Assembly (NCBI RefSeq): GCF_900113605.1
Contig: NZ_FOPY01000014.1
Coordinates: 1-64,000 of the forward strand
Direction: 5' to 3'
Source: Modicisalibacter xianhensis
GTDB taxonomy: Bacteria > Pseudomonadota > Gammaproteobacteria > Pseudomonadales > Halomonadaceae
Length of the DNA stretch: 64,000 nucleotides
Below the pieces are notes generated by a model. That model worked only from the letters and a program-made list of their open reading frames with translations. It was not told the origin of the DNA and made no database searches. Shown here one piece after another: positions 1-64,000 of this stretch (position 1 is its first letter; each line of letters begins with the position of its first letter). The translations under genes and the position numbers were made by a program.

Positions 1-96
1 TGAACGGCGTGTCGATATCCACTATGCCTTTACATTGCTGGGCTGTTCCCTGATCTGCTTGAACAAGCTTCAGGGGCGGTTTTGAAAGATACTCTT
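1..96 (+). mobile_element. 3' end of an insertion sequence entering from the left edge
   Basis: An open frame enters from the left edge and stops at a TGA at 83-85. Its last residues (TLLGCSLICLNKLQGRF) look like the C-terminal tail of a DDE transposase, perhaps IS5-like. The family is a guess from a short tail. The chemoreceptor reading frame on the other strand breaks exactly at 96/97, so this is most likely the end of the element that interrupted it. Confidence 0.4.
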
Positions 97-1224
97 AGTC
101 TGGAAGGCGATCGAGTCGATAACGCCGATGATATCGGTAATCTTCCTCGAGCTTTCAGAAATGCCGCGCATAGTCACAATGACCTGATCAACCGCGTCAC
201 CGCCACGCTCGGCTGTGGCAGAGGCCTCGCTAGCGAGGCTACTGCCCTGACGCGCATTGTCGGCGTTCTGTTTCACTGTCGCGGTCAGCTGCTCCATGCT
301 GGCTGCCGTCTCTTCAAGTGACGCGGCCTGCTGCTCGGTACGAGACGATAGATCGGTATTGCCGCTGGCAATTTCACGGGTACCGATATGGATCGAGCCG
401 CTACTGTCACGAACCACGGAAACCGTCTGGGATAACCCGGTCTGCATGTGCTTCATGGCCGCAAACAACTGACCAATCTCATTACGACCCCGATCGGCGA
501 TCTTGTGCGACAGATCCCCCTGGGCAATGCGCTCGAAGTGGTTCACGGCTTCCTGCAAGGGACGAATGACGACACGCATTATCCCGACACGAACCATCGC
601 GACACACAGGACAACCAGACCCAGAGCCGCCAAGCCGATGTAGGCAAACGTTGTCATCGTCGAACGGAAACCGGACAGCAGTTCCTGCCCACGCGTTCTG
701 GCGAAATCGATAAAGGTTTCATTGGCTTTAATATATGCCAAGTTCAGCCTGTCACCCTCGCGCTTGGCTGCTCGGAAGTCCCCCTCGTTACCGCGCTTGA
801 GTGCTTCATACTGAGGGGCCAGCCCTTGCGTAATGAGCTGAGAGAAAGCTGTCTCAACGGCATCAGCAATAGGTTTGCCCTGTACGGTTTTGGGAGCTGC
901 AACGAAAGCATCGAAACGTTGTTGAGCCGCCTGTAGCTTCTCTCCAGCCGTATTCAGATACATGGCCGCTGCGGCCTTATCTCCTTCGTTCAATGCATCT
1001 AGATGGTTCAGAAAGAACAGTTGGGTATCCGCGACGTTGACCTGTGCGCGGTTCAGTGAGTTTAGCTGCTGTACATTAATTCGGTTCAGCTCGTCTATCG
1101 AGCCAGCCCCCAGGGTGCTGGATTGATAGCCAAGCGCAGCCACGAGCAGAATCAAGGCCGTAAATAATACCAATACGGCTGTCAATCCTGACTTAACCGT
1201 CAAGTTTTTTAACAAATTAGACAT
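70..1224 (-). pseudogene. Methyl-accepting chemotaxis protein, 3' end lost
   Basis: This was a transmembrane chemoreceptor. It has an N-terminal membrane segment at about residues 12-34, a helical ligand-binding region, a second membrane segment at about 190-212, a HAMP domain to about 265, and the first arm of the signalling coiled coil (SSRTEQQAASLEETAASMEQ). The frame is normal until IDSIAFQT near residue 376, where the invariant hairpin tip (NILALNAAVEAARAG) should follow. Eight unrelated residues and a stop come instead. The CheA/CheW contact tip and the returning arm, roughly 150 residues, are therefore missing, and signalling function is very unlikely. The break at 96/97 fits an IS insertion. 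The start at 1224 gives a normal receptor N terminus. Confidence 0.9.
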
Positions 1225-1554
1225 CTTTTGATCTCGTAAGGAGGAGGATTAGTCAGCCTTGATAATCCAGCCTAGATAACAAAAATGCCTTCACTACGCT
1301 GCAACAAACGCAAGGGCACGCGCCTCTCCCAAAGGCAGGTTGAATATCGGCAACAGGAAGGAAAAAATTAGGCTGATCTCACGTTTTTTGTAAAAAACAA
1401 TAACTCACATCAAGTTTGTACAAATTTAATAAGAATTTTAGAACTAACCGGGATTAATTCTCATACGCAGGCTGGGAAAGATAGCATAAGGAAACTGGAC
1501 AGAAGCTGTAGCATGGGCCAGTAATACACTGCGCCAGGGTGCCAATGCACACCC
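1225..1554. other. AT-rich upstream region of the chemoreceptor relic
   Basis: No gene is visible. The stretch around 1375-1460 is clearly AT-rich with A and T runs, unlike its neighbours, and probably held the promoter of the minus-strand chemoreceptor gene. I could not single out a convincing -35/-10 pair. Confidence 0.4.
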
Positions 1555-1812
1555 GTGCCGCATGGTCAGGATTGCACAGGCACCTGTGGGATCTATTGCC
1601 CCCACTGCCATGAGCGCGCCATTACCCGTACCAGCAAGCCCCCCGCGCCTGCGCTCTACGAGGTCTATGCGCGATGTACCGGCCTTAATGTGGCTGAGCT
1701 GGCAAGGTGCTGGTGGAGTTTGCTACTACCAGCACCTCCAGCCGTCAATCCAACCCCGAGGTACGCGTCCCGATGGACCCGAGTTGCCGTAAGTCGCTGC
1801 TCGCCCAGTTGA
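1555..1812 (+). pseudogene. Ogr/Delta-like zinc-finger relic (P2-type phage late activator)
   Basis: The translated frame contains CPHCHERAITRTS followed by LYEVYARCTGLNVAEL. This matches the layout of the Ogr/Delta family of P2-like phages: a CxxC pair, an RTS motif, then a YxxC block. The second Cys pair is disturbed and the tail runs out of frame with family expectations, so this looks like a frameshifted remnant. It lies just upstream of an integrase and a tRNA-end remnant, which suits a decayed prophage. The following 1.8-2.1 kb holds no recognisable gene. Other Cys-rich proteins are possible. Confidence 0.45.
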
Positions 1813-2143
1813 TGTTCGGTTCGAGCTAAACTCCAAACAACACCATCAGGCGGAGCCTTCTCCCGCTGGCCTTCGTGACGGCAGGGCGGATCGGCTCGTC
1901 CTCAAAACCGCAAAACGCCAGGGAATGAAGGAAACCGGCATGCACCACTGAGTAACAACGACGCTTGCGCCTACCTGCTCAAGCTGCTGCGACTACATGC
2001 ACAGCAAATGACGCAGCCGGAGCCGCTACGAAAAGTGGCTCAGAATCGATGGGCAGGATGTTCCCGAGATGATTGAGAAGCTACTCACTCTATAAGCATT
2101 CCCAGAAATATTCCTAAAACCCTTCCCAAAAGCCTAAAACGAC

Positions 2144-2174
2144 GAAGGGGACCAAGCTGTGCTTGATCCCCTTC
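2144..2174. terminator. Strong hairpin, probable bidirectional terminator
   Basis: A 14-bp stem with one mismatch (GAAGGGGACCAAGC pairing with GCTTGATCCCCTTC) encloses a 3-nt loop and is followed by AAAA. It sits directly before the tRNA-end remnant, where a tRNA terminator is often found beside integrated elements. Confidence 0.6.
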
Positions 2175-2183
2175 AAAATCCTG

Positions 2184-2197
2184 TGGCGGAGAGGGAG
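2184..2197 (-). other. Attachment-site remnant: 3' end of a tRNA-Ser gene
   Basis: TGGCGGAGAGGGAG is the reverse complement of the acceptor end of a bacterial tRNA-Ser, including the CCA. No T-arm follows, so only the piece normally duplicated in an att site is present. It lies about 160 bp before the start of a P4-type integrase, the usual arrangement in islands integrated at tRNA genes. The identification rests on a 14-bp match and could be chance. Confidence 0.5.
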
Positions 2198-2357
2198 TCC
2201 GTTACGTTAGCTTCCCTCGATGTCCTACACAATCTACATCCCCATTACATATCAACAATTTGTGTTGCGTCAACGTCCGGCGAGGTCTACCGTAATCCAA
2301 TCATCTTGGGGGGCCATATGGGGGACTACCGCCCCTTCCATAGAGTAAAGGATAGCG

Positions 2358-3542
2358 ATGGCAATACACAAGCTCAGTCCGCGCAAGGTCACAACCGCGG
2401 GACAAGGCAAGCACGAGGATGGCGGCGGGCTTCGCTTGGTAGTCTCAGGGGGCGGAGCAAAGAAGTGGGTGCTTCGATTCACCCTGAAGGGCAAGCGGCG
2501 TGAGATGGGGCTAGGAAGCTTCCCTAACACCAGCTTGGCTGATGCTCGTCGCAAGGCTGAGCATTATCGTCGTCTCGCCAAGAACGGAGCCGACCCGATT
2601 CAGGCGAGAGACGCAGAACAGCAAGAGACCTCTACGCCTACTTTTACAAGTTGCGCTGCCCGTTACATCCAATCCCACCGGCGTAGTTGGCGCAATACGA
2701 AGCATGCTCGACAGTGGGTCAGCACGCTGAAAACGTATGCTCGCCCGGTAATTGGTAATATGCCGGTGGACGAAATCGACACCCAAGATATCGTAACGAT
2801 TCTCAATCCTATTTGGACATCAAAAACAGAAACAGCGAAACGAGTACAGGGTCGAGTCGAAAACGTCCTGGATTATGCCGCAGCTCACAAGTACCGCGAT
2901 GAATCCAATCCCGCCAGGTGGCGAGGCCACTTGGACAAACTGCTGGCCAAGCCCTCCCGGGTCAAGTCAGTCAGCCACCATCCGGCTATGCCATACGAAG
3001 AAGTGGCAGTCTTCATGGCCGAGCTTCAAGGCTATACCAGCATTTCCTCGAAAGCGCTGCAGTTACTAATTCTGACAGCGACGCGGACTTCCGAAGTCCT
3101 GCGCACGCAGTGGCCGGAAATAGACCTCGAGAAAGCGACCTGGACGATCCCAGCCGACCGCATGAAAGCGCGACGGGAGCATAGGGTTCCACTATCCATC
3201 CAGGCAGTGTCACTGCTTTCCGACCTGCCGCGGGTGCAGAGTAATCCATACGTGTTTCCAGGTGCACGGATCGGTAGACCCCTATCGAACATGGCCATGC
3301 TGCAGCTGATGCGCGGTATGGGGTATGGCGTCGGTGGCGTGCATGGCGATTACGTCCCCCACGGCTTCCGCTCGAGCTTTCGCGACTGGTCAGGTGAGGT
3401 TTCCAGCTATCCACGGGATGTGGCCGAAATGGCTCTGGCTCACACCATCGAAAACAAGGTGGAAGCGGCCTACCGTCGAGGTGACCTGTTCGAAAAACGG
3501 CGGTCGATGATGCAGGACTGGAGCGACTTTATAACTGTCTAG
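2358..3542 (+). CDS. P4-type tyrosine integrase
   Basis: This 394-residue site-specific recombinase would integrate and excise an island at a tRNA gene. The N-terminal arm-binding domain (DUF4102 type) is seen in GLRLVVSGGGAKKWVLRF and MGLGSFPNTSLADARRKAE. A SAM-like core-binding domain spans about residues 95-185. The catalytic domain shows the first Arg in LTATRTSEVLRTQW, the HxxR box in HGFRSSFRDW (His335, Arg338) and the nucleophile Tyr372 in EAAYRRGDLFEKR. Length and motifs are complete, and the ATG has a purine-rich site (AAAGGA) upstream. It lies beside the tRNA-Ser remnant, but no matching far att site was found in the window, so the island it served is probably gone or rearranged. 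Confidence 0.93.
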   Translation: MAIHKLSPRKVTTAGQGKHEDGGGLRLVVSGGGAKKWVLRFTLKGKRREMGLGSFPNTSLADARRKAEHYRRLAKNGADPIQARDAEQQETSTPTFTSCAARYIQSHRRSWRNTKHARQWVSTLKTYARPVIGNMPVDEIDTQDIVTILNPIWTSKTETAKRVQGRVENVLDYAAAHKYRDESNPARWRGHLDKLLAKPSRVKSVSHHPAMPYEEVAVFMAELQGYTSISSKALQLLILTATRTSEVLRTQWPEIDLEKATWTIPADRMKARREHRVPLSIQAVSLLSDLPRVQSNPYVFPGARIGRPLSNMAMLQLMRGMGYGVGGVHGDYVPHGFRSSFRDWSGEVSSYPRDVAEMALAHTIENKVEAAYRRGDLFEKRRSMMQDWSDFITV

Positions 3543-3611
3543 TAATGCGTAGTGGTCCGAATCACCTTGCTTCGGACACGCCTGTAAGCCTTCGCGACGA
3601 GCTATCCCCGC

Positions 3612-3692
3612 AAAGGCTACTTGCTACGGCATGCACTGTTGCGTCAGGAAGACCTGGTGATCAACCGCAAGCGTGCCTACCGGCTGTCATTA
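3612..3692 (+). pseudogene. Short IS3-family transposase (OrfB) fragment
   Basis: About 25 codons read YLLRHALLRQEDLVINRKRAYRL, which fits the conserved stretch of IS3-family OrfB just before the catalytic core (YGYRRIHALLRREGLVINRKRVYRL). Nothing recognisable precedes or follows, and the sequence runs into the IS66 element. The remaining bases of 3543-3817 hold no gene that I can see. Confidence 0.5.
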
Positions 3693-3849
3693 GCGGTTTT
3701 GATCATTGATCGGACAACCGTGCATCAGCCGCCATTACCGCGGGCACTGCGCGGGCTCGATGGGCATCGCGTTGATCCGCGGTCGGTTCATCAACCTGTT
3801 GTGATAAATCGCCTTCGGTAAGCGAACGGCGACCACCCTTTGCGGGTAA

Positions 3850-5378
3850 TTAGTCGCCTGGTTGCCAGTGCTGGGGCAGCAACTCGTGAACCTGGCTGGC
3901 TTTCTGCGTTGGCAATCGAGCCAGCACGTCCTTCAGGTAGGCGTAGGGCTCAAGGCCGTTCAGCTTGGCAGACTGGATTAGGCTCATGATATTGGCGGCA
4001 CGCTGGCCGCTGCGCAGTGACCGGCGAATAGCCAGTTCGAGCGGCCCAGCGCCCAGGGACGGATTAGGTTCTCGACTCGGTTATTGTCGATCGACAACCC
4101 GCCGTCATCCAGGTAGCGCGCTAGCGCCGCCCAGCGTTTCAGGCTATAGTCCAGCGCCTTGGCCGTCGCCGAACCGTTCGGGACCTTCTCGCGATGGGCC
4201 AGCATCCAGCGGTGCAGCGTGGCGGCGATGGGCCTCGCCCGGGTATCGCGTAGCCGTTGGCGTTCTTCGGCACTCAGTGACTGGGCGTCGCGCTCCACCT
4301 GGTAGAGCTGACCGATGAGTTCGATGGCCTGCCCGGCAATCTGGCTCTTGCCGGCCACGTGCAGGTCGACGAACTTGCGCCGGGCATGGGCCATACAGCC
4401 CACTTCGGTGACGCCATTGGCGAAGCTCTGTTTGTAGCCACCGTAATCGTCGCAGATCAGCTTGCCTTGCCAGTCGCCGAGGAAGTCACGGGTATGCTGG
4501 CCGCCACGCCCGGGCGCGAAGTCGTAGATCACGGCCTTCAGTTCGGCGTAGGGGGTAGTGGCGTAGGCCCAGAGGTAGGCCCTGTGGGTCTTTTTCTTGC
4601 CTGGGGCCAGCATCGGCACCGGCGTTTCATCGGCATGCAGGATCGGTTCGGTGAGCAGGGTTCCACGCAGGGCATCGACCAGTGGCTGCAGTCGCACGCC
4701 ACAGATGCCGATCCATTCCGCCAGGGTGGAGCGTGGGATCTCCACGCCGGCGCGGGCAAAAATCTGTGCCTGCCGGTAGAGCGGCAGATGGTCGGCGTAC
4801 TTGGCGATCATCACCTGGGCCAGCAACCCCGAGGTGGGGATACCCTTGTCGATCACGTGAGCCGGCATCGGCGTCTGGATCAGCGTCTCGCACCCGTCGC
4901 AGACCCACTTGCCGCGGATATGCCGCTCGATGGTAAACACGCCGGGCGTGTAGTCGAGCTTCTCGCTGATCTCTTCCCCGATGCGGCGCCGCCGGCAGCC
5001 GCACGTGCAGTGCTCGCTGTCGGGCTCGTGTCGGATCTCGACACGCGGCAGGTCGTCGGGCAAGGGCTGGCGTTTGGGCTTTTGCTGGATGGCGGGCGGC
5101 GTTGCCGGGGTAACGAGTTCTGCCAGCTCGGCCTCGATGGCAGCGATGTCGGCATCGACCCCCTCGTCCAGCAGGCTGATCTGCAGCCCATTGAGATGCT
5201 CGCTGCGTTGGCCGAACTTGTGACGCTTGAGCAGTGCCAGTTCGTGGGTCAGCTTCTGGTTGATCTGCTCGCTGTGACGCAGCGCCTGATCTTTTTCCTC
5301 GACCTGCGCCATCAGCGTTGCCGCCAGGTGGCGGAGCTGATCGGGTGAGAGCTGGGACAGATCGGGCGACGTATTCAT
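3850..5378 (-). pseudogene. tnpC: IS66 transposase TnpC, frameshifted near its 3' end
   Basis: This is the main transposase of the IS66 element. In order it has an N-terminal leucine-rich helix, a zinc-binding stretch (CTCGCRRRR with a later CDGC), and the DDE core with the first Asp in ILHADETPVPML, the second in LICDDYGGYK and the Glu in SIDNNRVENLIRPW. The frame is sound to LFAG near 4017, where one base is missing. The conserved tail (SLRSGQRAANIMSLIQSAKL and on to LLPQHWQPGD) continues in another frame to a stop at 3850. About 55 residues are therefore lost from the translated product. The catalytic residues remain, so partial activity cannot be excluded. Confidence 0.85.
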
Positions 5379-5468
5379 CCGCCGATTATGCCAGTCCGCT
5401 GACAACAGCGGGATGCGCGGATCATCGAATGGTCAGGCGCCGCGTTCTGTGCCGGTACTTGCCGGCTA

Positions 5469-5794
5469 TTACAACACCGAAATGGCCCCCGCCGGGCCGA
5501 TGCGCTGCCAGGGCAGGCCCTGAACCAGCGCCGTCACTTGCTCAGGCGACAGTTCCACTCGGTCGCCGTACCCGTTGCCGGCCCAATGGAACTTGCCCTG
5601 GTTCAGACGCCGGGCGCAGAGCCAGATGCCCAGACCGTCGTGAATCAGCACTTTCATGCGGTTACCGCGCCGGTTGGCGAACAGATAGGCGCAGCGGTGC
5701 CGAACACCTTCACGACCCGAGCCAAGGCCGTGTCGGGGCCGGCGCGCATGTCCAACGGCTCGGTGGCCAGCCAGATCGCGTCGATACGGATCAC
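5469..5794 (-). pseudogene. tnpB: IS66 accessory protein TnpB, frameshifted
   Basis: TnpB is the small accessory protein of IS66 elements. The first part (IRIDAIWLATEPLDMRAG, then ALARVVKVFG) and the second part (AYLFANRRGNRMKVLIHDG, then GIWLCARRLNQGKFHW) are both typical of the family. They lie in different frames, consistent with a one-base deletion near 5697. The likely start is a GTG whose bases overlap the tnpA stop codon, as is normal in these operons. Confidence 0.8.
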
Positions 5795-6159
5795 GACAGC
5801 AGGTCCCGAAGCAGCGCCCGACAACCCTCTGCATCAGCTACCGGCCACTCGATAGTTATTGTTCCCTTGGTGCCCGGAATCGAGAGGCGAATGGACTCGA
5901 CATTCTGACGCTGGGCCGCCACCGGCGCTGTGGTGCTGGCCATTGGCAGCGGGATAAACGCCGGGGTATCACTTACCGGCGCCGACCGCCGAGCCTCACG
6001 GATCCATTTATGGACCAGATTGGCGTTCAGGGCATGCTCCAATGCGACGCTGGCTACCGAGGCGTCAGGTTGCTGGCACGCTTCGGCGATCCTGGCCTTG
6101 AACTCGGCCGTACAGCGGCGGCGCTTGCGAGGCGCCTCCAATACGCTTAACTCACTCAT
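5791..6159 (-). CDS. tnpA: IS66 accessory protein TnpA
   Basis: This intact 122-residue protein is the first gene of the IS66 element. The N-terminal half is a helix-turn-helix of transposase OrfA type (CTAEFKARIAEACQQPDAS, then VHKWIREAR). The C-terminal part ends in IEWPVADAEGCRALLRDLLS, typical of IS66 TnpA. It is translationally coupled to tnpB by overlapping stop and start codons. A perfect 12-bp inverted repeat lies immediately upstream. Confidence 0.85.
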   Translation of the reverse strand: MSELSVLEAPRKRRRCTAEFKARIAEACQQPDASVASVALEHALNANLVHKWIREARRSAPVSDTPAFIPLPMASTTAPVAAQRQNVESIRLSIPGTKGTITIEWPVADAEGCRALLRDLLS

Positions 6160-6160
6160 G

Positions 6161-6194
6161 GTAGGTGTCCACTAAGGAATAGGTGGACACCTAC
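6161..6194. promoter_or_regulatory. Perfect 12-bp inverted repeat upstream of IS66 tnpA
   Basis: GTAGGTGTCCAC and its exact reverse complement flank a 10-bp spacer, two bases upstream of the tnpA ATG. This could be a hairpin limiting entry of outside transcripts, or an operator or binding site within the element's right end. Its role is inferred only from position. Confidence 0.5.
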
Positions 6195-6243
6195 CGTCAT
6201 CGAAGTCGGGGCTCAGCGGAAGGTGTGTTCACCGGCCGGATAC

Positions 6244-6640
6244 GCTGGGTGCGCGGCGCCGGTACCAATATGAGATCGACGAGGCCATGGCCAACGTCGA
6301 AGCCACCTAGGCCGTCGAGTTACGCGAGCTAATGACTGCGACTATCCTAATCGGGGTCGTGCTGTTCATTAGCGTGGTTCTTGTCGCCTTCTAGTTGACC
6401 CGGCGCACACTGTTCAGCCCATTTTCCGCACCGCCAGCGCCATGCAGGGCATCGCCAGGGCGAGGGCAATCTGATCCGCCGTCTCGTGGTGGTGAGTCGC
6501 GACGAGATCGGCGAGATCATCGCCATGACCGACTCGATCACCTTCCAGACCAATATTCTGGCGCTCAACGCCTAGGTGAAAGCGGCCCGTGCCGGCGAGC
6601 ACGGTCAAAGTTTAGCCGTGGTCGCCCAGGAAGTGCGCGC
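6244..6640 (+). pseudogene. Decayed methyl-accepting chemotaxis protein
   Basis: Fragments of a chemoreceptor are recognisable through several stops and shifts. They are a membrane segment (TATILIGVVLFISVVLVAF), a HAMP remnant (EGNLIRRLVVVSRDEIGEI) and the signalling tip (DSITFQTNILALNA, then stop, then VKAARAGEHGQSLAVVAQEVRA). It lies on the opposite strand to the truncated receptor at 70-1224 and differs in sequence, so it is not that gene's missing end. The fragment runs directly into an IS3 relic at about 6640. Confidence 0.75.
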
Positions 6641-6927
6641 TGGCCAGCCGCTTCGCTCGGGCATCACCACTTTCCAAGACGATCTCCTTGAGCGCGGCAT
6701 TGTCGATAGCGCTTTCCGACAACAGCTTCTTGAGCCTGGCGTTCTCCGACTCAAGCTCGCGGAGGCGCTTGGCCTCCGAGACCTCTATGCTGCTCTAGTT
6801 GGCCTTCCAGCGAAGGGTCTGTTCGGTCACGCCGTTTTTGACGGGCCAGCTCGGCGATCGAGACGCAGTGCTCGTTGGCCTTGAGGATACTTACGATCTT
6901 CTCTTCTGTTAATCTCGCTCGCTTCAT
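6640..6927 (-). pseudogene. IS3-family OrfA relic
   Basis: The frame starts MKRARLTEEKIVSILKANEH at 6927 and continues, after a shift, as EVSEAKRLRELESENARLKK and LLSESAIDNAALKEIVLES. This is the helix-turn-helix plus leucine-zipper layout of IS3-family OrfA proteins (IS407-like). The downstream orfB is absent. The relic joins the decayed chemoreceptor on one side and abuts the IS30 end on the other. Confidence 0.75.
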
Positions 6928-6959
6928 TGTTCGTCCTCCGGTTAGGTCGGACTCTAATT

Positions 6960-8095
6960 CCTGGATTCATAGAATAACCGCAGCACTTTGGACCCTGACT
7001 TCAAGCAATAAGCGCAGCACCTGCGGTATTTAGGGCTCCTGAGTATTCCCCCAGGAACACCTGTGCCGGTGTCCGATAGCCTAGGCGTTTCCGAGGACGG
7101 TCATTCAGCTTCCTGATCACCCTGCGCAACTCAGTATCGGTGACCTGGCGGAAGTCTGTTCCCTTGGGAAAGTACTGCCGTATCAGGCCATTCGTGTTCT
7201 CGTTGGTCCCACGCTGCCCGGAGCAGTACGGATCACAGAAGTATATTGCCGCCGTCACCGCCTTGGACACGGCTTCGTGGTCGGCGAATTCCGAGCCATT
7301 GTCCAGCGTGATGGTCTGGACAGCGCCCCGGAGAGGCTTCAACAGGCGGATCATGGCCGCTTTCGTCAGCTCCGCGGAGATCCTTGGCAGACGTGCCGCC
7401 AGCAGATAGCCACTGCGACGCTCGACCAGCGTGACTAGGCCCGACTGCTTGTGCCCCTGGATCACGGTGTCGCCCTCCCAGTGGCCGATGAAACGCCGGT
7501 CATCAGCCTCAGCCGGACGGTGCTCGATCCCTACCCGGTTAGGGATCTTGCCCAGCCCAGCGCTCTTGGCCTGAGCGCGGTGCTTGCTGCGGCGTTTGGG
7601 CTGGCGGAGATTCCGCCAGAGATCGCCACCCTGTGCCTTGTCATCCCAAATCAAGGAGTAGATCCACTAATGACTGACGCCTACGCCTGCCAGGGGCGCG
7701 ATGAAGCCGCTGATTTGCTGTGGGCTCCACTCCTCATGCAGCCGGCCGACAACAGCGGCAATCAGGCTTGGCAGGCGCTTGGTTCTCTTCCAGGCGGTAC
7801 GGCGCCGGCGATCACTGAGGGTCTGGGCCTGGTCGGGATCGTAGCCACCGGAGATGTCGTTGCGCCGCAGTTCACGGCTGATCGTACTGCTATGTAGGCC
7901 AAGCTCCCTGCCGATCTGGCGCTGGCTGATACCCAAGTCATAGCGGGCGTGGATCTGGTATCATTGGGTCTGGGTCAGCTTTCGGTATCCAATGCTCTGC
8001 ATCACTTTGGTCGGTGAGCCGAGAAGGGTACCGGCGCTGGCCCTCCTGCCTCCACCGTGGTGACCAAAGTGCTGCGGTTATTCTATGAATCCAGG
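6960..8095 (-). mobile_element. IS30-family element with perfect 32-bp ends
   Basis: The ends at 6960-6991 and 8064-8095 are perfect 32-bp inverted repeats (each reads CCTGGATTCATAGAATAACC going inwards). The 1136-bp length fits IS30. The single transposase frame carries two nonsense codons. The right end stops one base before the stop codon of the acyl-CoA synthetase gene. No convincing short target duplication was seen. Just inside the left end, near 6993-7026, there is a second, diverged version of the end sequence. Confidence 0.9.
7001..8002 (-). pseudogene. IS30-family transposase with two nonsense codons
   Basis: The N-terminal helix-turn-helix is seen in GISQRQIGRELGLHSSTISRELRRN. The DDE core has the first Asp in FIGHWEGDTVIQG, the second in TITLDNGSEFADHE and the Glu in GTNENTNGLIRQYFPKGTDF. 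Two in-frame stops break the gene without shifting the frame: one near residue 14 (KLTQTQ*YQI) and one at about 7667 (VGVSH*WIYSL). The ATG at 8002 restores a normal family start. As written the copy cannot make a full transposase, although its ends are intact and could be mobilised in trans. Confidence 0.9.
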
Positions 8096-8096
8096 G

Positions 8097-10763
8097 TTAC
8101 AGACTGAGAGTAACCGTCAGGGTGTCCCCTCCATCGTCCGATGGCTGGGCCATGAAGCCGAACTCTTCCGTGATCTGCCGCATGGCATGGTTTTCTCGCA
8201 GCACATCGGCAAATACCTGCCGGATTCCGGTGTCACGGGCATAGTCGAGGATCTGCTGCATGAGCCGATAGCCAAGCCCGGCTCCTTTCATGTCACTGCG
8301 CACCATGATCGCAAATTCGGCTCTTTCCTTGTCGGGGTCGGCAGACAGGCGGACAACACCGACGATGTCCTGCTTGCCTGGCGGCATCGCGACGAAGGCC
8401 ATTTCCCGGTCGTAGTCGATCTGGGTCAAGCGAGCGGCGAAGGCATGATCGAGCCCTCGAATGGCCCCAAAGAACCGCAGTCGAACATCAGCGGGTGAAG
8501 AATGACGGAACATGTCGACCAGTGCGCCTTCGTCTTCGGGGCGAATGGGGCGTAGGCAATAGCGCTGGCCATTGCGCGCCTCGATGTTCTGCTCGAGGTG
8601 TTGCGGGTACGGGCGAATGGCAAGCGGACGCCGCTGGCCACGCTCGGACTCGACCACGATGCGTGCATCCAGGGCGATCAGGCCCGAAGCGTCGGCCAGC
8701 AGCGGGTTGATATCGAGTTCGACCACGCGGTCCAGGTCGCTGATCAATTGCGACAACTTGATGAGTGTGAGCGTGATCGCTTCGATGTCCGCCGCCGGGC
8801 GGTCGCGATAGCCATGCAACAGGCGTGAGACGCGTGTTGCATGGATCATATCCCGCGCCAGGAGAGGGTTGAGCGGCGGGAGACCGACAACCCGATCGCC
8901 GATGACCTCCACCGCCGTGCCTCCTTGGCCAAACAGGATGACCGGACCGAAGACGCTATCTTCAGCAACGCCCAGAATTAGCTCATGCGCTCCCGAGCGG
9001 CGAATCATCGGCTGAACGTTGAAGCCATCGATCCGCGCTCCGGGTGCGACTCGGCGTACCGTGGCAAGCATATCCTCGGCCGCCTGCACCACGGCATTGG
9101 GCGAGGCCAGATTCAGTTGTACGCCCCCTACATCCGACTTGTGCGAGATATCGCGAGAAAGGATCTTCAGCACGACCGGGAAACCCAGCTTTGTTGACGC
9201 CTCGCGGGCTTCCTCGGGGGTTCGCACCGTGATGGCCGGTACTGTCGGAATGCCATAAGCCACCAGTATTCCTGTCGCCTCAGGCTCGGTCAGCACGCTA
9301 CGTCCATCCTCGATCACACTATCGATGATAGCGTTCGCCCTGGTCTGATCAGTGGTGATGGCATCGGAAACGGCTGGAGGCGTCTCCATCAGGGTCTGCT
9401 GGTTCCGCCAGTAGCTAGACAGGTGCCAGAAGGCCCTGATGGCCTGCTCCGGCGTTTCATACGATGGAATGCGTTTCGCAGCAAACAAGCGCCGGGCCTC
9501 GGCAGGTGCGCCTTCACCCAACCAGCAGGTCAGTACTGGCGATCGTCGCGAGCCGAGTGTCTCGACCACGGCCTGGGCAGCATCCAGACTATCGGCGACT
9601 GCCGCGGGGCAGTTCATGACGAAGATCGCGTCCGCATTGCGCTCATCGAGCAAGGCTTCAAGTGCGCCTGCGTAGCGCTGTCCGGGAGCATCACCAAGGA
9701 TGTCGACGGGGTTGGCATGCGACCACGCTTTGGGAAGCAAGGTATCCAGGCGCGCCAGCGTCGTTTCGGAAAGCTCTGCCAGACATCCATCCATGTCGGC
9801 CAGTTCATCGACTGCCAGCACACCGATCCCGCCACCATTGGTGAGGATAGCCAGCCGATCGCCCTTCACGCGAATGCCGGTGGCCAGCGTACCCGCAGCC
9901 TGGAAAAGTTCGTCGAGCGTGTGAACCCGCAACATACCCGCTCGCCGAAACGCAGCGTCATAGACAATATCGGAGCCGGCCAGCGCGCCGGTATGCGACA
10001 ACGCCGCCTTGGCACCGGCATCGCTGCGCCCGGCCTTGACCACCACCACAGGCTTGTTGCGCGAGGCCATGCGGGCCGCTGACAGGAACTTGCGTGCCTC
10101 GGTAACGGCCTCGACATAGAGCAGGATGGAACGCGTGTGGGGGTCGAGGGCCAGATAGTCCAGCATATCGCCGAAGTCGACATCACTCATCGAACCGAGG
10201 GAAACCACATGTGAAAAGCCGATACCGCGCGCCGAGGCCCAATCTAGAATAGCTGTCGCCACGGCACCAGATTGCGTCACGAAGGCCACGTCGCCTTTCT
10301 TTGGCGTGATATGCGCAAAGCTGGCATTGATCCCCCGGTGCGGCGCCAGGATGCCCAGGCAGTTGGGCCCGACGATGCGCATCAGGTAGGGCCTGGCCGC
10401 CTCCAGCATGGCCTGTTTGAGCGCCTTGCCATCCGCACGTTCCCCCTCGCCGAAGCCTGCCGTGATCACCACCGCGGCACGACAGCCCTGCTCACCAAGC
10501 TCCTTGATGAGCCCGGGGACGGTATCGGGAGGAGTCGCGATAATCGCCAGATCCGGTGCCAGCGGCAATTCACTGACGGAGTGGTAGTTCAGGGTCGAGC
10601 GAATGGCCCGTTCTCTTGGGTTCACGGTCAGGATAGGCCCCGCGAAGCCGGCATCGAAGAGATTGCGTGCCAGCACAGCGCCCACTGAACCAGGACGATT
10701 GCTGGCACCAATCAGAGCAATCGTGGCGGGGGAAAATAGCGCATCAAGGTTACGAATCGACAT
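8097..10763 (-). CDS. NDP-forming acyl-CoA synthetase fused to a GNAT acetyltransferase
   Basis: This 888-residue cytoplasmic protein has a CoA-binding Rossmann domain at about 10-130 (GASNRPGSVGAVLARNLF), CoA-ligase-like domains at about 150-460, an ATP-grasp domain at about 490-700 and a GNAT domain from about 720 to the end. His257 in SHTGALAGSD matches the phosphorylated histidine of NDP-forming acetyl-CoA synthetases. The architecture is that of Pat-type protein lysine acetyltransferases, in which the synthetase part is often regulatory. The alternative is an active acetate-CoA ligase. The ATG at 10763 is six bases from the stop of a truncated alcohol dehydrogenase. The IS30 end lies one base after the stop codon. 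Companions in the region suggest a role in low-oxygen carbon metabolism. Confidence 0.88.
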   Translation of the reverse strand: MSIRNLDALFSPATIALIGASNRPGSVGAVLARNLFDAGFAGPILTVNPRERAIRSTLNYHSVSELPLAPDLAIIATPPDTVPGLIKELGEQGCRAAVVITAGFGEGERADGKALKQAMLEAARPYLMRIVGPNCLGILAPHRGINASFAHITPKKGDVAFVTQSGAVATAILDWASARGIGFSHVVSLGSMSDVDFGDMLDYLALDPHTRSILLYVEAVTEARKFLSAARMASRNKPVVVVKAGRSDAGAKAALSHTGALAGSDIVYDAAFRRAGMLRVHTLDELFQAAGTLATGIRVKGDRLAILTNGGGIGVLAVDELADMDGCLAELSETTLARLDTLLPKAWSHANPVDILGDAPGQRYAGALEALLDERNADAIFVMNCPAAVADSLDAAQAVVETLGSRRSPVLTCWLGEGAPAEARRLFAAKRIPSYETPEQAIRAFWHLSSYWRNQQTLMETPPAVSDAITTDQTRANAIIDSVIEDGRSVLTEPEATGILVAYGIPTVPAITVRTPEEAREASTKLGFPVVLKILSRDISHKSDVGGVQLNLASPNAVVQAAEDMLATVRRVAPGARIDGFNVQPMIRRSGAHELILGVAEDSVFGPVILFGQGGTAVEVIGDRVVGLPPLNPLLARDMIHATRVSRLLHGYRDRPAADIEAITLTLIKLSQLISDLDRVVELDINPLLADASGLIALDARIVVESERGQRRPLAIRPYPQHLEQNIEARNGQRYCLRPIRPEDEGALVDMFRHSSPADVRLRFFGAIRGLDHAFAARLTQIDYDREMAFVAMPPGKQDIVGVVRLSADPDKERAEFAIMVRSDMKGAGLGYRLMQQILDYARDTGIRQVFADVLRENHAMRQITEEFGFMAQPSDDGGDTLTVTLSL

Positions 10764-10769
10764 CAAGCC

Positions 10770-11249
10770 TCACATACTCAAGGAACGGTAACCGATCAGG
10801 CCAGCGCACATCAGCGGTGCTGCTTCTGCCGAACTGAAATCGGGAGCGATAGGAAAGCAGAAGCGTTGATCAGCCAGGGTATATTCCGCAAAGCCGCCAT
10901 CGATCTGATAACCGATAAAGCGGACCCGGTCGCACAGATTTTCATGTCCATGCAGACAATACCAGCACTCACCACAGCTGTATCCCAGCCACGGAACGCC
11001 CAGGCGCATTCCATGAGCGAGCGTAACACCGGGGCCACGACCAGCAACGCGGCCAATGATTTCGTGCCCAGGAACGATGGGATAGGAAATATCGGGGAGC
11101 TCGTTATCCAGCAAGTGCAGGTCAGTGCGGCACACCGCGCAGGCTTCAACCTTGAGCAACACATGCCCCTGTCCAGGGATAGGAATTGGCCGCTCCCGCT
11201 CCTGGAGCGGTCCGCCACCTGTCTCAAGCACCATAGCCTTCATTGTCAT
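10770..11249 (-). pseudogene. Zinc alcohol dehydrogenase, C-terminal half missing
   Basis: The first 159 residues are a normal GroES-like catalytic domain of medium-chain dehydrogenases. Zinc ligands are seen in CAVCRTDLHLL and PGHEIIG, and the structural zinc cysteines in CGECWYCLHGHENLC. The frame ends at GYRSLSM, just where the NAD(P)-binding Rossmann fold should begin, so half of the usual ~330 residues is missing. The stop is followed six bases later by the acyl-CoA synthetase start. A deletion probably joined the two genes, and the truncated protein should have no dehydrogenase activity. The start is taken at the ATG at 11249. Confidence 0.85.
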
Positions 11250-11333
11250 TTTTCCCGCACCTGGATGTGACCTAGCCCACCTCACCGAGTGCCTGCCTAG
11301 TTTCGCTTTCTTGTTGCCTTCCCTGGCCCCTGC

Positions 11334-11491
11334 CTGAAAAACTGCCTGCGCTCGGCCATACTGCGTTAAAAATCAGCTCGGGCGCGAGTCCGATCAAAAT
11401 ACTCATTCACACCTCCGTAAACTTGTGTGCGAGCCCAGTCCGCCTTTTCGCTGATTTTGCCTTGCCTGTCCTTCGCTCGCCGACTTTTCAG
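11334..11491. repeat. Long imperfect palindrome, possible interspersed repeat
   Basis: Nested inverted blocks span about 158 bp: CTGAAAA with TTTTCAG at the edges, CTCGGC with GCCGA inside them, and AAAAATCAGC with GCTGATTTT nearer the centre. No open frame is present. Its size and symmetry resemble the interspersed palindromic repeats found many times in gammaproteobacterial chromosomes. Only one copy is in this window, so copy number is unknown. Confidence 0.55.
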
Positions 11492-11586
11492 ACAGAGCCT
11501 AGCAGGGATCACGGCATGCACAATTGTAGCGTATAGCCTCTTGCTGGGAAGTTATTGAAGTGACGGGAGATATTACCGGCCGACAA

Positions 11587-11600
11587 TTGATCTAGAGCAA
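11587..11600. promoter_or_regulatory. FNR/ANR-like box, target unclear
   Basis: TTGATCTAGAGCAA matches the FNR/ANR consensus TTGAT-N4-ATCAA at 9 of 10 positions. It is almost identical to the box 225 bp downstream in the arcD promoter. No good -10 lies at the class II distance in either direction, so it may serve the leftward dehydrogenase/synthetase genes from another position, or be a spare site. Confidence 0.4.
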
Positions 11601-11811
11601 CTAATTAGTTGTCTGAAATAATCTTGGCATATTTGGCTGTACCCGATCCATCGCCGATCGGCCAGGAGAGGTTGCCGATGGCGAGGAGTTCCCAAGCGCT
11701 GCTCAGAGCATGCCTGGATGCGACGTTGGGCCGCCCCGCCCCCAATGCATCGCAAACCTCGGGTGCCTGGGAGCAGTTATATCGGCAACGGTCGTCCTAT
11801 TTAAACGCTGG

Positions 11812-11860
11812 TTGATTTAGAGCAAGTTTTATAAGGGTTTTATCGCCTATGATGCAGCCT
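11812..11860 (+). promoter_or_regulatory. FNR/ANR-type class II promoter of the arcDABC operon
   Basis: The box TTGATTTAGAGCAA (11812-11825) is centred exactly 32 bp from the centre of a TATGAT -10 hexamer (11848-11853). This places the box at -41.5 from a start near 11860, the class II geometry used by FNR and ANR. The predicted leader to the arcD start is about 130 nt. Low-oxygen induction of arc genes by ANR is established in Pseudomonas. Its application here is inferred. Confidence 0.7.
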
Positions 11861-11988
11861 GCAATAACAGGTCGGTTACATGAGCCCGGAACAGGCGTCT
11901 CCAACTTTATAATCGACCGTGCCACCCAATAGAGACCTGGCCATCCATGCTTGTCACATGAACGGCCACTCTTCCGTGTGAGGCTAAA

Positions 11989-13416
11989 ATGACCCAGGCT
12001 ACACGAACACTGAAACTCAGAGCGCTTGTCGCGCTTGTTGTCGGCTCGATGATCGGCGGAGGCATCTTCTCGCTGCCACAGAATATGGCGGCAAGTGCCA
12101 GCGCGGGTGCGGTACTGATCGGCTGGGTGATCACCGCCATAGGCATGCTGACCCTGGCTTTCGTTTTCCAGACCCTGGCCAACCGCAAGCCCGATCTGGA
12201 CTCGGGCATCTATGCCTATGCCAAGGCGGGCTTCGGCGACTACATGGGTTTCTCGTCCGCTTGGGGCTACTGGATCAGTGCCTGGCTCGGCAATGTCAGT
12301 TATTTCGTCCTTCTGTTCAGCACCCTGGGTTATTTTTTCCCCATCTTCGGCGAAGGCAATACGCCGATCGCCATCGCGTGTGCCTCGCTGCTGCTGTGGA
12401 GCATTCACTTTCTGATACTGAACGGAATCAAGGAAGCCGCCTTCATCAACCTCGTCACGACCGTGGCGAAGATCGTGCCGTTGGTGCTGTTCGTCATCAT
12501 TACGCTATTTGCATTCGATGCCGACATCTTTTTCACCGACTTCTGGGGCAAAGGAAATCTCGAACTGGGCAGCGTAATGGACCAGGTCAGGAACATGATG
12601 CTGGTCACTGTCTGGGTATTCATCGGCATCGAGGGAGCAAGCATCTATTCGGCCCGGGCCGAGAAGCGCAGCGATGTCGGCAAGGCCACGGTGATCGGTT
12701 TTCTCGGCGTTCTTCTCCTGCTGGTTCTGGTGAACGTGCTTTCCATGGGCATCATGCAACAGCCTGAACTGACCGCCCTGCAAAACCCCTCCATGGCGGG
12801 TGTGCTGGAGCAGGTTGTGGGCCGTTGGGGCTCCATCCTGATCAGTGTTGGGCTGGTGGTATCGTTGGTCGGCGGCCTGCTGGCCTGGACGCTACTGTGC
12901 GCGGAGATTCTTTTCGCAGGCGCACGCGACCATACCATGCCGAACTTCCTGAAAAAGGAGAACCGCAATCAGGTCCCCAGCAACGCGCTGTGGGTCTCGA
13001 ACGGCCTGATCCAGATATTTCTGATCGTTACGCTATTCAGCGAATCCACCTATCTCAGTCTTTTCTATCTGGCCACCTCGATGATCCTGCTGCCGTACTT
13101 CTGGTCAGCGGCCTATGCCGTGCTGGTGAGCTGGCGAGGCGAAACCTACGAATCTCAGCGTCGCCAACGTAACAAGGACCTGCTCATCGCATTGATTGCC
13201 GTCCTTTACAGTGCCTGGCTGGTCTATGCGGGAGGCGTTCAATACATCCTGCTCTCGGCGCTGCTCTACGCTCCAGGCGCGCTGTTCTTCGCCCAGGCCA
13301 AGCGCGAGCAGAACCGGCCGGTTTTTCGTCCCTTAGAGAAGCTGATCTTCGCTGTCGTGCTGGCCGGTGCCGCATTCGCCGCCTATGGCCTGTACACCGG
13401 TTATCTGTCGCTTTGA
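11989..13416 (+). CDS. arcD: Arginine/ornithine antiporter ArcD
   Basis: This 475-residue inner-membrane exchanger of the APC superfamily imports arginine and exports ornithine for the arginine deiminase pathway. The N terminus carries the family motif VVGSMIGGGIFSLPQNMA, followed by about twelve hydrophobic segments, with GIKEAAFINLVTTVAKIVPL and FIGIEGASIYSARAEKR typical of ArcD. It is the first gene of an arcDABC operon and is followed 58 bases later by arcA. The ATG at 11989 is preceded by a weak purine stretch (GTGAGG). Length is normal for the family. Confidence 0.95.
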   Translation: MTQATRTLKLRALVALVVGSMIGGGIFSLPQNMAASASAGAVLIGWVITAIGMLTLAFVFQTLANRKPDLDSGIYAYAKAGFGDYMGFSSAWGYWISAWLGNVSYFVLLFSTLGYFFPIFGEGNTPIAIACASLLLWSIHFLILNGIKEAAFINLVTTVAKIVPLVLFVIITLFAFDADIFFTDFWGKGNLELGSVMDQVRNMMLVTVWVFIGIEGASIYSARAEKRSDVGKATVIGFLGVLLLLVLVNVLSMGIMQQPELTALQNPSMAGVLEQVVGRWGSILISVGLVVSLVGGLLAWTLLCAEILFAGARDHTMPNFLKKENRNQVPSNALWVSNGLIQIFLIVTLFSESTYLSLFYLATSMILLPYFWSAAYAVLVSWRGETYESQRRQRNKDLLIALIAVLYSAWLVYAGGVQYILLSALLYAPGALFFAQAKREQNRPVFRPLEKLIFAVVLAGAAFAAYGLYTGYLSL

Positions 13417-13474
13417 GCCTGGAACCCAGACGCTTAAAGAGCCGGCTGAGTCGGCATAGTCCAAGGAGAATTTC

Positions 13475-14728
13475 ATGACTGCCCCCCTGCAACTCGGCGT
13501 TCATTCGGAAATCGGTAAACTGCGCAAGGTGCTGGTCTGCTCGCCAGGGCTGGCCCATCAGCGACTCACGCCCAGCAATTGCGACGACCTGCTCTTCGAC
13601 GACGTGCTTTGGGTCAACCAGGCCAAGCGCGACCATTTCGACTTCGTCACCAAGATGCGCGAGCGCGGCGTCGAAGTCCTCGAAATGCACAACCTGCTGG
13701 CTGAGACGGTAAAGAACCCCGACGCCCTCCAATGGATTCTCGATCGAAAGGTCACGTCCAATCTGGTAGGCCTGGGCCTGCAACAGGAAGTCCGCGCCTG
13801 GCTGGAAGAACAAGAGCCACGCCGACTCGCCGAATTTCTCATCGGCGGGGTCTCGGGGGACGATCTTCCAGGCGATCATGGCAGCGAGATCGTCAAGATG
13901 TTCCGCGATTACCTCGGACACTCGAGCTTTATCCTTCCCCCGCTGCCGAACACATTGTTCACCCGGGATACTACCTGCTGGATTTATGGCGGCGTGACGC
14001 TGAATCCCATGCACTGGATGGCACGCCGTCAGGAAACCCTGCTGGTCACTGCGATCTATAAGTTCCACCCCGAATTCGCCAATGCCGGTTTCAAGGTCTG
14101 GTACGGCGATCCCGATAGCGACCATGGCATGGCGACGCTGGAGGGCGGCGACGTCATGCCACTTGGCAAGGGCATCGTGCTGATCGGCATGGGCGAGCGG
14201 ACTTCGCGGCAGGCGATAGGCCAGCTTGCGCAGTCCCTGTTCAAGCAGGGGGCGGCCGAGCGAGTCATCGTCGCGGGCCTGCCGAAATCCCGTGCCGCCA
14301 TGCACCTGGATACCGTATTCAGCTTCTGCGATCACGACCTGGTGACGGTCTACCCGGAGGCCGTGCAGTCCATTGTTGCGTTCAGCCTGCGCCCGGATAA
14401 AAGCAAGCCGGGCGGCATCGACGTGCGTCGCGAAACGCAGGGCTTCCTCGAGGTCGTGGCACAGGCGCTTAGCCTTGAAAAGCTGCGCACGGTCCAGACG
14501 GGGGGCGACAGTTACGAGGCCGAGCGCGAACAGTGGGATGACGGCAATAACGTCGTGGCCCTGGAGCCCGGCGTGGTCATCGGCTATGACCGCAATACCT
14601 ACACCAATACGCTGCTGCGCAAGGCCGGGGTCGAGGTCATCACGATCGACGCCAGCGAACTGGGCCGCGGCCGCGGGGGCGGCCATTGCATGACCTGCCC
14701 GATCATACGAGACCCCGCAGGTTACTGA
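13475..14728 (+). CDS. arcA: Arginine deiminase ArcA
   Basis: ArcA hydrolyses arginine to citrulline and ammonia in the cytoplasm, the first step of ATP-yielding arginine fermentation. The 417-residue sequence has the expected active-site blocks: [32 protein letters not shown] with the substrate-binding Asp, [10 protein letters not shown] with the catalytic His, and the nucleophile Cys405 in [19 protein letters not shown] strong AAGGAG ribosome site lies eight bases before the ATG. It is placed between the antiporter and the ornithine carbamoyltransferase genes. Length and motifs are complete. Confidence 0.97.
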
Positions 14729-14766
14729 CTGCAAGTCCTGTTCAATATTTCATCGAGGAGCCTGCC

Positions 14767-15777
14767 ATGGCCTTCAATCTGCATAACCGAAGCCTGCTCA
14801 GCCTGATGCATCACAGCCCCCGCGAGCTGCGCTACCTGCTGGATCTTTCCCGGGATCTAAAGCGCGCCCGGTACACCGGCAGCGAGCAGCAGCACCTGAA
14901 GGGCAAGAACATCGCGCTGATATTCGAGAAGACCTCGACCCGCACACGCTGCGCCTTCGAGGTGGCCGCCTATCAGCAGGGCGCCAACGTGACCTACATC
15001 GACCCCACTTCTTCCCAGATCGGCCACAAGGAAACGATGAAGGACACGGCACGGGTCCTGGGGCGCATGTACGATGCCATCGAGTATCGGGGTTCAGGCC
15101 AGGCAATCGTCGAGGAACTGGCCAGGCATGCCGGCGTCCCGGTATTCAACGGCCTGACCGATGAATACCATCCGACCCAGATGCTCGCCGACGTCTTGAC
15201 CATGCGCGAACACAGCGACAAGCCGTTGCATGAGATTCGCTACGCCTACCTGGGCGATGCGCGCAACAACATGGGCAACTCGCTGCTGCTGATCGGCGCC
15301 AAGCTGGGCATGGACGTTCGCATCGGGGCGCCCAAGGAACTGTGGCCGAATGCCGAGCATGTCGAGGCATGTCGACGATTCGCCGAGGAATCGGGCGGTC
15401 GATTGACACTCACCGAAACGCCCGCCGAGGCGGTCAAGGACGTCGACTTCATCCATACCGACGTCTGGGTCTCGATGGGCGAACCCATGGAGACCTGGGG
15501 CGAGCGTATCCGGCTTCTGACGCCCTATCAGGTGAACAAGGCCCTGCTGGACGCCAGCGGCAACCCTCGGGTGAAGTTCATGCACTGTCTGCCTGCCTTC
15601 CATAACGCCGATACCAAGATCGGCAAGCAGATCGCCGCGCAATACCCCGAGCTGGCGAACGGCGTCGAGGTCACCGAGGAGGTCTTCGAATCCCCGGCCT
15701 GTATCGCCTTCGAACAGGCCGAGAACCGCATGCACACGATCAAGGCGGTGCTGGTCGCCACCCTTGGTGATATTTGA
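14767..15777 (+). CDS. arcB: Catabolic ornithine carbamoyltransferase ArcB
   Basis: ArcB converts citrulline and phosphate to ornithine and carbamoyl phosphate, the second step of the deiminase pathway. The 336-residue protein shows the carbamoyl-phosphate motif [16 protein letters not shown], the [12 protein letters not shown] block and the ornithine-site motif HCLPAFHN. The chosen ATG at 14767 has a GAGGAG ribosome site and gives the usual [11 protein letters not shown] start. The frame is open further upstream but that part overlaps arcA. The catabolic rather than biosynthetic role is inferred from operon context. Confidence 0.96.
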
Positions 15778-15802
15778 CAGTCGCGACACGGAGATAAACA
15801 CG

Positions 15803-16732
15803 ATGCGCATCGTCACTGCCCTGGGCGGCAATGCCCTGCTTCGCCGGGGTGAGCCGTTGACGGCGGACAACCAGCGCGAGAATGTACGCATCGCCTGTGC
15901 CCAACTTGCCAGGATCATTCCCGGCAACGAAGTGGTGATCGCCCACGGCAATGGTCCCCAGGTCGGCCTGCTGGCCCTGCAGAGCGCAGCCTACAGCGAT
16001 GTAGCCCCCTACCCGCTGGATGTACTCGGTGCCCAGACGGAAGGCATGATCGGCTACATGATCGAGCAGGAACTGGGCAACCTGCTGCCTGTCGAGGTCC
16101 CGTTCGCCACCCTTCTCACCCAGGTCGAGGTGGATGCCGCCGACCCGGCTTTTCAGCATCCGAGCAAGCCCGTCGGGCCGGTGTACTCGCTGAAGGAGGC
16201 TCAGCGTCTGGCCAAGGAAAAGGGCTGGGACATCGCCCCCGATGGCGAGGCTTTTCGCCGCGTGGTTGCGAGCCCGCGGCCCAAACGCATCTTCGAAATC
16301 CGTCCCATCAAGTGGCTGCTCGAGAAAGGCAGCGTCGTCATCTGCGCCGGCGGCGGCGGTATCCCGACCACCTACGATGAGGGACGCAAACTGCACGGTA
16401 TCGAAGCGGTCATCGACAAGGATTCATGCTCGGCACTCCTCGCTCAGGAACTCGCCAGTGACCTGCTGGTCATCGCCACCGATGTCGATGCTGCGTATAT
16501 CGACTGGGGCCAGCCCACCCAAAGGGCCATCGCCCGCGCTCATCCCGATGCGCTGGGGAAGTTGCCTTTCGCGGCAGGCTCGATGGGTCCAAAGATCGAG
16601 GCCGCCTGCAACTTCGCCCGTCGCACCGGCAAGGAGGCCGTCATCGGCTCCCTGGCGGATATCGAGGCCATTGTCCAGGGTACGGCCGGGACGCGCATCA
16701 GCCTGTCGACAGCAGGAATCGAGTATCGCTGA
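15803..16732 (+). CDS. arcC: Carbamate kinase ArcC
   Basis: ArcC transfers the phosphate of carbamoyl phosphate to ADP, making ATP, ammonia and CO2. This is the step that yields energy. The 309-residue sequence begins with the nucleotide-binding motif [16 protein letters not shown] and includes [32 protein letters not shown] and [11 protein letters not shown], all typical of the amino-acid kinase fold. It is the last gene of arcDABC, 25 bases after arcB, with a CGGAG ribosome site. A 9-bp inverted repeat follows 58 bases after its stop. Confidence 0.96.
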
Positions 16733-16790
16733 GCGGCGACTCGACCGGGCGCAGCACCGTCGCTGGCCGCTGCACGCCTTGACCGGGAAC

Positions 16791-16814
16791 AGCATACATG
16801 CCTGAATGTATGCT
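16791..16814. terminator. 9-bp inverted repeat after arcC
   Basis: AGCATACAT and ATGTATGCT flank a 6-bp spacer and are followed by TTCCTTA. It could end arc transcription, though the T run is poor. Alternatively it is an operator for the exporter operon that starts at 16878. Confidence 0.45.
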
Positions 16815-16877
16815 TCCTTATGCCATCACACCGCTTTTACAGCCCCTGCCCCATGGCGACCGGAGCCTGTCAATATC

Positions 16878-17954
16878 ATGAATCGACCACACCGTAAGCG
16901 ACTTATCCAAGCTCTGCTCTTCGTCGTCCTGCTAGGTGCCATCGGCCTTGTCGCCTGGTATGAGCTGCGCCCCAGTGGCCTGGGCGACGCCATCGCCAGC
17001 GGCAACGGACGTATCGAGGCCACCGAAATCGATATCGCCACCCAACTGAGCGGCCGGGTCGAGGAGATCCTCGTCGACGAAGGCGATTTCGTCGAGCCCG
17101 ACCAGGTGCTGGCGCGCATGAACACCCGCACCCTGCAGGCGGAGCTCAGCCAAGCCAAGGCCGAGGCGCTGCGTGCCCGCAATGCCCTGCAGACCGCCCA
17201 TGCCATGGTGGCCCAGAGCGAAAGCAACGAGGCCTCCGCCGAGGCGGTCGTTCAGCAGCGCCAGGCGGAACTCACTGCGACCCGCAAGCGCTTCGAGCGC
17301 TCGAACACGTTGCTTCAGCGCAACGCTATCTCCCGTCAGCAGGTGGATGACGACCGCGCTGCCATGCAGAGTGCTCAGGCTGCACTGGCGGCTGCCAGAG
17401 CCCAGGTGGCGGCAGCCCAGGCGACGAGCGCGGCGTCCCGCTCGCAGGTCATCGAGGCCGAATCCGCCATCGAGGCCGCCGAGGCCCGGGTGGAACGGGT
17501 GCAGGCGGACCTGACGGATAGCGAGTTGCGTGCCGACCGCCTGGCTCGCGTCCAGTATCGCGTGGTTCAGCCGGGCGAAGTGCTGGCCGCCGGGGGCAAG
17601 GTGCTCAACCTGATCGACCTGACCGACGTCTACATGACGTTCTTCCTGCCCACTTCGCAGGCCGGTCGCGTGGCGCTCGGTGACGAGGTACACCTGATTC
17701 TGGATGCCGCGCCCGACTACGTGATTCCCGCCCGGGTCAGCTTCGTCGCAAGCTCCGCGCAGTTCACCCCCAAGACGGTGGAAACCGCCAGTGAGCGGGA
17801 AAAGCTCATGTTCCGTATTCGCGCACGCATCGATCCGCAGCTGTTGCGCGATCATCTCGACCAGGTCAAGACCGGCCTGCCCGGCATGGCCTACCTCAAG
17901 CTCGATCCTGACGCCGAGTGGCCCGACTCCCTACAGGTGAACATTTCGTCATGA
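16878..17954 (+). CDS. HlyD-family membrane fusion protein of an ABC exporter
   Basis: This 358-residue periplasmic adaptor has one N-terminal membrane anchor ([15 protein letters not shown]). A lipoyl-like half follows ([20 protein letters not shown]). A long coiled coil runs from about residue 90 to 215, rich in Ala, Gln and Glu, and a beta-barrel region closes the chain. Gene order resembles the yhiI-rbbA-yhhJ cluster of enterobacteria, where the adaptor works with the two following ABC proteins. The ATG at 16878 places the basic stretch directly before the anchor. The stop overlaps the next start (ATGA), so the genes are translationally coupled. The substrate is unknown. Confidence 0.88.
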
Positions 17955-20683
17955 CTGGGAATGTCGTCATACGGCTGCACAGCGTCGGCCTGCAGTACGC
18001 CAGCACGGTGGCCCTGGCCGACGTGAGCCTCGAGATCCCGGCCAGGCAAATGGTCGGGCTGATCGGTCCCGATGGCGTTGGCAAGTCGAGCCTGCTGGCG
18101 CTGATCGCCGGGGCCAGACGCCTCCAGGCAGGCGGCGTGGAAGTGCTCGGGGGTGACATGGCGAACGCAGAGCATCGCCGCCTCACGGGGCCGCGCATCG
18201 CCTACATGCCCCAGGGACTTGGCAAGAACCTGTATGCGACGCTGACCGTACGCGAGAACCTCGAGTTCTTCGCTCGCCTGTTCGGCCAGGAGCGGGCCGA
18301 GCGCGAGCGGCGCATTGCCGACCTGACCCGCAGTACCGGCCTGGCCGATTTCACCGAGCGCCCCGCCGGCAAGCTCTCTGGCGGCATGAAGCAGAAACTG
18401 GGCTTGTGCTGTGCGCTGATCCACGATCCCGACCTGCTGATCCTCGACGAGCCGACCACCGGGGTCGATCCGCTCTCGCGCAGCCAGTTCTGGGACCTGA
18501 TCGCCCGCATCCGTCAGCAACGTCCCGATATGAGTGTCCTGGTGGCCACGGCCTACATGGACGAGGCCCAACGCTTCGACTGGCTAGTGGCGATGAACGA
18601 CGGCCAGGTGCTCGATACCGGCACGCCCCGGGCGCTGCTCGAGAAGACCCGCTGCAGCTCGCTGGAAGAGGCGTTCGTCGCACTGCTGCCGACGGAAAAA
18701 CGCCGCGGCCACCGCCAATTGACCATTCCACCGCGACCCGCCAACGACGACATCGCCATCGAGGCCCATGGCCTGACCAAGCGCTTCGGCAACTTCACCG
18801 CGGTGGATCATGTCGATTTTCGCATCGAACGTGGCGAGATCTTCGGCTTCCTCGGCTCCAACGGCTGCGGCAAGTCGACCACCATGAAGATGCTCACCGG
18901 CCTGCTGCCGTTCGAAGAGGGCGAGGCTCGGCTGTTCGGCCAGGCGGTCGACCCCAACGACATCGAATCGCGACGCCGGGTCGGTTACATGTCCCAGGCG
19001 TTCTCGCTGTACAGCGAACTCAGCGTGGGCCAGAACCTCGACCTGCATGCCCGGCTGTTCCACATGGACGCCGCCGACTATCGGACACGCCGTCAGGAGC
19101 TGCTGGAGCAGTTCGACCTGCAGGACGTCATCGACGCCCTGCCCAGCAGGCTGCCGCTGGGGGTGCGCCAACGCCTGTCGCTGGCCGTTGCGGTACTCCA
19201 CCGTCCGGAGATCCTGATCCTCGACGAGCCGACTTCCGGTGTCGATCCGGTCGCCCGCGACAATTTCTGGACCCAACTGGTCAAGATGTCACGCGAGGAC
19301 GGCGTCACCATCTTCATCTCCACCCACTTCATGAACGAGGCCATGCGCTGCGACCGCATCTCGCTGATGCACGCCGGCCGGGTACTGGCCAGCGATACGC
19401 CTCAGGCGCTCCAGGAGACGCGCGGCGCCGACACCCTGGAACAGGCTTTCATCGCCTATCTGCGCGAGGCCAGCCAGGCACCGGATACGGCGGCGGACTC
19501 GACACCGCCCCAGGCGCCACCCGCCGCGGCACCGGCCGGTGCAGACACGCCGCCGCCGCGTTTCAGCCGTCGCCGACTGCTCAGCTACGCCCGACGCGAG
19601 GGCATGGAACTGCGTCGTGATCCGATTCGCGCCACACTGGCCCTGGCGGGAACGCTGATCTTGTTGTTCATCATGGGCTACGGCATTACCATGGATGTGG
19701 AGGATCTTTCCTTCGCCGTGCTCGATCGCGACCAGACCACCACCAGCCAGCACTATATTCTCAACCTGTCCGGGTCGCGCTACTTCGAGGAACAACCGCC
19801 TCTGCAGAGCTACGCCGACCTGAATGCACGCCTGCGCAGCGGCGATATCAGCCTCGCCGTGGAAATTCCGCCCGGTTTCGGACGCGACCTCAAGCGCGGC
19901 GCTTCGCCACAGGTCGCCTATTGGATCGACGGCGCCATGCCGAGTCGCGCCAGCACGATTCAGGGCTACGCGCAGGGCATCCACAATGCCTACCTGCAGG
20001 AACTGGCACGCAACACTGGCGTGTCGGACGCCGGAGCACCGGTGGATATCGCCCTGCGCTATCGCTACAACCCCGACGTGCAGAGCCTGCCGGCCATGGT
20101 CCCAGCGGTCATCCCGCTGTTGCTGATGATGATTCCCGCCATGCTCACTGCCCTGGGGGTGGTGCGCGAAAAGGAACTGGGCTCGATCACCAATTTCTAT
20201 GTCACGCCGGTGACCCGCCTGGAATTTCTGATTGGCAAGCAACTGCCCTACGTGGCCATGGGGATGGTCAACTTCGTCCTGCTGATAGTGCTTTCGATCG
20301 TCGTCTTCGGTGTGCCGGTCAAGGGCAGCCTGCTGGTCCTGACGCTGGGTGCGTTGCTCTACGTGATGTGCGCCACGGGACTGGGACTTCTGATCTCGTC
20401 GCTGTTCAACAGTCAGATTGCTGCCATCTTCGGCACCGCCATCGTCACCCTGGTACCGGCCATCCAGTTTTCGGGCATGACGCACCCTGTCTCGGCCATG
20501 GAAGGGGTCTCGGCGATCATCGGGTATCTTTATCCCACCAGCCACTTTCTGCTCATTAGCCGGGGCGTATTTTCCAAGGCGCTGGGGCTGCTCGATCTTT
20601 ATCCCTATTTTCTGGCCCTGTTAGTGACCATTCCCATCCTGGGAGCACTGAGCATCCTGGGCCTGAAAAAGCAGGAGCGGTGA
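17951..20683 (+). CDS. ABC exporter: two ATPase domains fused to a permease (RbbA-like)
   Basis: This 910-residue protein carries two ATP-binding domains and one ABC-2 membrane domain. The first ATPase has Walker [10 protein letters not shown] near residue 40 and signature LSGGMKQKL with [13 protein letters not shown]. The second has [10 protein letters not shown] near 303 and a weaker signature LPLGVRQRL with [13 protein letters not shown] Pro/Ala-rich linker (about 515-550) leads to the membrane part from about 560, which has a large extracytoplasmic domain and six helices. The layout matches RbbA/YhiH. It overlaps the adaptor gene by four bases, and its stop is one base before the next ATG. 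Confidence 0.9.
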
Positions 20684-20684
20684 G

Positions 20685-21800
20685 ATGAACGCCATTGCCA
20701 ACATCCTGCACCTTGGCTTCAAGGAACTGCGTACACTTTTCCGCGATCCGGCAATGATGGTGCTGATCGTCTACTCCTTCACACTCAGCATCCACTCCAG
20801 CGCCACCGGGATCCCGGAATCGCCTTATCGGGCCACCATCGCGGTGGTCGACGAGGACCGCTCGCCAGCATCGCAGCGCATCATCGATGCCTTTCAGGCG
20901 CCCTACTTTCTCGAACCGGTGCTGACGAACCATGCCGAAATGGACGCTGGCATGGACAAAGGGCGCTATACCTTCACCTTGAATATTCCGCCCGATTTCC
21001 AGCGCGACCTACTCGCAGGCAGGTCGCCAGCGATCCAGCTCAATGTCGACGCCACTCAAGTCAGCCAGGCCTTTTCCGGCGCCGGCCACATTCAGCAGAT
21101 CGTCAGCAGCGAAGTCGCCACCTTCCTGTCCGGTTACGCCCCCGACGCCTCCCCCCCCGTCCAGGCGGTCGTACGTACCGTCTACAACCCCAACCTGTAC
21201 CAGTCCTGGTTCGGCGCAATAAATGCGGTCATCAACCAGATCACCATGCTGTCGATCATCCTGACCGGTGCGGCGCTAATCCGCGAGCGTGAACACGGCA
21301 CCATCGAGCATCTGCTGGTCATGCCGGTGACCCCCTTCGAGATCATGTCCGCCAAGGTCTGGTCGATGGGATTGGTGGTGCTGGTAGCCGCCGCCCTGGC
21401 CCTGCACTTCATCGTAGAAGAGTGGCTGGACGTGCCGATTACCGGGTCCGTAGCGCTGTTTCTGCTGGGCACGACGCTGCACCTGTTCGCGACCACGTCC
21501 CTGGGGATCTTCTTCGGCACTGTGGCCCGTTCCATGCCTCAGCTCGGCCTGCTGATCATCCTGACCCTCATGCCTCTGCAGGTGCTTTCTGGCGGCATGA
21601 CACCGCGCGAAAGCATGCCGGAACTCATCCAGAACATCATGCTCGCCGCGCCTACCACCCATTTCGTGATGCTGGGGCAAAGCATCCTGTTTCGAGGAGC
21701 CGGACTAGCCATCGTCTGGCCGCAGTTGCTGGCGCTTGTAGTCATCGGCGCGGTCTTTTTCGCAGTTGCCCTGTCCCGGCTGCGTAAATCGCTGGGATGA
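20685..21800 (+). CDS. ABC-2 exporter permease (YhhJ-like)
   Basis: This 371-residue inner-membrane permease completes the exporter of the two genes upstream. It has one N-terminal helix, a long extracytoplasmic domain (about 45-170) and a cluster of helices to the end, with the ABC-2 hallmark LIREREHGTIEHLLVMPVTP. The start follows the previous stop after a single base. The stop overlaps the ATG of the MCE-system permease (ATGA), so two different transport systems are translationally joined. A diverged copy of its last ~55 codons occurs at 25.4-25.6 kb, downstream of the MCE genes. Confidence 0.9.
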   Translation: MNAIANILHLGFKELRTLFRDPAMMVLIVYSFTLSIHSSATGIPESPYRATIAVVDEDRSPASQRIIDAFQAPYFLEPVLTNHAEMDAGMDKGRYTFTLNIPPDFQRDLLAGRSPAIQLNVDATQVSQAFSGAGHIQQIVSSEVATFLSGYAPDASPPVQAVVRTVYNPNLYQSWFGAINAVINQITMLSIILTGAALIREREHGTIEHLLVMPVTPFEIMSAKVWSMGLVVLVAAALALHFIVEEWLDVPITGSVALFLLGTTLHLFATTSLGIFFGTVARSMPQLGLLIILTLMPLQVLSGGMTPRESMPELIQNIMLAAPTTHFVMLGQSILFRGAGLAIVWPQLLALVVIGAVFFAVALSRLRKSLG

Positions 21801-23005
21801 GCGAACACAAGATGAACAGAGCACAAGTTGTTGCCATGCCTACCGATGCCTCTAATCGTGACTCTCCTGAGATGCCTTCATCCATGACCGAGCCGGGCCA
21901 CATCGAACAGCAGGACAATCGCCTGGCCATCGTCGGTGCCTGGACCCTGCCGCACTACGCCGCTTTACGCCTTGAACTCGATCGCAGTCCCCGGCGTGAA
22001 ATGACCGCCGCGGCAATCGATCTCACCGAACTCGGCGCCCTGGACACCGCCGGCGCCGCCTTGTTGGCGGAACTCGTCGGTGCCCAATGGCTTGCCGAGA
22101 TCGACGACAGGGCTCCCGAGTTGCCGGCGACACGCCGCGCCCTGCTGCGCACCTTGGGCGAAGCCATGGCCGACAACCCGCCTCCCACGGTGCGCCCCGG
22201 CCGACCGCTTTGGGACACCCTGGCCCGGATCGGCCAGCTCGTCGAGGGAATCTGGCAGCAGCAACGCCAGTTGCTCGGCTTCATCGGCCAGGTGCTCGCC
22301 GCCCTCGTCGCCACTGGCTGGCGGCCGGGCCGCTGGCGTCTTACCTCGATGGTGGCCCAGTTGCACCAGACGGGCCTCAATGCCCTGCCCATCGTCGCCC
22401 TACTGACCTTCCTGGTGGGCGCCGTGGTGGCCTTCCTCGGCGCCACGGTGCTGCGCGATTTCGGCGCCACCCTCTACACCGTCAACCTGGTCGCCTTTGC
22501 CTTCCTTCGCGAGTTCGGCGTGCTGCTCGCCGCCATCCTGCTTGCCGGTCGCACCGCCAGCGCCTTCACGGCCCAGATCGGCGCCATGAAGGCCAACGAG
22601 GAACTCGATGCCGTGCGTACCCTCGGCCTCGATCCCATCGAGCTACTGGTGCTGCCCAGGGTGTTGGCGATGATGCTGAGCCTGCCGATCCTTACCTTCG
22701 TGGGCATGTTGAGCGGCATTCTCGGCGGTGCCCTGGTCTGCCTGCAGGCCCTGGATATCTCGCTTATCCAGTTTCTGGCCATCCTGCAGCGTGACATCCC
22801 GCTCAACCACTTCCTGGTGGGACTCGCCAAGGCACCGCTGTTTGCCTTCCTCATTGCAGTAATCGGTTGCCTGGAGGGCTTCAAGGTCAGCGGCAGCGCC
22901 CAGTCGGTGGGCGAACACACCACCTCGAGCGTGGTGCAGTCGATCTTCGTGGTGATTCTGCTGGATGCAGTGGCGGCGCTGTTCTTCATGGAGATGGGCT
23001 GGTGA
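21797..23005 (+). CDS. MlaE-like permease with N-terminal STAS domain
   Basis: This 402-residue inner-membrane permease belongs to an MCE-type lipid transporter. Residues about 35-110 form a STAS-like domain (AAAIDLTELGALDTAGAALL). The rest is an MlaE fold with GAVVAFLGATVLRDFGA, the conserved FREFGVLLAAILLAGRTASAF-type stretch and EELDAVRTLGLDPIELLVLP. Fusion of STAS and permease is known in this family, where MlaB is otherwise separate. Its start and stop overlap the neighbouring genes by four bases on each side. Confidence 0.9.
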   Translation: MSEHKMNRAQVVAMPTDASNRDSPEMPSSMTEPGHIEQQDNRLAIVGAWTLPHYAALRLELDRSPRREMTAAAIDLTELGALDTAGAALLAELVGAQWLAEIDDRAPELPATRRALLRTLGEAMADNPPPTVRPGRPLWDTLARIGQLVEGIWQQQRQLLGFIGQVLAALVATGWRPGRWRLTSMVAQLHQTGLNALPIVALLTFLVGAVVAFLGATVLRDFGATLYTVNLVAFAFLREFGVLLAAILLAGRTASAFTAQIGAMKANEELDAVRTLGLDPIELLVLPRVLAMMLSLPILTFVGMLSGILGGALVCLQALDISLIQFLAILQRDIPLNHFLVGLAKAPLFAFLIAVIGCLEGFKVSGSAQSVGEHTTSSVVQSIFVVILLDAVAALFFMEMGW

Positions 23006-23793
23006 GCGCGTCCCGGGAACCACTGATCCGGGTTCGCGGACTGGCCAACCGCTTCGGCCAGCACAGCGTTCATGAGAACCTCGATCTCGACCTCTACCCG
23101 GGCGAGATCCTCGGAGTAGTCGGCGGCTCGGGCACCGGCAAGTCGGTTCTGCTGCGCAGCATCGTCGGCCTGTTGCGGCCCAGCGCCGGGCGCATCGAGG
23201 TGTTCGGTGAAGACCTCCCGCAGCTCCCCGCCCGGGATCGCTCCCGAGTGGAACGCCGTTTCGGAGTGCTCTTCCAGCGTGGTGCGCTGTTCACCTCACT
23301 GACCCTGCAGGAGAACGTCGCCCTGCCACTGATCGAGCACGCCGGACTCCCCCGCGCCGACGCCGAAGCCCTGGCCCGGGTCAAGCTGGCCCTGGCCGGC
23401 CTGCCCGGGGAGGTCGCGATCCTGTACCCCGCCGAACTCTCTGGCGGCATGATCAAGCGGGCCGCGCTAGCGCGTGCCCTGGCACTGGACCCCGAAGTGC
23501 TGTTCCTGGACGAGCCGACGGCGGGCCTGGACCCGATCGGTGCGGCGGCCTTCGATCGCCTGATTCTGACCCTGCGCGACGCCCTGGGTCTGAGCGTTTT
23601 CCTGGTCACTCATGACCTGGACACTCTCTATGCCGCCTGCGATCGGGTGGCCGTGCTATCGCGCCGGCGTGTGCGGGTTGCCGATCGGCTCGACATCGTC
23701 GCGGCCACCGACGATGAATGGATCCACGACTACTTTCATGGCCCCCGAGGCCGCGCCGCCTATCGGGCGGCCCATCCAGAAGAGAGCCCCTGA
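23002..23793 (+). CDS. MlaF-like ATPase of the MCE transporter
   Basis: This 263-residue ATPase powers the MCE lipid transporter. It has Walker A GGSGTGKSVLLRS, the Q-loop in GVLFQRGALF, signature LSGGMIKRAALARAL and Walker B VLFLDEPTAGLDP, followed by the switch His in FLVTHDLD. Translation starts at a GTG that overlaps the TGA of the permease gene. The next gene begins two bases after its stop. All motifs needed for ATP hydrolysis are present. Confidence 0.92.
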   Translation: MSASREPLIRVRGLANRFGQHSVHENLDLDLYPGEILGVVGGSGTGKSVLLRSIVGLLRPSAGRIEVFGEDLPQLPARDRSRVERRFGVLFQRGALFTSLTLQENVALPLIEHAGLPRADAEALARVKLALAGLPGEVAILYPAELSGGMIKRAALARALALDPEVLFLDEPTAGLDPIGAAAFDRLILTLRDALGLSVFLVTHDLDTLYAACDRVAVLSRRRVRVADRLDIVAATDDEWIHDYFHGPRGRAAYRAAHPEESP

Positions 23794-23795
23794 CG

Positions 23796-24734
23796 ATGGA
23801 ACCTCGTGCTCATCATGTGCTGATCGGACTGTTCACGGTGATTACCCTGGGTAGCGCGCTGCTGTTCGCCCTCTGGCTCGGCAAGTCCAGCGTCGACCGC
23901 GACTATGCCTGGTACGAGATTCGCTTCAACCGGGCCGTCAGCGGGCTCGCCGAGGGCAATGCAGTCCAGTACAGCGGTATCGAGGTCGGCGATGTAGTCA
24001 GGCTACGCCTCGACCCCCAGGACCCGCGCCAGGTACGGGCGCTGATCCGCGTCTATAGCGACGTTCCAGTGAAGCAGGATACCCGCGCCAGCCTGGCGCT
24101 GGCCAACATCACTGGCACCATGAACATCCAACTGCTCGGCGGCACCCCGCAGAGTCCGCGCCTGCAAGGCGGCCGCGACGATCCTCCACTGATCCAGGCC
24201 GAACCTTCGCCGCTGAGCTCGCTGCTCGCCAACAGCGAGGAGCTCTTCGCCCAGGTGGAGCGCTTGCTGACCAGCGCCAACCGGCTGCTTTCCGCAGAGA
24301 ATGCCGAAAGTCTGACGCGCACCCTGGGCAACCTGGAGAGCGTCTCGCGGGCGTTGGTCGACCAGCGTCACGCCCTCGGCGAAGCCATGGCGCGCTTCGG
24401 ACGGGCCGGCGAGCAGTTCGAGGCGGCCCTCGAAAGTTTCAGCCGACTGGGCGAGACTGCCAACGGCCTACTGGACAAGGAGGGTGGCGAGGCTCTGCAG
24501 AGTGCCCGCCGCGCGATGCAATCGCTGGAGTCTACTACCGCCCGGCTGGATAGCCTGACCGCACGCCACGAGGGCTCTCTGGCCCGGGGCCTTCAAGGCG
24601 TGGGTGAACTCGACCCGGCCATGCGCGAGCTGCACGCTACGCTGCGCGTCCTGAACCGTCTGGTGCGGCGCTTCGAGGAGAATCCGGCCGAAGCCTTACT
24701 AGGCCGCGACGAGATACAGGAGTTCAGCCCATGA
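23796..24734 (+). CDS. MCE-domain (MlaD-like) substrate-binding protein
   Basis: This 312-residue protein has a single N-terminal membrane anchor (VLIGLFTVITLGSALLFALW). One MCE domain follows at about 40-120 (FNRAVSGLAEGNAVQYSGIEVGDV), then a long helical tail likely to form a multimer reaching across the periplasm. MCE proteins shuttle lipids between the inner and outer membranes. It sits between its ATPase and an outer-membrane lipoprotein. Its ATG follows the previous stop after two bases, and its own stop overlaps the next ATG. The lipid cargo is not predictable. Confidence 0.9.
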   Translation: MEPRAHHVLIGLFTVITLGSALLFALWLGKSSVDRDYAWYEIRFNRAVSGLAEGNAVQYSGIEVGDVVRLRLDPQDPRQVRALIRVYSDVPVKQDTRASLALANITGTMNIQLLGGTPQSPRLQGGRDDPPLIQAEPSPLSSLLANSEELFAQVERLLTSANRLLSAENAESLTRTLGNLESVSRALVDQRHALGEAMARFGRAGEQFEAALESFSRLGETANGLLDKEGGEALQSARRAMQSLESTTARLDSLTARHEGSLARGLQGVGELDPAMRELHATLRVLNRLVRRFEENPAEALLGRDEIQEFSP

Positions 24735-25357
24735 ATCCATCCCGTATGCCACGCCTCGCCATGGCACTGCCGGTCCTGATTCTGGCCATGCTGCTCGGGG
24801 GCTGCAATGTGCTCCCCGAGCGCGAGCCGGTACGCCTGTTCACGCTCTCCGAACCGTCACTGTCGGCATCCTCTGACGCCGTCCGCGACCTGACTCTGCG
24901 GGTCGACACACCGAACGCCGGGGCGCCGTTGAATGGCCCGCGCCTACTGGTCATGTCCCCCCCTGGTGAGTTCCAGGTCTATGCCGGGGCACGCTGGCGT
25001 GACGATGCCCCACGACTGGTGCGCGATCATCTGATCGAAGCCTTCCGCCTCGACGGTCGCCTGGCCGCCGTAGTGGACGACGCCAGCCGGGCACGCAGCG
25101 ACACCACCCTGGCGAGCCATCTAGGGGCCTTCTATAGCCGCTACCGCAAGGGCACGCCCGAGGTAATAATGCGCCTTGACGTCCAGCTTCTCGACGAGGC
25201 GAACCACGAGGTACTGGCCAGCCGACGCTTCGAGGTAGCGGCACCCAGTGATGACGACAGCCTAGAGGCCGTAGTCGAGGCCTTCGGCCGCGCCGCCGAC
25301 CAGCTCGCCAGCGAGTTGGTCGACTGGACACTAAGAGAATTACCTTTACAAAAGTAG
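24731..25357 (+). CDS. ABC-type transport auxiliary lipoprotein (PqiC-like)
   Basis: This 208-residue protein begins with a lipoprotein signal peptide ending in the lipobox LGGC (Cys at about residue 25), so it should be anchored in a membrane leaflet, most likely the outer membrane. The body (LRVDTPNAGAPLNGPRLLVM, then VRDHLIEAF) fits the PqiC/DUF330 family that partners MCE transporters. It is the last intact gene of the chain starting at 16878. Only a diverged fragment of a permease gene follows. Confidence 0.85.
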   Translation: MNPSRMPRLAMALPVLILAMLLGGCNVLPEREPVRLFTLSEPSLSASSDAVRDLTLRVDTPNAGAPLNGPRLLVMSPPGEFQVYAGARWRDDAPRLVRDHLIEAFRLDGRLAAVVDDASRARSDTTLASHLGAFYSRYRKGTPEVIMRLDVQLLDEANHEVLASRRFEVAAPSDDDSLEAVVEAFGRAADQLASELVDWTLRELPLQK

Positions 25358-25424
25358 CGAGTGAAGCCCACGCATGGCGAAATCAGCCGAAAAGGGGACT
25401 TTGGTGCTTCATGCGGATTTGGCT

Positions 25425-25606
25425 TGACCAAGCAGGCGACCCTCATGCTCGCAGTACCGACCGCCCACTTCGTGATGCTGGGGCAAAGCATTTTGTTTCG
25501 TGGCGCAGGGTTATCGATCGTCTGGCCGCAGCTATTGGCGTTAGTGGCCATTGGCACGGTGTTTTTCCTGTTCGCCCTGTCCCGGCTGCGTAAATCGCCG
25601 GGATGA
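25425..25606 (+). pseudogene. 3' fragment of a second ABC-2 permease gene
   Basis: About 55 codons (AVPTAHFVMLGQSILFRG, then WPQLLALVAIGTVFF, LSRLRKSPG, stop) are clearly homologous to the end of the permease at 20685-21800 but differ at many third positions and some residues. There is no 5' part. It is therefore an old paralogue remnant, not an assembly duplicate. The arrangement suggests that the MCE genes lie inside a region that once held two permease copies. Confidence 0.8.
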
Positions 25607-25721
25607 AGGTACACGGCTTTGGCATTCCTATAGCGAATGGAGATGGCCCGGCAAACATATGACTCGCGATTCATTCTCTAGAATTAATCTGCTCATGAAA
25701 AAGGCTTCACCAGCAATAATT

Positions 25722-25763
25722 CTGACATCAATCAAGTCCTGGCATCTCGTAACATCCATACTT
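25722..25763 (+). promoter_or_regulatory. Possible FNR/ANR-dependent promoter of the alcohol dehydrogenase gene
   Basis: CTGACATCAATCAA (25722-25735) matches the FNR/ANR palindrome at about 8 of 10 positions. A CATACT hexamer (25757-25762) lies 31 bp centre to centre, one base short of the ideal class II spacing. It is weaker than the arcD site. The rest of 25607-25815 shows nothing else. Confidence 0.35.
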
Positions 25764-25815
25764 TTAGTGAACAGCGGCCAAAGTCACTGGTCGCGTATAT
25801 AGGAGTACCGGATCG

Positions 25816-26844
25816 ATGAAAGCACTTGTCTATGAAGGGGTGGGTCAACGTCACTGGAAAGACAAATCCCATCCTGGCATCGAAAAACCTACGGATGCCA
25901 TCGTTCGGTTGACGCATACCACCATCTGCGGAACCGATCTGCATATTCTCAAAGGTGACGTCCCCGCGGTTGAAGCCGGCCGCACCTTGGGCCATGAAGG
26001 CATCGGTATCATCGAGGAGGTTGGCGATAGCGTCAGCAGCCTCAAGCCTGGCGATCAGGTGCTTGTCTCCTGCATCACGTCCTGTGGCCACTGCGACTAC
26101 TGCAAGCAGGGCATGTATGCTCACTGCCGTGATGGCGGCTGGATTCTGGGGCACAAGATCGACGGAACCCAGGCCGAGTTCGTGCGCATCCCGCATGCCG
26201 ACAACAGCCTCTACCGCTTACCTCCGGGGCTCGACCCGGCTGCCGCGCTGATGCTGAGCGATATCCTGCCCACCGGCCATGAGATCGGCGCACTCAATGG
26301 CGAGGTCAAGCTCGGCGATACCGTGGCCATCATCGGCGCCGGACCGATAGGCCTGGCGGCCCTGCTGACTTCGCGCTTCTATTCGCCGGCCCGCATCATC
26401 ATGATCGATCCCGACGAGAACCGGCTGGCCGTGGCCCGCCAGTTGGGGGCGACCGATACTGTCAGTACCGATCCTGTCGAAGCGATCATGAAACTCACCG
26501 ACGGCGACGGCGTCGATGTGGCCATGGAAGCCGTGGGCATCCCCGAGTCGTTCGATACCTGCCAGCGTATCCTGCGACCTGGCGGAAAGCTCGCCAACAT
26601 CGGTGTGCACGGCCGCAGCGTCGAGCTCCGCCTCGAGGATCTGTGGATCAAGAACGTCACGGTCCGCACGGGGCTGGTGAATACCAACACCATTCCAGTG
26701 CTGATGCGTTTTCTCGAAGCCGGTGGCATCGACGCGCAGAGCTTGATCACGCACCGCTTTGCCCTGAACGAGATCGAGCAGGCCTACGATGTGTTCTCGC
26801 GTGCCGCTGCGGAAAAGGCTATCAAGGTATTATTGACCGCCTGA
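25816..26844 (+). CDS. Zinc-dependent medium-chain alcohol dehydrogenase
   Basis: This 342-residue cytoplasmic NAD(P)-dependent dehydrogenase has catalytic-zinc residues in HTTICGTDLHILKGD and GRTLGHEGIGI. Four structural-zinc cysteines lie in SCGHCDYCKQGMYAHC. The Rossmann motif is GAGPIGLAALLTS, with an acidic residue ending the second strand (IIMIDPDE), which favours NAD. The sequence resembles the group acting on short alcohols. The exact substrate is not predictable. Length is complete, in contrast to the truncated relative at 10770. A GGAG-type site precedes the ATG and a clear terminator follows the stop. Confidence 0.9.
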   Translation: MKALVYEGVGQRHWKDKSHPGIEKPTDAIVRLTHTTICGTDLHILKGDVPAVEAGRTLGHEGIGIIEEVGDSVSSLKPGDQVLVSCITSCGHCDYCKQGMYAHCRDGGWILGHKIDGTQAEFVRIPHADNSLYRLPPGLDPAAALMLSDILPTGHEIGALNGEVKLGDTVAIIGAGPIGLAALLTSRFYSPARIIMIDPDENRLAVARQLGATDTVSTDPVEAIMKLTDGDGVDVAMEAVGIPESFDTCQRILRPGGKLANIGVHGRSVELRLEDLWIKNVTVRTGLVNTNTIPVLMRFLEAGGIDAQSLITHRFALNEIEQAYDVFSRAAAEKAIKVLLTA

Positions 26845-26852
26845 TCAATGAT

Positions 26853-26882
26853 TCGGCCTAACTGGAGTATTAGGCCGATTTC
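26853..26882 (+). terminator. Terminator after the alcohol dehydrogenase gene
   Basis: TCGGCCTAA and TTAGGCCGA form a perfect 9-bp stem around an 8-nt loop, followed by TTTC, nine bases after the stop codon. Confidence 0.75.
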
Positions 26883-26898
26883 AGAGGCCAGGGACACT

Positions 26899-27078
26899 TG
26901 GATTCCTGAATTCAACTAATAAGCGCAGTACCTGCGGTTTTTACTGCCCCTGAATATTCACCGAGAAATACCTGGGCAGGTGTCCGATAACCCAGGCGCT
27001 TCCTGGATCGGCTGTTGAGCTTCTCTACCACGCGTCGTAGCTCGGCATCGCTTACCCTCCGGAAGTCGGTACCCTTCC
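26899..27078 (-). pseudogene. IS30-family relic: left end and transposase C terminus
   Basis: The frame reads KGTDFRRVSDAELRRVVEKL, then RKRLGYRTPAQVFLGEYSGA, and a stop at 26912. It is close to, but not identical with, the C terminus of the IS30 transposase at 7001. An end-like sequence (TTCAACTAATAAGCGCAGTA) lies just outside. The relic stops abruptly at about 27078, in mid-codon. It is in the same orientation as the IS30 at 6960-8095, 19 kb away. Confidence 0.85.
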
Positions 27079-27176
27079 AGGCCGTGTTAAAACGGAAAAC
27101 GGCCTAGCTTGGCTATCAAAAATCTGCCCCGCTTCGTTCGGGTTGGTTCCTTTGGGGCATGGCGCGATCAATCAAC
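27079..27176. other. Junction sequence between IS30 relic and IS3 element
   Basis: These 98 bp belong to neither flanking element. They contain GGCCGT and ACGGCC in inverted order around a short AT-rich spacer (27080-27105). They hold no open frame and may be the end of a further lost element. This is the boundary between the metabolic cargo and the plasmid backbone. Confidence 0.4.
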
Positions 27177-27237
27177 TGAATCGCCCCTAGTTTCGTAGAC
27201 ACCTCCAAGCCTTATACTGAAGGCATCAGGAGGTTCC

Positions 27238-27516
27238 ATGAGCCGTCAACGATACACCGAAGAATTCAAGATCGAAGCCGTCAAGCAGGTGACGGAGCGA
27301 GGCCATCCCGTTGCTGAAGTCGCCGCCCGGCTGGGCGTGTCCGGCTATAGCCTGTATCAATGGATAAAACGCTACGCCAAGCCTGTGGAACATCGACAAC
27401 AGGATGCTGATCTTCAAGCTGAGAACCGGCGCTTGAAGGCAGAGCTGAAGCGTGTATCAGAAGAACGAGATATTCTAAAAAAGGCCACCGCGTACTTCGC
27501 CAGAGAGTCCGACTGA
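27238..27516 (+). CDS. IS3-family transposase OrfA
   Basis: This 92-residue protein has an N-terminal helix-turn-helix (EEFKIEAVKQVTERGHPV, then ARLGVSGYSLYQWIKRY) and a C-terminal leucine-zipper-like helix (LQAENRRLKAELKRVSEERD). A run CTAAAAAAGG at about 27475-27484 fits the -1 slippery site used by IS3 elements to make the OrfAB fusion transposase. The ATG is preceded by AGGAGG. All parts are intact. Confidence 0.9.
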   Translation: MSRQRYTEEFKIEAVKQVTERGHPVAEVAARLGVSGYSLYQWIKRYAKPVEHRQQDADLQAENRRLKAELKRVSEERDILKKATAYFARESD

Positions 27517-27554
27517 GGTACGCGTTTATCCACGACCATGCGGACCAATACTCG

Positions 27555-28388
27555 GTGCGGTGCCTGTGCCACATGATGGCGGTGCATCCCAGTGGCTACT
27601 ACGCCTGGTGCCGTAATGCTCTGTCTGAGCGGGCCCGGGATGACCAGCGCCTGCTGGGACTGATCAAGCACGCCTGGCTCGAAAGTGGCGGTGTGTATGG
27701 CTATCGTAAAATCCATCAGGACTTGCGGGAGGCTGGCGAAGCCTGTGGCAAGCATCGGGTGGCCCGCCTGATGCGCCGGGAAGGGCTACGCTCCCAGACG
27801 GGTTACCGACGCCGCCCTGGTTGCTACGGCGGTGCACCGGCAAGGGTATCGCCCAACCACCTGGACCGACGGTTTGAGGCAACAGCACCCAATATCGTGT
27901 GGGTCACCGACATCACCTACATCCGTACCTACGAGGGCTGGCTCTACCTATCGGTAGTCATCGACTTGTTCTCTCGACAGGTGGTGGGCTGGTCGATGAA
28001 GTCTCGCATGACCACTGACTTGGCATTGGATGCCTTGCTGGCAGCGGTTTGGCGGCGAAAGCCGCAAGGGGTTGTCATGGTGCATTCGGATCAGGGAAGC
28101 CAGTTCAGCAGCACCGATTGGCAGAGCTTTCTGAAGGCCAATCAACTGGTGGGTAGCATGAGTCGCCGTGGTAACTGCCACGACAACGCCGTTGCAGAAA
28201 GCTTCTTCCAACTCCTCAAGCGTGAACGGATCAAGCGGCGAATCTATCCGACCCGAGAAGCTGCCCGGAGCGATGTGTTCGATTATATCGAGATGTTCTA
28301 CAACCCAAGGCGCCGCCATGGGACGAGTGATGACCTATCACCCGTTGAGTATGAGCGGCGTTACTTCCAGAGCTTGAGGGGTGTCTAG
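27555..28388 (+). CDS. IS3-family transposase OrfB (DDE catalytic part)
   Basis: This is the catalytic half of the transposase, 277 residues from the listed start. Upstream in the same frame RYAFIHDHADQYSVRCLCHM continues back into orfA, so the active form is probably an OrfAB fusion made by -1 frameshifting at 27475-27484. The DDE residues are in WVTDITYIRTYEGWLYL, MVHSDQGSQFSS and NAVAESFFQLLKRE. HTH_21-type and rve domains are complete. The stop lies inside the right inverted repeat. Confidence 0.9.
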   Translation: MRCLCHMMAVHPSGYYAWCRNALSERARDDQRLLGLIKHAWLESGGVYGYRKIHQDLREAGEACGKHRVARLMRREGLRSQTGYRRRPGCYGGAPARVSPNHLDRRFEATAPNIVWVTDITYIRTYEGWLYLSVVIDLFSRQVVGWSMKSRMTTDLALDALLAAVWRRKPQGVVMVHSDQGSQFSSTDWQSFLKANQLVGSMSRRGNCHDNAVAESFFQLLKRERIKRRIYPTREAARSDVFDYIEMFYNPRRRHGTSDDLSPVEYERRYFQSLRGV

Positions 28389-28406
28389 AATACCCGGGGC
28401 GATTCA

Positions 28407-28540
28407 TTGAGCGGCTGGCATACGGCCACCAGCGTTACCTCCTGTTCCTGTGCATCGCGCACGGTCAGGATCTGGAACCCCTCTTCACCGACGAAACGAA
28501 CGGCACTAACCACACCGCTCAATTCCTCCAGGTTGTCCAT
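28407..28540 (-). pseudogene. RecD-like helicase, 5' fragment only
   Basis: Only 44 codons remain: MDNLEELSGVVSAVRFVGEE followed by GFQILTVRDAQEQEVTLVAV. This matches the N-terminal OB-like domain of RecD2/TraA-type helicases (pattern SGxVxxVxF-EEGFxILxV). The IS3 right end cuts the frame at 28406 and no continuation exists to its left, so the helicase is lost. The start codon is well defined: the upstream leader is the same module that precedes the 53-61 kb genes, at the same distance. Confidence 0.65.
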
Positions 28541-28593
28541 GAATCGCCCTCGCAAATAAAAAAACCCGGCTGGGGAGGCCGGGTGAGGTAGGG
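28541..28593 (-). promoter_or_regulatory. Leader copy 0: CCCTACCTC plus terminator-like hairpin before the RecD-like gene
   Basis: On the minus strand CCCTACCTC begins 53 nt before the ATG, the same distance as in the copies at 53-61 kb (51-55 nt). A hairpin stands between them, as there. The position of the upstream GTCA is occupied by GAGC, so this copy is less exact. Here the hairpin (CCCGGC/GCCGGG, 7-nt loop, then seven T) is a full intrinsic terminator only 18 nt before the start codon, which suggests attenuation. Confidence 0.6.
28558..28584 (-). terminator. Intrinsic terminator inside the leader of the RecD-like gene
   Basis: The minus strand reads ACCCGGC, a 7-nt loop, GCCGGGT and then seven T. 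It could end a transcript coming from about 28868 or act as an attenuator of the helicase gene. Confidence 0.8.
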
Positions 28594-28868
28594 AAATCAG
28601 GCTCATACAGGGGAGCGCGGCATGTCAGCACGCCCGGGCCACGCCCGACATCAAACTCTGGATCTGCTACTGGGGAGCCCTCTGAGTTGAGAGTGAGAGA
28701 GAAGCCGGATCAGGGCTAGCTCAGAAGGCTCTCCGGTAGCCCCGTAATCGGGACGACCAGACGGCTGATGCGCATCCCCGAAGCCGCGTCAGGGGAGAGA
28801 GGAGATCACGGGCGCACTCCGCTTTATTCGGTCAGCGGGATGGCTAACTCTGTTTCTCACGCCTATGT
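28594..28868 (-). ncRNA. Candidate structured non-coding RNA or long leader
   Basis: This 275-bp stretch without a gene is dense in inverted repeats. GGGGAGCCCTCTGAG (28672-28686) pairs with CTCAGAAGGCTCTCC (28720-28734) with one wobble and one mismatch. CCCCG/CGGG and CGGCT/AGCCG hairpins follow. A minus-strand promoter candidate, TTGCTT then 17 bp then TAGTAT (28898-28903 and 28875-28880), would start a transcript near 28868 ending at the terminator at 28558. Strand and function are inferred. It could equally be a DNA site such as an origin. Confidence 0.4.
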
Positions 28869-28997
28869 GTTGCTATACTAGACGACACTTTTTAAGAAAG
28901 CAATACACTTTGTCGATGAAAGACATCGTATTGTCGGCTTGCTTCTGAGCGGTGCGATTTTCCGCTCTTCTTTCCCTACCGAAGGACGACCTTCAGG

Positions 28998-31352
28998 ATG
29001 ACATCAAGAGCACTCATTCTGTGTGAGAAACACTCGGACCAGGCCGATAAGATTGCCCCAGCCCTGGGGCTTACCCGCAGTGGCAGCGCCTACACCGGCA
29101 CCTGGAATGGCGTGTCCCTCACCCTCGTCTGGGCAGCTGGCCATCTGCTGGCGCCTGTCGAACCCTCCGAGGTGAGCCCCGAGGCCAACTGGCGTGATCC
29201 CCGCAGCCTTCTACCCCTGCCGACCGCCTTTCCTCAGACGCCCACCGACCGCGGCAAGAAGTACCTGGGCAACCTGAAAAAGGAACTCTCCCAAGCCAGT
29301 GAGGTGTGGCTCGCGACCGACCCCGATCGCGAAGGGGAGGCCATCGGTTACGAGATCCTGCAGTACGCCAAGTACCGGGGAACCGTGAAGCGGATGTGGC
29401 TGACCGGCTCCATGGAAGCGGCCGACGTTCAGGCCGCGGCCAAGCGCCTCAGGAACGCCGGGGAAACCATCTCTTTCTGGCGGGCTCAACAGGCTCGAGC
29501 CAACGCCGATGGCTTCTGGCAGTACCTTGTACGCGCCTACACCGCAACCGCTCGCCTTGGCCTTATGGGAAGCGATTTGGCGAAAGGGGAGGGCAAGGCC
29601 GGTGTCGTGTCAGCCGGCCGTGTCCAGTCCGCCACCCTGGGTCTGGTCGTCACTCGCGATCGCGCCATTGAGACCTTCGTTCCGGTCGACCACTACCAGG
29701 CAAAGATCACCTTGGGCGGGGGCGAGCTGACCTACTCTCCAGCCCCTCCGATCGCTGGCGCCAGCAGTATCCAGCTCCAGGATGACGGCAAGCCAATGTT
29801 CCTGGACCGGGCTGCCATGCTGGCATTCACAAAGCGCCTCGAGGCTGCCGATACCGCTTCCATTCTGGAGGCCGAGACAAAGCAGACGGCCAAGCATCCA
29901 CCCTTGCCATACAGCCTCACAGCGCTTCAGCGGGACATGTCCAAACTGTACGGGCTGACGGCCACACAGACGCTGAAAGCGGCCGACTCTATGCGTAGTG
30001 ACGGTTACCTGACCTATCCCCGAACAGAGCACGGCGAGCTACCGGCCAGCCTGTATAACCGGAACGACCTGTTGGCCATCCTGGGTGGCGCAGCAAAGGC
30101 TGACGACGCGCTCATGGCGCCAGCTCGCCAGGCCGGTCGTCGGCATTGCATGGAGGGCACTGAGGCACCACGGCCACGCTGCTTTACCGACAAGCCGATG
30201 AACCACCACGGGATCATCCCAACCCGCAAGACACCCGACCTCTCCGCTCGAACTGAGGCCGAACGAAAGGTCTACCTGGCATGCGCCAAGCAATTCATCC
30301 AGGCCCTCTTACCGGCCGCTACCGTCGAGGCATTGAGTGTCAGCGCCAGCATCGATGTTGAGGACGTACTGGAGCGCCAGCCAGCCCTGTTCGCCGGCAC
30401 CTTCAAGCGCATCATTGACCACGGCTGGATGACCGCATTCGAGGCCCAGAAAGCCCAGAATGACCTACCCCCACTGGTGGCCGGCGCCAGCATTCCGATC
30501 GAGGCTGTCAGGCTTCACGAGGCACGCACCGAACCGCCCAAACACTTCACGCTGCACGATTTGCTGAGCGCCATGCTGAATGCCGGCCGGCACGTCGATG
30601 GGGAAGATGCTGCTGCACTCCGTAAGGCTGAAGGAATCGGCACACCAGCCACCAGGGATACGGTCATCCAGACGTTGTTCGATCGCGAATACATCGCAAC
30701 CAAGCGCAAGGGCAAACAGCAGCTGATCGTCTCCACCCCGCGAGGCCGCGCATTCATCGACCACACCCCCACCGAACTCTCCGATGTTCGTGTGACCGCC
30801 GCTTGGGAACGTCAGCTCGATGCGATCCAGAACGCCCCCAACGATACCGCAGCCAAGCAAGGCCGAGACGCCTTCATAACCGCTCAGCGCGACTTCATTA
30901 CCACCCGCATAAACGAGGCAATCGACATCATGGACAATGCACCAGAAGCCGTTATGGAGGCAGCCAACGGTCCCACAGAGAACATGCTGTCCGCAGCTCG
31001 CAAAATCGCCGCAGCTCGCAGTCTCACGCTACCGGAAGGCATCGAAAACAGCTTCGATCTGTGCCGCGCATTCCTGGACGAGGTAATGCAGCAGACACCG
31101 CCTCCTACTGACAAGATGAAGGCCTTGGCAATGCGCCTGGCGGAAGAGAATGAGGTGACACTGAACGGTGAGCTGACCTCCTTCAAGGAGTGCAAAGCCT
31201 TTATCGATAAGTACATGCAGACCAAGGCACCGACCGCGAAGATGATTGCCGCTGCAGAGTCCGCAGCAAAGCGCTACCGAGTGCAGCTACCCGAGGCTGC
31301 ACGTACCTCCATACAGGAATGCCGCATGTTCCTGAACGAGCACCCGCGCTAG
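28998..31352 (+). CDS. topB: Plasmid-type DNA topoisomerase III
   Basis: This 784-residue type IA topoisomerase cuts and passes single strands and is common on conjugative plasmids (TraE/TopB type). The Toprim domain opens with LILCEKHSDQADKIAPAL and contains ATDPDREGEAIGYEIL. The nucleophile is Tyr340 in DGYLTYPRTEH, and MNHHGIIPTRK marks the active-site cap. The C-terminal ~150 residues hold three tandem ~48-residue modules (each with a PT..M..AA start and an S...C..FL end), without zinc-finger cysteines. An ATG with an AGGACG-type site follows a short hairpin. Confidence 0.93.
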   Translation: MTSRALILCEKHSDQADKIAPALGLTRSGSAYTGTWNGVSLTLVWAAGHLLAPVEPSEVSPEANWRDPRSLLPLPTAFPQTPTDRGKKYLGNLKKELSQASEVWLATDPDREGEAIGYEILQYAKYRGTVKRMWLTGSMEAADVQAAAKRLRNAGETISFWRAQQARANADGFWQYLVRAYTATARLGLMGSDLAKGEGKAGVVSAGRVQSATLGLVVTRDRAIETFVPVDHYQAKITLGGGELTYSPAPPIAGASSIQLQDDGKPMFLDRAAMLAFTKRLEAADTASILEAETKQTAKHPPLPYSLTALQRDMSKLYGLTATQTLKAADSMRSDGYLTYPRTEHGELPASLYNRNDLLAILGGAAKADDALMAPARQAGRRHCMEGTEAPRPRCFTDKPMNHHGIIPTRKTPDLSARTEAERKVYLACAKQFIQALLPAATVEALSVSASIDVEDVLERQPALFAGTFKRIIDHGWMTAFEAQKAQNDLPPLVAGASIPIEAVRLHEARTEPPKHFTLHDLLSAMLNAGRHVDGEDAAALRKAEGIGTPATRDTVIQTLFDREYIATKRKGKQQLIVSTPRGRAFIDHTPTELSDVRVTAAWERQLDAIQNAPNDTAAKQGRDAFITAQRDFITTRINEAIDIMDNAPEAVMEAANGPTENMLSAARKIAAARSLTLPEGIENSFDLCRAFLDEVMQQTPPPTDKMKALAMRLAEENEVTLNGELTSFKECKAFIDKYMQTKAPTAKMIAAAESAAKRYRVQLPEAARTSIQECRMFLNEHPR

Positions 31353-31547
31353 CCCGCCGCGAGGCACGCCCGGGCACCCCCTGGACGGGGATAAAACATA
31401 AGGTTAATCGCAAAGAACACAACCGAAAAGGACTCCCCTTGCCAAGGAAGGCGCTCACTGAACTCCCTCCAAACCGGAATCGCTCAGACATATTCGACCG
31501 CACAGAGCGAGAAGCCTGTAGCGGGGTAGAGGATAATAGGAACCACC

Positions 31548-32084
31548 ATGCACGAAGCACATCACGACGACGAAGAAATGCAGACAGAAGTTGCTCAACA
31601 ACGTCGATCCCGCCGTACTGTCGATAGGGAAGTGCTGGCGCACGAAGCCGAGCTTATGGTGGGCGCACTGACGGCTGATATAGATGCGATTATGGGAGAG
31701 TACACAAGGCAGCTTCTGGACATCGTTGAGCGCATCAGACAAGCCCAGCCACGCTCCCATGGAGCCGTACTATTGGATGTCAGCCGCTGTGGTTATGGTT
31801 GCCTGGGATGCCCCCACCCGGTATGGAAGAAATGGGTCAACCGACAACAGCATAGCCGGCACGCCCCCTCTACCTGGCACGCCGTTAGAATACAGCGGCC
31901 AGGGGTAGCTGCAAGAGCCAAGTCCGTCCCCCAGGAAGCACGGGAACTGATTGCTGAAGCCCTCGTTCTGATCGAGCGTAGAGCACGTTTTATCGAGCAC
32001 TTGAAGCGGATCAACAAAGCGATTGGTACAGCTCGCCACTATCGTCCAGAGCTGTGCCAGCAAGGCGTTACTGAGGGCGACTAA
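31548..32084 (+). CDS. Hypothetical protein with a Cys-rich centre
   Basis: This 178-residue protein is not assigned to a family. The N terminus is acidic and helical. The middle has CGYGCLGCPHPVWKKWV, a possible metal-binding knuckle (CxxxCxxC then H). The C-terminal third is helical (VPQEARELIAEALVLIERRA). It follows topB by 195 bp on the same strand and ends before a strong terminator, so the two may form one unit. The ATG has a GGATAATAGGA-type site. A role in DNA processing is only suggested by position. Confidence 0.65.
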   Translation: MHEAHHDDEEMQTEVAQQRRSRRTVDREVLAHEAELMVGALTADIDAIMGEYTRQLLDIVERIRQAQPRSHGAVLLDVSRCGYGCLGCPHPVWKKWVNRQQHSRHAPSTWHAVRIQRPGVAARAKSVPQEARELIAEALVLIERRARFIEHLKRINKAIGTARHYRPELCQQGVTEGD

Positions 32085-32119
32085 ACACATCAGTAACCAA
32101 AGTTCATGAACATCTCTCC

Positions 32120-32152
32120 ATGGCTCGCAGGCCGCCACTGCGAGCCATTTTT
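32120..32152 (+). terminator. Strong intrinsic terminator
   Basis: ATGGCTCGCAG and CTGCGAGCCAT form a perfect 11-bp stem around a 7-nt loop, followed by TTTTT. It closes the topB/178-residue gene block 36 bases after the last stop. Confidence 0.9.
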
Positions 32153-32499
32153 ATGGCCCTCACGATACTAAGCCTATGCATACGATGCGCCACTGTCCGT
32201 GACCTTTCGTAGAGCCAGGTTACCGAGTCCATTACTGCGTTCCACCAACCCATTAAGATGGGCACAGGGGCACCGCTACACGCGATCCAACTCGCCATGT
32301 CCATGTATGTTTGCGATGCATAGAAACATAGATGCAATAGCAACCAGAGAGGATGCTAAGCGCATACTCAACGGCTCTCCATAGAGATAGGTCTGGGAGA
32401 CAACATAGGTACGTTAGTAAGCAGAGTTTCTGCCCACTCGAAAGCTGTTCTGGTCTCCAATATTACCCGCTCCCGATTAAGGCCGACTGGGGACTGTAT
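32153..32499. other. Non-coding stretch without recognised signals
   Basis: I see no gene, no strong promoter and no clear repeat here. Short frames exist on both strands but show no protein-like character. It leads into the tandem repeats. Confidence 0.5.
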
Positions 32500-32802
32500 G
32501 CACCTACGGAGTGTGGGGGGAGCCCATACCACCATGTTCAATATTTCCGCCTTCGATGCGTGAACGTCCACGGCGAATGTGCGCTTGTCGGGATGTGGGG
32601 GAGGCCATGCCACCGCGCTCGATGCTGGCGCCTTCGATGCGTGAGCAACCACGATGAATGTGTGCGTGTCGGGGTGTGGGGGAGGTCATGTCACCGCGCT
32701 CGATGCTGGCGCCTTCGATGCGTGAGCAACCACGATGAATGTGTGCGTGTCGGGGTGTGGGGGAGGCCTTGCCACCGTGCTCGATGCTGGCGCCTTCGAT
32801 GC
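32500..32802. repeat. 81-bp tandem repeats, three good copies plus a worn one
   Basis: Units at 32560-32640, 32641-32721 and 32722-32802 are near identical. The last two differ at only a few positions. A degenerate fourth copy lies at about 32500-32559. Each unit contains GTGTGGGGGAGG and CTCGATGCTGGCGCCTTCGATGC, with GGCGCC as an internal palindrome. Because 81 is a multiple of three, long repetitive open frames appear on both strands, but they look spurious. The setting (non-coding, plasmid backbone) fits iterons or a partition or transfer site. Confidence 0.85.
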
Positions 32803-32830
32803 GTGAGCGTGTGCCTATATTAGCCGTTTT

Positions 32831-32953
32831 GAACGAAGTTGATTCGGGGCGAATTCCAAGTTCAGTAATTGCAAGGCCTAGGCCTTTCGAGGCTTGCCTC
32901 ATGATCGGCCGCGAAGCGGCCCATGTGCATTTCGTGGAGTGCAACGCTGAAAC
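32831..32953. repeat. Two-hairpin element, copy A
   Basis: This is the first of two direct imperfect ~124-bp copies. It contains hairpin 1 (GAGGC-TT-GCCTC, 32889-32900) and hairpin 2 (GGCCGC-GAA-GCGGCC, 32907-32921). Hairpin 2 includes GCGAAGC, a sequence known to form an unusually stable DNA mini-hairpin. The edges are shared with copy B (GAACGAAG and CTGAAAC). Confidence 0.7.
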
Positions 32954-33002
32954 TACGCTATGACCTAATCACTCCACACCAACATGCCTCTTCGCCCTCC
33001 GA

Positions 33003-33127
33003 GAACGAAGTGACTTGGGGCGGATTTACGGTAACAGCATTGATCAATCTAGGCCTTTCGAGGCGCGCCTCGTATTCAGCCGCGAAGCGGCTCATGTGCT
33101 TTTCGTTGACTCAGTAATAACTGAAAC
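33003..33127. repeat. Two-hairpin element, copy B
   Basis: This is the second copy, 172 bp downstream of the first. Hairpin 1 is CGAGGC-GC-GCCTCG, written as the palindrome at 33059-33072. Hairpin 2 is AGCCGC-GAA-GCGGCT (33078-33092). The outermost pair of hairpin 2 changed from G-C to A-T with pairing kept, which points to selection on the fold. Flanks between the hairpins and the edges are more diverged. Confidence 0.7.
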
Positions 33128-33481
33128 GGTGGACACAACAATTATGCTCTGGAACAGGCGTCAGGAACGCACACGAAACCATTAGAATTGCACCATAAGA
33201 CACGAGCCGCTGCCGCCTATAAACACCTTAGAATTAGGAGCTTACAAGACGCCAAAAGGACACGCGGATAGTGCTATCTTCAGAAAAGGGGCAAGAATGG
33301 GGAGCTGACCGAGACGGCTAACTCGAACGGATCACGGCCTTATAATCAAATCAGGGTAGTTGTGGGAATGTTCCCTCTCGTCAGGCAGCCGGCTTGTCTC
33401 GCTGCCTCTCGATGAGTCGAGCGTAAGGGCCAAACCCATCGAGCCAAGCCAAAAGCTCTCACTCCTGGCTAGGGGAAATGC
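33128..33481. other. Non-coding region with two further hairpins
   Basis: GGCAGC/GCTGCC (33384-33406) and CTCGA-TGAG-TCGAG (33408-33421) stand side by side. No gene is visible. Together with the repeats upstream this makes 1.4 kb of structured non-coding DNA, a reasonable place for an origin of replication or transfer. No known nic sequence was recognised. Confidence 0.45.
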
Positions 33482-34126
33482 TTATTCCTTGCTGGGGTAC
33501 TCGCCCCTGAATTCATCCATGCTCTTGAGGAGGTCAAGATAATCGATTCCGCCCGTAATCAGGCGGGTCTTGGTGGCACGCTCATACATCCACACGCTCC
33601 ACAATTTCATGTGGGTAGAGGCGCCTTCAATGTCCTTGGGCATCATGCCGCCCCATTCAGGATCATCAGCCATAAACTGGAGAGCCCGGTCAATGGCGCG
33701 ATCCAGGTCATTTCGCGGTGAGTAAAAGTCAGCCAGCCGTACCTGTTCCGCCAAAATCATCACGGCCAGCACTGGATAGTTCAGCCACTCAGCAAACCGC
33801 TCTATCACATCACGCCCCAAGCTGCTGGCTAACCTTCGCCCCGTCTTCAGGTGGCTGAGGGTGCTCGGTGCAATACCGAGGTGTTCCGCCAGGTCAGTGG
33901 AAGCTACCCCTTCGCTAACGGCTCGCTCGAAGATTACCTGCACGAGCTTGTAGCCAGGCGTCTCCGGTTCTATTTGCAGGTAGTCAGTCCTTGGCCCTTT
34001 GGCCTTGCCCTTCTGCCCGTCCTTGGGGCCAGAGCCAGGCTTGCGCTTTCCGGCTTCCACGACCGTTCGTAGGTCTTTGTCCTTGTTCCCCTGAGCCAAG
34101 TCTCTCTCCCATATGCCCCACGGCAT
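33482..34126 (-). CDS. Helix-turn-helix regulator
   Basis: This protein of up to 214 residues has a lysine-rich N terminus (about 20-45) and a Cro/CI-like helix-turn-helix at about 75-115 (STDLAEHLGIAPSTLSHLKTGRRL). The C-terminal region has no family that I know. A role as plasmid regulator is inferred. The ATG at 34126 is the listed start. An in-frame TTG nine codons later has a better ribosome site (GGGAGAGA) and may be the true start. It is transcribed away from the small gene at 34242. Confidence 0.7.
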   Translation of the reverse strand: MPWGIWERDLAQGNKDKDLRTVVEAGKRKPGSGPKDGQKGKAKGPRTDYLQIEPETPGYKLVQVIFERAVSEGVASTDLAEHLGIAPSTLSHLKTGRRLASSLGRDVIERFAEWLNYPVLAVMILAEQVRLADFYSPRNDLDRAIDRALQFMADDPEWGGMMPKDIEGASTHMKLWSVWMYERATKTRLITGGIDYLDLLKSMDEFRGEYPSKE

Positions 34127-34241
34127 TTCAGCTAGTCAAATTGAACTATACCGGATGACAGATTTAATTCCCTATCGCCTATCCGGTGCCGCTGTGTCGG
34201 CGGCAAGATTGCATCGCTACATCATAACCCAGGAGTTAGCA

Positions 34242-34574
34242 ATGCTCATCGGCCGCATCGAGCACGATCCCAAAAAACAGCTTCCGCTGCAGTTGCCTGA
34301 GTCAACGCTCGGTCGACTTGAGCTGTACAAGGAGCTGTACCAGCAGACATTTGGTGAAAAGGTTGCGAACAGCGATCTGGTAGACCTCATGCTCACCACC
34401 CTCATGGACAGGGACCGCGCTTTCAGGCGGTACGAAAAGGAGGTGGAGCGGAGGAAAAAGCAGGAGGCAAAGCAGCAGGAGAAATTGGCTGGGGAGACCC
34501 CCTCAGCAGAACAGGCTGCTACGGGATCTCACGCTGAGGCACCGAGCCATCAGCGTGAGCCCCACCAGGCATAA
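34242..34574 (+). CDS. Small DUF2274-like protein
   Basis: This 110-residue cytoplasmic protein resembles DUF2274 proteins found near conjugation genes: IGRIEHDPKKQLPLQLPEST, then LELYKELYQQTFGEKV, then LVDLMLTTLMDRDRAFRRYE. A charged, Gln-rich tail follows. The chosen ATG at 34242 has an AGGAG site seven bases upstream. The frame extends further 5' but without a ribosome site. Function is unknown. The fold may be ribbon-helix-helix related, which would suit a relaxosome or regulatory role. Confidence 0.65.
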   Translation: MLIGRIEHDPKKQLPLQLPESTLGRLELYKELYQQTFGEKVANSDLVDLMLTTLMDRDRAFRRYEKEVERRKKQEAKQQEKLAGETPSAEQAATGSHAEAPSHQREPHQA

Positions 34575-34579
34575 GGGCG

Positions 34580-35122
34580 CTAGGTCTCGATATGCTGTGC
34601 TTGGATGACCTCACACATCTGTTCAACCAGGGGCACAACTCGTCGCCACTTGGTTCGCAGAACGCGATGGTTACCTGTGGCCCAACTGCGCACAGAGGTT
34701 ACCGCCTCGTCAGCGGCTACAGCTATCTGGCGTGGGGTCATCACTTCCATCCAGCGATCCACTGTGGCTTTGACCTCTTTGGCATCGACCCAAGCACCGC
34801 CTTCAATGGCGACGTTCTCGGCCATGATTTCATCAATGGCTTCGAGCACTTTGTCATAGGACACCTTTCGAGGGACCGCTCCCCCTGTCCAGGTATGGAT
34901 AGAGGCCAAGGAAACCGAGCATCCAAGCTTCGCAGTCAGGTGCCCTGCGATCGTGGCCAGCGTCATGCCGTAATCGTCACGCAGCGTAGTTATACGTCGA
35001 GCCAGGTCACTGTCGGTCGTGCTTCGAGCAACACGTCCTCGGGTTGTCGGGATGCTGACCTTGATCTCGCAGCCATGCCTTTCAAGCGTGTTGATCAGGT
35101 CGTTCAGGAGTGCGTCACGCAT
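34580..35122 (-). CDS. Putative DNA-binding protein
   Basis: This 180-residue protein has two helix-turn-helix-like stretches: LRDDYGMTLATIAGHLTAKL with SLASIHTWTGG, and MTPRQIAVAADEAVTSVRSW with ATGNHRVLRTKWRRV. No enzyme motif is seen. It is convergent with the gene at 34242. Its start codon overlaps the start of the sigma-like gene on the other strand (shared CATG at 35120-35123), so the two genes must be regulated from within each other's coding sequence. A repressor role is inferred. Confidence 0.65.
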   Translation of the reverse strand: MRDALLNDLINTLERHGCEIKVSIPTTRGRVARSTTDSDLARRITTLRDDYGMTLATIAGHLTAKLGCSVSLASIHTWTGGAVPRKVSYDKVLEAIDEIMAENVAIEGGAWVDAKEVKATVDRWMEVMTPRQIAVAADEAVTSVRSWATGNHRVLRTKWRRVVPLVEQMCEVIQAQHIET

Positions 35123-35696
35123 GGCTAACCTCTTTGAATATCTGGCAAGTCAACCGCCCTCTGAAATGCAGCGACTTGTTGGTTGGACGGCTGCCCGACT
35201 GCATATCCCCAGACAATGGCAGGAGGATATGAAGCAGGAAATATACGTGGCCTGGTTCTCTAAGGAATATGACCCTTCGTATTCCCATGATGCGATCATG
35301 AAATATGCTGGTGAGGCGGCGTTCCTCGCGGTCAGCACATGGCGCCGCCATACCATCCTACCAGTGACCGTTCACAAGGCCGGCCAGGCCGATAGTGAAC
35401 CCAGGGCTGAACAGTTTGACCTGATGGCCGAACAGATCCCCGGATTCACTGAAGAGTTCAATGACGAAATCGACATTGACCCTGAAGCCTCTATCGAGGC
35501 CACCTCAACGGTGTCAGCGCACCTCATCGACCTACCCAAACGCTCAGCTCGATCTGAGCTGTCTCATGAAAACCTGCTAGCCCTACACTGCGAAGGCCTT
35601 TCAGCCGCTGAGATCGCAGCCGCAGCGAACATGACCGAGCGCAGCGTATACCGCAGATTGGAACGGCTTAAACATGGAAAACGTAGTACAGTATAG
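35121..35696 (+). CDS. Sigma-70-like (ECF-type) protein
   Basis: This 191-residue protein has the layout of a small sigma factor. A region-2-like block comes first (RLHIPRQWQEDMKQEIYVAW, then AAFLAVSTWRRHTILPV), then an acidic linker and a region-4 helix-turn-helix (LLALHCEGLSAAEIAAAANM, then TERSVYRRLERLKHG). AGGAG lies ten bases before the ATG. Its 3' end overlaps traW by 23 bases, so it is the first gene of the transfer block and may control it. Similarity to sigma factors is judged by eye. A regulator with only the C-terminal helix-turn-helix is the alternative. Confidence 0.6.
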   Translation: MANLFEYLASQPPSEMQRLVGWTAARLHIPRQWQEDMKQEIYVAWFSKEYDPSYSHDAIMKYAGEAAFLAVSTWRRHTILPVTVHKAGQADSEPRAEQFDLMAEQIPGFTEEFNDEIDIDPEASIEATSTVSAHLIDLPKRSARSELSHENLLALHCEGLSAAEIAAAANMTERSVYRRLERLKHGKRSTV

Positions 35697-36375
35697 TAAA
35701 ATTGCGGCGTTATCGGTAGCGCTCTCAGCTGCCGCCATACCCTCAGCCGCACTTGCCTCAGAGCAGGATCTGGGGGTGCTGGGTCCTACCTGGGAAATCA
35801 TTGAGCCCGACATGCGGCTTGCGATCGTGGCAGAGGCCCGCGGTGTCGACTGGGGCGCCGTCAATGAGCACCTTGCAGAGCAGGCCCAGAATCATACTCG
35901 AGACATACCTGATTGGTTCGTCCCGATAGCCGAGCACACCGAAACTCACTTTGTAGATCCCTCCTACACGCTCGGTGAAGACATCGAGGCCCTGAAGCGG
36001 CAACCCGATGGAACATACCAATGGGGTGTCATTTACGAGGCCGGCACCAAGGTCAATCCCCTCGAGCACATGCAGCCCGAGAGTTGGTTACTCGTCGTGG
36101 ATCTCCGTGCCGACGAACAACGTGAGCTGGCCAAGTCCCTCAAGGCTCGTCACCCAGCCAACCTGACAGTGATCGTCACAGCGGGTGACCCCGGTGATTT
36201 GGCATCGGATCTTGGGCAAGCCGTGTACTTCGCAGAAGAGTGGCATTTCGACCGGCTAGGTATTACGCACACACCCTCGCTTGCTGGCGTCAGGGACAGC
36301 CGGCCAGACGTGATCGAAGTGACCCATTTCGCCTACCCCTACGATGCCACCACTTTGGAGGAATACCTGCCATGA
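35674..36375 (+). CDS. traW: F-type conjugation protein TraW
   Basis: This 233-residue periplasmic protein is needed for F-pilus assembly. A signal peptide (IAALSVALSAAAIPSAALAS) is followed by the family's N-terminal hallmark DLGVLGPTWEIIEPDM. Later blocks are WGVIYEAGTKVNPLEHM and VDPSYTLGEDI. It overlaps the sigma-like gene upstream and the traU start by four bases (ATGA). In F, TraW, TraU and TrbC follow one another in this order, as here. Confidence 0.9.
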   Translation: MENVVQYSKIAALSVALSAAAIPSAALASEQDLGVLGPTWEIIEPDMRLAIVAEARGVDWGAVNEHLAEQAQNHTRDIPDWFVPIAEHTETHFVDPSYTLGEDIEALKRQPDGTYQWGVIYEAGTKVNPLEHMQPESWLLVVDLRADEQRELAKSLKARHPANLTVIVTAGDPGDLASDLGQAVYFAEEWHFDRLGITHTPSLAGVRDSRPDVIEVTHFAYPYDATTLEEYLP

Positions 36376-37379
36376 AGAGGCTATTGCTCTCTGTCCTGAC
36401 TGTGGCTGCCCTCACTTCGGGGAATGCTTACAGCTCCTCGCCGCTATCCGGTTCAGCTGCATGTCGAGGTGAGGTTTTCAATCCCATCAACGACGCGAAT
36501 TGGAACAACATGTTTCCAGTCACCGTGGCCGGTATTTCCACGGGCGGTGGCTCCAACCCATCCCTCATGCACATGGACCCCATTTGTATGTGCCCCGGCC
36601 CCTATGGTGTCGATATGCCAGGGATTGGGATGACTTATTGGGAGCCAACTTTTTTAGCTGAAGTGGCACGAACACCTGGCTGTATGTCGACTCTCGGTGG
36701 CACACAAGTGCTTACCGGATACGACTCGCTGACTTCCAACCAGACGTATGGCTCGGGACGTGGTGAAAGCAGCGTCACCAGGATGCAAATTCACTGGTAT
36801 ATCTACCCACTCTTCAGCGTCCTCAACATGATGAGTTCACTGGGGTGCATGAACACCTCCGGTTTCAACCTTGCAAACCTTACAGAGGTCGATGCCACTT
36901 GGCAGGATGACACCTGGACCTCGATTGCCTTTCCAGAGTCAGCTCTCTTCGCCAATCCAGTTGGCGCTCTTTCGTGTATCCCCGACGCCGTGGCCTCGGC
37001 CGCAGGGCGCCCGCTTGACATGATGTTTTGGTGCCAGGGATCGCAGGGCGTCGTCTACCCACTCACAGGCTCTAGCACCACGCACAGCTCCCCTCAAGGC
37101 GGCAACCTCCATGTTCTTGGCAAATACATGCAGCGAAAGACGCGAATGGCAGGCCTGCTATCGACTACCGGCCCATGGGCGGAATGCCAGTCCGTTTACC
37201 TGCCGAACATGATCCGCAGTCAATATCGGATTGATCCTGTGGCTCCCGTAGCCAGTAACCAAACCGCCGTTCTGGGGATGTCCGAGTTCCGCTGGGGGAT
37301 GCTGCCTCCCGCCAACACCGCCGTTCGTACCGATTCCGCATTCTTGATCTGGGTAGGTAAGCAATGTTGCGCACTCTGA
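36372..37379 (+). CDS. traU: F-type conjugation protein TraU
   Basis: This 335-residue periplasmic protein of the mating-pair apparatus has a signal peptide (MKRLLLSVLTVAALTSGNAYS). The family blocks that follow are FNPINDANWNNMFPVTVAGI, CMCPGPYGVDMPGIGMTYWE and MSSLGCMNTSGFNLANL. Many cysteines suggest disulfides made with the help of TraF or other Dsb proteins. The ATG overlaps the traW stop and the end overlaps the trbC start by 16 bases. Length matches the F protein. Confidence 0.95.
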   Translation: MKRLLLSVLTVAALTSGNAYSSSPLSGSAACRGEVFNPINDANWNNMFPVTVAGISTGGGSNPSLMHMDPICMCPGPYGVDMPGIGMTYWEPTFLAEVARTPGCMSTLGGTQVLTGYDSLTSNQTYGSGRGESSVTRMQIHWYIYPLFSVLNMMSSLGCMNTSGFNLANLTEVDATWQDDTWTSIAFPESALFANPVGALSCIPDAVASAAGRPLDMMFWCQGSQGVVYPLTGSSTTHSSPQGGNLHVLGKYMQRKTRMAGLLSTTGPWAECQSVYLPNMIRSQYRIDPVAPVASNQTAVLGMSEFRWGMLPPANTAVRTDSAFLIWVGKQCCAL

Positions 37380-38338
37380 CCGCGATTACTTTGACGTTGA
37401 TCAGCACGTCCGCGTTAAGCCAACAAACGCCCGTAGAAGCCGCCCAGGGCGCGTTCACCGCTCTCCAAGGCTCACAGGCACCAAACAATCTGTTCTCTGG
37501 CCAGGGAAGACCTGAGGCCATTCTCGAAGCCATGGGGGCGGGTACAGGGGGTGCTGCTGGGCAGGTTGCTGGAATGGAGATGATTGAGAACGTCCGTGCC
37601 CAGGGCCAAACGGGAGGCATTGCAGACCCCGAGATGGCAGCTGAATGGCAGGCTCTGAGGGAGTCATTGGATCTCGGCGAGCAGGACAGGCTGTATTTCT
37701 TCATCTCGTTCTCAATGCCCGAGAGCTTGATTCGAGGCTATGCGCTCGACGCGGCCAGAGCTGGCGGTGAGCTGGTTCTGCGTGGTGTGGAGCCAGGCAT
37801 GAACCTCCGCGACTTCACCATGGAGCGATTGCTGAAGGTTCTACGACCAGGAGGGATGACAGCGCCGATCCAGATCGACCCGCGACTCTTCGATACCTAC
37901 GACATCGAGACCGTACCCACGATCGTCCTTGCCAAGGAAGATCCCATGGGTGTGTGCCAGACCGCCAAGCGGCAAATCGGCGAAATCAATGGTCAGCAGC
38001 TCGAGTACCAAGGCTGCCCCAAGGGCGACCCAGAGGACTACTGGAAGGCAGAAGGGTCAGTCACTGCCCTATATGCCTTAGAGCAATTCAGCAAACGCGG
38101 GGCCAGCAATGCCGAGGTCTACATCAACGCATTGAAAGGCGAGGGCGCCGAAAGCGCTCAAGAGCAGGCAGGCATTGCAACAGCACAGTGGGAGTCGCTG
38201 ACCGATGAGTTAGCTGAGCGCAACGCGCAAAGACTCAAAGAGCGGTATCAGGGCACCGATCGCGAAGTCTATGACACGCCCATGGGGCCGGCTGTTGGTC
38301 CTGCAGGACAGAATACTGACCATCTCTGGGAGGAGTAA
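37364..38338 (+). CDS. trbC: F-type conjugation protein TrbC
   Basis: This 324-residue periplasmic protein is longer than the F-plasmid TrbC (about 212). It has a signal peptide (MLRTLTAITLTLISTSALSQ), a Gln/Gly-rich spacer and the TrbC domain with YFFISFSMPESLIRGYALDA, LVLRGVEPGM and IQIDPRLFDTYDIETVPTIV, which is thioredoxin-like. The extra C-terminal part is charged and ends DHLWEE. It starts inside traU and ends two bases before the next gene. Confidence 0.88.
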   Translation: MLRTLTAITLTLISTSALSQQTPVEAAQGAFTALQGSQAPNNLFSGQGRPEAILEAMGAGTGGAAGQVAGMEMIENVRAQGQTGGIADPEMAAEWQALRESLDLGEQDRLYFFISFSMPESLIRGYALDAARAGGELVLRGVEPGMNLRDFTMERLLKVLRPGGMTAPIQIDPRLFDTYDIETVPTIVLAKEDPMGVCQTAKRQIGEINGQQLEYQGCPKGDPEDYWKAEGSVTALYALEQFSKRGASNAEVYINALKGEGAESAQEQAGIATAQWESLTDELAERNAQRLKERYQGTDREVYDTPMGPAVGPAGQNTDHLWEE

Positions 38339-38340
38339 CA

Positions 38341-39710
38341 TGCCGAAGGGCAATTGCCTCAAAATGCTTGCTATGGGGGCCGCTATCGCGGCCCTCGTTC
38401 CATTGAGCGCTGGCGCGTTCGCAGACCCTAGCCAAGCGGGGATGAGCGCTGGAGGAGCATGGGCTAGAGATTTCAATCCAAATAATGCTTTTCAGTCCGC
38501 CACATCCAGCCTCGGGCTTGAAGATACCAAAACGTCAGGCGAGCTTGGTGGCGAGGTTGGTCTCCAGGTAAAGCAGAAACAACAGCGAAACTTTAAATGT
38601 CGCGACGGCGCTCGACTCACAGCAGGCGGTATTCGGGTGCTTATTGAAGAGTGTGAACAAAGCGACAACGGAGAACTGGAGAGGATTAGCGTCTCAATCT
38701 GCGACGCTTTAACCCAAGGGATACGCTGTAGCGACGACCGATATACCATCAATCGTGAAATTCCGATAGGGGGAGAAGCTGCCTTTAGCGGCGGTATCCT
38801 ATACGGAGCATATCGAGTCGAGGCGGAATGCTCATCATCCTCTTGCACAATGACCATGCACCAATTACATGGTGATGCATGGGGCGGTAACGATATGCGG
38901 CAACAAGGAAATGACAGGGTAAATAAAGATCCAAGCCATCCCTCAAACACTATAGCCGATGTACGGGACAACCCGACATTTACCCAAGGCAGTCAATACG
39001 CAGATGAACGATCGAAGTGCCTTGGTGGGCAAATTAACCAGCTGTTCAGCGAAGGAGATATACCAGTCTCTTGCGATCCAGAAGATCCAAGGACAATAGA
39101 TTTTCTTGATATAAATAGCGGCGGGGAGTGCGAACCAGATCGCATCACAAAGGAATCCTGCGTAGTAGACATTCCAACCAGGCTAGTTACTTGCGAGCCA
39201 GAATCACGGGAATGTGAAGTTAAGCGAGATTCTGAAAAATTTACATGCGCAAGAAAACTTGAGGTAACAGGAAGAAAAATACCAACCTGTGAACAGGGCG
39301 ACCACCTATTAACCATAACAAGCAACCCATGCTCTAGCTGCATTGATTACCTTAGATATAATTTTTACTGCCATGACCAAGGTTATCGGGTTGTTTACGA
39401 CACAGTACGAAAATCAAATAACCAGCGCTTTAGCGGACCTCATGAAAACGTAGTTACAGGCGGCTTGAACATTGATGTACCTAAAACAGTGGTTATAGAA
39501 GACATGGGGGGAAGTAGTTGCTATCGAGTTGCTTACAAACAGAACTGTAATGGCACGACCTGCAATGTAACTGCTTATTTTGAAAACCCATGCCGAGGTA
39601 TAAGTTATGCGGGTTCAAGCAGTTTCCCTATACCTATGAGGATCGAATTTACAGATAAAGTAGTCGATGAATGTACTGGTTTGGAAAGTCGCCGCCCTGA
39701 GGTTCAGTAA
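38341..39710 (+). CDS. Cys-rich secreted protein, TraN-like (first of two)
   Basis: This 456-residue exported protein has a signal peptide (LAMGAAIAALVPLSAGAFAD). A Cys-poor first half follows. The second half is Cys-rich (ESCVVDIPTRLVTCEPESRE, then YRVAYKQNCNGTTCNVT), as in the mating-pair stabilisation adhesin TraN. It occupies the traN position after trbC. It could be an N-terminal TraN part encoded separately, or a distinct paralogue. Base composition turns clearly more AT-rich from here to about 42.9 kb than in traW-traU-trbC. Confidence 0.6.
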
Positions 39711-39711
39711 T

Positions 39712-41931
39712 ATGAGATATTTTATACTTAGTGTATTACTAGCCTTGACACTCAACCCTCAAATCAGCCTGGGGGCTGTTACAGATTATCAAGAATGCTA
39801 TAAGTTTGGCGAAACCTGTATTGATTCGGCTCCCCGAAAGATAATGGGTGAGACCGTTCGCCGCGAGTGCTGGGAATATGCTGTCACGTACCGTTGTTAT
39901 GGCGATCCATATAGCAACACATGCAATCTGCAAGAATTACAAAACGACGATGATTGGGAGTTGGTGAACAGGTACAATGAAACCTATCCGGCTACATATT
40001 CGGAATATTCTCGCATTCTTCCAGATAGCTGGATCGAAGAGTGGCAACGCAGTGAAGCTTCTTGCAGCGCTGACACTTCCTATGGCTGTGGGCCAGCTAT
40101 AAGAAGTGAAGATATACTTGACAAATCAGGTAATGTCGTCGGTCAAAAAGTCACAAAGCGCTGTTATATAGGCGAGACACCTCGTTGTAATAACGATCCC
40201 AACTGTAGCGTAACGAGCTATGAATGTACCAAAGAGCAAGATGGGCTGTGTGTAAGACAAGAACAGACCTATACCTGCCGAGAGGATGGCCATTGCGATC
40301 CTAGTTCTTATGAGATCATGCCCGAGGTTAGTGATGATCAAGGCGCATTTTCCGATGCCATTGCTGCTGCTGGCATCATGGACATGATAGCGGCCGAGGG
40401 TGGTTTCGATGAAAACATGCGGTTTTTTTCGGGGTTGGAGCGCGAATGCAAAGCCGTAACAAGTGATTTCCGCAGAATGATGGAGTTCAACACGACAGTA
40501 GCGACAGTATTGGCAACATACTTTGGCGGTCCACTCGGCGCAGCACTTGCTGGCACAGCCCAGGCTGACATTATGAACGCCATTGAACACATGGAATGCT
40601 GCCAAGATGACCCTGAAGATGTCGTATTGACAAGCTCTTTTATTTCAATGGCAACGGGTGTGGGTGCCGACTACTGCGATCTCGAAGATGTGGAGCTTGC
40701 AGCTGCACGCATGGCCAAGCGTGCAGTCCAGGTCACACCTGGCTTCGTTCCGACAAATAATACCCTCTGCACGATAGCCAACTATCTGCACAATGCCCCT
40801 GCCAAAGGGGATATGTCCTATGCCAAGCAGATTTGCGCCCACTGGACAAAACCATGGTCAATTGCCAACACACAAACACAAGTAGATGAGTATCAACGTT
40901 GGTGTGAGTTCGATTCAATGCTCGCAAGGATCATTCAAGAACAGGGACGAGAACAGCTTGCCGAGCTTGCATCAAAGAATGCTGGTGGCGCACAAACAAA
41001 GAAAATCGACTTTGCCTTTTACAAGTCAACTGGCGGGTGGACTAATGAGTTAAACGTCAATGGCAATCGAGTCAGGTTCTGGCAATGGAAAGAGGAATGC
41101 GCCACGGACGAAGGTTTCACTAACTCTATGGTCTCTGGATACGATTGCCCGTCAAGCCCAGATATATATGCTGTTGTGTGCTCTGAATCGTCCTGTGGTG
41201 TACCTCCTGATCACCCAGTTTATGGGTTCAGCCCTGGTTGGGAAACGCACAGACTTGCTGCAGAAGATCACCACACGCGGGCGCTAAATCGCTATTCGGT
41301 GATAGATGGCGGATGCTACGAAGATGGATCGTGCGAATATAAAGTCCATGCTTGGAAAGCCGGAGCTGGTGGGCAACTTCGTATCCCTGTGGACATGAAA
41401 TGGCCCATAAATTTCCCTAACGATGGGTGGGGAGAGTTCTCTTGGGACCACAACAATGTCCATTTTGAGGCATTTACTAATCCGCTAGGCACAGTTTCCC
41501 CTAAACGTGGACTAAGAATGTGTGTGGGATCAGAGTACGACTGCGATACAGGGGCTGCATGGAAAGAGTTAAATATTTCTTCTGACATAAGCGATATGGC
41601 CAATTATGTCAACAATGCTCCTCCTGTTACATTGACAGGGGGTTGCAACGATGAAGAATGCGAGTTTAGAGCGACAATTGAAGTTAATCTTAACGCTAAG
41701 CCTTGGTACACGTATTCAGAAAAGAAATATGAACCATGCATGCTCAAAGTCTTAGGTAGCTGCGTAGCTAAAGCGTCAACTACCTACGATAGGCAATATA
41801 GGCCTGATTGCTCGGGTTTCACTATCAATGAATTCCTTGCTTTGGACTTGGGTGATATGGATTTCTCAGAATATGTCGAAACTCTATCCGAAAAAGCACA
41901 AGCGGAGTTTAACCAGACATGGGCAAGATAA
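39712..41931 (+). CDS. traN: TraN-like mating-pair stabilisation protein (second of two)
   Basis: This 739-residue exported protein begins one base after the preceding stop, with its own signal peptide (MRYFILSVLLALTLNPQISL). The N-terminal part shows the TraN pattern (CYKFGETCIDSAPRKI, then VRRECWEYAVTYRCYG). A middle part follows (SFISMATGVGADYCDLEDV), and repeated Cys pairs extend to the end. TraN sits in the outer membrane and grips recipient cells. Its variable region decides recipient preference. The separate signal peptide argues against a simple frameshift from the gene upstream. Confidence 0.75.
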   Translation: MRYFILSVLLALTLNPQISLGAVTDYQECYKFGETCIDSAPRKIMGETVRRECWEYAVTYRCYGDPYSNTCNLQELQNDDDWELVNRYNETYPATYSEYSRILPDSWIEEWQRSEASCSADTSYGCGPAIRSEDILDKSGNVVGQKVTKRCYIGETPRCNNDPNCSVTSYECTKEQDGLCVRQEQTYTCREDGHCDPSSYEIMPEVSDDQGAFSDAIAAAGIMDMIAAEGGFDENMRFFSGLERECKAVTSDFRRMMEFNTTVATVLATYFGGPLGAALAGTAQADIMNAIEHMECCQDDPEDVVLTSSFISMATGVGADYCDLEDVELAAARMAKRAVQVTPGFVPTNNTLCTIANYLHNAPAKGDMSYAKQICAHWTKPWSIANTQTQVDEYQRWCEFDSMLARIIQEQGREQLAELASKNAGGAQTKKIDFAFYKSTGGWTNELNVNGNRVRFWQWKEECATDEGFTNSMVSGYDCPSSPDIYAVVCSESSCGVPPDHPVYGFSPGWETHRLAAEDHHTRALNRYSVIDGGCYEDGSCEYKVHAWKAGAGGQLRIPVDMKWPINFPNDGWGEFSWDHNNVHFEAFTNPLGTVSPKRGLRMCVGSEYDCDTGAAWKELNISSDISDMANYVNNAPPVTLTGGCNDEECEFRATIEVNLNAKPWYTYSEKKYEPCMLKVLGSCVAKASTTYDRQYRPDCSGFTINEFLALDLGDMDFSEYVETLSEKAQAEFNQTWAR

Positions 41932-42509
41932 AGTTTCGCTTCACTCTGGCATGCTTCACATGTCTCGCATCCATGGGCTCCTACGGGAGCCCTGTAGACT
42001 TAGTAACAGACCAGGCTAACGCTTTAGCCAATGGAAACGCAGGTACTCAGGGTGTCGTAATGGATGCTGGTCAACGTCCGTTTCAATTGACACCAAATAA
42101 TGGCTATGTCGGTTTAAAAACACGACTAGACATAGCATCACTTTATACATCCTATGAATATGGCGGGCAAAACGTACGGCAGGTAGTTAAGGCCGTTGTG
42201 GATTGGGGGGACGGATCTTCTCCTTCAACAGCCAAACCAGGAGAACCTATCTATCATACCTACGGCCATCGAAGCGATCGAGGTTCCATCACACCAGACG
42301 GTAGCATTGTATATACAGGCAGAATCAGTTTCGTAACCTATTCAGGCGATGTGTTCACAGAGCAATTCAAATATAGCATGTGGAATGACTACCTAAACTC
42401 ACTTGTGCCGGGAGGCCGTGTTCTTCCAAACTCTTTACTACCAAACGTGAATGGTGCTGATGGACGAGCAAAGTTGCCAAGCGGATTTTTCGACAGGAAC
42501 AGCCAATGA
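41919..42509 (+). CDS. Secreted protein of unknown function
   Basis: This 196-residue protein has an N-terminal signal peptide (FRFTLACFTCLASMGSYGSP). A PKD-like strand set (VVDWGDGSSPSTAKPGEPIY followed by HTYGHRS) suggests an Ig-like beta fold exposed outside the inner membrane. It overlaps the TraN-like gene by 13 bases and the next gene by four, so it belongs to the transfer operon. No characterised relative is recognised. A surface role alongside TraN is inferred from position only. Confidence 0.7.
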   Translation: MGKIKFRFTLACFTCLASMGSYGSPVDLVTDQANALANGNAGTQGVVMDAGQRPFQLTPNNGYVGLKTRLDIASLYTSYEYGGQNVRQVVKAVVDWGDGSSPSTAKPGEPIYHTYGHRSDRGSITPDGSIVYTGRISFVTYSGDVFTEQFKYSMWNDYLNSLVPGGRVLPNSLLPNVNGADGRAKLPSGFFDRNSQ

Positions 42510-42925
42510 AAACTATAATTTTCGCTGCTTGCGTAACTGCAGGGCTTACCTTGTTTGGAATAGCACATGCTAATGCGCAGCAGCAAGACGAAAACCATCG
42601 CGTGCAAATTTACGGTGGTCCTGATGCCGGACAGCTTTTAGGCAAGTCTGTAATCACACCTGATCAACTAAGCTGGAGCAATGCATGGGTCAAATACCTT
42701 GGTGGCCAGCCACCTAAGGATTTACCACCAGGCTATATTGGCCTGTTAGTTTTCGCATCCTATCCTGGACACCTTGTAAGCATTCATCCCCGTACTGATA
42801 CGACGACCACGACGATACGCTGCCGTCAGCTGCCCTTACCGGATAGTCACAGTAAGTCAGCTCCTGCCTCATGGGCAGCAGGTCTTTTCAAGGCTGAAAC
42901 CATAAAGCTGGAGGGCTGCCCATGA
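42506..42925 (+). CDS. Small secreted protein of unknown function
   Basis: This 139-residue protein has a signal peptide (IIFAACVTAGLTLFGIAHAN) and a compact body containing GGPDAGQLLGKSVITPDQL and two cysteines. It overlaps both neighbours by four bases (ATGA type) and is therefore translationally coupled in the tra operon. The family is not recognised. Confidence 0.65.
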   Translation: MKTIIFAACVTAGLTLFGIAHANAQQQDENHRVQIYGGPDAGQLLGKSVITPDQLSWSNAWVKYLGGQPPKDLPPGYIGLLVFASYPGHLVSIHPRTDTTTTTIRCRQLPLPDSHSKSAPASWAAGLFKAETIKLEGCP

Positions 42926-44592
42926 TAGCCGGCAGAATGGATGCGCTGGCCCTCACAGCGATTGCTGCAGGCGTAGCAGCGGCAACGCCCTGGGCTGCAG
43001 GGACGTTGCCTGCATGGCCTGCCGGCATTCTCGGGTCGCTGGGCATGGCGCAGCTCACTTGGAGCCAGGCAATGGCCAAGTTGCGCCAGTACGACGAAGA
43101 TTCTCGTGAGGGCTTCATACTGCCCTCAGACGATCCAGTAGAGCACAACGGGCCAGGTTTACACATCGGTTTGACCACCGACAAAAACACGCGAATTAAC
43201 ATGCCCGACATCCTCGGGCAGCGACATACCGCGATCGTTGGCCAGTCGGGTGTTGGTAAAACCACTCTGGGAGAATACATCCTTTGGCAACAAACGGCGC
43301 GGGGACGAGGATGGCTGTTCATCGATGCGAAAATCGATCGGGACACTCGGGACCATTTAGCGTACATGGCCAAAGTGACAGGCCGTGAGGATGAACTCTA
43401 CATCATCGACGTTTCAGATCCTGATAACGCCAACACCTACAATCCCGTTCTACATGGCGATCCTGATGAGGTGGCTTCTCGCCTGATGAACCTCATCCCA
43501 TCGGCTGAAAACAATCCCGGTGCGGATCACTACCGCCAATCCGCCAACCATGCATTGACGGTCATCATTGCGGCTTTGCAAGCCTCGGGGCAGCTATATC
43601 ACTTTGGCGATCTGTCTATTCTGCTGCAGTCCGATCGAGCTTTGGAAAACCTCGAGCGTATGACGCCCCAAGGGCCAGAGAGGCGGGCGCTATCAATTTT
43701 TCTCGACCAATTCCGTACCCGTACCAAGGAAGGGACACGAATTGACCTCAACCGCATGAAGCAAACGCTAGGTGGCATGGCAGGCCGTATAGCACTGTTC
43801 GCCCAGGGCAAATTCGGTAAGGTGTTCAATGTCTATGCGCCGGAGATCGTGCTCACAGAGATCATCCGCAAGGGTCACATGCTTTACGTCTCGCTCCCAA
43901 CGATGGGCAAGGACACCGCAGCTCTTAACCTCGGGAAAATGATCGTTTCGGACATTCGTTCGGCTGTAGCCTACATACAGGATCTACCCAAGGGTGAAAG
44001 GCCAGAGCACTTCATCGCGCTCCTAGACGAGATGGGGGCTTATGTAATGGAAGGGGTAGGCCGTCTCTTCGAGCAAGCGCGATCGGCAAATATTGCGCTT
44101 ATTCCTGCCTTCCAGTCATTTAGTCAGCTCAACCGGGTATCGCCCGACTTTGCTGACATCGTAATCCAGAACACATGGAACAAGATATTCTTCAAATTCG
44201 GCGCGAAAGACAGCCCTGAAGAGGCCGCTGAGATCCTTGGCAAAACTAAGCGATTCCAGCGTACCGTGTCAGTCTCGGCCAACCAGGGCGAGAGTGCGCA
44301 GTATCTGAGAACCACACCTCAATCTAGTATGTCTGATGGCGGTGGTATGGGCGAAAGCTGGCGTGAAGTTGAGGAATTTCGGGTAACACCGGATCAGTTG
44401 CGAGCGATGGATATGGGCCAAGCGGTCATGATGATGGGCGCACGTATGTACCATTTGCGAACGCCAATGATCAACTATCCAAAGCACATACCATCATTCA
44501 AGGTAATTAAACGCAAGATGAAGATTCCTGCAGACAAGCAGGCGCTCAACTTCGAGGAGCGGCTAAACGAATTTCTTACTGCAACAGCTTAG
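42922..44592 (+). CDS. traD: Type IV coupling protein, TraD/VirD4-like
   Basis: This 556-residue ATPase links the relaxosome to the secretion channel at the inner membrane. The N terminus is short and hydrophobic (about 5-45). Walker A is GQSGVGKTTLGEY near residue 110 and Walker B is FIALLDEMGAYVMEG. Blocks such as IALIPAFQSFSQLNRVSPDF and FGAKDSPEEAAEILGKT fit the VirD4/TraD family. It is shorter than F TraD (717) and lacks its Gln-rich tail. Coupled by a four-base overlap to the gene upstream. Confidence 0.9.
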   Translation: MIAGRMDALALTAIAAGVAAATPWAAGTLPAWPAGILGSLGMAQLTWSQAMAKLRQYDEDSREGFILPSDDPVEHNGPGLHIGLTTDKNTRINMPDILGQRHTAIVGQSGVGKTTLGEYILWQQTARGRGWLFIDAKIDRDTRDHLAYMAKVTGREDELYIIDVSDPDNANTYNPVLHGDPDEVASRLMNLIPSAENNPGADHYRQSANHALTVIIAALQASGQLYHFGDLSILLQSDRALENLERMTPQGPERRALSIFLDQFRTRTKEGTRIDLNRMKQTLGGMAGRIALFAQGKFGKVFNVYAPEIVLTEIIRKGHMLYVSLPTMGKDTAALNLGKMIVSDIRSAVAYIQDLPKGERPEHFIALLDEMGAYVMEGVGRLFEQARSANIALIPAFQSFSQLNRVSPDFADIVIQNTWNKIFFKFGAKDSPEEAAEILGKTKRFQRTVSVSANQGESAQYLRTTPQSSMSDGGGMGESWREVEEFRVTPDQLRAMDMGQAVMMMGARMYHLRTPMINYPKHIPSFKVIKRKMKIPADKQALNFEERLNEFLTATA

Positions 44593-44600
44593 GTTTAAAA

Positions 44601-44852
44601 ATGATTACGATATTATTTTGGGTGACCATTGCCATATTCGCCATGCTCCTCCTAGGAATACTTCCAGGAGTCAAGGAAGTGTTTAGGCCTCTCATGGATA
44701 TTATATCCAAGGGAACGGTTGAGGTTTTAAAGTTTGCGGGGGGCTACATACTTTGGTTAGCCAAAACAATAATTCACGCTCATATCGACCTTGTGACACA
44801 TCTATGTCATCGCCGTTCATATTTTGATCCAGCCGAAAAAATCAGGAAATAG
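44601..44852 (+). CDS. Small membrane protein
   Basis: This 83-residue protein has an N-terminal hydrophobic helix (ILFWVTIAIFAMLLLGILPG) and a second hydrophobic stretch (FAGGYILWLAKTIIHAHI), with a basic tail. It starts nine bases after the traD stop and is AT-rich. Function is unknown. It may be an entry-exclusion or pilus accessory protein, but nothing in the sequence decides this. Confidence 0.55.
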   Translation: MITILFWVTIAIFAMLLLGILPGVKEVFRPLMDIISKGTVEVLKFAGGYILWLAKTIIHAHIDLVTHLCHRRSYFDPAEKIRK

Positions 44853-44935
44853 GTTTTTCTGGTTTGACTTTGAAATCGTCGTACAGTAAAATTTAAAGAC
44901 AGAAAGGTAACTGCGTCGATCGCTCGGAGGTCGAA

Positions 44936-45280
44936 ATGGCTAAAAAAAATCGCAAAGCTCGTCGCCAACGTGCGATCGCAGCACGGCAACAAGCCGCTCA
45001 GCCGACCCAGGGCTCATTCGTCGCAAATGAGCTGCACCAACTGATCGGTGCTAACGAAGAAGATGTAGCCAGGGCTTTTAAGTGGAGAGCCAGGCAGAAC
45101 GTTATTTTTATCTACGCAGTTAATGCCGTGATTTTTGCGTTTCTACTCTTCTTTACCGTGTACACATCAAACAGCGGGCTGAGCAAATTTGCCCCGTTTA
45201 TTTGGGCGGGTTTCATCGCTTTGTTCTTTGCACAACAAGCTATGCTGAAACGCTACAAGCGGCTCATCCGTAACACATAA
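44936..45280 (+). CDS. Small membrane protein with basic N terminus
   Basis: This 114-residue protein has a strongly basic N terminus (MAKKNRKARRQRAIAARQQA) and two membrane helices (VIFIYAVNAVIFAFLLFFTV and FAPFIWAGFIALFFAQQAM). GGAGG lies seven bases before the ATG. It is the last gene of the rightward transfer block. Its terminator, directly after the stop, has been split by an IS150-group element. The family is not recognised. Confidence 0.65.
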   Translation: MAKKNRKARRQRAIAARQQAAQPTQGSFVANELHQLIGANEEDVARAFKWRARQNVIFIYAVNAVIFAFLLFFTVYTSNSGLSKFAPFIWAGFIALFFAQQAMLKRYKRLIRNT

Positions 45281-45296
45281 AAAAAGCCCCTGCATT
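45281..45296 (+). terminator. Left half of a terminator split by an insertion sequence
   Basis: AAAAAGCCCCTG here and CAGGGGCTTT at 46751-46760 are the two arms of one hairpin. Joining them across the insertion (with one copy of the CATT duplication) gives a perfect bidirectional terminator for the rightward genes and for leftward traG. With the insertion the stem is 1.4 kb apart and cannot work. Confidence 0.8.
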
Positions 45297-45346
45297 TGAA
45301 CTGCACCCCGGAAGTTGGACACTGATCCTGCTTTCGGGGTGTTTTC

Positions 45347-45886
45347 ATGAGAACCAAGCATGACGAGGCATTCAAGCTACAGGTAGTGCAGGAATGCTTG
45401 CGAGGGGATGCCAGCCTAAGAGAAGTCGCTCGCCAGCATTGCCTGGATCCTTCCATGGTGCGTCGATGGACGGAGCGTTACCGACATCATGGTGCGTTGG
45501 GGTTGCGCAGGACCTCTCGCTGCCACAGCGAAGCCTTCAAGCGAACGGTGCTCGAACGCATGTGGCGTGATGGCTTATCACAGCGTCAGACGCAAGCACT
45601 GTTCGACATTCGTGAGGAAGGCGCTATTGGCAGATGGGAGCAGCAGTATCATAGTGGAGGCCTGAATGCTCTCGCACCGAAGCGAAAGGGACGATGTCCA
45701 ATGGCTCAGAAGCCGCCTTCACCTCCGCCAAGTGATCCCGTCAACGATGAACGTTCCCGCAAGGAACTGCTCGAGGAGTTGGCGTACCTGCGTGCGGAAA
45801 ATGCCTACCTAAAAAAGCTCGATGCCTTGATCCAGGAAAAGCGGACGGCAGCGCGAGGCAAAAAGCGCAAGCCATCCAGGGGTTAA
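45347..45886 (+). CDS. IS150-group transposase OrfA
   Basis: This 179-residue DNA-binding protein has two helix-turn-helix segments (DASLREVARQHCLDPSMVRR, and MWRDGLSQRQTQALFDIREE with IGRWEQQYHSGG). A Leu-rich C-terminal helix follows (RKELLEELAYLRAENAYLKK). The double helix-turn-helix is typical of the IS150 group. The frame for orfB is reached by a -1 shift near GGCAAAAAGCGC at about 45856-45867, giving the OrfAB fusion. Confidence 0.9.
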   Translation: MRTKHDEAFKLQVVQECLRGDASLREVARQHCLDPSMVRRWTERYRHHGALGLRRTSRCHSEAFKRTVLERMWRDGLSQRQTQALFDIREEGAIGRWEQQYHSGGLNALAPKRKGRCPMAQKPPSPPPSDPVNDERSRKELLEELAYLRAENAYLKKLDALIQEKRTAARGKKRKPSRG

Positions 45887-45900
45887 GGCAGGGACATCAG

Positions 45901-46713
45901 TTGGCCTTGCTGTTGCGCGCTGCCAGGCTGGCGCGCAGCACGTTCTATTATCAGGTCAAGACGCTGGAGATTAGCGACAAGTATGCGGAGCTAAAAGTTC
46001 GGATACAGCAGATCTACGCGCAGCACCAAGGGCGTTATGGCTACCGCCGCATCACCGCGGTCCTGAGACAGGCAGGTGAGGCGATCAACCACAAGACCGT
46101 GCAGCGGCTGATGCAGGCGCTGGGCCTGGCGTCCCTGGTGCGCCGAAAGCGGTACCGTTCCTACCGTGGGGCGGTGGGACGAGTAGCGCCCAACTTGCTT
46201 AACCGCCAGTTCCAGGCACACCACTTCAACCAGAAGTGGGTCACCGATATCACGGAGTTCAACGTCAACGGCCGGAAGCTGTATCTGTCACCGGTCATGG
46301 ATCTCTACAACGGCGAGATCGTGGCCTACCAGACCGGCACCCGCCCCGTGTTCTCGCTGGTGAGGGCCATGCTGCACAAGGCGTTTGCCCGTCTGGGCCT
46401 GTCAGACAAGCCACAATTGCATTCTGACCAAGGGTGGCACTACCAGCATCCCAGCTATCGACACTTGCTGGCAGAGCGGGCCATAGCTCAGAGCATGTCA
46501 CGCAAAGGGAATTGCCTGGATAACGCAGCCATGGAGAGCTTCTTTGGGACCCTGAAGGCCGAGTACTTCCACCTGAACCGGTTCGAGACCATTGAGCAGT
46601 TGCAGCAGGGGCTCGACCACTATATCCACTACTACAACCATGAGCGTATCAAGATGAAACTAAAAGGCCTAAGCCCTGTGCAGTACAGGACTCAGGCCTT
46701 GGGTGCCGCCTAA
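45901..46713 (+). CDS. IS150-group transposase OrfB
   Basis: This is the catalytic part of 270 residues from the listed start. In the same frame upstream AIQGLRQGHQLALLLRAARL joins it to orfA after a -1 shift, so the TTG at 45901 is probably not a real initiation site. The DDE residues are in KWVTDITEFNVNGRKLYL, QLHSDQGWHYQHPSYR and NAAMESFFGTLKAEYF. rve and HTH_21-like regions are complete. Confidence 0.9.
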   Translation: MALLLRAARLARSTFYYQVKTLEISDKYAELKVRIQQIYAQHQGRYGYRRITAVLRQAGEAINHKTVQRLMQALGLASLVRRKRYRSYRGAVGRVAPNLLNRQFQAHHFNQKWVTDITEFNVNGRKLYLSPVMDLYNGEIVAYQTGTRPVFSLVRAMLHKAFARLGLSDKPQLHSDQGWHYQHPSYRHLLAERAIAQSMSRKGNCLDNAAMESFFGTLKAEYFHLNRFETIEQLQQGLDHYIHYYNHERIKMKLKGLSPVQYRTQALGAA

Positions 46714-46776
46714 ATGAACAGTCCAACTTTATGGGGTCAGTTCACATTGTCAGGGGCTTTGCCTATATGACACCTC

Positions 46777-49700
46777 TTAACGAGACGGCATAAATTCCCG
46801 AGGATCAATTTCCTCCCCTTGGCCAGGGGACGGGTGAGATTCATTGCTCGATGAATCTGAGGAAGATCCTCCAGAACGGACCTGTATCCTTGTTATCGTT
46901 GCTTCAGTTGCGTTCAAGGTAGGACCATTGCTGGCTTGGGAATCAATCTGTGACTGACTTGGCGGTGCTTCGACATTGACCGGCTTAAAAGTGCCATTGC
47001 CACCATATTGGTAATATGCATGTCCGCCTTCACGCTCTACTGCATAGATAGCTTGCCCATGACCGCTCTCGTCTTGGGTGTAAAGCGCGGGTACGAACGT
47101 ATCATTGCCAACTTGGATGTTCGTTCTCTCACCGCCCGTTATCAGGGCGTCAGCGTTTCTGGCATCGGCAGCCGCTAGATCCCTGCGATCGGCAACCGTA
47201 AAGCTCTCACCTGTATCTATAACTTGATAGCTATCGGGGCGCTCCACAGGAGCCTGGGCACTAGCTTGTATATCCTTGAGCTGGCTTGCCGTATCAACGG
47301 ATAGCCCGCTAACACCATCGTCACCAATTGACGCTGTTGTTGCGCCCGCGTGACTTGCCCTTTCATTTACATCAGCGGTGTTTGCAACAACCATCCCCTG
47401 GACAGCAGCTCCGCGGCCTAATATTTCTGCTTCGTCCTCTCGCATTTGGCCCTCAACCTTCCCACGCACAGCATTTGCGTCATTCTGCATGCTATCCATT
47501 GTATGTGGAGATGCTGCTGTTGGTATTGATCCAGACCTACTTGCGGTCAATTCCTCGCTAGCACGTTGCTGTGCCTGTACTGCCTCTTGGTAATCATTCG
47601 AAGCCGCAAACAGCATTGAGGCGCGATCTTCTCCTGCTTGGGCCTCAATGATCTGCCGTGATTCTCCATCGGTAAACTTTTGAGAAAAGCGACTTCCATC
47701 CTGACCTGTAACGCTTAACGTACCGTCTTCACCAAAGACGAGCTTTCCGGTATCGGATTGAGCCACGCTGGTCGACTCTTCGCGTGAATCTTGGTTAGAG
47801 TCAGAATATCGTGCGCCAGCCTCGACCCCCGCCGAACCCCGGTAATAACCGCTTATACCACTGCTTAGGCTAAGTCCTAGCTCGCCTTTAACACCAGCTT
47901 CTGCTGCTACCTTCCCGGCTGCATGCATAGTCAGATCGTTTATTTCGCGCTCAGAAAGACCTGCTTGGTCCATCACTTGCCGGGTGGCACCCAACTCACT
48001 CATATACCTCTGCCCTTGAGTGTCCTGACTCATTCGGGACCAATCAATGGAACCATTCTGCATATAGCCATTGTCTTGGGCGTACTGAGTCGCAGATCGG
48101 AGCGTGTCAGTCATCATATTTTGAGATTGCTGGGTGAATGCTTGCTTCGTTTCTTGAGTCTGCTGAGTTGCCTCGGACCAAGATTGCGAAGCCGAAACAC
48201 TTTCTCTCATATCAACCGCTCTTAGACCTACATTCGTATCCTGGCCGCTCATATTCGTTACTTGTGAAGCGCCAACACCTACATGGTGGGCCGATACTTC
48301 TTCACCGGAACTATAGCGGTGTGAGGTCTGGTGAGCATTCATACTTGCGTTGTTCATGCTCACTTGACCAGCCGTGGCAGCACCAATGGCCATACTATTC
48401 GCCGCCGCTGCTGCCTGCTGGCTACCTGAGGCCCTATCCAAGACAGAGGTGAAGGCGTAGCCACTACCCGATACCAGGCCCCACATGATGGCTGGCACCA
48501 AGGTAGACATGAAGCCGGACGCCATAACCATTTTGTCCGACATCTCACTGACTGCACTCATGTTGGCCATGGTCAATCCATCAGCGAGGTAGCCTGCTGT
48601 CTGTCCTTGAAAGTAGAGCATCATGATGTAGTTCACGATCGCGAGCCCCGGCCACCATAAAATGAGCCAGGTCATCACTTGGGCATACGAGGTGCCCATT
48701 TTTTTGCCGAGGCCGGGGACCAGAATTGCAGCAAAAACAATGGGCGCCAGCCCGATGACAAACGCCTGCAGGATCGCGAAGAAGTAGCCCGCCATATCCC
48801 TGAAGAGTATCGCAGTGCTATACCATCCAGATTGTTGGGCACGTCGCGCCTGTTCCATATTCAGAGCCGAAATAAGCTCACTTGAGCCTGTGGCCATCGC
48901 TGCGTATTCATAGGTGCCCTTGTACATTTCTGCGATCGCGGCTTGTGTGGCCAGCCCTGTGGCGTTCTGGACGGCACTTCCCCCTGAGGCCCAGCGGAAT
49001 GAATCATCCAAGGCAGCCTGTGCCAACGCAGTTGAACCTGCCGCCTGCTGCAGCCAGAAGGGAGACGCCTCACGCATCCCATTCAGCAGCGCTGGTGCCG
49101 CAGCCTGTAAGCGGTTGTCGATGCTCGCATAGGCTTCATCGCAGGCCTGCATTCCCCCGTTGGGATCTGTGGCGTCATAAACGACCGTATAAACGGCTTG
49201 GTTCAGGTTGTTGCCCAAAACCCCCCATGCGTTTTGTGAGGTAATAAGCGTCACTGGCGTAATCTTGCCATTAAAGATGTTCGGCAAGGCACAGTCATTC
49301 ATGAAACTTTGAATGCTCGATCGCAGATAGGGATCTGTCAGGCGGATCTTCTTCATGTCATTCAACATGCTAGCCGCCATCCCAACTGGTGCCCCCTCTG
49401 AAATTCTTAGATTCTGGAAATTGGGTGTTGTGAAGTTTGTTTCAATGCCGCTTGTGGCCCACATCCCGATCTCGGAAATGACTACGGCTGGGAGACCTAT
49501 GGCTGCTGGGACACCTTCAATATGCTGAACGAATTGAGGCGATCCAACCCCATCCCACACCATATCTTCTATGAGAATGTCGACCTTCAAAGAGAACAGC
49601 ATGTATACCGTCAAGATCATCCCGGCGAAATACATGGCCACCTTCTGCAGACTTCCACCGAGTATTCCGGTAAAGCACATCGCAAGGAAACCCGCCATCG

Positions 49701-49911
49701 CCAGGAACAGCGCAAGGTTCCTGAATCCAGGGTTAGAGTCAGGGTCTGTCAGTCGCTTGATCGCCTCCAGTATCTGCGCCAGCGCATAACCGTTGCCATA
49801 GCCATAGAAGGTCCAGGTGTCACCACTAGCTGGCGTCATGGTTTCAGCGATTGCGAGACCCGGAACAGTGACTAATGCAATAGCTGCCAGGACAGGAAAT
49901 AGCCATTTCAT
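46777..49911 (-). CDS. traG: F-type conjugation protein TraG
   Basis: This 1044-residue inner-membrane protein serves pilus assembly and mating-pair stabilisation. The N-terminal ~500 residues hold a signal-like start and several membrane helices (ALFLAMAGFLAMCFTGILGG, then YFFAILQAFVIGLAPIVFAA and LILWWPGLAIVNYIMMLYF). The long hydrophilic C-terminal half is rich in Ser, Gln and Ala and lies in the periplasm, as in F TraG (938 residues). It starts one base into the traH stop. The terminator beyond its 3' end has been split by the IS150-group insertion. Confidence 0.9.
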   Translation of the reverse strand: MKWLFPVLAAIALVTVPGLAIAETMTPASGDTWTFYGYGNGYALAQILEAIKRLTDPDSNPGFRNLALFLAMAGFLAMCFTGILGGSLQKVAMYFAGMILTVYMLFSLKVDILIEDMVWDGVGSPQFVQHIEGVPAAIGLPAVVISEIGMWATSGIETNFTTPNFQNLRISEGAPVGMAASMLNDMKKIRLTDPYLRSSIQSFMNDCALPNIFNGKITPVTLITSQNAWGVLGNNLNQAVYTVVYDATDPNGGMQACDEAYASIDNRLQAAAPALLNGMREASPFWLQQAAGSTALAQAALDDSFRWASGGSAVQNATGLATQAAIAEMYKGTYEYAAMATGSSELISALNMEQARRAQQSGWYSTAILFRDMAGYFFAILQAFVIGLAPIVFAAILVPGLGKKMGTSYAQVMTWLILWWPGLAIVNYIMMLYFQGQTAGYLADGLTMANMSAVSEMSDKMVMASGFMSTLVPAIMWGLVSGSGYAFTSVLDRASGSQQAAAAANSMAIGAATAGQVSMNNASMNAHQTSHRYSSGEEVSAHHVGVGASQVTNMSGQDTNVGLRAVDMRESVSASQSWSEATQQTQETKQAFTQQSQNMMTDTLRSATQYAQDNGYMQNGSIDWSRMSQDTQGQRYMSELGATRQVMDQAGLSEREINDLTMHAAGKVAAEAGVKGELGLSLSSGISGYYRGSAGVEAGARYSDSNQDSREESTSVAQSDTGKLVFGEDGTLSVTGQDGSRFSQKFTDGESRQIIEAQAGEDRASMLFAASNDYQEAVQAQQRASEELTASRSGSIPTAASPHTMDSMQNDANAVRGKVEGQMREDEAEILGRGAAVQGMVVANTADVNERASHAGATTASIGDDGVSGLSVDTASQLKDIQASAQAPVERPDSYQVIDTGESFTVADRRDLAAADARNADALITGGERTNIQVGNDTFVPALYTQDESGHGQAIYAVEREGGHAYYQYGGNGTFKPVNVEAPPSQSQIDSQASNGPTLNATEATITRIQVRSGGSSSDSSSNESHPSPGQGEEIDPREFMPSR

Positions 49912-51470
49912 CAGTCGACCTCCCGGGCCATATCACGAGCGAAGTCCATGCCGGCGAGCCCCATGGCATGAAGGTTTCGCAAAGTGGCCCGATTGATTTT
50001 GTCCACTTGGCTCATGATGTCTTCTTGTATCTCAGCCATACGGTTAATTTGCTCAGCTTTCTGGGAGGCCATGACCATCAGCTCATTTTGTGCATCACGG
50101 AATTCCCGCAAGATTTCACCCGGCACGGAGGATGTCATCGAAGACTTGGCCGTTGCCTGGATGGCATAGCGTATGTACTCGATGGAAATCATGTAGGAAA
50201 GAATGGTCGAGTTGCCCACTACTAGGTCAAAGGCAAGATCCGGGTAGGTCGCTGCAACGTTCACAGCTTGGTATAGCGGGAAGGGCGCTGCTGCAATGAT
50301 GGCTTTCTGGGAGTCGGTCAGCGGGCTGCCACTGGCAACGTTTTTAACTGCGCCTTCAAGCTCCATGATAACAGTGGTCAAAAAGCCTTGCCCTAGAGAA
50401 ATATCCTCAACCTTTGTCTTGTTCGGATTCCAGCAATCCCTCAAGTCGCTGTTGCTGCAGGTATAAATCTCGGTGGCCTGGCCTGAACTCCCTGACCATA
50501 CTTTGTCCTCGCAAAAATTATTTACGAATTCAGCGTACGTAATAACAGCCTCGGAGGCTTTCTCACTTCCGCACAGAAAGATGTCCAGCATCGCATCGGC
50601 CGTTTCAATCGTCGGGGCAAAGGTGTTCGATTCGCCGCTACCTCCCTTATTGCGAACCTCAGTACCCATCCAACTCATCAACAGCTCAGCGAATATCTTG
50701 TTTTCGGCCCCCATGTTGTTACTGCCATCCCGTCCTGGGGCAATACCAGCCTCCTGCAAGCCTAGCCATGTACGGTTGCCGTCAAGCTCCAAGGCCAGTG
50801 CGCGATCGCCTGGGTTGTTGCTGAGGTGGTCGCGAATCTCGCTTCCTGAATCTGATTTGCTATCGCATGTGTCCTGCTGAGCGGCAAGCCAGTCACTCTC
50901 CACACCTTCAAACATCCCGACTGAGCTGCACCAGAGGTTACCCAATTCACCCGAGTAGTCAGGGAAGCCCTCGACCAGGGCAGTAGCGGCCTCACAGCTG
51001 TCCTGGGATAGTTTCGCCGCCGCCTGGGCCATACGCTGGGCGAACTCGAGGACATCGCCGCAAATAGGGCAGAGCTGCTTGAGTGCCAGCTGGAAGGAAA
51101 GGGCAACGACCCCTTGGGCGATCTGCTCGAGCATCTGCTGGATCTGCTCGCTGTCGATATAGGAGAACCCGCCAAAATGCGCATCGATGCCATTGCAGCC
51201 CACATCCAGCCTCGGCGGGTCAATATTGACGAGCGAGTAGCGATTCTGTGAAAAGCGCATGGTCAAGCCACCGGCCGTGTACCCGTGACGTGTTCGTGTC
51301 TCAAACGATGACGCACTGTTCGAGCTGCTGAAGCCACCCCCAGCGCTGGAGAGCCGGTCAAACGCATTTTCAAGCGCGTTGGCTTCGGCCTGGCTTGTAG
51401 TGGCCGTTATCGACAACCCGCTGATCACGGTCGACGCCATCATGGTTACGAATTTCTTTCGGGAGAACAT
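49911..51470 (-). CDS. traH: F-type conjugation protein TraH
   Basis: This 519-residue periplasmic protein has a signal peptide (VTMMASTVISGLSITATTSQ). The family blocks that follow are RTRHGYTAGGLTMRFSQNRY, PRLDVGCNGIDAHFGGFSYI and LKQLCPICGDVLEFAQRMAQ, with a C-terminal coiled coil (QKAEQINRMAEIQEDIMSQV). TraH works in pilus biogenesis with TraF and TrbI. The start overlaps the traF stop (TAATG), and the end overlaps traG by one base. Length is close to the F protein (458) with an extra N-terminal part. Confidence 0.93.
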   Translation of the reverse strand: MFSRKKFVTMMASTVISGLSITATTSQAEANALENAFDRLSSAGGGFSSSNSASSFETRTRHGYTAGGLTMRFSQNRYSLVNIDPPRLDVGCNGIDAHFGGFSYIDSEQIQQMLEQIAQGVVALSFQLALKQLCPICGDVLEFAQRMAQAAAKLSQDSCEAATALVEGFPDYSGELGNLWCSSVGMFEGVESDWLAAQQDTCDSKSDSGSEIRDHLSNNPGDRALALELDGNRTWLGLQEAGIAPGRDGSNNMGAENKIFAELLMSWMGTEVRNKGGSGESNTFAPTIETADAMLDIFLCGSEKASEAVITYAEFVNNFCEDKVWSGSSGQATEIYTCSNSDLRDCWNPNKTKVEDISLGQGFLTTVIMELEGAVKNVASGSPLTDSQKAIIAAAPFPLYQAVNVAATYPDLAFDLVVGNSTILSYMISIEYIRYAIQATAKSSMTSSVPGEILREFRDAQNELMVMASQKAEQINRMAEIQEDIMSQVDKINRATLRNLHAMGLAGMDFARDMAREVD

Positions 51471-52489
51471 TACTCACCTCCTTGGGGAATGCCGGCGCCG
51501 AGACCGCCGGACGACCGCTCAAGCATGTCGGGGACACTGAAATCAACGGGAGGGCTCGTGCCGTCTCCAACCGCCTCGAGGCCCTTTTCCGCAGCCCGCT
51601 GGATGGCACCGAAAAAGACTTCAATCCTCGAGGTAATGCGCTGCGCTGCTTCCACACCGCTGGAGACGCGAAACCAAAGGTCATCCTGTGGTAGGTGGAG
51701 CCATAGATCCGGCACCGCTTCTACTGCCAGGTGTCGGGCAGCCTCCACTGAGCGTCCTGTGGTATCGCAGCTGTTCGCGAATTCAGGCATGCACCCTCCA
51801 TCAAGAGGGGCGTTGTAGATGGTCAGCCCGGTACGACGACCGAGCTGCTTCATAACTGGCTGCATGTCGTGGCAGAACTGGCAGCTGGATCTGGTAAACC
51901 AGACGAGGAAGCCACCCTGGTCATTGATCTCTTCCATGACCGCGTTGCGCTTGCCATCCCGTGCTCGAGAGGCAGCTCGAAGCCCAAAGCTCGATACCGG
52001 GCTATGTACCAGCGGGTTGAGATCCTGGTTTTGGATCTGATTCCACTCCCACATCCTCGACATCGTAATGGCCTGGTCGACAGCCCATCGCATATAGCGC
52101 TGAAAGGCCTCGACCGTCTCTGGATTGTTGGGATTCATCACCGACTGGTTCAGCAGCATGTCACGCTGCTTGGCCTGGAACTCGAAGCTCCCCTGAGGGT
52201 CGACGAAACCGCATGAGGGTTCCCACTGTTCTGGGTCTGTGCAGTCTTTCTCCTCTGGCGCTTTCGCCATGGGAATCTCTACTGGAGGCTCTGCAGGTTC
52301 GTCCTCCTCTTCATCATCATTCAGGTGCCCCCAGAACCACCCACACTCGCGGGGGTTGTTGCTATCAAGGCAGGCTTGCCCCCGGCTCCCATTGGACTGG
52401 GCGATCGCAGGCGAACTCAGTGTCAGCAAAAGCGCCAGCATGAGCAGTAGCGTTGGCACCGGCAAAAGGCCGGCTGTCTGGTGTTTCAT
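51470..52489 (-). CDS. traF: F-type conjugation protein TraF (thioredoxin-like)
   Basis: This 339-residue periplasmic protein has a signal peptide (VPTLLLMLALLLTLSSPAIA) and a thioredoxin-like domain in its second half. Unlike F TraF it keeps a CxxC pair, in WFTRSSCQFCHDMQPVMKQL, so it may be an active disulfide oxidoreductase for the Cys-rich TraU, TraH and TraN-like proteins. The ATG at 52489 overlaps the stop of the YdjM-like gene (ATGA). traF-traH-traG run together on the minus strand, in F order. Confidence 0.9.
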   Translation of the reverse strand: MKHQTAGLLPVPTLLLMLALLLTLSSPAIAQSNGSRGQACLDSNNPRECGWFWGHLNDDEEEDEPAEPPVEIPMAKAPEEKDCTDPEQWEPSCGFVDPQGSFEFQAKQRDMLLNQSVMNPNNPETVEAFQRYMRWAVDQAITMSRMWEWNQIQNQDLNPLVHSPVSSFGLRAASRARDGKRNAVMEEINDQGGFLVWFTRSSCQFCHDMQPVMKQLGRRTGLTIYNAPLDGGCMPEFANSCDTTGRSVEAARHLAVEAVPDLWLHLPQDDLWFRVSSGVEAAQRITSRIEVFFGAIQRAAEKGLEAVGDGTSPPVDFSVPDMLERSSGGLGAGIPQGGE

Positions 52490-52941
52490 AGCACGAGGCT
52501 CCGTATCAATATCGCGGCGATGACCCAAGCCAACAGCACGGGCCAAAATTCCGAGGTGCCGCCATCCCATAGCTTCAATGAGTGGCGTTTAGCGGGGTGC
52601 CATACAGGCACTCCCAAGGGTGTGCCGGCATCTCCAATAACGTGAGAGAGCCCACCGACCGAGAAGCCTAAGAGGAGGGCGGCAACCAAAGGCGCATCTG
52701 GTAGCCATGCGACCGACACCCCGGCCAGCCCCAGCCAAGGGAGCATCCAGTGAGTCACGGTCCTGTGAGGGATGAGCGTGGCGGGTCCAATGCGAATTTC
52801 CAGCCAATCAGGCGCCGTAGATCCAGGCAGCGCCATCGCCGCAACCGCTAGCGCTGACATGCCGCCATAGAAGGGGGTAAGAATTGCGCCAGCCGAGGCG
52901 CCAAGCGCAAGGCCGAATAGTCGATGTGCGTTCCCGGTCAC
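52486..52941 (-). CDS. YdjM-like inner-membrane protein (metal-dependent hydrolase family)
   Basis: This 151-residue protein has about four membrane helices and the conserved His/Asp pattern of the YdjM/DUF457 family: NAHRLFGLALGASAG, GSTAPDWLEIRIG, HRTVTHWMLPW and GGLSHVIGDAGTP. These residues could bind a metal at the membrane. The probable start is the GTG at 52941, with GGAGG just upstream. Another GTG start lies nine codons earlier. It heads the traF-traH-traG operon. A terminator separates it from the ERF gene. Its role in transfer is unknown. Confidence 0.75.
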   Translation of the reverse strand: MTGNAHRLFGLALGASAGAILTPFYGGMSALAVAAMALPGSTAPDWLEIRIGPATLIPHRTVTHWMLPWLGLAGVSVAWLPDAPLVAALLLGFSVGGLSHVIGDAGTPLGVPVWHPAKRHSLKLWDGGTSEFWPVLLAWVIAAILIRSLVL

Positions 52942-52971
52942 GGGGCCTCCAAAACAAGTTTCATGCACGCG

Positions 52972-53003
52972 AAAAGCCCCAATTCCGCAAAGGAAAAGGG
53001 GCT
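52972..53003 (-). terminator. Terminator after the ERF gene
   Basis: On the minus strand AGCCCC and GGGGCT with an inner TTCC/GGAA extension form a stem followed by TTTTC, eight bases after the ERF stop. Confidence 0.8.
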
Positions 53004-53011
53004 ATGGAACG

Positions 53012-53665
53012 TCAAGCATGTTGGTGTTGCTGTCGCTGGAGAATTCGGCGTCGCTGTGCGATCGCTCCCTTGAGCCGAGCTGACAGGTGAGCGTCCAGTT
53101 GAGTGTTATTGACCCAGCATTCAGCTGAAGCCAAGCGCCCAACATCTGAGTTTTCGATCTCTGCTAGAATCGCCTCGGGCGATGCCAGGCGAGGACCGTT
53201 CATGACACGCGGCTTTAATGGTTCCGGCGCTTCCTGGGGAAGAGGCGTTGAAGCACATACAGCTGCGTTGTTGGCAGCGTTTCCATCATCGTCCGGGCCG
53301 TGAGCCAGGCCGAGAAGCGCCATCAACCCGTACCGCCGTGCATAGGTCTGGGCTGACGCCACGCCATGGCTATCCAGGGTTTCAACAGGCATCTCACAGT
53401 AAGAGCCAATGTATTCCCCGGAAGGCCCATGAATGAGCATGGTCTCCATCACCACAGAGCCCACCATCCCGGGCACGGGCGCTTGAACTAAAGCGATCTC
53501 ATTCTTATTCAAGACTTCGCGAATACTGCCGATTAACACTGTGAGGCTCGCATAGCGGCTGTCGTACATCGGATTCGTGGAATCCGGGGCGATCCAACCA
53601 CCTAGCTCAGCCTGCACCGACGCTAAGGCTCTGCCAATGCTGGCAATCGAGTCACTACGAATCAT
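53012..53665 (-). CDS. erf: ERF-family single-strand annealing protein
   Basis: This 217-residue recombination protein would anneal complementary single strands, as phage P22 Erf does. Family blocks are YDSRYASLTVLIGSIREVLN, ALVQAPVPG, IGSYCEMPVE and the signature ASAQTYARRYGLMALLGLAH followed by PDDDGNAA. The C-terminal third is variable and ends in a Gln/His-rich tail. The ATG at 53665 lies exactly behind the shared leader (copy 1). A terminator follows the stop. Such genes are typical of plasmid leading regions, where incoming DNA is single-stranded. Confidence 0.9.
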   Translation of the reverse strand: MIRSDSIASIGRALASVQAELGGWIAPDSTNPMYDSRYASLTVLIGSIREVLNKNEIALVQAPVPGMVGSVVMETMLIHGPSGEYIGSYCEMPVETLDSHGVASAQTYARRYGLMALLGLAHGPDDDGNAANNAAVCASTPLPQEAPEPLKPRVMNGPRLASPEAILAEIENSDVGRLASAECWVNNTQLDAHLSARLKGAIAQRRRILQRQQHQHA

Positions 53666-53727
53666 AAGGTGTTCTCCTCTCATCCCCCTGGTGTTGGGGT
53701 CTCATGAGAGATAGGGGCGCCACTGAC
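53666..53727 (-). promoter_or_regulatory. Shared leader, copy 1 (ERF gene)
   Basis: Minus strand: GTCA, seven bases, CCCTATCTC, TGAGA, then a hairpin CCCC-AACACCA-GGGG, ATGAGAGGAG and the start codon 62 nt after the first G of GTCA. The stem sequence differs from copies 3, 4, 6 and 7 but still pairs. Confidence 0.8.
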
Positions 53728-53780
53728 AGACAAAGGGGAGGTGATAACGAGAGAATTTCGGGAGTGGCAATGCCGCTGAG

Positions 53781-54071
53781 GTGACTCGTGACAGCGGTAA
53801 ATCAAACAAACGTTTATTTTATGCAAAGCTTGGAGAACTGATGCAGCACGTAAGGGAACTAGATGAAATCCCTAGGCCCCATACAACCCTGGTCTCAGCG
53901 CTAATAACTGAAAAGAAAAGCCAGACTGGTTATGGAATGACAGATCACACGGCAACCGTAGATCCTGTGCTGGCAGCCTTGCGAACAGAAGCACCGCCAG
54001 GAGGCATGCTGTCTACGCTCAGAAGCGCCAATACTGCAGGTATGCGCTTCAAACGGGGAGGGGTGTCATGA
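53781..54071 (+). CDS. Small hypothetical protein on the opposite strand
   Basis: This 96-codon frame starts at a GTG. The product is basic (MTRDSGKSNKRLFYAKLGEL) with a Gly-rich end. It lies between the ERF and primase units but on the other strand, and shows no family signature. No clear ribosome site is present. It could be a real small gene or chance. Confidence 0.35.
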   Translation: MTRDSGKSNKRLFYAKLGELMQHVRELDEIPRPHTTLVSALITEKKSQTGYGMTDHTATVDPVLAALRTEAPPGGMLSTLRSANTAGMRFKRGGVS

Positions 54072-54163
54072 CCTAACCAATCTGAGAGATTATGCCCAAC
54101 CCAAATTCAGCAATATGAAACCATGCATCCCGGCATTCCAAATCCCACTATGCTGAAATTGAA

Positions 54164-54197
54164 AGAACCCTCCCAACATAGGATGTTAGGAAGGTTT
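54164..54197 (-). terminator. Terminator after the primase-like gene
   Basis: AACCTTCCTAACAT pairs with ATGTTGGGAGGGTT (minus strand, two wobbles) around a 3-nt loop, followed by CTTTC. It lies seven bases after the stop codon at 54204. Confidence 0.65.
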
Positions 54198-54203
54198 GAA
54201 GGG

Positions 54204-55295
54204 TTAAGCAGCTTCGCTCGTGCGGGGAAAACCCGTGAGTCCGCTACTGGTGTACACATCAGCCCAATCCACGCTCTCATCAGCTGAGCTGGGTGCATCA
54301 GGGATCTTGATTGACGCTTGAACCCCTTTCTCTAAGAGCCGAGCTTGGAGCACTTCAGCCGCGTCCTGGCCCGCCTTGCGACCCTTCCTGTCGGGGAGGT
54401 CACGATCAGCCCAGATGACGACTTCAGTGACACCCTCAGGTGGCTCGAACGACCTCATCAGCGAAGCTGACAGTACCGGCCAGACAGGCATCCCAGTTGC
54501 CGCCCGAATAGCTAGCGAAGTCTCGATGCCCTCAGCCACGCCAATAACGCCGCCTGTCGTAGTCCCCAAGCGGATGGCACCACCATGGACATCGCCTCCA
54601 TTCACCACAGGGAACAGCTTTTTAGCCTTGCTTACCGGGGCCTTCTCCACAACCCCGTTTGCGGCGCGGTTGAGGTACGTCCTATGCATCGTTACAGGCT
54701 TTCCAGCCGCATCCCTGACGATGGTTATCAACGCAGGGTAGTGGCCAAGCACTTTGCCTTTCTCGATATAGGCCAGCTTCGGGTGGAGGCGTGCCTCCGT
54801 CTCGAGAACGCTAAGCATCGGTTTTACAGGCAACCCGCGGAACTGCAGGTAGCTCGCCAGCATGAAGCGACCTTCCCCCCTTCCCAGGGGTAGAGCTTCT
54901 TCCCAGCGCTTGCGCAGCGTTGGCCGAATGTCCTGCTTTTCCTCGGCCTTCGGTGGCGCTGGGCGTGATACGGCGGGAGCCAGCGGCTCAACGGCTTGTT
55001 CACCGAGAGCCCCCATGACCTGCTCCAGGATTTCGGGAAGAGACCAGCCTTTCAAGTCCTTGAGTAGGCTGAATCCATCCCAATTTCCGCAAGTGCAGAT
55101 GGCCGTTCCACGTTGCTTGAAGCCGCGATCGAGGCGAAAGTCCTCCTTGCCACCATGTATGGGGCAATCGATGTGATGACCCGGGTGGGCTAGAGCAGCC
55201 TCCAGCTCCGGGCACAAGGCCTGAAAGACCATATCCCACCGACCTTCCGCAACACGCTTCACATCAGCGATTTCGTACTTGTTGCTGTTTCTCAT
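54204..55295 (-). CDS. Primase-like protein: zinc-binding plus Toprim domain
   Basis: This 363-residue protein resembles the P4/TraC-like primase-helicase N-terminal module. A zinc-binding domain (DCPIHGGKEDFRLDRGFKQR, then CTCGNWDGFSLLKDL) lies at about 40-85. A Toprim domain lies at about 230-340, with VAEGIETSLAIRAATGMPVW and VVIWADRDLPD carrying the acidic residues. No helicase part follows. It probably primes or processes incoming single strands. The ATG at 55295 is fixed by the shared leader (copy 2). A longer frame upstream overlaps that leader and is rejected. Confidence 0.85.
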   Translation of the reverse strand: MRNSNKYEIADVKRVAEGRWDMVFQALCPELEAALAHPGHHIDCPIHGGKEDFRLDRGFKQRGTAICTCGNWDGFSLLKDLKGWSLPEILEQVMGALGEQAVEPLAPAVSRPAPPKAEEKQDIRPTLRKRWEEALPLGRGEGRFMLASYLQFRGLPVKPMLSVLETEARLHPKLAYIEKGKVLGHYPALITIVRDAAGKPVTMHRTYLNRAANGVVEKAPVSKAKKLFPVVNGGDVHGGAIRLGTTTGGVIGVAEGIETSLAIRAATGMPVWPVLSASLMRSFEPPEGVTEVVIWADRDLPDRKGRKAGQDAAEVLQARLLEKGVQASIKIPDAPSSADESVDWADVYTSSGLTGFPRTSEAA

Positions 55296-55357
55296 GATCT
55301 GCTCCTCTCTCATTCCCGGTTGCCCGGATCTCACAAGTAGATAGGGCGACCAGTGAC
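55296..55357 (-). promoter_or_regulatory. Shared leader, copy 2 (primase-like gene)
   Basis: GTCA, seven bases, CCCTATCTA, GTGAGAT, then CCGG-GCAA-CCGG (a short stem with a GNRA-type loop), GAATGAGAGAGGAG and ATG at 62 nt. The stem changed sequence from CCTGC/GCAGG but keeps pairing. Confidence 0.8.
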
Positions 55358-55399
55358 GGCTATGGAGAGGTAGGGGAGACACTGCCACCAACCAGAAAT

Positions 55400-55415
55400 G
55401 TTCCGCATGCGAAAC
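55400..55415. promoter_or_regulatory. Palindromic operator candidate GTTCCGCATGCGAAAC
   Basis: This 16-bp near-perfect palindrome (one mismatch) lies about 105 bp upstream of the primase-like gene. A perfect version is found upstream of the SRAP gene at 59602. The sequence suggests a dimeric repressor site. Confidence 0.55.
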
Positions 55416-55441
55416 ACTGCCGGCCGGTTTCTCTGGACCGA

Positions 55442-55472
55442 GAAAAGCCCCTTCCTGTAGGGAAAGGGGCTT
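55442..55472 (-). terminator. Terminator after the cytosine methyltransferase gene
   Basis: AAGCCCCTTTCC pairs with GGAAGGGGCTT around a short loop, followed by TTC on the minus strand, about 30 bases after the stop. Confidence 0.85.
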
Positions 55473-55500
55473 GAAGGGTGCCTGGGGTTCCAGTGAATGA

Positions 55501-56901
55501 TTAAGCCGCGGAAAGCGTCTTAGCCGCCCCTTGGTGCCAGGCTGATTTGTACTGCTCACGAACGTTATGCAAGCAGTTGCCAATGAGACGGCCCACTGCG
55601 CGGAAAGCGCAATGCACCACACCTTGGCCCAGTAGTTCGTGGCTGACTGTCTCAGACAGGCCTTGAACTAGCTCTTCAGGTACGGTTTTGACTCGGGCAT
55701 GTTCTGCCTTCGTCAACAGCCGCGACTGGCCAGCATCGTCAGGATGGCGGATGAACGGCTCTGTGGAACGCGCTTTTGCATAGCCACGTCCAATGGTGCC
55801 GAGGCTATCCTCAGTCCCATCGAGTAGCTGCCGGCGAAAGCCCTTTCCCGCCGCCAGATCCCTGGCTTCTTTTTCGGCAAGGTAGTCGTAGGGCTTGAAG
55901 CGATCCTGCACTACCTCAAACGGCTCCAACACCTCAGCGATTGACGCTTCACGTTGACGTACCGGCTCCAGCGCCTCGAGGTCGACCTCGATGCCCTTGC
56001 TCACCGCGAGCATGCAAAGCCGATCACGCCGCTCCAACGATCCCATGGCATACCCATCCAGGATGGTCTCCTGAACGTCATAGCCAATGCTTGCCAACAC
56101 ACTGCGAATGACCGTCATACTGGCGGTCGTCTGGTACGGGGGTACGTTCTCCAGCAACACCATGGCCGGCCGCAAAGTCTGGATGGCATTCAGGAAAGCA
56201 ACGAAGAGACTTCCTGCCGTCTCATGCGCTTCTGCCCGATCCAGCCCATTTTTCGCCCGTCCTGACAGACTAGCCCCCGTACAGGGCAAACCAGCACAAA
56301 GGAGGTGAATGAACGGCAGCTTGTGCCACTCCACTTCCTCCATCGGGCCTTGGATCGCAATGCTATCCTCGTCCCACACTGGGTTGTTCGCCAGGGATGC
56401 CTCCAGGTACGCACTTTCAAGCTCATTGGCGAAGGCCAGGCGTGCGGGGATACCGACATCAGCTAGCCCAGAATGGATCGCGTGATCCAGCACACCGCCA
56501 CCGTGGGCGATAGAGCCAATTTCAAGCGGCTCACCCTTGGTCAGGGCCTGCAGTAGCCGACCCATACGATCCGATTCCGCTAGATCATGGTGATGAATCG
56601 TGATGTCGACACGGTTGCCCCTGACGACGACACGCACCCGCTCCACCTTTCCCAACGCTTGCGCCAGCTCAGCTGCCGTAATGTCGATGACAGGTAGCTC
56701 TACCTCCCCACGCTTCCTGCGAGACACCTTGTAAGCACCATCCTCTGCAAATTGCAGGGTCAAGCTTTTACGGCCGGCAACAAGGTTGAAGCGTTGCCCT
56801 GGGGCAATTCCAGTCCGCGCCAGCCGATTGCCTTCCAGCCACAGCCGCTGCTTGCCCCGGTGCTCGCCGATCTTGGTGTAAATCACAGTGCTCTTGCTCA
56901 T
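55501..56901 (-). CDS. DNA cytosine-5 methyltransferase with N-terminal DNA-binding-like domain
   Basis: This 466-residue enzyme would methylate cytosine in DNA. From about residue 120 the C5 motifs appear: motif I is weak (EIGSIAHGGGVLDHAIHSG), motif IV has Cys207 in LLCAGLPCTGASLSGRAKNG, motif VI is MVLLENVPPYQTTAS and motif VIII is GSLERRDRLCMLAV. The first ~70 residues (YTKIGEHRGKQRLWLEGNRL) look like a small AbrB/SpoVT-type strand domain. No restriction enzyme is adjacent, so protection of plasmid DNA against host restriction is likely. The ATG at 56901 follows the shared leader (copy 3). Confidence 0.88.
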   Translation of the reverse strand: MSKSTVIYTKIGEHRGKQRLWLEGNRLARTGIAPGQRFNLVAGRKSLTLQFAEDGAYKVSRRKRGEVELPVIDITAAELAQALGKVERVRVVVRGNRVDITIHHHDLAESDRMGRLLQALTKGEPLEIGSIAHGGGVLDHAIHSGLADVGIPARLAFANELESAYLEASLANNPVWDEDSIAIQGPMEEVEWHKLPFIHLLCAGLPCTGASLSGRAKNGLDRAEAHETAGSLFVAFLNAIQTLRPAMVLLENVPPYQTTASMTVIRSVLASIGYDVQETILDGYAMGSLERRDRLCMLAVSKGIEVDLEALEPVRQREASIAEVLEPFEVVQDRFKPYDYLAEKEARDLAAGKGFRRQLLDGTEDSLGTIGRGYAKARSTEPFIRHPDDAGQSRLLTKAEHARVKTVPEELVQGLSETVSHELLGQGVVHCAFRAVGRLIGNCLHNVREQYKSAWHQGAAKTLSAA

Positions 56902-56964
56902 GATCCGATCCTCTCTCATTCCTGCGAAATGCAGGTCTCGAGGGGAGGTAGGGGGCCAGGTGAC
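56902..56964 (-). promoter_or_regulatory. Shared leader, copy 3 (cytosine methyltransferase gene)
   Basis: GTCA, seven bases, CCCTACCTC, CGAGA, hairpin CCTGC-ATTTC-GCAGG, AATGAGAGAGG and ATG at 63 nt. CCTC before the hairpin can pair with GAGG of the ribosome site. The 200 bp further upstream hold no gene. Confidence 0.85.
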
Positions 56965-57156
56965 CCAAAACGGGGCGGTGGGGATGTTGCACAGGTTGCG
57001 CCAGGAAGGTCATCGGCGCCGACCAGCAGGGGGAACGTTGCATAGTTGAGCCCGAAGCTACATGGTTCGATGGCTGAGCTTGTGAGGGGGATGTTGCACA
57101 GCTGCGATCGGCGGATGTCGGCTAATGACAGGCTGGGCATGGGCAGCCAGAACGAG

Positions 57157-57182
57157 AAAGACCCCTCGAGGTGAGGGGTCTG
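57157..57182 (-). terminator. Terminator after the 57.2-kb hypothetical gene
   Basis: AGACCCCTC and GAGGGGTCT (read from the minus strand) form a stem followed by TTTC, ten bases after the stop at 57192. Confidence 0.8.
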
Positions 57183-57191
57183 TTGAATGAA

Positions 57192-57563
57192 CTACGCAGC
57201 GGTCTTGATCATATGCACCAGCCCAATGCCGCGGTTGAGGGCTTCTCGAGCAAGCTCGAGGGCATAGGCATCAAGATGAGTGTTGTCCTCGGTCTTGTTG
57301 ACCTCAACACCCCCCTTTACGGCTGCCACATCATCCAAAAGGACTGATTGGCTGCCTACCTTCAGTTCGACCTTGGCCTTGAGTACACCGAAGAACCACT
57401 TATTCTCTGCCCAAGTTTCCTTATCGGATACTGAGTAGGTATCAAAGCAGTGCGGTGTCACGTCAGGATCATGGTCAAGCATCACGGTGATCGTGAAGTC
57501 GCCATGTGTACCTGTAACGGTGTCACTACAGATAGCAAAGCAGTCGAATTTCGTCATTTCCAT
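57192..57563 (-). CDS. Hypothetical protein
   Basis: This 123-residue soluble protein has no recognised domain: MEMTKFDCFAICSDTVTG, then HCFDTYSVSDKETWAENKWF and LDAYALELAREALNRGIGL. Composition is acidic with a mixed beta then alpha pattern. The ATG at 57563 is placed by the shared leader (copy 4). A longer frame upstream runs through that leader and its terminator and is rejected. It forms a single-gene unit with its own leader and terminator, like its neighbours. Confidence 0.75.
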   Translation of the reverse strand: MEMTKFDCFAICSDTVTGTHGDFTITVMLDHDPDVTPHCFDTYSVSDKETWAENKWFFGVLKAKVELKVGSQSVLLDDVAAVKGGVEVNKTEDNTHLDAYALELAREALNRGIGLVHMIKTAA

Positions 57564-57627
57564 GATCTTTCTCTCTCTCATTCCTGCGGTATTGCAGGTC
57601 TCAAAGGGAGATAGGGGAGGCACTGTC
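57564..57627 (-). promoter_or_regulatory. Shared leader, copy 4
   Basis: GACA (for GTCA), seven bases, CCCTATCTC, TTTGAGA, hairpin CCTGC-AATACC-GCAGG, AATGAGAGAGAGAAAGATC and ATG at 64 nt. CTGTCA and TGACAG around five bases also form an inverted repeat here. Confidence 0.85.
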
Positions 57628-57657
57628 ACAAACTGACAGGCCCAGGGCCTCGCGCAT

Positions 57658-57685
57658 GAAAAAGCCCCTCGAGGAGAGGGGCCTT
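57658..57685 (-). terminator. Terminator after the phosphatase-like gene
   Basis: GGCCCCTC and GAGGGGCT form a stem with a short loop and are followed by TTTTTC on the minus strand, about 48 bases after the stop at 57733. Confidence 0.85.
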
Positions 57686-57732
57686 GAATCAATACTGCTA
57701 AGCGGAAGGCGATTGTGCGACCAAATAGCGAG

Positions 57733-58146
57733 TCACGCAGCTGTCCGGTCAAGCAGGGAGCGAACATGCGGGTTGGCATCCCTGCCATCACCTTCGACTC
57801 CCTGAGCGGGGCGATTGAGCGAGGCGCCAGCCCAGAGAGCCACCGCAGCTGACCGGCTGACACCGGCATTGCAGTGAATAACCAGCTTCACCTGTCTGCG
57901 ATCGCTGGCCCACTGGCGAATCCAGCCAGAAATCGTCCGCGCATCTTCAAGCGTCATGGGCTCTTCACACCCGAAACCCTCACCTGGGACGACATCATCA
58001 AACTGTATGGAAAGAACATCAGTCCATCCCTTAGCCAGGCGGGGTGAACGCTCATCGATTCCCCGAATGGACAGGACTACAGTATCGGCGTTTGCCGGCC
58101 GCCGCTCGATGTCACGTCGACTTGTGTATTCGATGCTAGTGATCAT
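57733..58146 (-). CDS. Tyrosine/dual-specificity phosphatase-like protein
   Basis: This 137-residue protein carries the phosphatase loop HCNAGVSRSAAVALW with the nucleophile Cys92 and the phosphate-binding Arg98. An Asp-rich stretch upstream (VLSIQFDDVVPGEGFGCEE) could supply the general acid. It is smaller than typical family members. The substrate could be a protein, a nucleotide or an RNA end. It lies three bases after the 109-residue gene, so both share leader copy 5. A phosphatase in a block of DNA-protection genes is unusual. Confidence 0.8.
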   Translation of the reverse strand: MITSIEYTSRRDIERRPANADTVVLSIRGIDERSPRLAKGWTDVLSIQFDDVVPGEGFGCEEPMTLEDARTISGWIRQWASDRRQVKLVIHCNAGVSRSAAVALWAGASLNRPAQGVEGDGRDANPHVRSLLDRTAA

Positions 58147-58149
58147 GGG

Positions 58150-58479
58150 TTAATCATCCTGGCTAGTTAGGGCATGGAGTGCTTGCTGGCGCACACGTCC
58201 TGCGACGTGAATCCTCATCGCGTATTCGGAAGCCGCGAAGCGCGATCGCTTTCGTGACGACTGACGATTCATGTGCTGCTGGGTATCAATCACCAAAGCC
58301 TGGGCGGCCGCGACATAACGCAAGAGGGTTTCGCGCTCGGGATACATGGGATGCGAGCTATCCCATGACAGACGAACGCACGCCTCGCCAATCACGGAGG
58401 AGCGAGAAAAGGGGTTGTCCAGGTAGTGTGTCACTAGCGCGTCGCCGGTCTGGGCGATATGCCCTTCACGTTGCTGCAT
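58150..58479 (-). CDS. Hypothetical protein, first gene of the phosphatase unit
   Basis: This 109-residue soluble, mostly helical protein (RETLLRYVAAAQALVIDTQQ, then FAASEYAMRIHVAGRVRQQA) has no family that I recognise. It starts behind the most degenerate full-length leader (copy 5) and ends three bases before the phosphatase-like gene, so the two are probably co-translated. Confidence 0.7.
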   Translation of the reverse strand: MQQREGHIAQTGDALVTHYLDNPFSRSSVIGEACVRLSWDSSHPMYPERETLLRYVAAAQALVIDTQQHMNRQSSRKRSRFAASEYAMRIHVAGRVRQQALHALTSQDD

Positions 58480-58545
58480 GGTGATTCCCCTATTGTCCCC
58501 TGGCTCATGAATGGCTGGTTGTAGGGAGATAGGGCCGGCGCTGAC
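58480..58545 (-). promoter_or_regulatory. Shared leader, copy 5 (two-gene phosphatase unit)
   Basis: GTCA, seven bases and CCCTATCTC are intact and the start codon follows at 66 nt. The region between lacks the standard CCTGC hairpin and the GAGAGAGG box (it has AATAGGGGAAT). This suggests that the GTCA-N7-CCCTAYCTC block works on its own as the core signal. Confidence 0.7.
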
Positions 58546-58555
58546 ACAGAAAGAG

Positions 58556-58586
58556 AAAGCCCCAACTAGCGAACTAGAAGGGGCTT
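58556..58586 (-). terminator. Terminator of the small-ORF unit
   Basis: AAGCCCC and GGGGCTT with inner CTAG pairing form a stem followed by TTTC on the minus strand, 23 bases after the small frame's stop at 58609. Confidence 0.8.
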
Positions 58587-58608
58587 GAAGGTAAAGCGTT
58601 GAATCTGA

Positions 58609-58752
58609 TCAGCACAGAGCTGCAGATTTGCCGTGCATGACAGCTTCCCCTGGAGCGAAAAGCCACAGGGATGCCTCGAGGAGGTTATCAGGATTGCTGA
58701 CGTAAGCGCCCTTGCGTGATAGCCGAATAGCCAGCGGGCCTTGTCGAAACAA
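58609..58752 (-). CDS. Candidate small protein of 47 residues
   Basis: Between a leader copy and a terminator there is no large frame, but one short frame reads as a plausible protein: FRQGPLAIRLSRKGAYVSNP, then DNLLEASLWLFAPGEAV, ending MHGKSAALC. It opens at a TTG at 58752, with no in-frame ATG or GTG near. The position inside the same leader-gene-terminator layout supports it. The start and even the coding nature are uncertain. Confidence 0.4.
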   Translation of the reverse strand: MFRQGPLAIRLSRKGAYVSNPDNLLEASLWLFAPGEAVMHGKSAALC

Positions 58753-58849
58753 CCTGACAACCTACCTAAGAGGTTATCGTGATTACAATTTTTCGTTTCC
58801 CATACCGCTCAATGAACGGCCTCGCCAATAAGATAGGGGGATGGGTGAC
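58753..58849 (-). promoter_or_regulatory. Shared leader, copy 8 (small-ORF unit)
   Basis: GTCA, seven bases and CCCTATCTT are followed at the usual distance by a different 6-bp hairpin (CCGTTC-ATT-GAGCGG), then TATGGGAAACG. The candidate start codon is about 30 nt further away than in the other copies. Confidence 0.6.
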
Positions 58850-58897
58850 ACCTGGGAAGGCTTTAGGGAGAAAATTCGTTGCTACGATAGATTTTTT

Positions 58898-59563
58898 TTA
58901 TTCCTCAACACCTTCTACCGAAGCCAGAAGGCCCTGGCCCTCTGCAGCCGCGTCGTTGACCGCCGAGCTGACCGGATAGGAGACCAGCTGCCACGGAGGC
59001 AAGGGCTTGAGGTGCTTCTTCAGCGTGTCGCGGTCTCGCACTTCAGGATCGAGCCAAGCATCAGCGCCAGCCGCGACGACCACCGGCATACGGCTATGAA
59101 TCCGCTTAGCTTGTCCCTGTGCCGGCTGGGTCACGATCGCACAGCCCAACTCGCCATCTGCTTGCTTAGTGAAAACCCCAGCCAGCAATATCAGTCGATT
59201 CGAGGCACCGCAGAAGTAGAAGGGTCGCTTGCGATCACCCTCGTGCTGCCACTCAAACCATCCGTTCACGGGCACTAGGCAACGGTGGCGGGTGAACGCG
59301 CCTTTCCAGAACCTGCTCGACGCCAGGCTTTCAGCTTTGGCCACATGAGTACGGGGCGCGTCCTTTGGCGCCCACCTAGGTTGAAATGTCCACTTCAGCG
59401 TGGTCACCTCCGGCTCACCATCGGTAGCAGCGATCGCCACGATGGGATCACCTGGAGCAACGTTGTAACTGGTAGGGGGGAATGTTGCACCGGAAGCGAT
59501 AGGGTAGCTGAAACTATCGGCCACCTGCCTGACATCATCAAAAAGGGCAAAGCGTCCGCACAT
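58898..59563 (-). CDS. SRAP-family protein (YedK/HMCES-like)
   Basis: This 221-residue protein would cross-link to abasic sites in single-stranded DNA and shield them. The catalytic Cys2 is present (MCGRFALF). It is followed by the Asn in PTSYNVAPGDPIVAI, the Glu in LVPVNGWFEWQHEGDRKRPF and the His in AKRIHSRMPVVV. All core residues of the family are seen. Length is typical. It has no GTCA/CCCTA leader. Instead a perfect palindrome lies 39-54 bp upstream of the ATG. SRAP genes are frequent on plasmids and phages that pass through single strands. Confidence 0.92.
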   Translation of the reverse strand: MCGRFALFDDVRQVADSFSYPIASGATFPPTSYNVAPGDPIVAIAATDGEPEVTTLKWTFQPRWAPKDAPRTHVAKAESLASSRFWKGAFTRHRCLVPVNGWFEWQHEGDRKRPFYFCGASNRLILLAGVFTKQADGELGCAIVTQPAQGQAKRIHSRMPVVVAAGADAWLDPEVRDRDTLKKHLKPLPPWQLVSYPVSSAVNDAAAEGQGLLASVEGVEE

Positions 59564-59601
59564 GATGGCTTCACTTCTGTTTTGAATTTTGATTATTCAC
59601 C

Positions 59602-59617
59602 GTTTCGCATGCGAAAC
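59602..59617. promoter_or_regulatory. Perfect palindrome GTTTCGCATGCGAAAC upstream of the SRAP gene
   Basis: This 16-bp perfect palindrome lies 39 bp before the ATG in an AT-rich setting, between the terminator of the next unit and the SRAP gene. A one-mismatch copy is at 55400. It is likely an operator. It does not match the LexA box. Confidence 0.6.
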
Positions 59618-59631
59618 AACGTCCATCCAAG

Positions 59632-59655
59632 AAAAGCCCCTGACAAGCAGGGGCT
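59632..59655 (-). terminator. Terminator after the 59.7-kb hypothetical gene
   Basis: AGCCCCTG and CAGGGGCT form a perfect stem followed by TTTTC on the minus strand, 35 bases after the stop. Confidence 0.85.
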
Positions 59656-59689
59656 GAGATTCTTGTCTCCATAGGTGAGCCAGCCCTAA

Positions 59690-60112
59690 TCAAGCTGCCA
59701 GCATGACACCAGGAAACTCCGCGGCACAAATACGCTGAAAGGCCGGGTCTGTTAGGTCAAGGAATACCGAATCCCCATGCTTTTGGATCTCGCGAATGTC
59801 GTACATTCCCCACTCCTCGACTTCTGCGTGCCATGGCTCAGGTCCATGCCCCGTCCAGTGAACGAAGTATGATCTACCATCAATCCTGATCTCGATGCGA
59901 TCGCTGATCAGAAAGATTGGCCAACCACGCGAGCGTGCCACTGGGCTCAGCGCCAACCGTCCAGAGAAGGTGTCTAGGTACGCCACCTGCCAACGCAGGT
60001 CATCACCACCAATGAACATCTCCCGAGGATCGACCACCCAAACCTCCACCCTCTGAATGCGGTTTCGAGATGCGTAGGGTTGGCGACTCTCAGTAGCGTA
60101 GTTGCTGCACAT
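59690..60112 (-). CDS. Hypothetical protein
   Basis: This 140-residue protein has no recognised domain. It is rich in aromatic and charged residues: IQRVEVWVVDPREMFIGGDD, then EIRIDGRSYFVHWTGHGPEP and WGMYDIREIQKHGDSVFLDL. The pattern suggests a mostly beta fold. The ATG at 60112 follows leader copy 6. The longer upstream frame crosses the leader and is rejected. Single-gene unit with its own terminator. Confidence 0.7.
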   Translation of the reverse strand: MCSNYATESRQPYASRNRIQRVEVWVVDPREMFIGGDDLRWQVAYLDTFSGRLALSPVARSRGWPIFLISDRIEIRIDGRSYFVHWTGHGPEPWHAEVEEWGMYDIREIQKHGDSVFLDLTDPAFQRICAAEFPGVMLAA

Positions 60113-60178
60113 CAGGGTTTTCCTCTCTCTCATACCTGCCGGATGCAGGCCTCGAGGAGAGGTAGGGGTTGGCATGAC
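60113..60178 (-). promoter_or_regulatory. Shared leader, copy 6
   Basis: GTCA, seven bases, CCCTACCTC, CGAGG, hairpin CCTGC-ATCCG-GCAGG, TATGAGAGAGAGG and ATG at 66 nt. CCTCTC upstream can pair with GAGAGG at the ribosome site. Confidence 0.85.
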
Positions 60179-60214
60179 AGGCAGGGGGCGGCTTTTCACA
60201 CTGAGACCAGCAAG

Positions 60215-60247
60215 AGAAAAGCCCCCAGGAGGTGATCCATGGGGGCT
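60215..60247 (-). terminator. Terminator after the SHPPY methyltransferase gene
   Basis: AGCCCCCATGG and CCAGGAGG with GGGGGCT form an imperfect stem followed by TTTTCT on the minus strand, eight bases after the stop. Confidence 0.75.
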
Positions 60248-60254
60248 GAAGTGC

Positions 60255-61148
60255 TTATGCGACTCGCCAGATTCCACGCTCGACTGGGGCAAACCAGTCA
60301 TTGACGTATAGCGTCTGACGAACCTTCTCGCGCCAGTGTTGGCGTCCTGCCAACCGATCCGGCGCATGCTCTGCTACCGCTTCATAGAGCCGCGATAGCG
60401 ATGCCTCCCCGCCCAGCGACACCAAGGCCTGTCGCACAATAGCTTTCCATGTGCCTCGGATTCGGCGCTGCTGGGCATGAGCCATGCAGGAGAGGGTCGA
60501 CAACAGCGCTACGCTCCTGTCAGGCCGCTGCCAGAGCAGGATGTACTCGTGCGACACCCTGGGCAGACGCATGCCAGCATACTGACGTGATGCGCTCTGA
60601 ACGTTGTGCTGTGCCTTGATCAGCACCGCTCGCAGCTCACTCCCTGGCATCCGTGCGATCGCATCAGCTTGAAATGACCAATATTGGCCGTTACGCCTCA
60701 GGTCACCGATGATCGTTCCGTAGTAGCCGCCGTGATGGACAGCCTCTCGCTGATTGAGTAACGCCTGCTGGAGCTTGTCCATGAACTCGTCAGGATCAGC
60801 GCAGCGGGATAGGTCATCCGGGTGCTCGCCAGGGTACACATTGCCGCTGTACACGATCATGTCGTGATAGGGCGGGTGCGAAAGGCAGAGGTCCACCGGC
60901 TTGCCCGTAGCATCCAGAATGGAGTGCCGCAGGATGTTGAAGCCTGAGTGCAGATCCAGGCCAAAGGCCTCGATCCCCATCTCCTGAGCCACCTCTACCG
61001 AGGTTCCGCTTCCAACCATCGGATCACAGAACGTTCGAGGTTGAAGCTGCTGGAAGATGTCCTGGTAGACAAATCCCGAGCAGTTGCCCCGCCAGCTGGA
61101 TTGGCCCCACTTTCCCCGGTTGGGGTGAGAAATAACGGATGTGCTCAT
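60255..61148 (-). CDS. DNA amino-methyltransferase (N4/N6 type, SHPPY motif)
   Basis: This 297-residue enzyme would methylate exocyclic amino groups in DNA. The AdoMet motif is DPMVGSGTSVEVA (residues 42-49 core) and the catalytic motif is SHPPY (90-94), a variant of (S/D)PPY. FGLDLHSGF supplies the acidic AdoMet contact. The order, AdoMet motif before the catalytic motif, fits gamma or beta-like groups. The C-terminal ~75 residues (IVRQALVSLGGEASLSRLYE) look like a winged helix. No restriction partner is nearby. The ATG at 61148 follows leader copy 7. Confidence 0.87.
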   Translation of the reverse strand: MSTSVISHPNRGKWGQSSWRGNCSGFVYQDIFQQLQPRTFCDPMVGSGTSVEVAQEMGIEAFGLDLHSGFNILRHSILDATGKPVDLCLSHPPYHDMIVYSGNVYPGEHPDDLSRCADPDEFMDKLQQALLNQREAVHHGGYYGTIIGDLRRNGQYWSFQADAIARMPGSELRAVLIKAQHNVQSASRQYAGMRLPRVSHEYILLWQRPDRSVALLSTLSCMAHAQQRRIRGTWKAIVRQALVSLGGEASLSRLYEAVAEHAPDRLAGRQHWREKVRQTLYVNDWFAPVERGIWRVA

Positions 61149-61213
61149 GATCTTGCTCCTCTCTCATTCCTGCAAAAGCGCAGGTCTCAAGAGGGGATAG
61201 GGGGACAGCTGAC
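61149..61213 (-). promoter_or_regulatory. Shared leader, copy 7 (amino-methyltransferase gene)
   Basis: GTCA, seven bases, CCCTATCCC, TTGAGA, hairpin CCTGC-GCTTTT-GCAGG, AATGAGAGAGGAG and ATG at 65 nt. CCTCT and AGAGG can form an outer stem that covers the ribosome site. It begins two bases after the stop of the DUF192 gene, with no terminator between. Confidence 0.85.
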
Positions 61214-61215
61214 CG

Positions 61216-61731
61216 TCACAGGTCGACCTCGAGGCGATCCCCCACGGCCACACCACGCTCATCGAAGTAGCCGGCGTTTACCTCCAGGGCCATCCAGAAG
61301 CGGGCGCCAGCGGGATACCGTGGACAGGCAACCTTGTATGCAGTGCAGGGCGCCATGCTGGTGATCGACTGGATCTCCCCAGCGCGATCGAGGAAGGCAA
61401 TATCGAGCGGTATGCGAGTGCGGTACATCCAGAACGCATGGTCGGCTGACTGTTCTTCATCGTAAATAAAGAGCATGCCGGCATCGGGCGCCAGAGAATC
61501 ACGCTCCATCAGGCCCATCCGGCGCTGGCGCGGGGTCGCAGCCATCTCCAGGGTCAGCGTGTGCAGACCGTCCTTGGCATGCAGAACGCCGGGAGCAACA
61601 GCAGTTACCTGACGTTGGATCATGCTTACGACCAGGGCGGTGCCAATCAAGAATGCCGCGATGATGCCGATAGCTTGCCGGGTGATGGGCCGATTGTGTC
61701 TAGCAAGCCATTGTTGAAGCTGAGACACCAT
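61216..61731 (-). CDS. DUF192-family exported protein
   Basis: This 171-residue protein has an N-terminal membrane anchor or signal (AIGIIAAFLIGTALVVSMI) and a DUF192 domain: LEMAATPRQRRMGLMERDSL, GMLFIYDEEQSADHAFWMYR, and IPLDIAFLDRAGEIQSI, ending VNAGYFDERGVAVGD. DUF192 proteins are small beta-sandwich proteins of unclear function. It has no shared leader. It lies directly upstream of leader copy 7, so read-through into the methyltransferase gene is possible. Confidence 0.85.
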   Translation of the reverse strand: MVSQLQQWLARHNRPITRQAIGIIAAFLIGTALVVSMIQRQVTAVAPGVLHAKDGLHTLTLEMAATPRQRRMGLMERDSLAPDAGMLFIYDEEQSADHAFWMYRTRIPLDIAFLDRAGEIQSITSMAPCTAYKVACPRYPAGARFWMALEVNAGYFDERGVAVGDRLEVDL

Positions 61732-62028
61732 TACCTGGGCTCCAAATTAAAATCAGAATGTCACTCCGAGATAGAGCCGAGGGTGACCATACCGGGACAG
61801 GGGTAGGGGGAACATATCATGCCGGCGACCACGTTACTGGGCCGCTGGCTGCGCCATGCTCGCTGGGGCAATCCAGCAGCCGTGCAGCATGCAGTCGAAT
61901 TTTCACACCTAGCGGCCCGGGTGAATCCACCAGCCGCCAGCGCCAGCGAACTCGGTATCATTCAGTGACACCGATGGCCGCTTAGCACCGGGGGCGACAT
62001 AGCCTACTGGCAGCCAGGGCCTAGAGGT
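61732..62028. other. Intergenic region with a possible worn leader copy
   Basis: No gene is evident. On the minus strand CCCTACCCC at about 61800-61808 lies 70-77 nt before the DUF192 start, without GTCA at the right distance. It may be a decayed leader copy or chance. The rest shows no clear promoter or hairpin. Confidence 0.3.
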
Positions 62029-62691
62029 TTGCAATGCCAGCGTCTCCCGTATTCTCCAGCCGCGGGGCTCACAACGACCACCTACGATGACAACTTCAGT
62101 TGCTCGATCAGGGACATCATTTCCTTGGCATCGGGGAAAGGCGATCTTGTCGACTACGCCACTCTCGACTCCTATGCCTTCGGCGAATGCCGCGGATTGG
62201 TTCATAGCGATCGCGCCAGCATCGAACCCTTACTCAGCTGGCATGAACTCCGCTTCCATGGCGGCGCTGGAGAGTCACTGGAAGGCTTCAGCTGGCAACC
62301 CGGGGGTTATCACTTACACAACCAGGGCGGCGCCCATCACTTCGCCGCGGCCCGCCTGATTGCAGGCTTCTTCGATCCTGAGCTACACATAAAGGCTCCC
62401 CTGACCAGGCATGCACTGAATCCCGAGGTCGCCCTGAGCATCCTCGCCGCTTTCGACATCTTCTGTGAGCCAGAGGATCACACGATGAACGAGGCCTTCA
62501 TGAAGCGCATGGCGGCAGCGCAGATACCATTCGCCACCTGTGCAGCACCCCCACCGTGGCAGGATGGCCATCGCCTCCTACTGTTCCCCCGACAACACAA
62601 CAAAGCCACGGCAGCAGCAGACATATTCCGGGCCTACGGCTGGCTCGATGTCGGCGCATTTCTTGGCAGGCACGCGATGTTACAGCAGTAG
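62029..62691 (+). CDS. Hypothetical protein
   Basis: This frame of up to 220 residues shows a coherent protein (GEDLVDYATL-like start, then HELRFHGGAGESLEGFSWQP, YHLHNQGGAHHFAAARLIAG, FLGRHAMLQQ). The HLHNQGGAHHFAAAR block, rich in His, could be a binding site. No family is assigned with confidence. The start is uncertain: the frame opens at a TTG and there is no early in-frame ATG. A decayed duplicate of its last ~45 codons lies at 63117-63250. It is one of few plus-strand genes in this part. Confidence 0.6.
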   Translation: MQCQRLPYSPAAGLTTTTYDDNFSCSIRDIISLASGKGDLVDYATLDSYAFGECRGLVHSDRASIEPLLSWHELRFHGGAGESLEGFSWQPGGYHLHNQGGAHHFAAARLIAGFFDPELHIKAPLTRHALNPEVALSILAAFDIFCEPEDHTMNEAFMKRMAAAQIPFATCAAPPPWQDGHRLLLFPRQHNKATAAADIFRAYGWLDVGAFLGRHAMLQQ

Positions 62692-62717
62692 CCAAGCAGC
62701 ACGATCCCATCTATTGG

Positions 62718-63008
62718 TCAGGGCCAACGTCGCCCCAAACGCCTTGAAATGGCTAACGCCAACACCGCCCCCACCGCGATCAGTCCCAAAGCCACCGGCA
62801 GGGAGGGTGCTGTGAGAATGGTAACAACTGCCCCAAGCAAGCCAGTGAATATGTCCGGGTATTCCAGAAGACAAAGGAAGAGATAAGCCCCAAGAAGCAA
62901 GGTAAAGGGGGCAAATGCGATAAGTCGGGTGTACCAGCGGGAATCTTTGCCCACCATTGCGTCGAGGCACTTATCGAGTAGTTTTTGCAGAGAGTTTTTG
63001 GATTTCAT
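62718..63008 (-). CDS. Small membrane protein
   Basis: This 96-residue protein has two or three hydrophobic helices (LIAFAPFTLLLGAYLFLCLL, LGAVVTILTAPSLPVALGLI and AVGAVLALAI), a basic N terminus and a short basic tail (SRRLGRRWP). GGAG lies six bases before the ATG. It is convergent with the gene at 62029 and has no shared leader. The family is unknown. Confidence 0.65.
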   Translation of the reverse strand: MKSKNSLQKLLDKCLDAMVGKDSRWYTRLIAFAPFTLLLGAYLFLCLLEYPDIFTGLLGAVVTILTAPSLPVALGLIAVGAVLALAISRRLGRRWP

Positions 63009-63116
63009 GGGGTCTCCTTATTTGAATCCAGGGCGCCAACGTGGCGCTTCCTGTCTTATTTACCCCCAACGAAAAAAACCCCTTTGAATCCCTGCAAATT
63101 TCTCGCTTCGAACCCT

Positions 63117-63250
63117 GATCCCCCGCCGTGTCAGGTAGGCCATCGCCTCCTATAGTTACCCCGTGAGCACGACAAAGCCACGGCGGCAACTGGCCTACTC
63201 CGGGAGGCCTGCGACTGGCTCTATGCCTGCAGTCTCCTACGCCAATAGGC
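63117..63250 (+). pseudogene. Decayed duplicate of the 3' end of the 62.0-kb gene
   Basis: CAGGTAGGCCATCGCCTCCT and the following ~110 bases align with 62560-62680, including ACAAAGCCACGGC and the GGCTGGCTC region, but contain stops (PCQVGHRLL*LPREHDKATA). The remainder of 63009-63338 holds no gene. The relic suggests that a tandem copy of the hypothetical gene was lost. Confidence 0.6.
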
Positions 63251-63338
63251 AATTCCTCTGCCTTAGCCGAACAGATCGGCCCTATCCATTGGAAAGGGCC
63301 GATGCCGGTTAGCTCTAGTGCTGGCGCCAGCGCAGAGG

Positions 63339-63674
63339 CTATACGCCTAGCTGAACGCTGGTGGCCTGAATATACCCTTCTTCAATCTTGATTAGGACAC
63401 ATGTTTCATAGGGATCGTTCGGGTAAGGGCTACCGGCTTCAGAGAGATTGATGCCTCGCTGGCGCAGCGCTGTGATGGCCCTGCGGTTGGGAGAGCCATC
63501 AGGCTTGAAAAGCACGTCTTTCGAAAGTTCAATAATCTGCTCGATCAATTGCCGAGTACGGTCATCCGTTACGCTAAGAAACTCCCCATTGAGCAAGTTG
63601 CTCTCATCGTCCGGGTTGTATATGTCGTGAGCATCCAAATCGTTAATCGTCTGCGCCAGCGCATCTATGCTCAT
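63339..63674 (-). CDS. Hypothetical acidic protein
   Basis: This 111-residue acidic, probably helical protein (MSIDALAQTINDLDAHDIYN, then DRTRQLIEQIIELSKDVLFK and PYETCVLIKIEEGYIQATSV) has an AGGAG ribosome site before the ATG at 63674. No family is recognised. It lies between two units with terminators and has no shared leader, but an own promoter was not identified. Confidence 0.65.
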   Translation of the reverse strand: MSIDALAQTINDLDAHDIYNPDDESNLLNGEFLSVTDDRTRQLIEQIIELSKDVLFKPDGSPNRRAITALRQRGINLSEAGSPYPNDPYETCVLIKIEEGYIQATSVQLGV

Positions 63675-63808
63675 GCTGTGTCTCCTGTCCGGTTGCGATC
63701 GCCCCTGGCCACCCTGCGCCCTGGGTCCATTCAACTCTATGGTGTTGGTAACATAGTTTTACAAGCTAGAGAGGCGTATCGATAGCCTGCGCAGCCATCG
63801 GCCGCAAC

Positions 63809-63843
63809 GAAAAAGCCCCTGCCAGCAAGTGGTAGGGGCTTGG
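63809..63843 (-). terminator. Terminator of the gene at the right edge
   Basis: AAGCCCCTACC pairs with GG-AGGGGCTT on the minus strand around a 9-nt loop, followed by TTTTTC, about 22 bases after the stop at 63865. Confidence 0.8.
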
Positions 63844-63864
63844 AATGGATCAAAGATCCCTGTG

Positions 63865-64000
63865 TCACACTTCAGTGCTACCGACCCATTGGGTGCCGAG
63901 AAAAGCGTCTACGCCATCAGCAACCTCTTGGGGCAGCATCTGCTCAATACCTCTACCAGTCTCCTCCAAGGCCTCATGAGTCCAAGGTCCAGAGGGCAGG
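63865..64000 (-). CDS. C-terminal end of a gene running off the right edge
   Basis: An open minus-strand frame of 45 codons enters from the right: LPSGPWTHEALEETGRGIEQ, then MLPQEVADGVDAFLGTQWVG and STEV, stop. It is followed by a terminator, the layout of the other units here, so it is probably real. The family cannot be judged from this piece. Confidence 0.6.
   Translation of the reverse strand, partial: LPSGPWTHEALEETGRGIEQMLPQEVADGVDAFLGTQWVGSTEV

Follow-up and report, generated by a model that had tools for sequence, protein, structure and literature searches.

In sequence comparisons, a cassette that joins the box GTCA-N7-CCCTAYCT to a hairpin leader precedes about twenty genes in a family of large Halomonas plasmids. 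We examined it in a window of 64,000 nucleotides (positions 1 to 64,000 of contig NZ_FOPY01000014.1 of Modicisalibacter xianhensis), and we lean slightly toward reading it as a dedicated promoter with a 5' hairpin leader that serves a plasmid regulon and is probably read by a sigma-like protein of the same plasmid. The computed support comprises the copies themselves, a sharp 5' boundary, covariation of the stem, sense-strand RNA chemistry, gene linkage, and a distant variant module. The coordination of transfer and establishment genes has been little studied in non-model conjugative plasmids; the present cassette offers a concrete and compact case of a presumed promoter, with a candidate regulator named and with regulon genes listed from sequence alone. 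If the sigma-like reading is true, one switch would control the tra and establishment genes together with a structured non-coding RNA.

Occurrence of the box

The first-pass annotation had described eight copies on the minus strand of the region 53666-61213. All eight were found (Table 1), and their number turned out to be too low, with further boxes at 55386 and 61787 and on the rest of the plasmid. A pattern scan of the whole 4.36-Mb genome returned 15 exact boxes, 12 on C22 (the contig of the window), 3 on C45, and none on the other 43 contigs; the reversed pattern was absent from the whole genome. Collinearity with pHAL1 indicates that C22 and C45 are one plasmid. With up to two mismatches, the window holds 21 boxes against 6.5 expected, a count reached in none of 100 shuffles; six of the 21 are exact, all within 53666-61213. 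The string CCCTAYCT-N4-10-GAG was seen seven times in the window (six times in the same region), with 0.31 expected. Boxes lie on both strands, most of those on C22 sharing one, and two stand back to back at 116993-/117002+ with their GTCA starts 9 bp apart, a spacing that leaves no space for separate upstream promoters.

The dispersed plasmid regulon that the annotation had postulated is supported: a search of other plasmids for more copies in front of comparable genes succeeded, five named Halomonas/Vreelandella plasmids also carrying the box. Its placing of these genes in a leading region was not borne out: a search for oriT gave no site, and rdgC and the tra operon have the box as well; the rdgC box of pHAL1, present also at the matching sites of two relatives, is of the GGCA form (one mismatch) and has no hairpin. 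A search of genome contigs with the box pattern gave 42 stretches. Halomonas/Vreelandella account for 30 of them; the 12 that come from other organisms each contained one match, had no hairpin leader by eye, and were read as chance. The single stretch among viral contigs that fits the box pattern likewise has no hairpin leader by eye, and loci with related genes in Delftia and on the second plasmid of KO116 showed no box at one mismatch or fewer.

Table 1. Features of the window (copies are named by the first base of the box)
Feature	Position	Strand	Remarks
Candidate reader, 191-aa divergent sigma-70-family-like protein	35121..35696	+	head of traU cluster
ERF-family protein	53012..53665	-	
Module copy 53727	53666..53727	-	box 53709-53727, hairpin CCCC/GGGG
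Toprim primase-like protein	54204..55295	-	DUF7146 + Toprim_3 + Zn_Ribbon_Prim
Module copy 55357	55296..55357	-	box 55339-55357, hairpin CCGG-GCAA-CCGG (GNRA loop)
Extra tandem box, GGCA form	55368..55386	-	29 nt upstream of box 55357
C5 cytosine DNA methyltransferase	55501..56901	-	
Module copy 56964	56902..56964	-	box 56946-56964, hairpin CCTGC/GCAGG
123-aa protein	57192..57563	-	no Pfam match
Module copy 57627, GACA form	57564..57627	-	box 57609-57627, hairpin CCTGC/GCAGG
109-aa unknown and 137-aa gene, one unit	57733..58479	-	unit of box 58545
Module copy 58545	58480..58545	-	box 58527-58545, no canonical hairpin, upstream of 109-aa gene
Conserved non-coding RNA	58553..58823	-	ends approximate
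Copy 8 box	58831..58849	-	presumed promoter of the non-coding RNA
140-aa protein	59690..60112	-	no Pfam match
Module copy 60178	60113..60178	-	box 60160-60178, hairpin of GAGG...TATGAG form
297-aa gene	60255..61148	-	annotated DNA adenine modification methylase in several plasmid relatives
Module copy 61213	61149..61213	-	box GTCA-N7-CCCTATCC 61195-61213, hairpin CCTGC/GCAGG, GAGAGAGG ribosome site
DUF192 gene	61216-61731		box variant 61787 before gene
Box variant GTCA-N7-CTCTATCT	61769..61787	-	within inverted repeat, before DUF192 gene

Genes and RNA downstream of the box

In four plasmid sequences, 36 of the 40 exact boxes were followed by a ribosome site and an open reading frame (50 aa or longer) at 50-89 nt, an arrangement seen at 525 of 3,000 random positions; since the 36 include two boxes inside annotated genes and the copy 8 box, about 33 are convincing. 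The distance from the G of GTCA to the ATG, put at 62-66 nt for seven copies, was confirmed at 65, 66, 66, 64, 63, 62, and 62 nt. The 137-aa protein of the 58545 unit has a weak dual-specificity phosphatase match below the Pfam cut-off, and in annotated relatives traF, traH, and traG come after the ERF-family gene on the same strand. Copy 61213 departs from the others in having CCCTATCCC. The view that most units have their own terminator was borne out only in part: a scan of both strands gave nine terminator-like sites where 6.8 were expected. No tRNA or tmRNA was detected in the window.

For copy 8, a gene start about 30 nt further away had been suggested; no such start is common to the relatives. 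We place this box, at 58849, at the head of a non-coding RNA about 270 nt long that is conserved and structured, comprising a 5' hairpin (CCGTTC/GAGCGG), a long central stem, and a predicted terminator of its own. An Rfam search assigned it to no family, and a plasmid non-coding RNA outside Rfam is brought to light. Since the cassette also heads a non-coding RNA, its role goes beyond translation.

The hairpin leader

A search for hairpin leaders that made no use of the box returned 45 in five sequence sets, and every one of them is preceded by a box at a distance of 22-28 nt, in 44 cases with 0-1 mismatch and in one case with 2; reversed sequence gave none. The pattern was strict, with 14 leaders on C22 and none on C45, so looser copies such as 53727 were missed. 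Conservation starts sharply at GTCA: in 68 non-redundant modules the information is 2 bits at its G, while upstream it peaks at 0.59 bit (position -2) and is mostly below 0.2. These modules, thinned from 107 at 70% identity, were chosen by a box with at most one mismatch and by GAG(A/G)..ATG..GAG flanks; conservation of the flanks is therefore partly selected, and the stem was not required.

The stem sequence had been said to vary with pairing kept, and covariation bears this out: over 22 arm pairs, 313 of 335 cells are paired (0.934), against a shuffle maximum of 0.861. The cells include 11 G-U and 2 A-C, both A-C cells coming from one mis-registered copy; two tra-operon copies and one other that were mis-registered were left in these counts. 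Since G-U is kept and A-C is not, it is the sense RNA that folds and not the template strand. Three of the hairpins have GNRA loops, and the positions flanking the stem are coupled (A..A versus G..U). A hairpin had been described behind the box; 58545 is an exception, with no canonical hairpin and an RNA sequence that 198 of 200 shuffles surpass in fold strength.

Proposed mechanism

With 7 nt between GTCA and CCCTAYCT, about one helical turn short of the usual 16-18 nt, the box cannot be a standard -35/-10 pair. Only one sigma-70-like promoter (TTGACA-N16-18-TATAAT) was seen in 53000-62500, against 4.0 expected; it lies inside the DUF192 gene, and none lies at any module. We propose that GTCA-N7-CCCTAYCT would act as a promoter core on double-stranded DNA, with transcription starting in the vicinity of the conserved (T/C)GAG, some 6-7 nt downstream of CCCTAYCT. 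From such a start, the RNA would begin with GAGA or GAGG and continue into a 5-bp hairpin and the strong ribosome site AUGAGAGAGGAG; the hairpin would most likely shield the RNA end and keep the ribosome site open, or may be bound by a regulator. The reader would be RNA polymerase carrying the plasmid's sigma-70-like factor, which would switch on DNA-metabolism genes, the tra operon, and the non-coding RNA as one regulon, presumably during transfer, establishment, or both.

The candidate sigma-like protein

The candidate reader matches TIGR02937 over residues 16-183 (E = 1.6e-4, 21.3 bits versus a cut-off of 42.9), and its relative in G137 does so at E = 6.9e-8 (32.3 bits). Sigma70_r4_2 matched the protein at E = 5.9e-4, below the gathering score, and hhalign aligned its region 4 to six host sigma factors at 77% (E = 2e-5), with other helix-turn-helix (HTH) families scoring alike. 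For region 2, PF04542 (Sigma70_r2) was not found at E ≤1, and the N-terminal hhalign match was not significant (probability 0.6%). The region-2 score against an ECF profile was above all 500 shuffles for G137, the only clear case; the score was exceeded by 1 of 500 shuffles for C22 and for HAL1, by 2 for PA16-9, and by at least 5 for THAF12, with a profile built from 10 of 20 fetched sequences that were picked by a DD/ED..QE motif and thus favour it. No profile score of the sigma-like protein reaches its curated cut-off. Its AF2 single-sequence model was poor and unusable (pLDDT 43.7); a PDB search found nothing with the sequence and only weak hits, mostly HTH proteins, with the alignment.

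The sigma-like protein occurs in 12 of 275 family genomes, namely the 11 with the box-leader pattern and G137. Viral contigs contain no relative. Alignment A1 matched only its own genome among 369 class genomes, and alignment A2 gave matches in 29 of 371 order genomes: two are family members over the full length, and the others are partial and mostly HTH-only. There is no box before the gene, the best match within 300 nt having four mismatches. Neighbours including HTH proteins accompany the gene in relatives, so linkage does not single it out.

In G137, the relative (27% identical) is accompanied by a variant module, GTCA-N6-CCTTACCT, five copies of which are followed by a TGAAAAC-hairpin and AATGA..AGG, with the ATG 67-69 nt after GTCA. 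These copies include ones before the ArdC and primase genes of G137; the 140 nt examined at its SSB gene contain no variant box, and Pfam gave no match at E ≤0.01 for either of the two neighbours (204 and 177 aa) upstream of its sigma-like gene. The pattern was found neither in viral contigs nor in 293 order genomes, a sample from which G137 is absent. As a matched variant on a distant plasmid, it can be used for cross-specificity comparison. It is possible, if doubtful, that the sigma-like factor and its promoter class co-evolve on conjugative plasmids, with a gap of 7 or 6 nt and hairpin leaders on most regulon transcripts.

Alternative explanations

Among the three mechanisms considered in the first-pass annotation, a dedicated-sigma promoter fits best, given the sigma-like gene on the same plasmid. 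We regard as unlikely that the promoters are activator dependent, with a different HTH protein of the plasmid binding the box and recruiting ordinary sigma-70 polymerase. Two proteins with weak HTH matches do adjoin the sigma-like gene (33482-34126 and 34580-35122), and class II systems such as AcaCD/SetCD control related transfer genes from divergent, closely spaced sites, SetCD promoters having no recognizable -35. However, the sites of SetCD reach into the -35 or end shortly before it, so a start would be expected some 30 nt past the box, within the hairpin or behind it; positions 34-42 have no conserved -10, and the covarying stem would be outside the RNA. Moreover, neither FlhC nor FlhD is annotated for pHAL1 and pTHAF12_a, whose gene tables are incomplete. 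A regulatory RNA leader, in which unconserved promoters upstream of GTCA would transcribe box, hairpin, and ribosome site as one element that binds a protein or hides the ribosome site, seems improbable. It would accommodate the RNA-like stem, the coupled flanking positions, and the potential of the pyrimidine box to pair with the purine ribosome site, but not the sharp drop of conservation at GTCA, the back-to-back copies 9 bp apart, the non-coding RNA headed by the element, or the rdgC box without a hairpin. Rfam also offers no family, searches with the window, with 53000-62000 at E ≤10, and with the non-coding RNA giving only weak and unrelated hits. The box/ribosome-site duplex reached -10.10 kcal/mol with its own partner versus -9.76 for swapped ones, a value as low being seen in 5 of 200 swaps, and this weak signal is mostly composition; what stands of the suggestion is a hairpin leader within the same cassette, with no clear support for ribosome-site hiding.

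Single-strand promoters of the Frpo type, active on the incoming T-strand, are very improbable. The methyltransferases, and ArdC and SSB on relatives, resemble a leading-region gene set, and most copies on C22 share a strand; nevertheless, the folded duplex has no -35/-10, template-strand DNA folds are ordinary in five of six copies (z from -0.92 to 0.15; the other -2.27), the retention of G-U and not A-C assigns folding to the sense RNA, and the copies, which also precede the tra operon, are not confined to one strand. We give still less credence to ordinary constitutive host promoters duplicated along with their genes, for which repetition and nothing further speaks, against the unrelated downstream genes, the lack of exact boxes on the other 43 contigs, and modules without sigma-70 consensus sites.

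Comparison with known systems

The radC RNA motif is found upstream of DNA-related genes. Its family, RF01754, is listed for Proteobacteria in PMC2864571; neither the window at gathering score nor 53000-62000 at E ≤10 contains a match to it. The cassette is like Frpo/ssi elements in that structured promoters, proposed ones in its own case, are repeated before plasmid establishment genes; in Frpo, as outlined in PMC11541004, single-stranded DNA folds into a -35/-10 mimic for host polymerase, whereas the module has neither element and its stem is one of sense RNA. SigN (ZpdN) of the Bacillus subtilis plasmid pBS32 is a sigma factor encoded on a plasmid, as the candidate reader may be; it differs in belonging to another phylum, in being LexA repressed, and in its tie to cell death after DNA damage, and the abstract and section headings of PMC6751061 mention no link to a transfer regulon. 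The AcaCD regulon of IncA/C plasmids and the SetCD regulon of SXT/R391 ICEs are governed by FlhDC-like class II activators, according to PMC4207636 and PMC4344509. For two relatives of the plasmid, whose gene tables are incomplete, no FlhDC-like gene is annotated, and while the SetCD motif lies at or just upstream of the -35, the cassette box adjoins the presumed start and is followed by a covarying 5' hairpin. SetCD promoters are without a recognizable -35, as the cassette is, and both systems share with it a single regulator on a mobile element (a candidate one for the cassette), numerous short sites ahead of genes for tra functions and DNA processing, and divergent pairs.

Results

A genuine, plasmid-specific promoter-leader regulon emerges from the analysis, in line with the dispersed plasmid regulon proposed in the first-pass annotation. 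All eight modules it had described (a GTCA-type box, typically with a hairpin and a ribosome site) head units on the minus strand between 53012 and 61731, with the consensus GTCA-N7-CCCTAYCT-N5-7-GAG(A/G)-stem-loop-stem-(A/T/G)ATGAGAGAGGAG-ATG. Contig C22 (141.7 kb) opens with the 64-kb window, and both it and a second contig, C45 (42.6 kb), are collinear with plasmid pHAL1; thus, the two most likely form a single plasmid that is conjugative and carries F-type tra genes. All 15 exact boxes in the whole genome are confined to these contigs, and the reversed pattern gave 0 matches across the genome. One of the 15 (C45 24264) has no leader, falls within sequence aligning to the tra operon and is probably due to chance.

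Features of the plasmid (window positions unless a replicon is named)
Feature	Position	Strand	Remark
Ninth box	55386	-	tandem; precedes the primase copy's box, 29 nt from it
DUF192 unit box variant	61769-61787	-	within inverted repeat GTCACYCTC..GAGTGAC; same in pHAL1
Structured non-coding RNA	58553-58823	-	~270 nt; conserved in all five named plasmids
Palindrome GTTTCGCATGCGAAAC	59602-59617; 55400-55415		up to 1 mismatch
Sigma-like protein, 191 aa	35121-35696	+	heads traU cluster
tra operon box	C45 26687; pHAL1 88523	-; +	assigned by position in annotated relatives

Megablast against 72,556 records matched five plasmids, Halomonas pHAL1, pTHAF12_a, KO116 and PA16-9 and one from Vreelandella sulfidaeris. 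The annotation's reading had hinged on further copies in other plasmids, and exact boxes with leaders are present on all five, those of KO116 and V. sulfidaeris being read only within the retrieved stretches. On C22, C45, pHAL1 and pTHAF12_a, 36 of 40 exact boxes are followed by a ribosome site and by an open reading frame (at least 50 aa) that begins 50-89 nt on, versus 525 of 3,000 random positions. These 36 include boxes within annotated genes at pHAL1 193049 and pTHAF12_a 76657, probably chance matches, and the copy-8 box (58849), which enters solely through a 64-codon TTG frame that we do not believe to be a gene. A search for the leader (the part after the box) in five sequence sets returned 45 hairpin leaders, 44 with a box at 0-1 mismatch and one at 2; reversed sequence gave 0. 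By position in annotated relatives, the regulon includes ERF (followed by traF, traH and traG), primase, cytosine methyltransferase, SSB, ArdC, RadC, the tra operon and rdgC. Upstream of the cytosine methyltransferase unit, TGCAACRTYCCC repeats were seen by eye (56980-57110, minus strand).

In the non-redundant set of 68 modules, positions upstream of GTCA carry no more than 0.59 bit of information, mostly below 0.2, and the G of GTCA carries 2 bits. Boxes also occur back to back, their GTCA starts being separated by 9 bp in C22 (116993-/117002+) and by 8-16 bp in relatives, and sigma-70-like promoters were fewer than expected (1 versus 4.0). Because of this conservation edge, the back-to-back pairs and the scarcity of sigma-70-like promoters, the box itself most likely acts as the promoter. 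In contrast, the stem is a sense-strand RNA stem: 313 of 335 cells pair (0.934; shuffle mean 0.823, maximum 0.861) over 22 arm combinations (non-Watson-Crick cells: 11 G-U, 14 others, 2 A-C, both A-C cells coming from one mis-registered copy). Transcription would therefore have to begin at or before the stem. The nucleotides flanking it are coupled (50 A..A, 9 G..T, 5 A..G, 2 A..T, 1 G..G, 1 G..C), and a strict test classes three loops as GNRA. Not every copy folds better than its shuffles (six leaders of the window gave z from 0.05 to -3.71), and this unevenness argues against a stability-only role of the hairpin.

Copy 8 had been assigned a more distant gene start; no reading frame common to relatives was seen from 58849. 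Some 270 nt from this point are conserved up to a terminator in 5/5 plasmids. The alignment of nine sequences, one ending before the terminator, has 79 pairs, 7 with changes on both sides, and the window RNA folds better than 200/200 shuffles (z -4.56). An Rfam search gave no match, and the RNA occurs in 2 of 390 genomes sampled from the order, including its own. Since copy 8 heads a conserved, structured, frame-less stretch, the module promoter seems to drive a non-coding RNA too. Adjoining it is an SRAP (HMCES-like) gene (58898-59563, minus strand) that has no box and follows the palindrome at 59602.

Allowing up to one mismatch, the palindrome recurs at 11 genomic sites, every one of them on C22 or C45. 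Because five (55400, 130543, 131951, 133960 and 135548) lie 8-36 nt upstream of boxes, it is likely a second, putative plasmid operator.

Discussion

Transcription is proposed to start at (T/C)GAG, which would put GTCA at about -25 and CCCTAYCT at about -14 to -7. A standard -35/-10 pair is spaced differently, and this is the module's main oddity; an unusual holoenzyme or an extra DNA-binding protein may account for it. A class II activator acting with sigma-70 could read the module, but the required -10 element would fall inside the variable loop. Frpo-type single-strand promoters, an option raised in the first-pass annotation, need a duplex mimic that the module lacks. The annotation's dedicated sigma factor is the best-supported reader, although unproven: the plasmid encodes a sigma-like protein, but its match to TIGR02937 (sigma70-ECF; residues 16-183, E 1.6e-4) is below cut-off. 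E values are 2.3e-6 to 2e-3 for three close relatives and 6.9e-8 for a distant one, in family genome G137. Some profile scans used the sequence without its first Met. In a test for region 2, shuffles exceeded the ECF-profile score in 1/500 cases for C22, 1/500 for HAL1, 2/500 for PA16-9 and at least 5 for THAF12; the G137 protein scored above 500/500. Region 4 is tentatively supported, while region 2, found by neither the PF04542 profile nor hhalign, is uncertain.

Of 275 family genomes, 12 carry the protein, namely the 11 with the box-leader pattern and G137, and among plasmids it is confined to the same five with the box; such linkage is expected for any plasmid gene and hence is not proof. 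One genome (G266) has a second copy, matched in two overlapping pieces, on the contig that also carries the first (G266:C2:258280-258845; L122, L123). A divergently oriented gene (34580-35122, minus strand) that gives weak HTH matches, and whose start overlaps that of the sigma-like gene, is a possible partner or regulator.

The G137 protein is only 27% identical and lies on a contig of 39% G+C near topoisomerase and TraU genes, as in the window plasmid. The standard box-leader pattern was not found in G137; instead, GTCA-N6-CCTTACCT occurs five times. Each copy is followed by a TGAAAAC-AGCC hairpin and AATGA..AGG, or a near match to these, and the ATG lies 67-69 nt after GTCA. For four of the five leaders, folding gives the expected hairpin. 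The five include copies before ArdC (ArdcN domain) and primase (Zn_Ribbon_Prim, DUF7146) genes; no such box was found within the 140 nt inspected at the SSB gene. A looser pattern added 11 matches, their leaders missing by eye, against 5 in the control. Given the 27%-identical protein and the N6 modules, a diverged sigma-like protein goes together with a box that has also diverged and a layout that is conserved, on G137 contigs that are possibly separate replicons.

The system was not found among the best-ranked, mostly open-access matches in the literature on Halomonas conjugative plasmid promoters or regulons and pHAL1, or on tra operons and sigma factors that are dedicated or plasmid-encoded. 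The nearest known systems are AcaCD, SetCD, Frpo and SigN.
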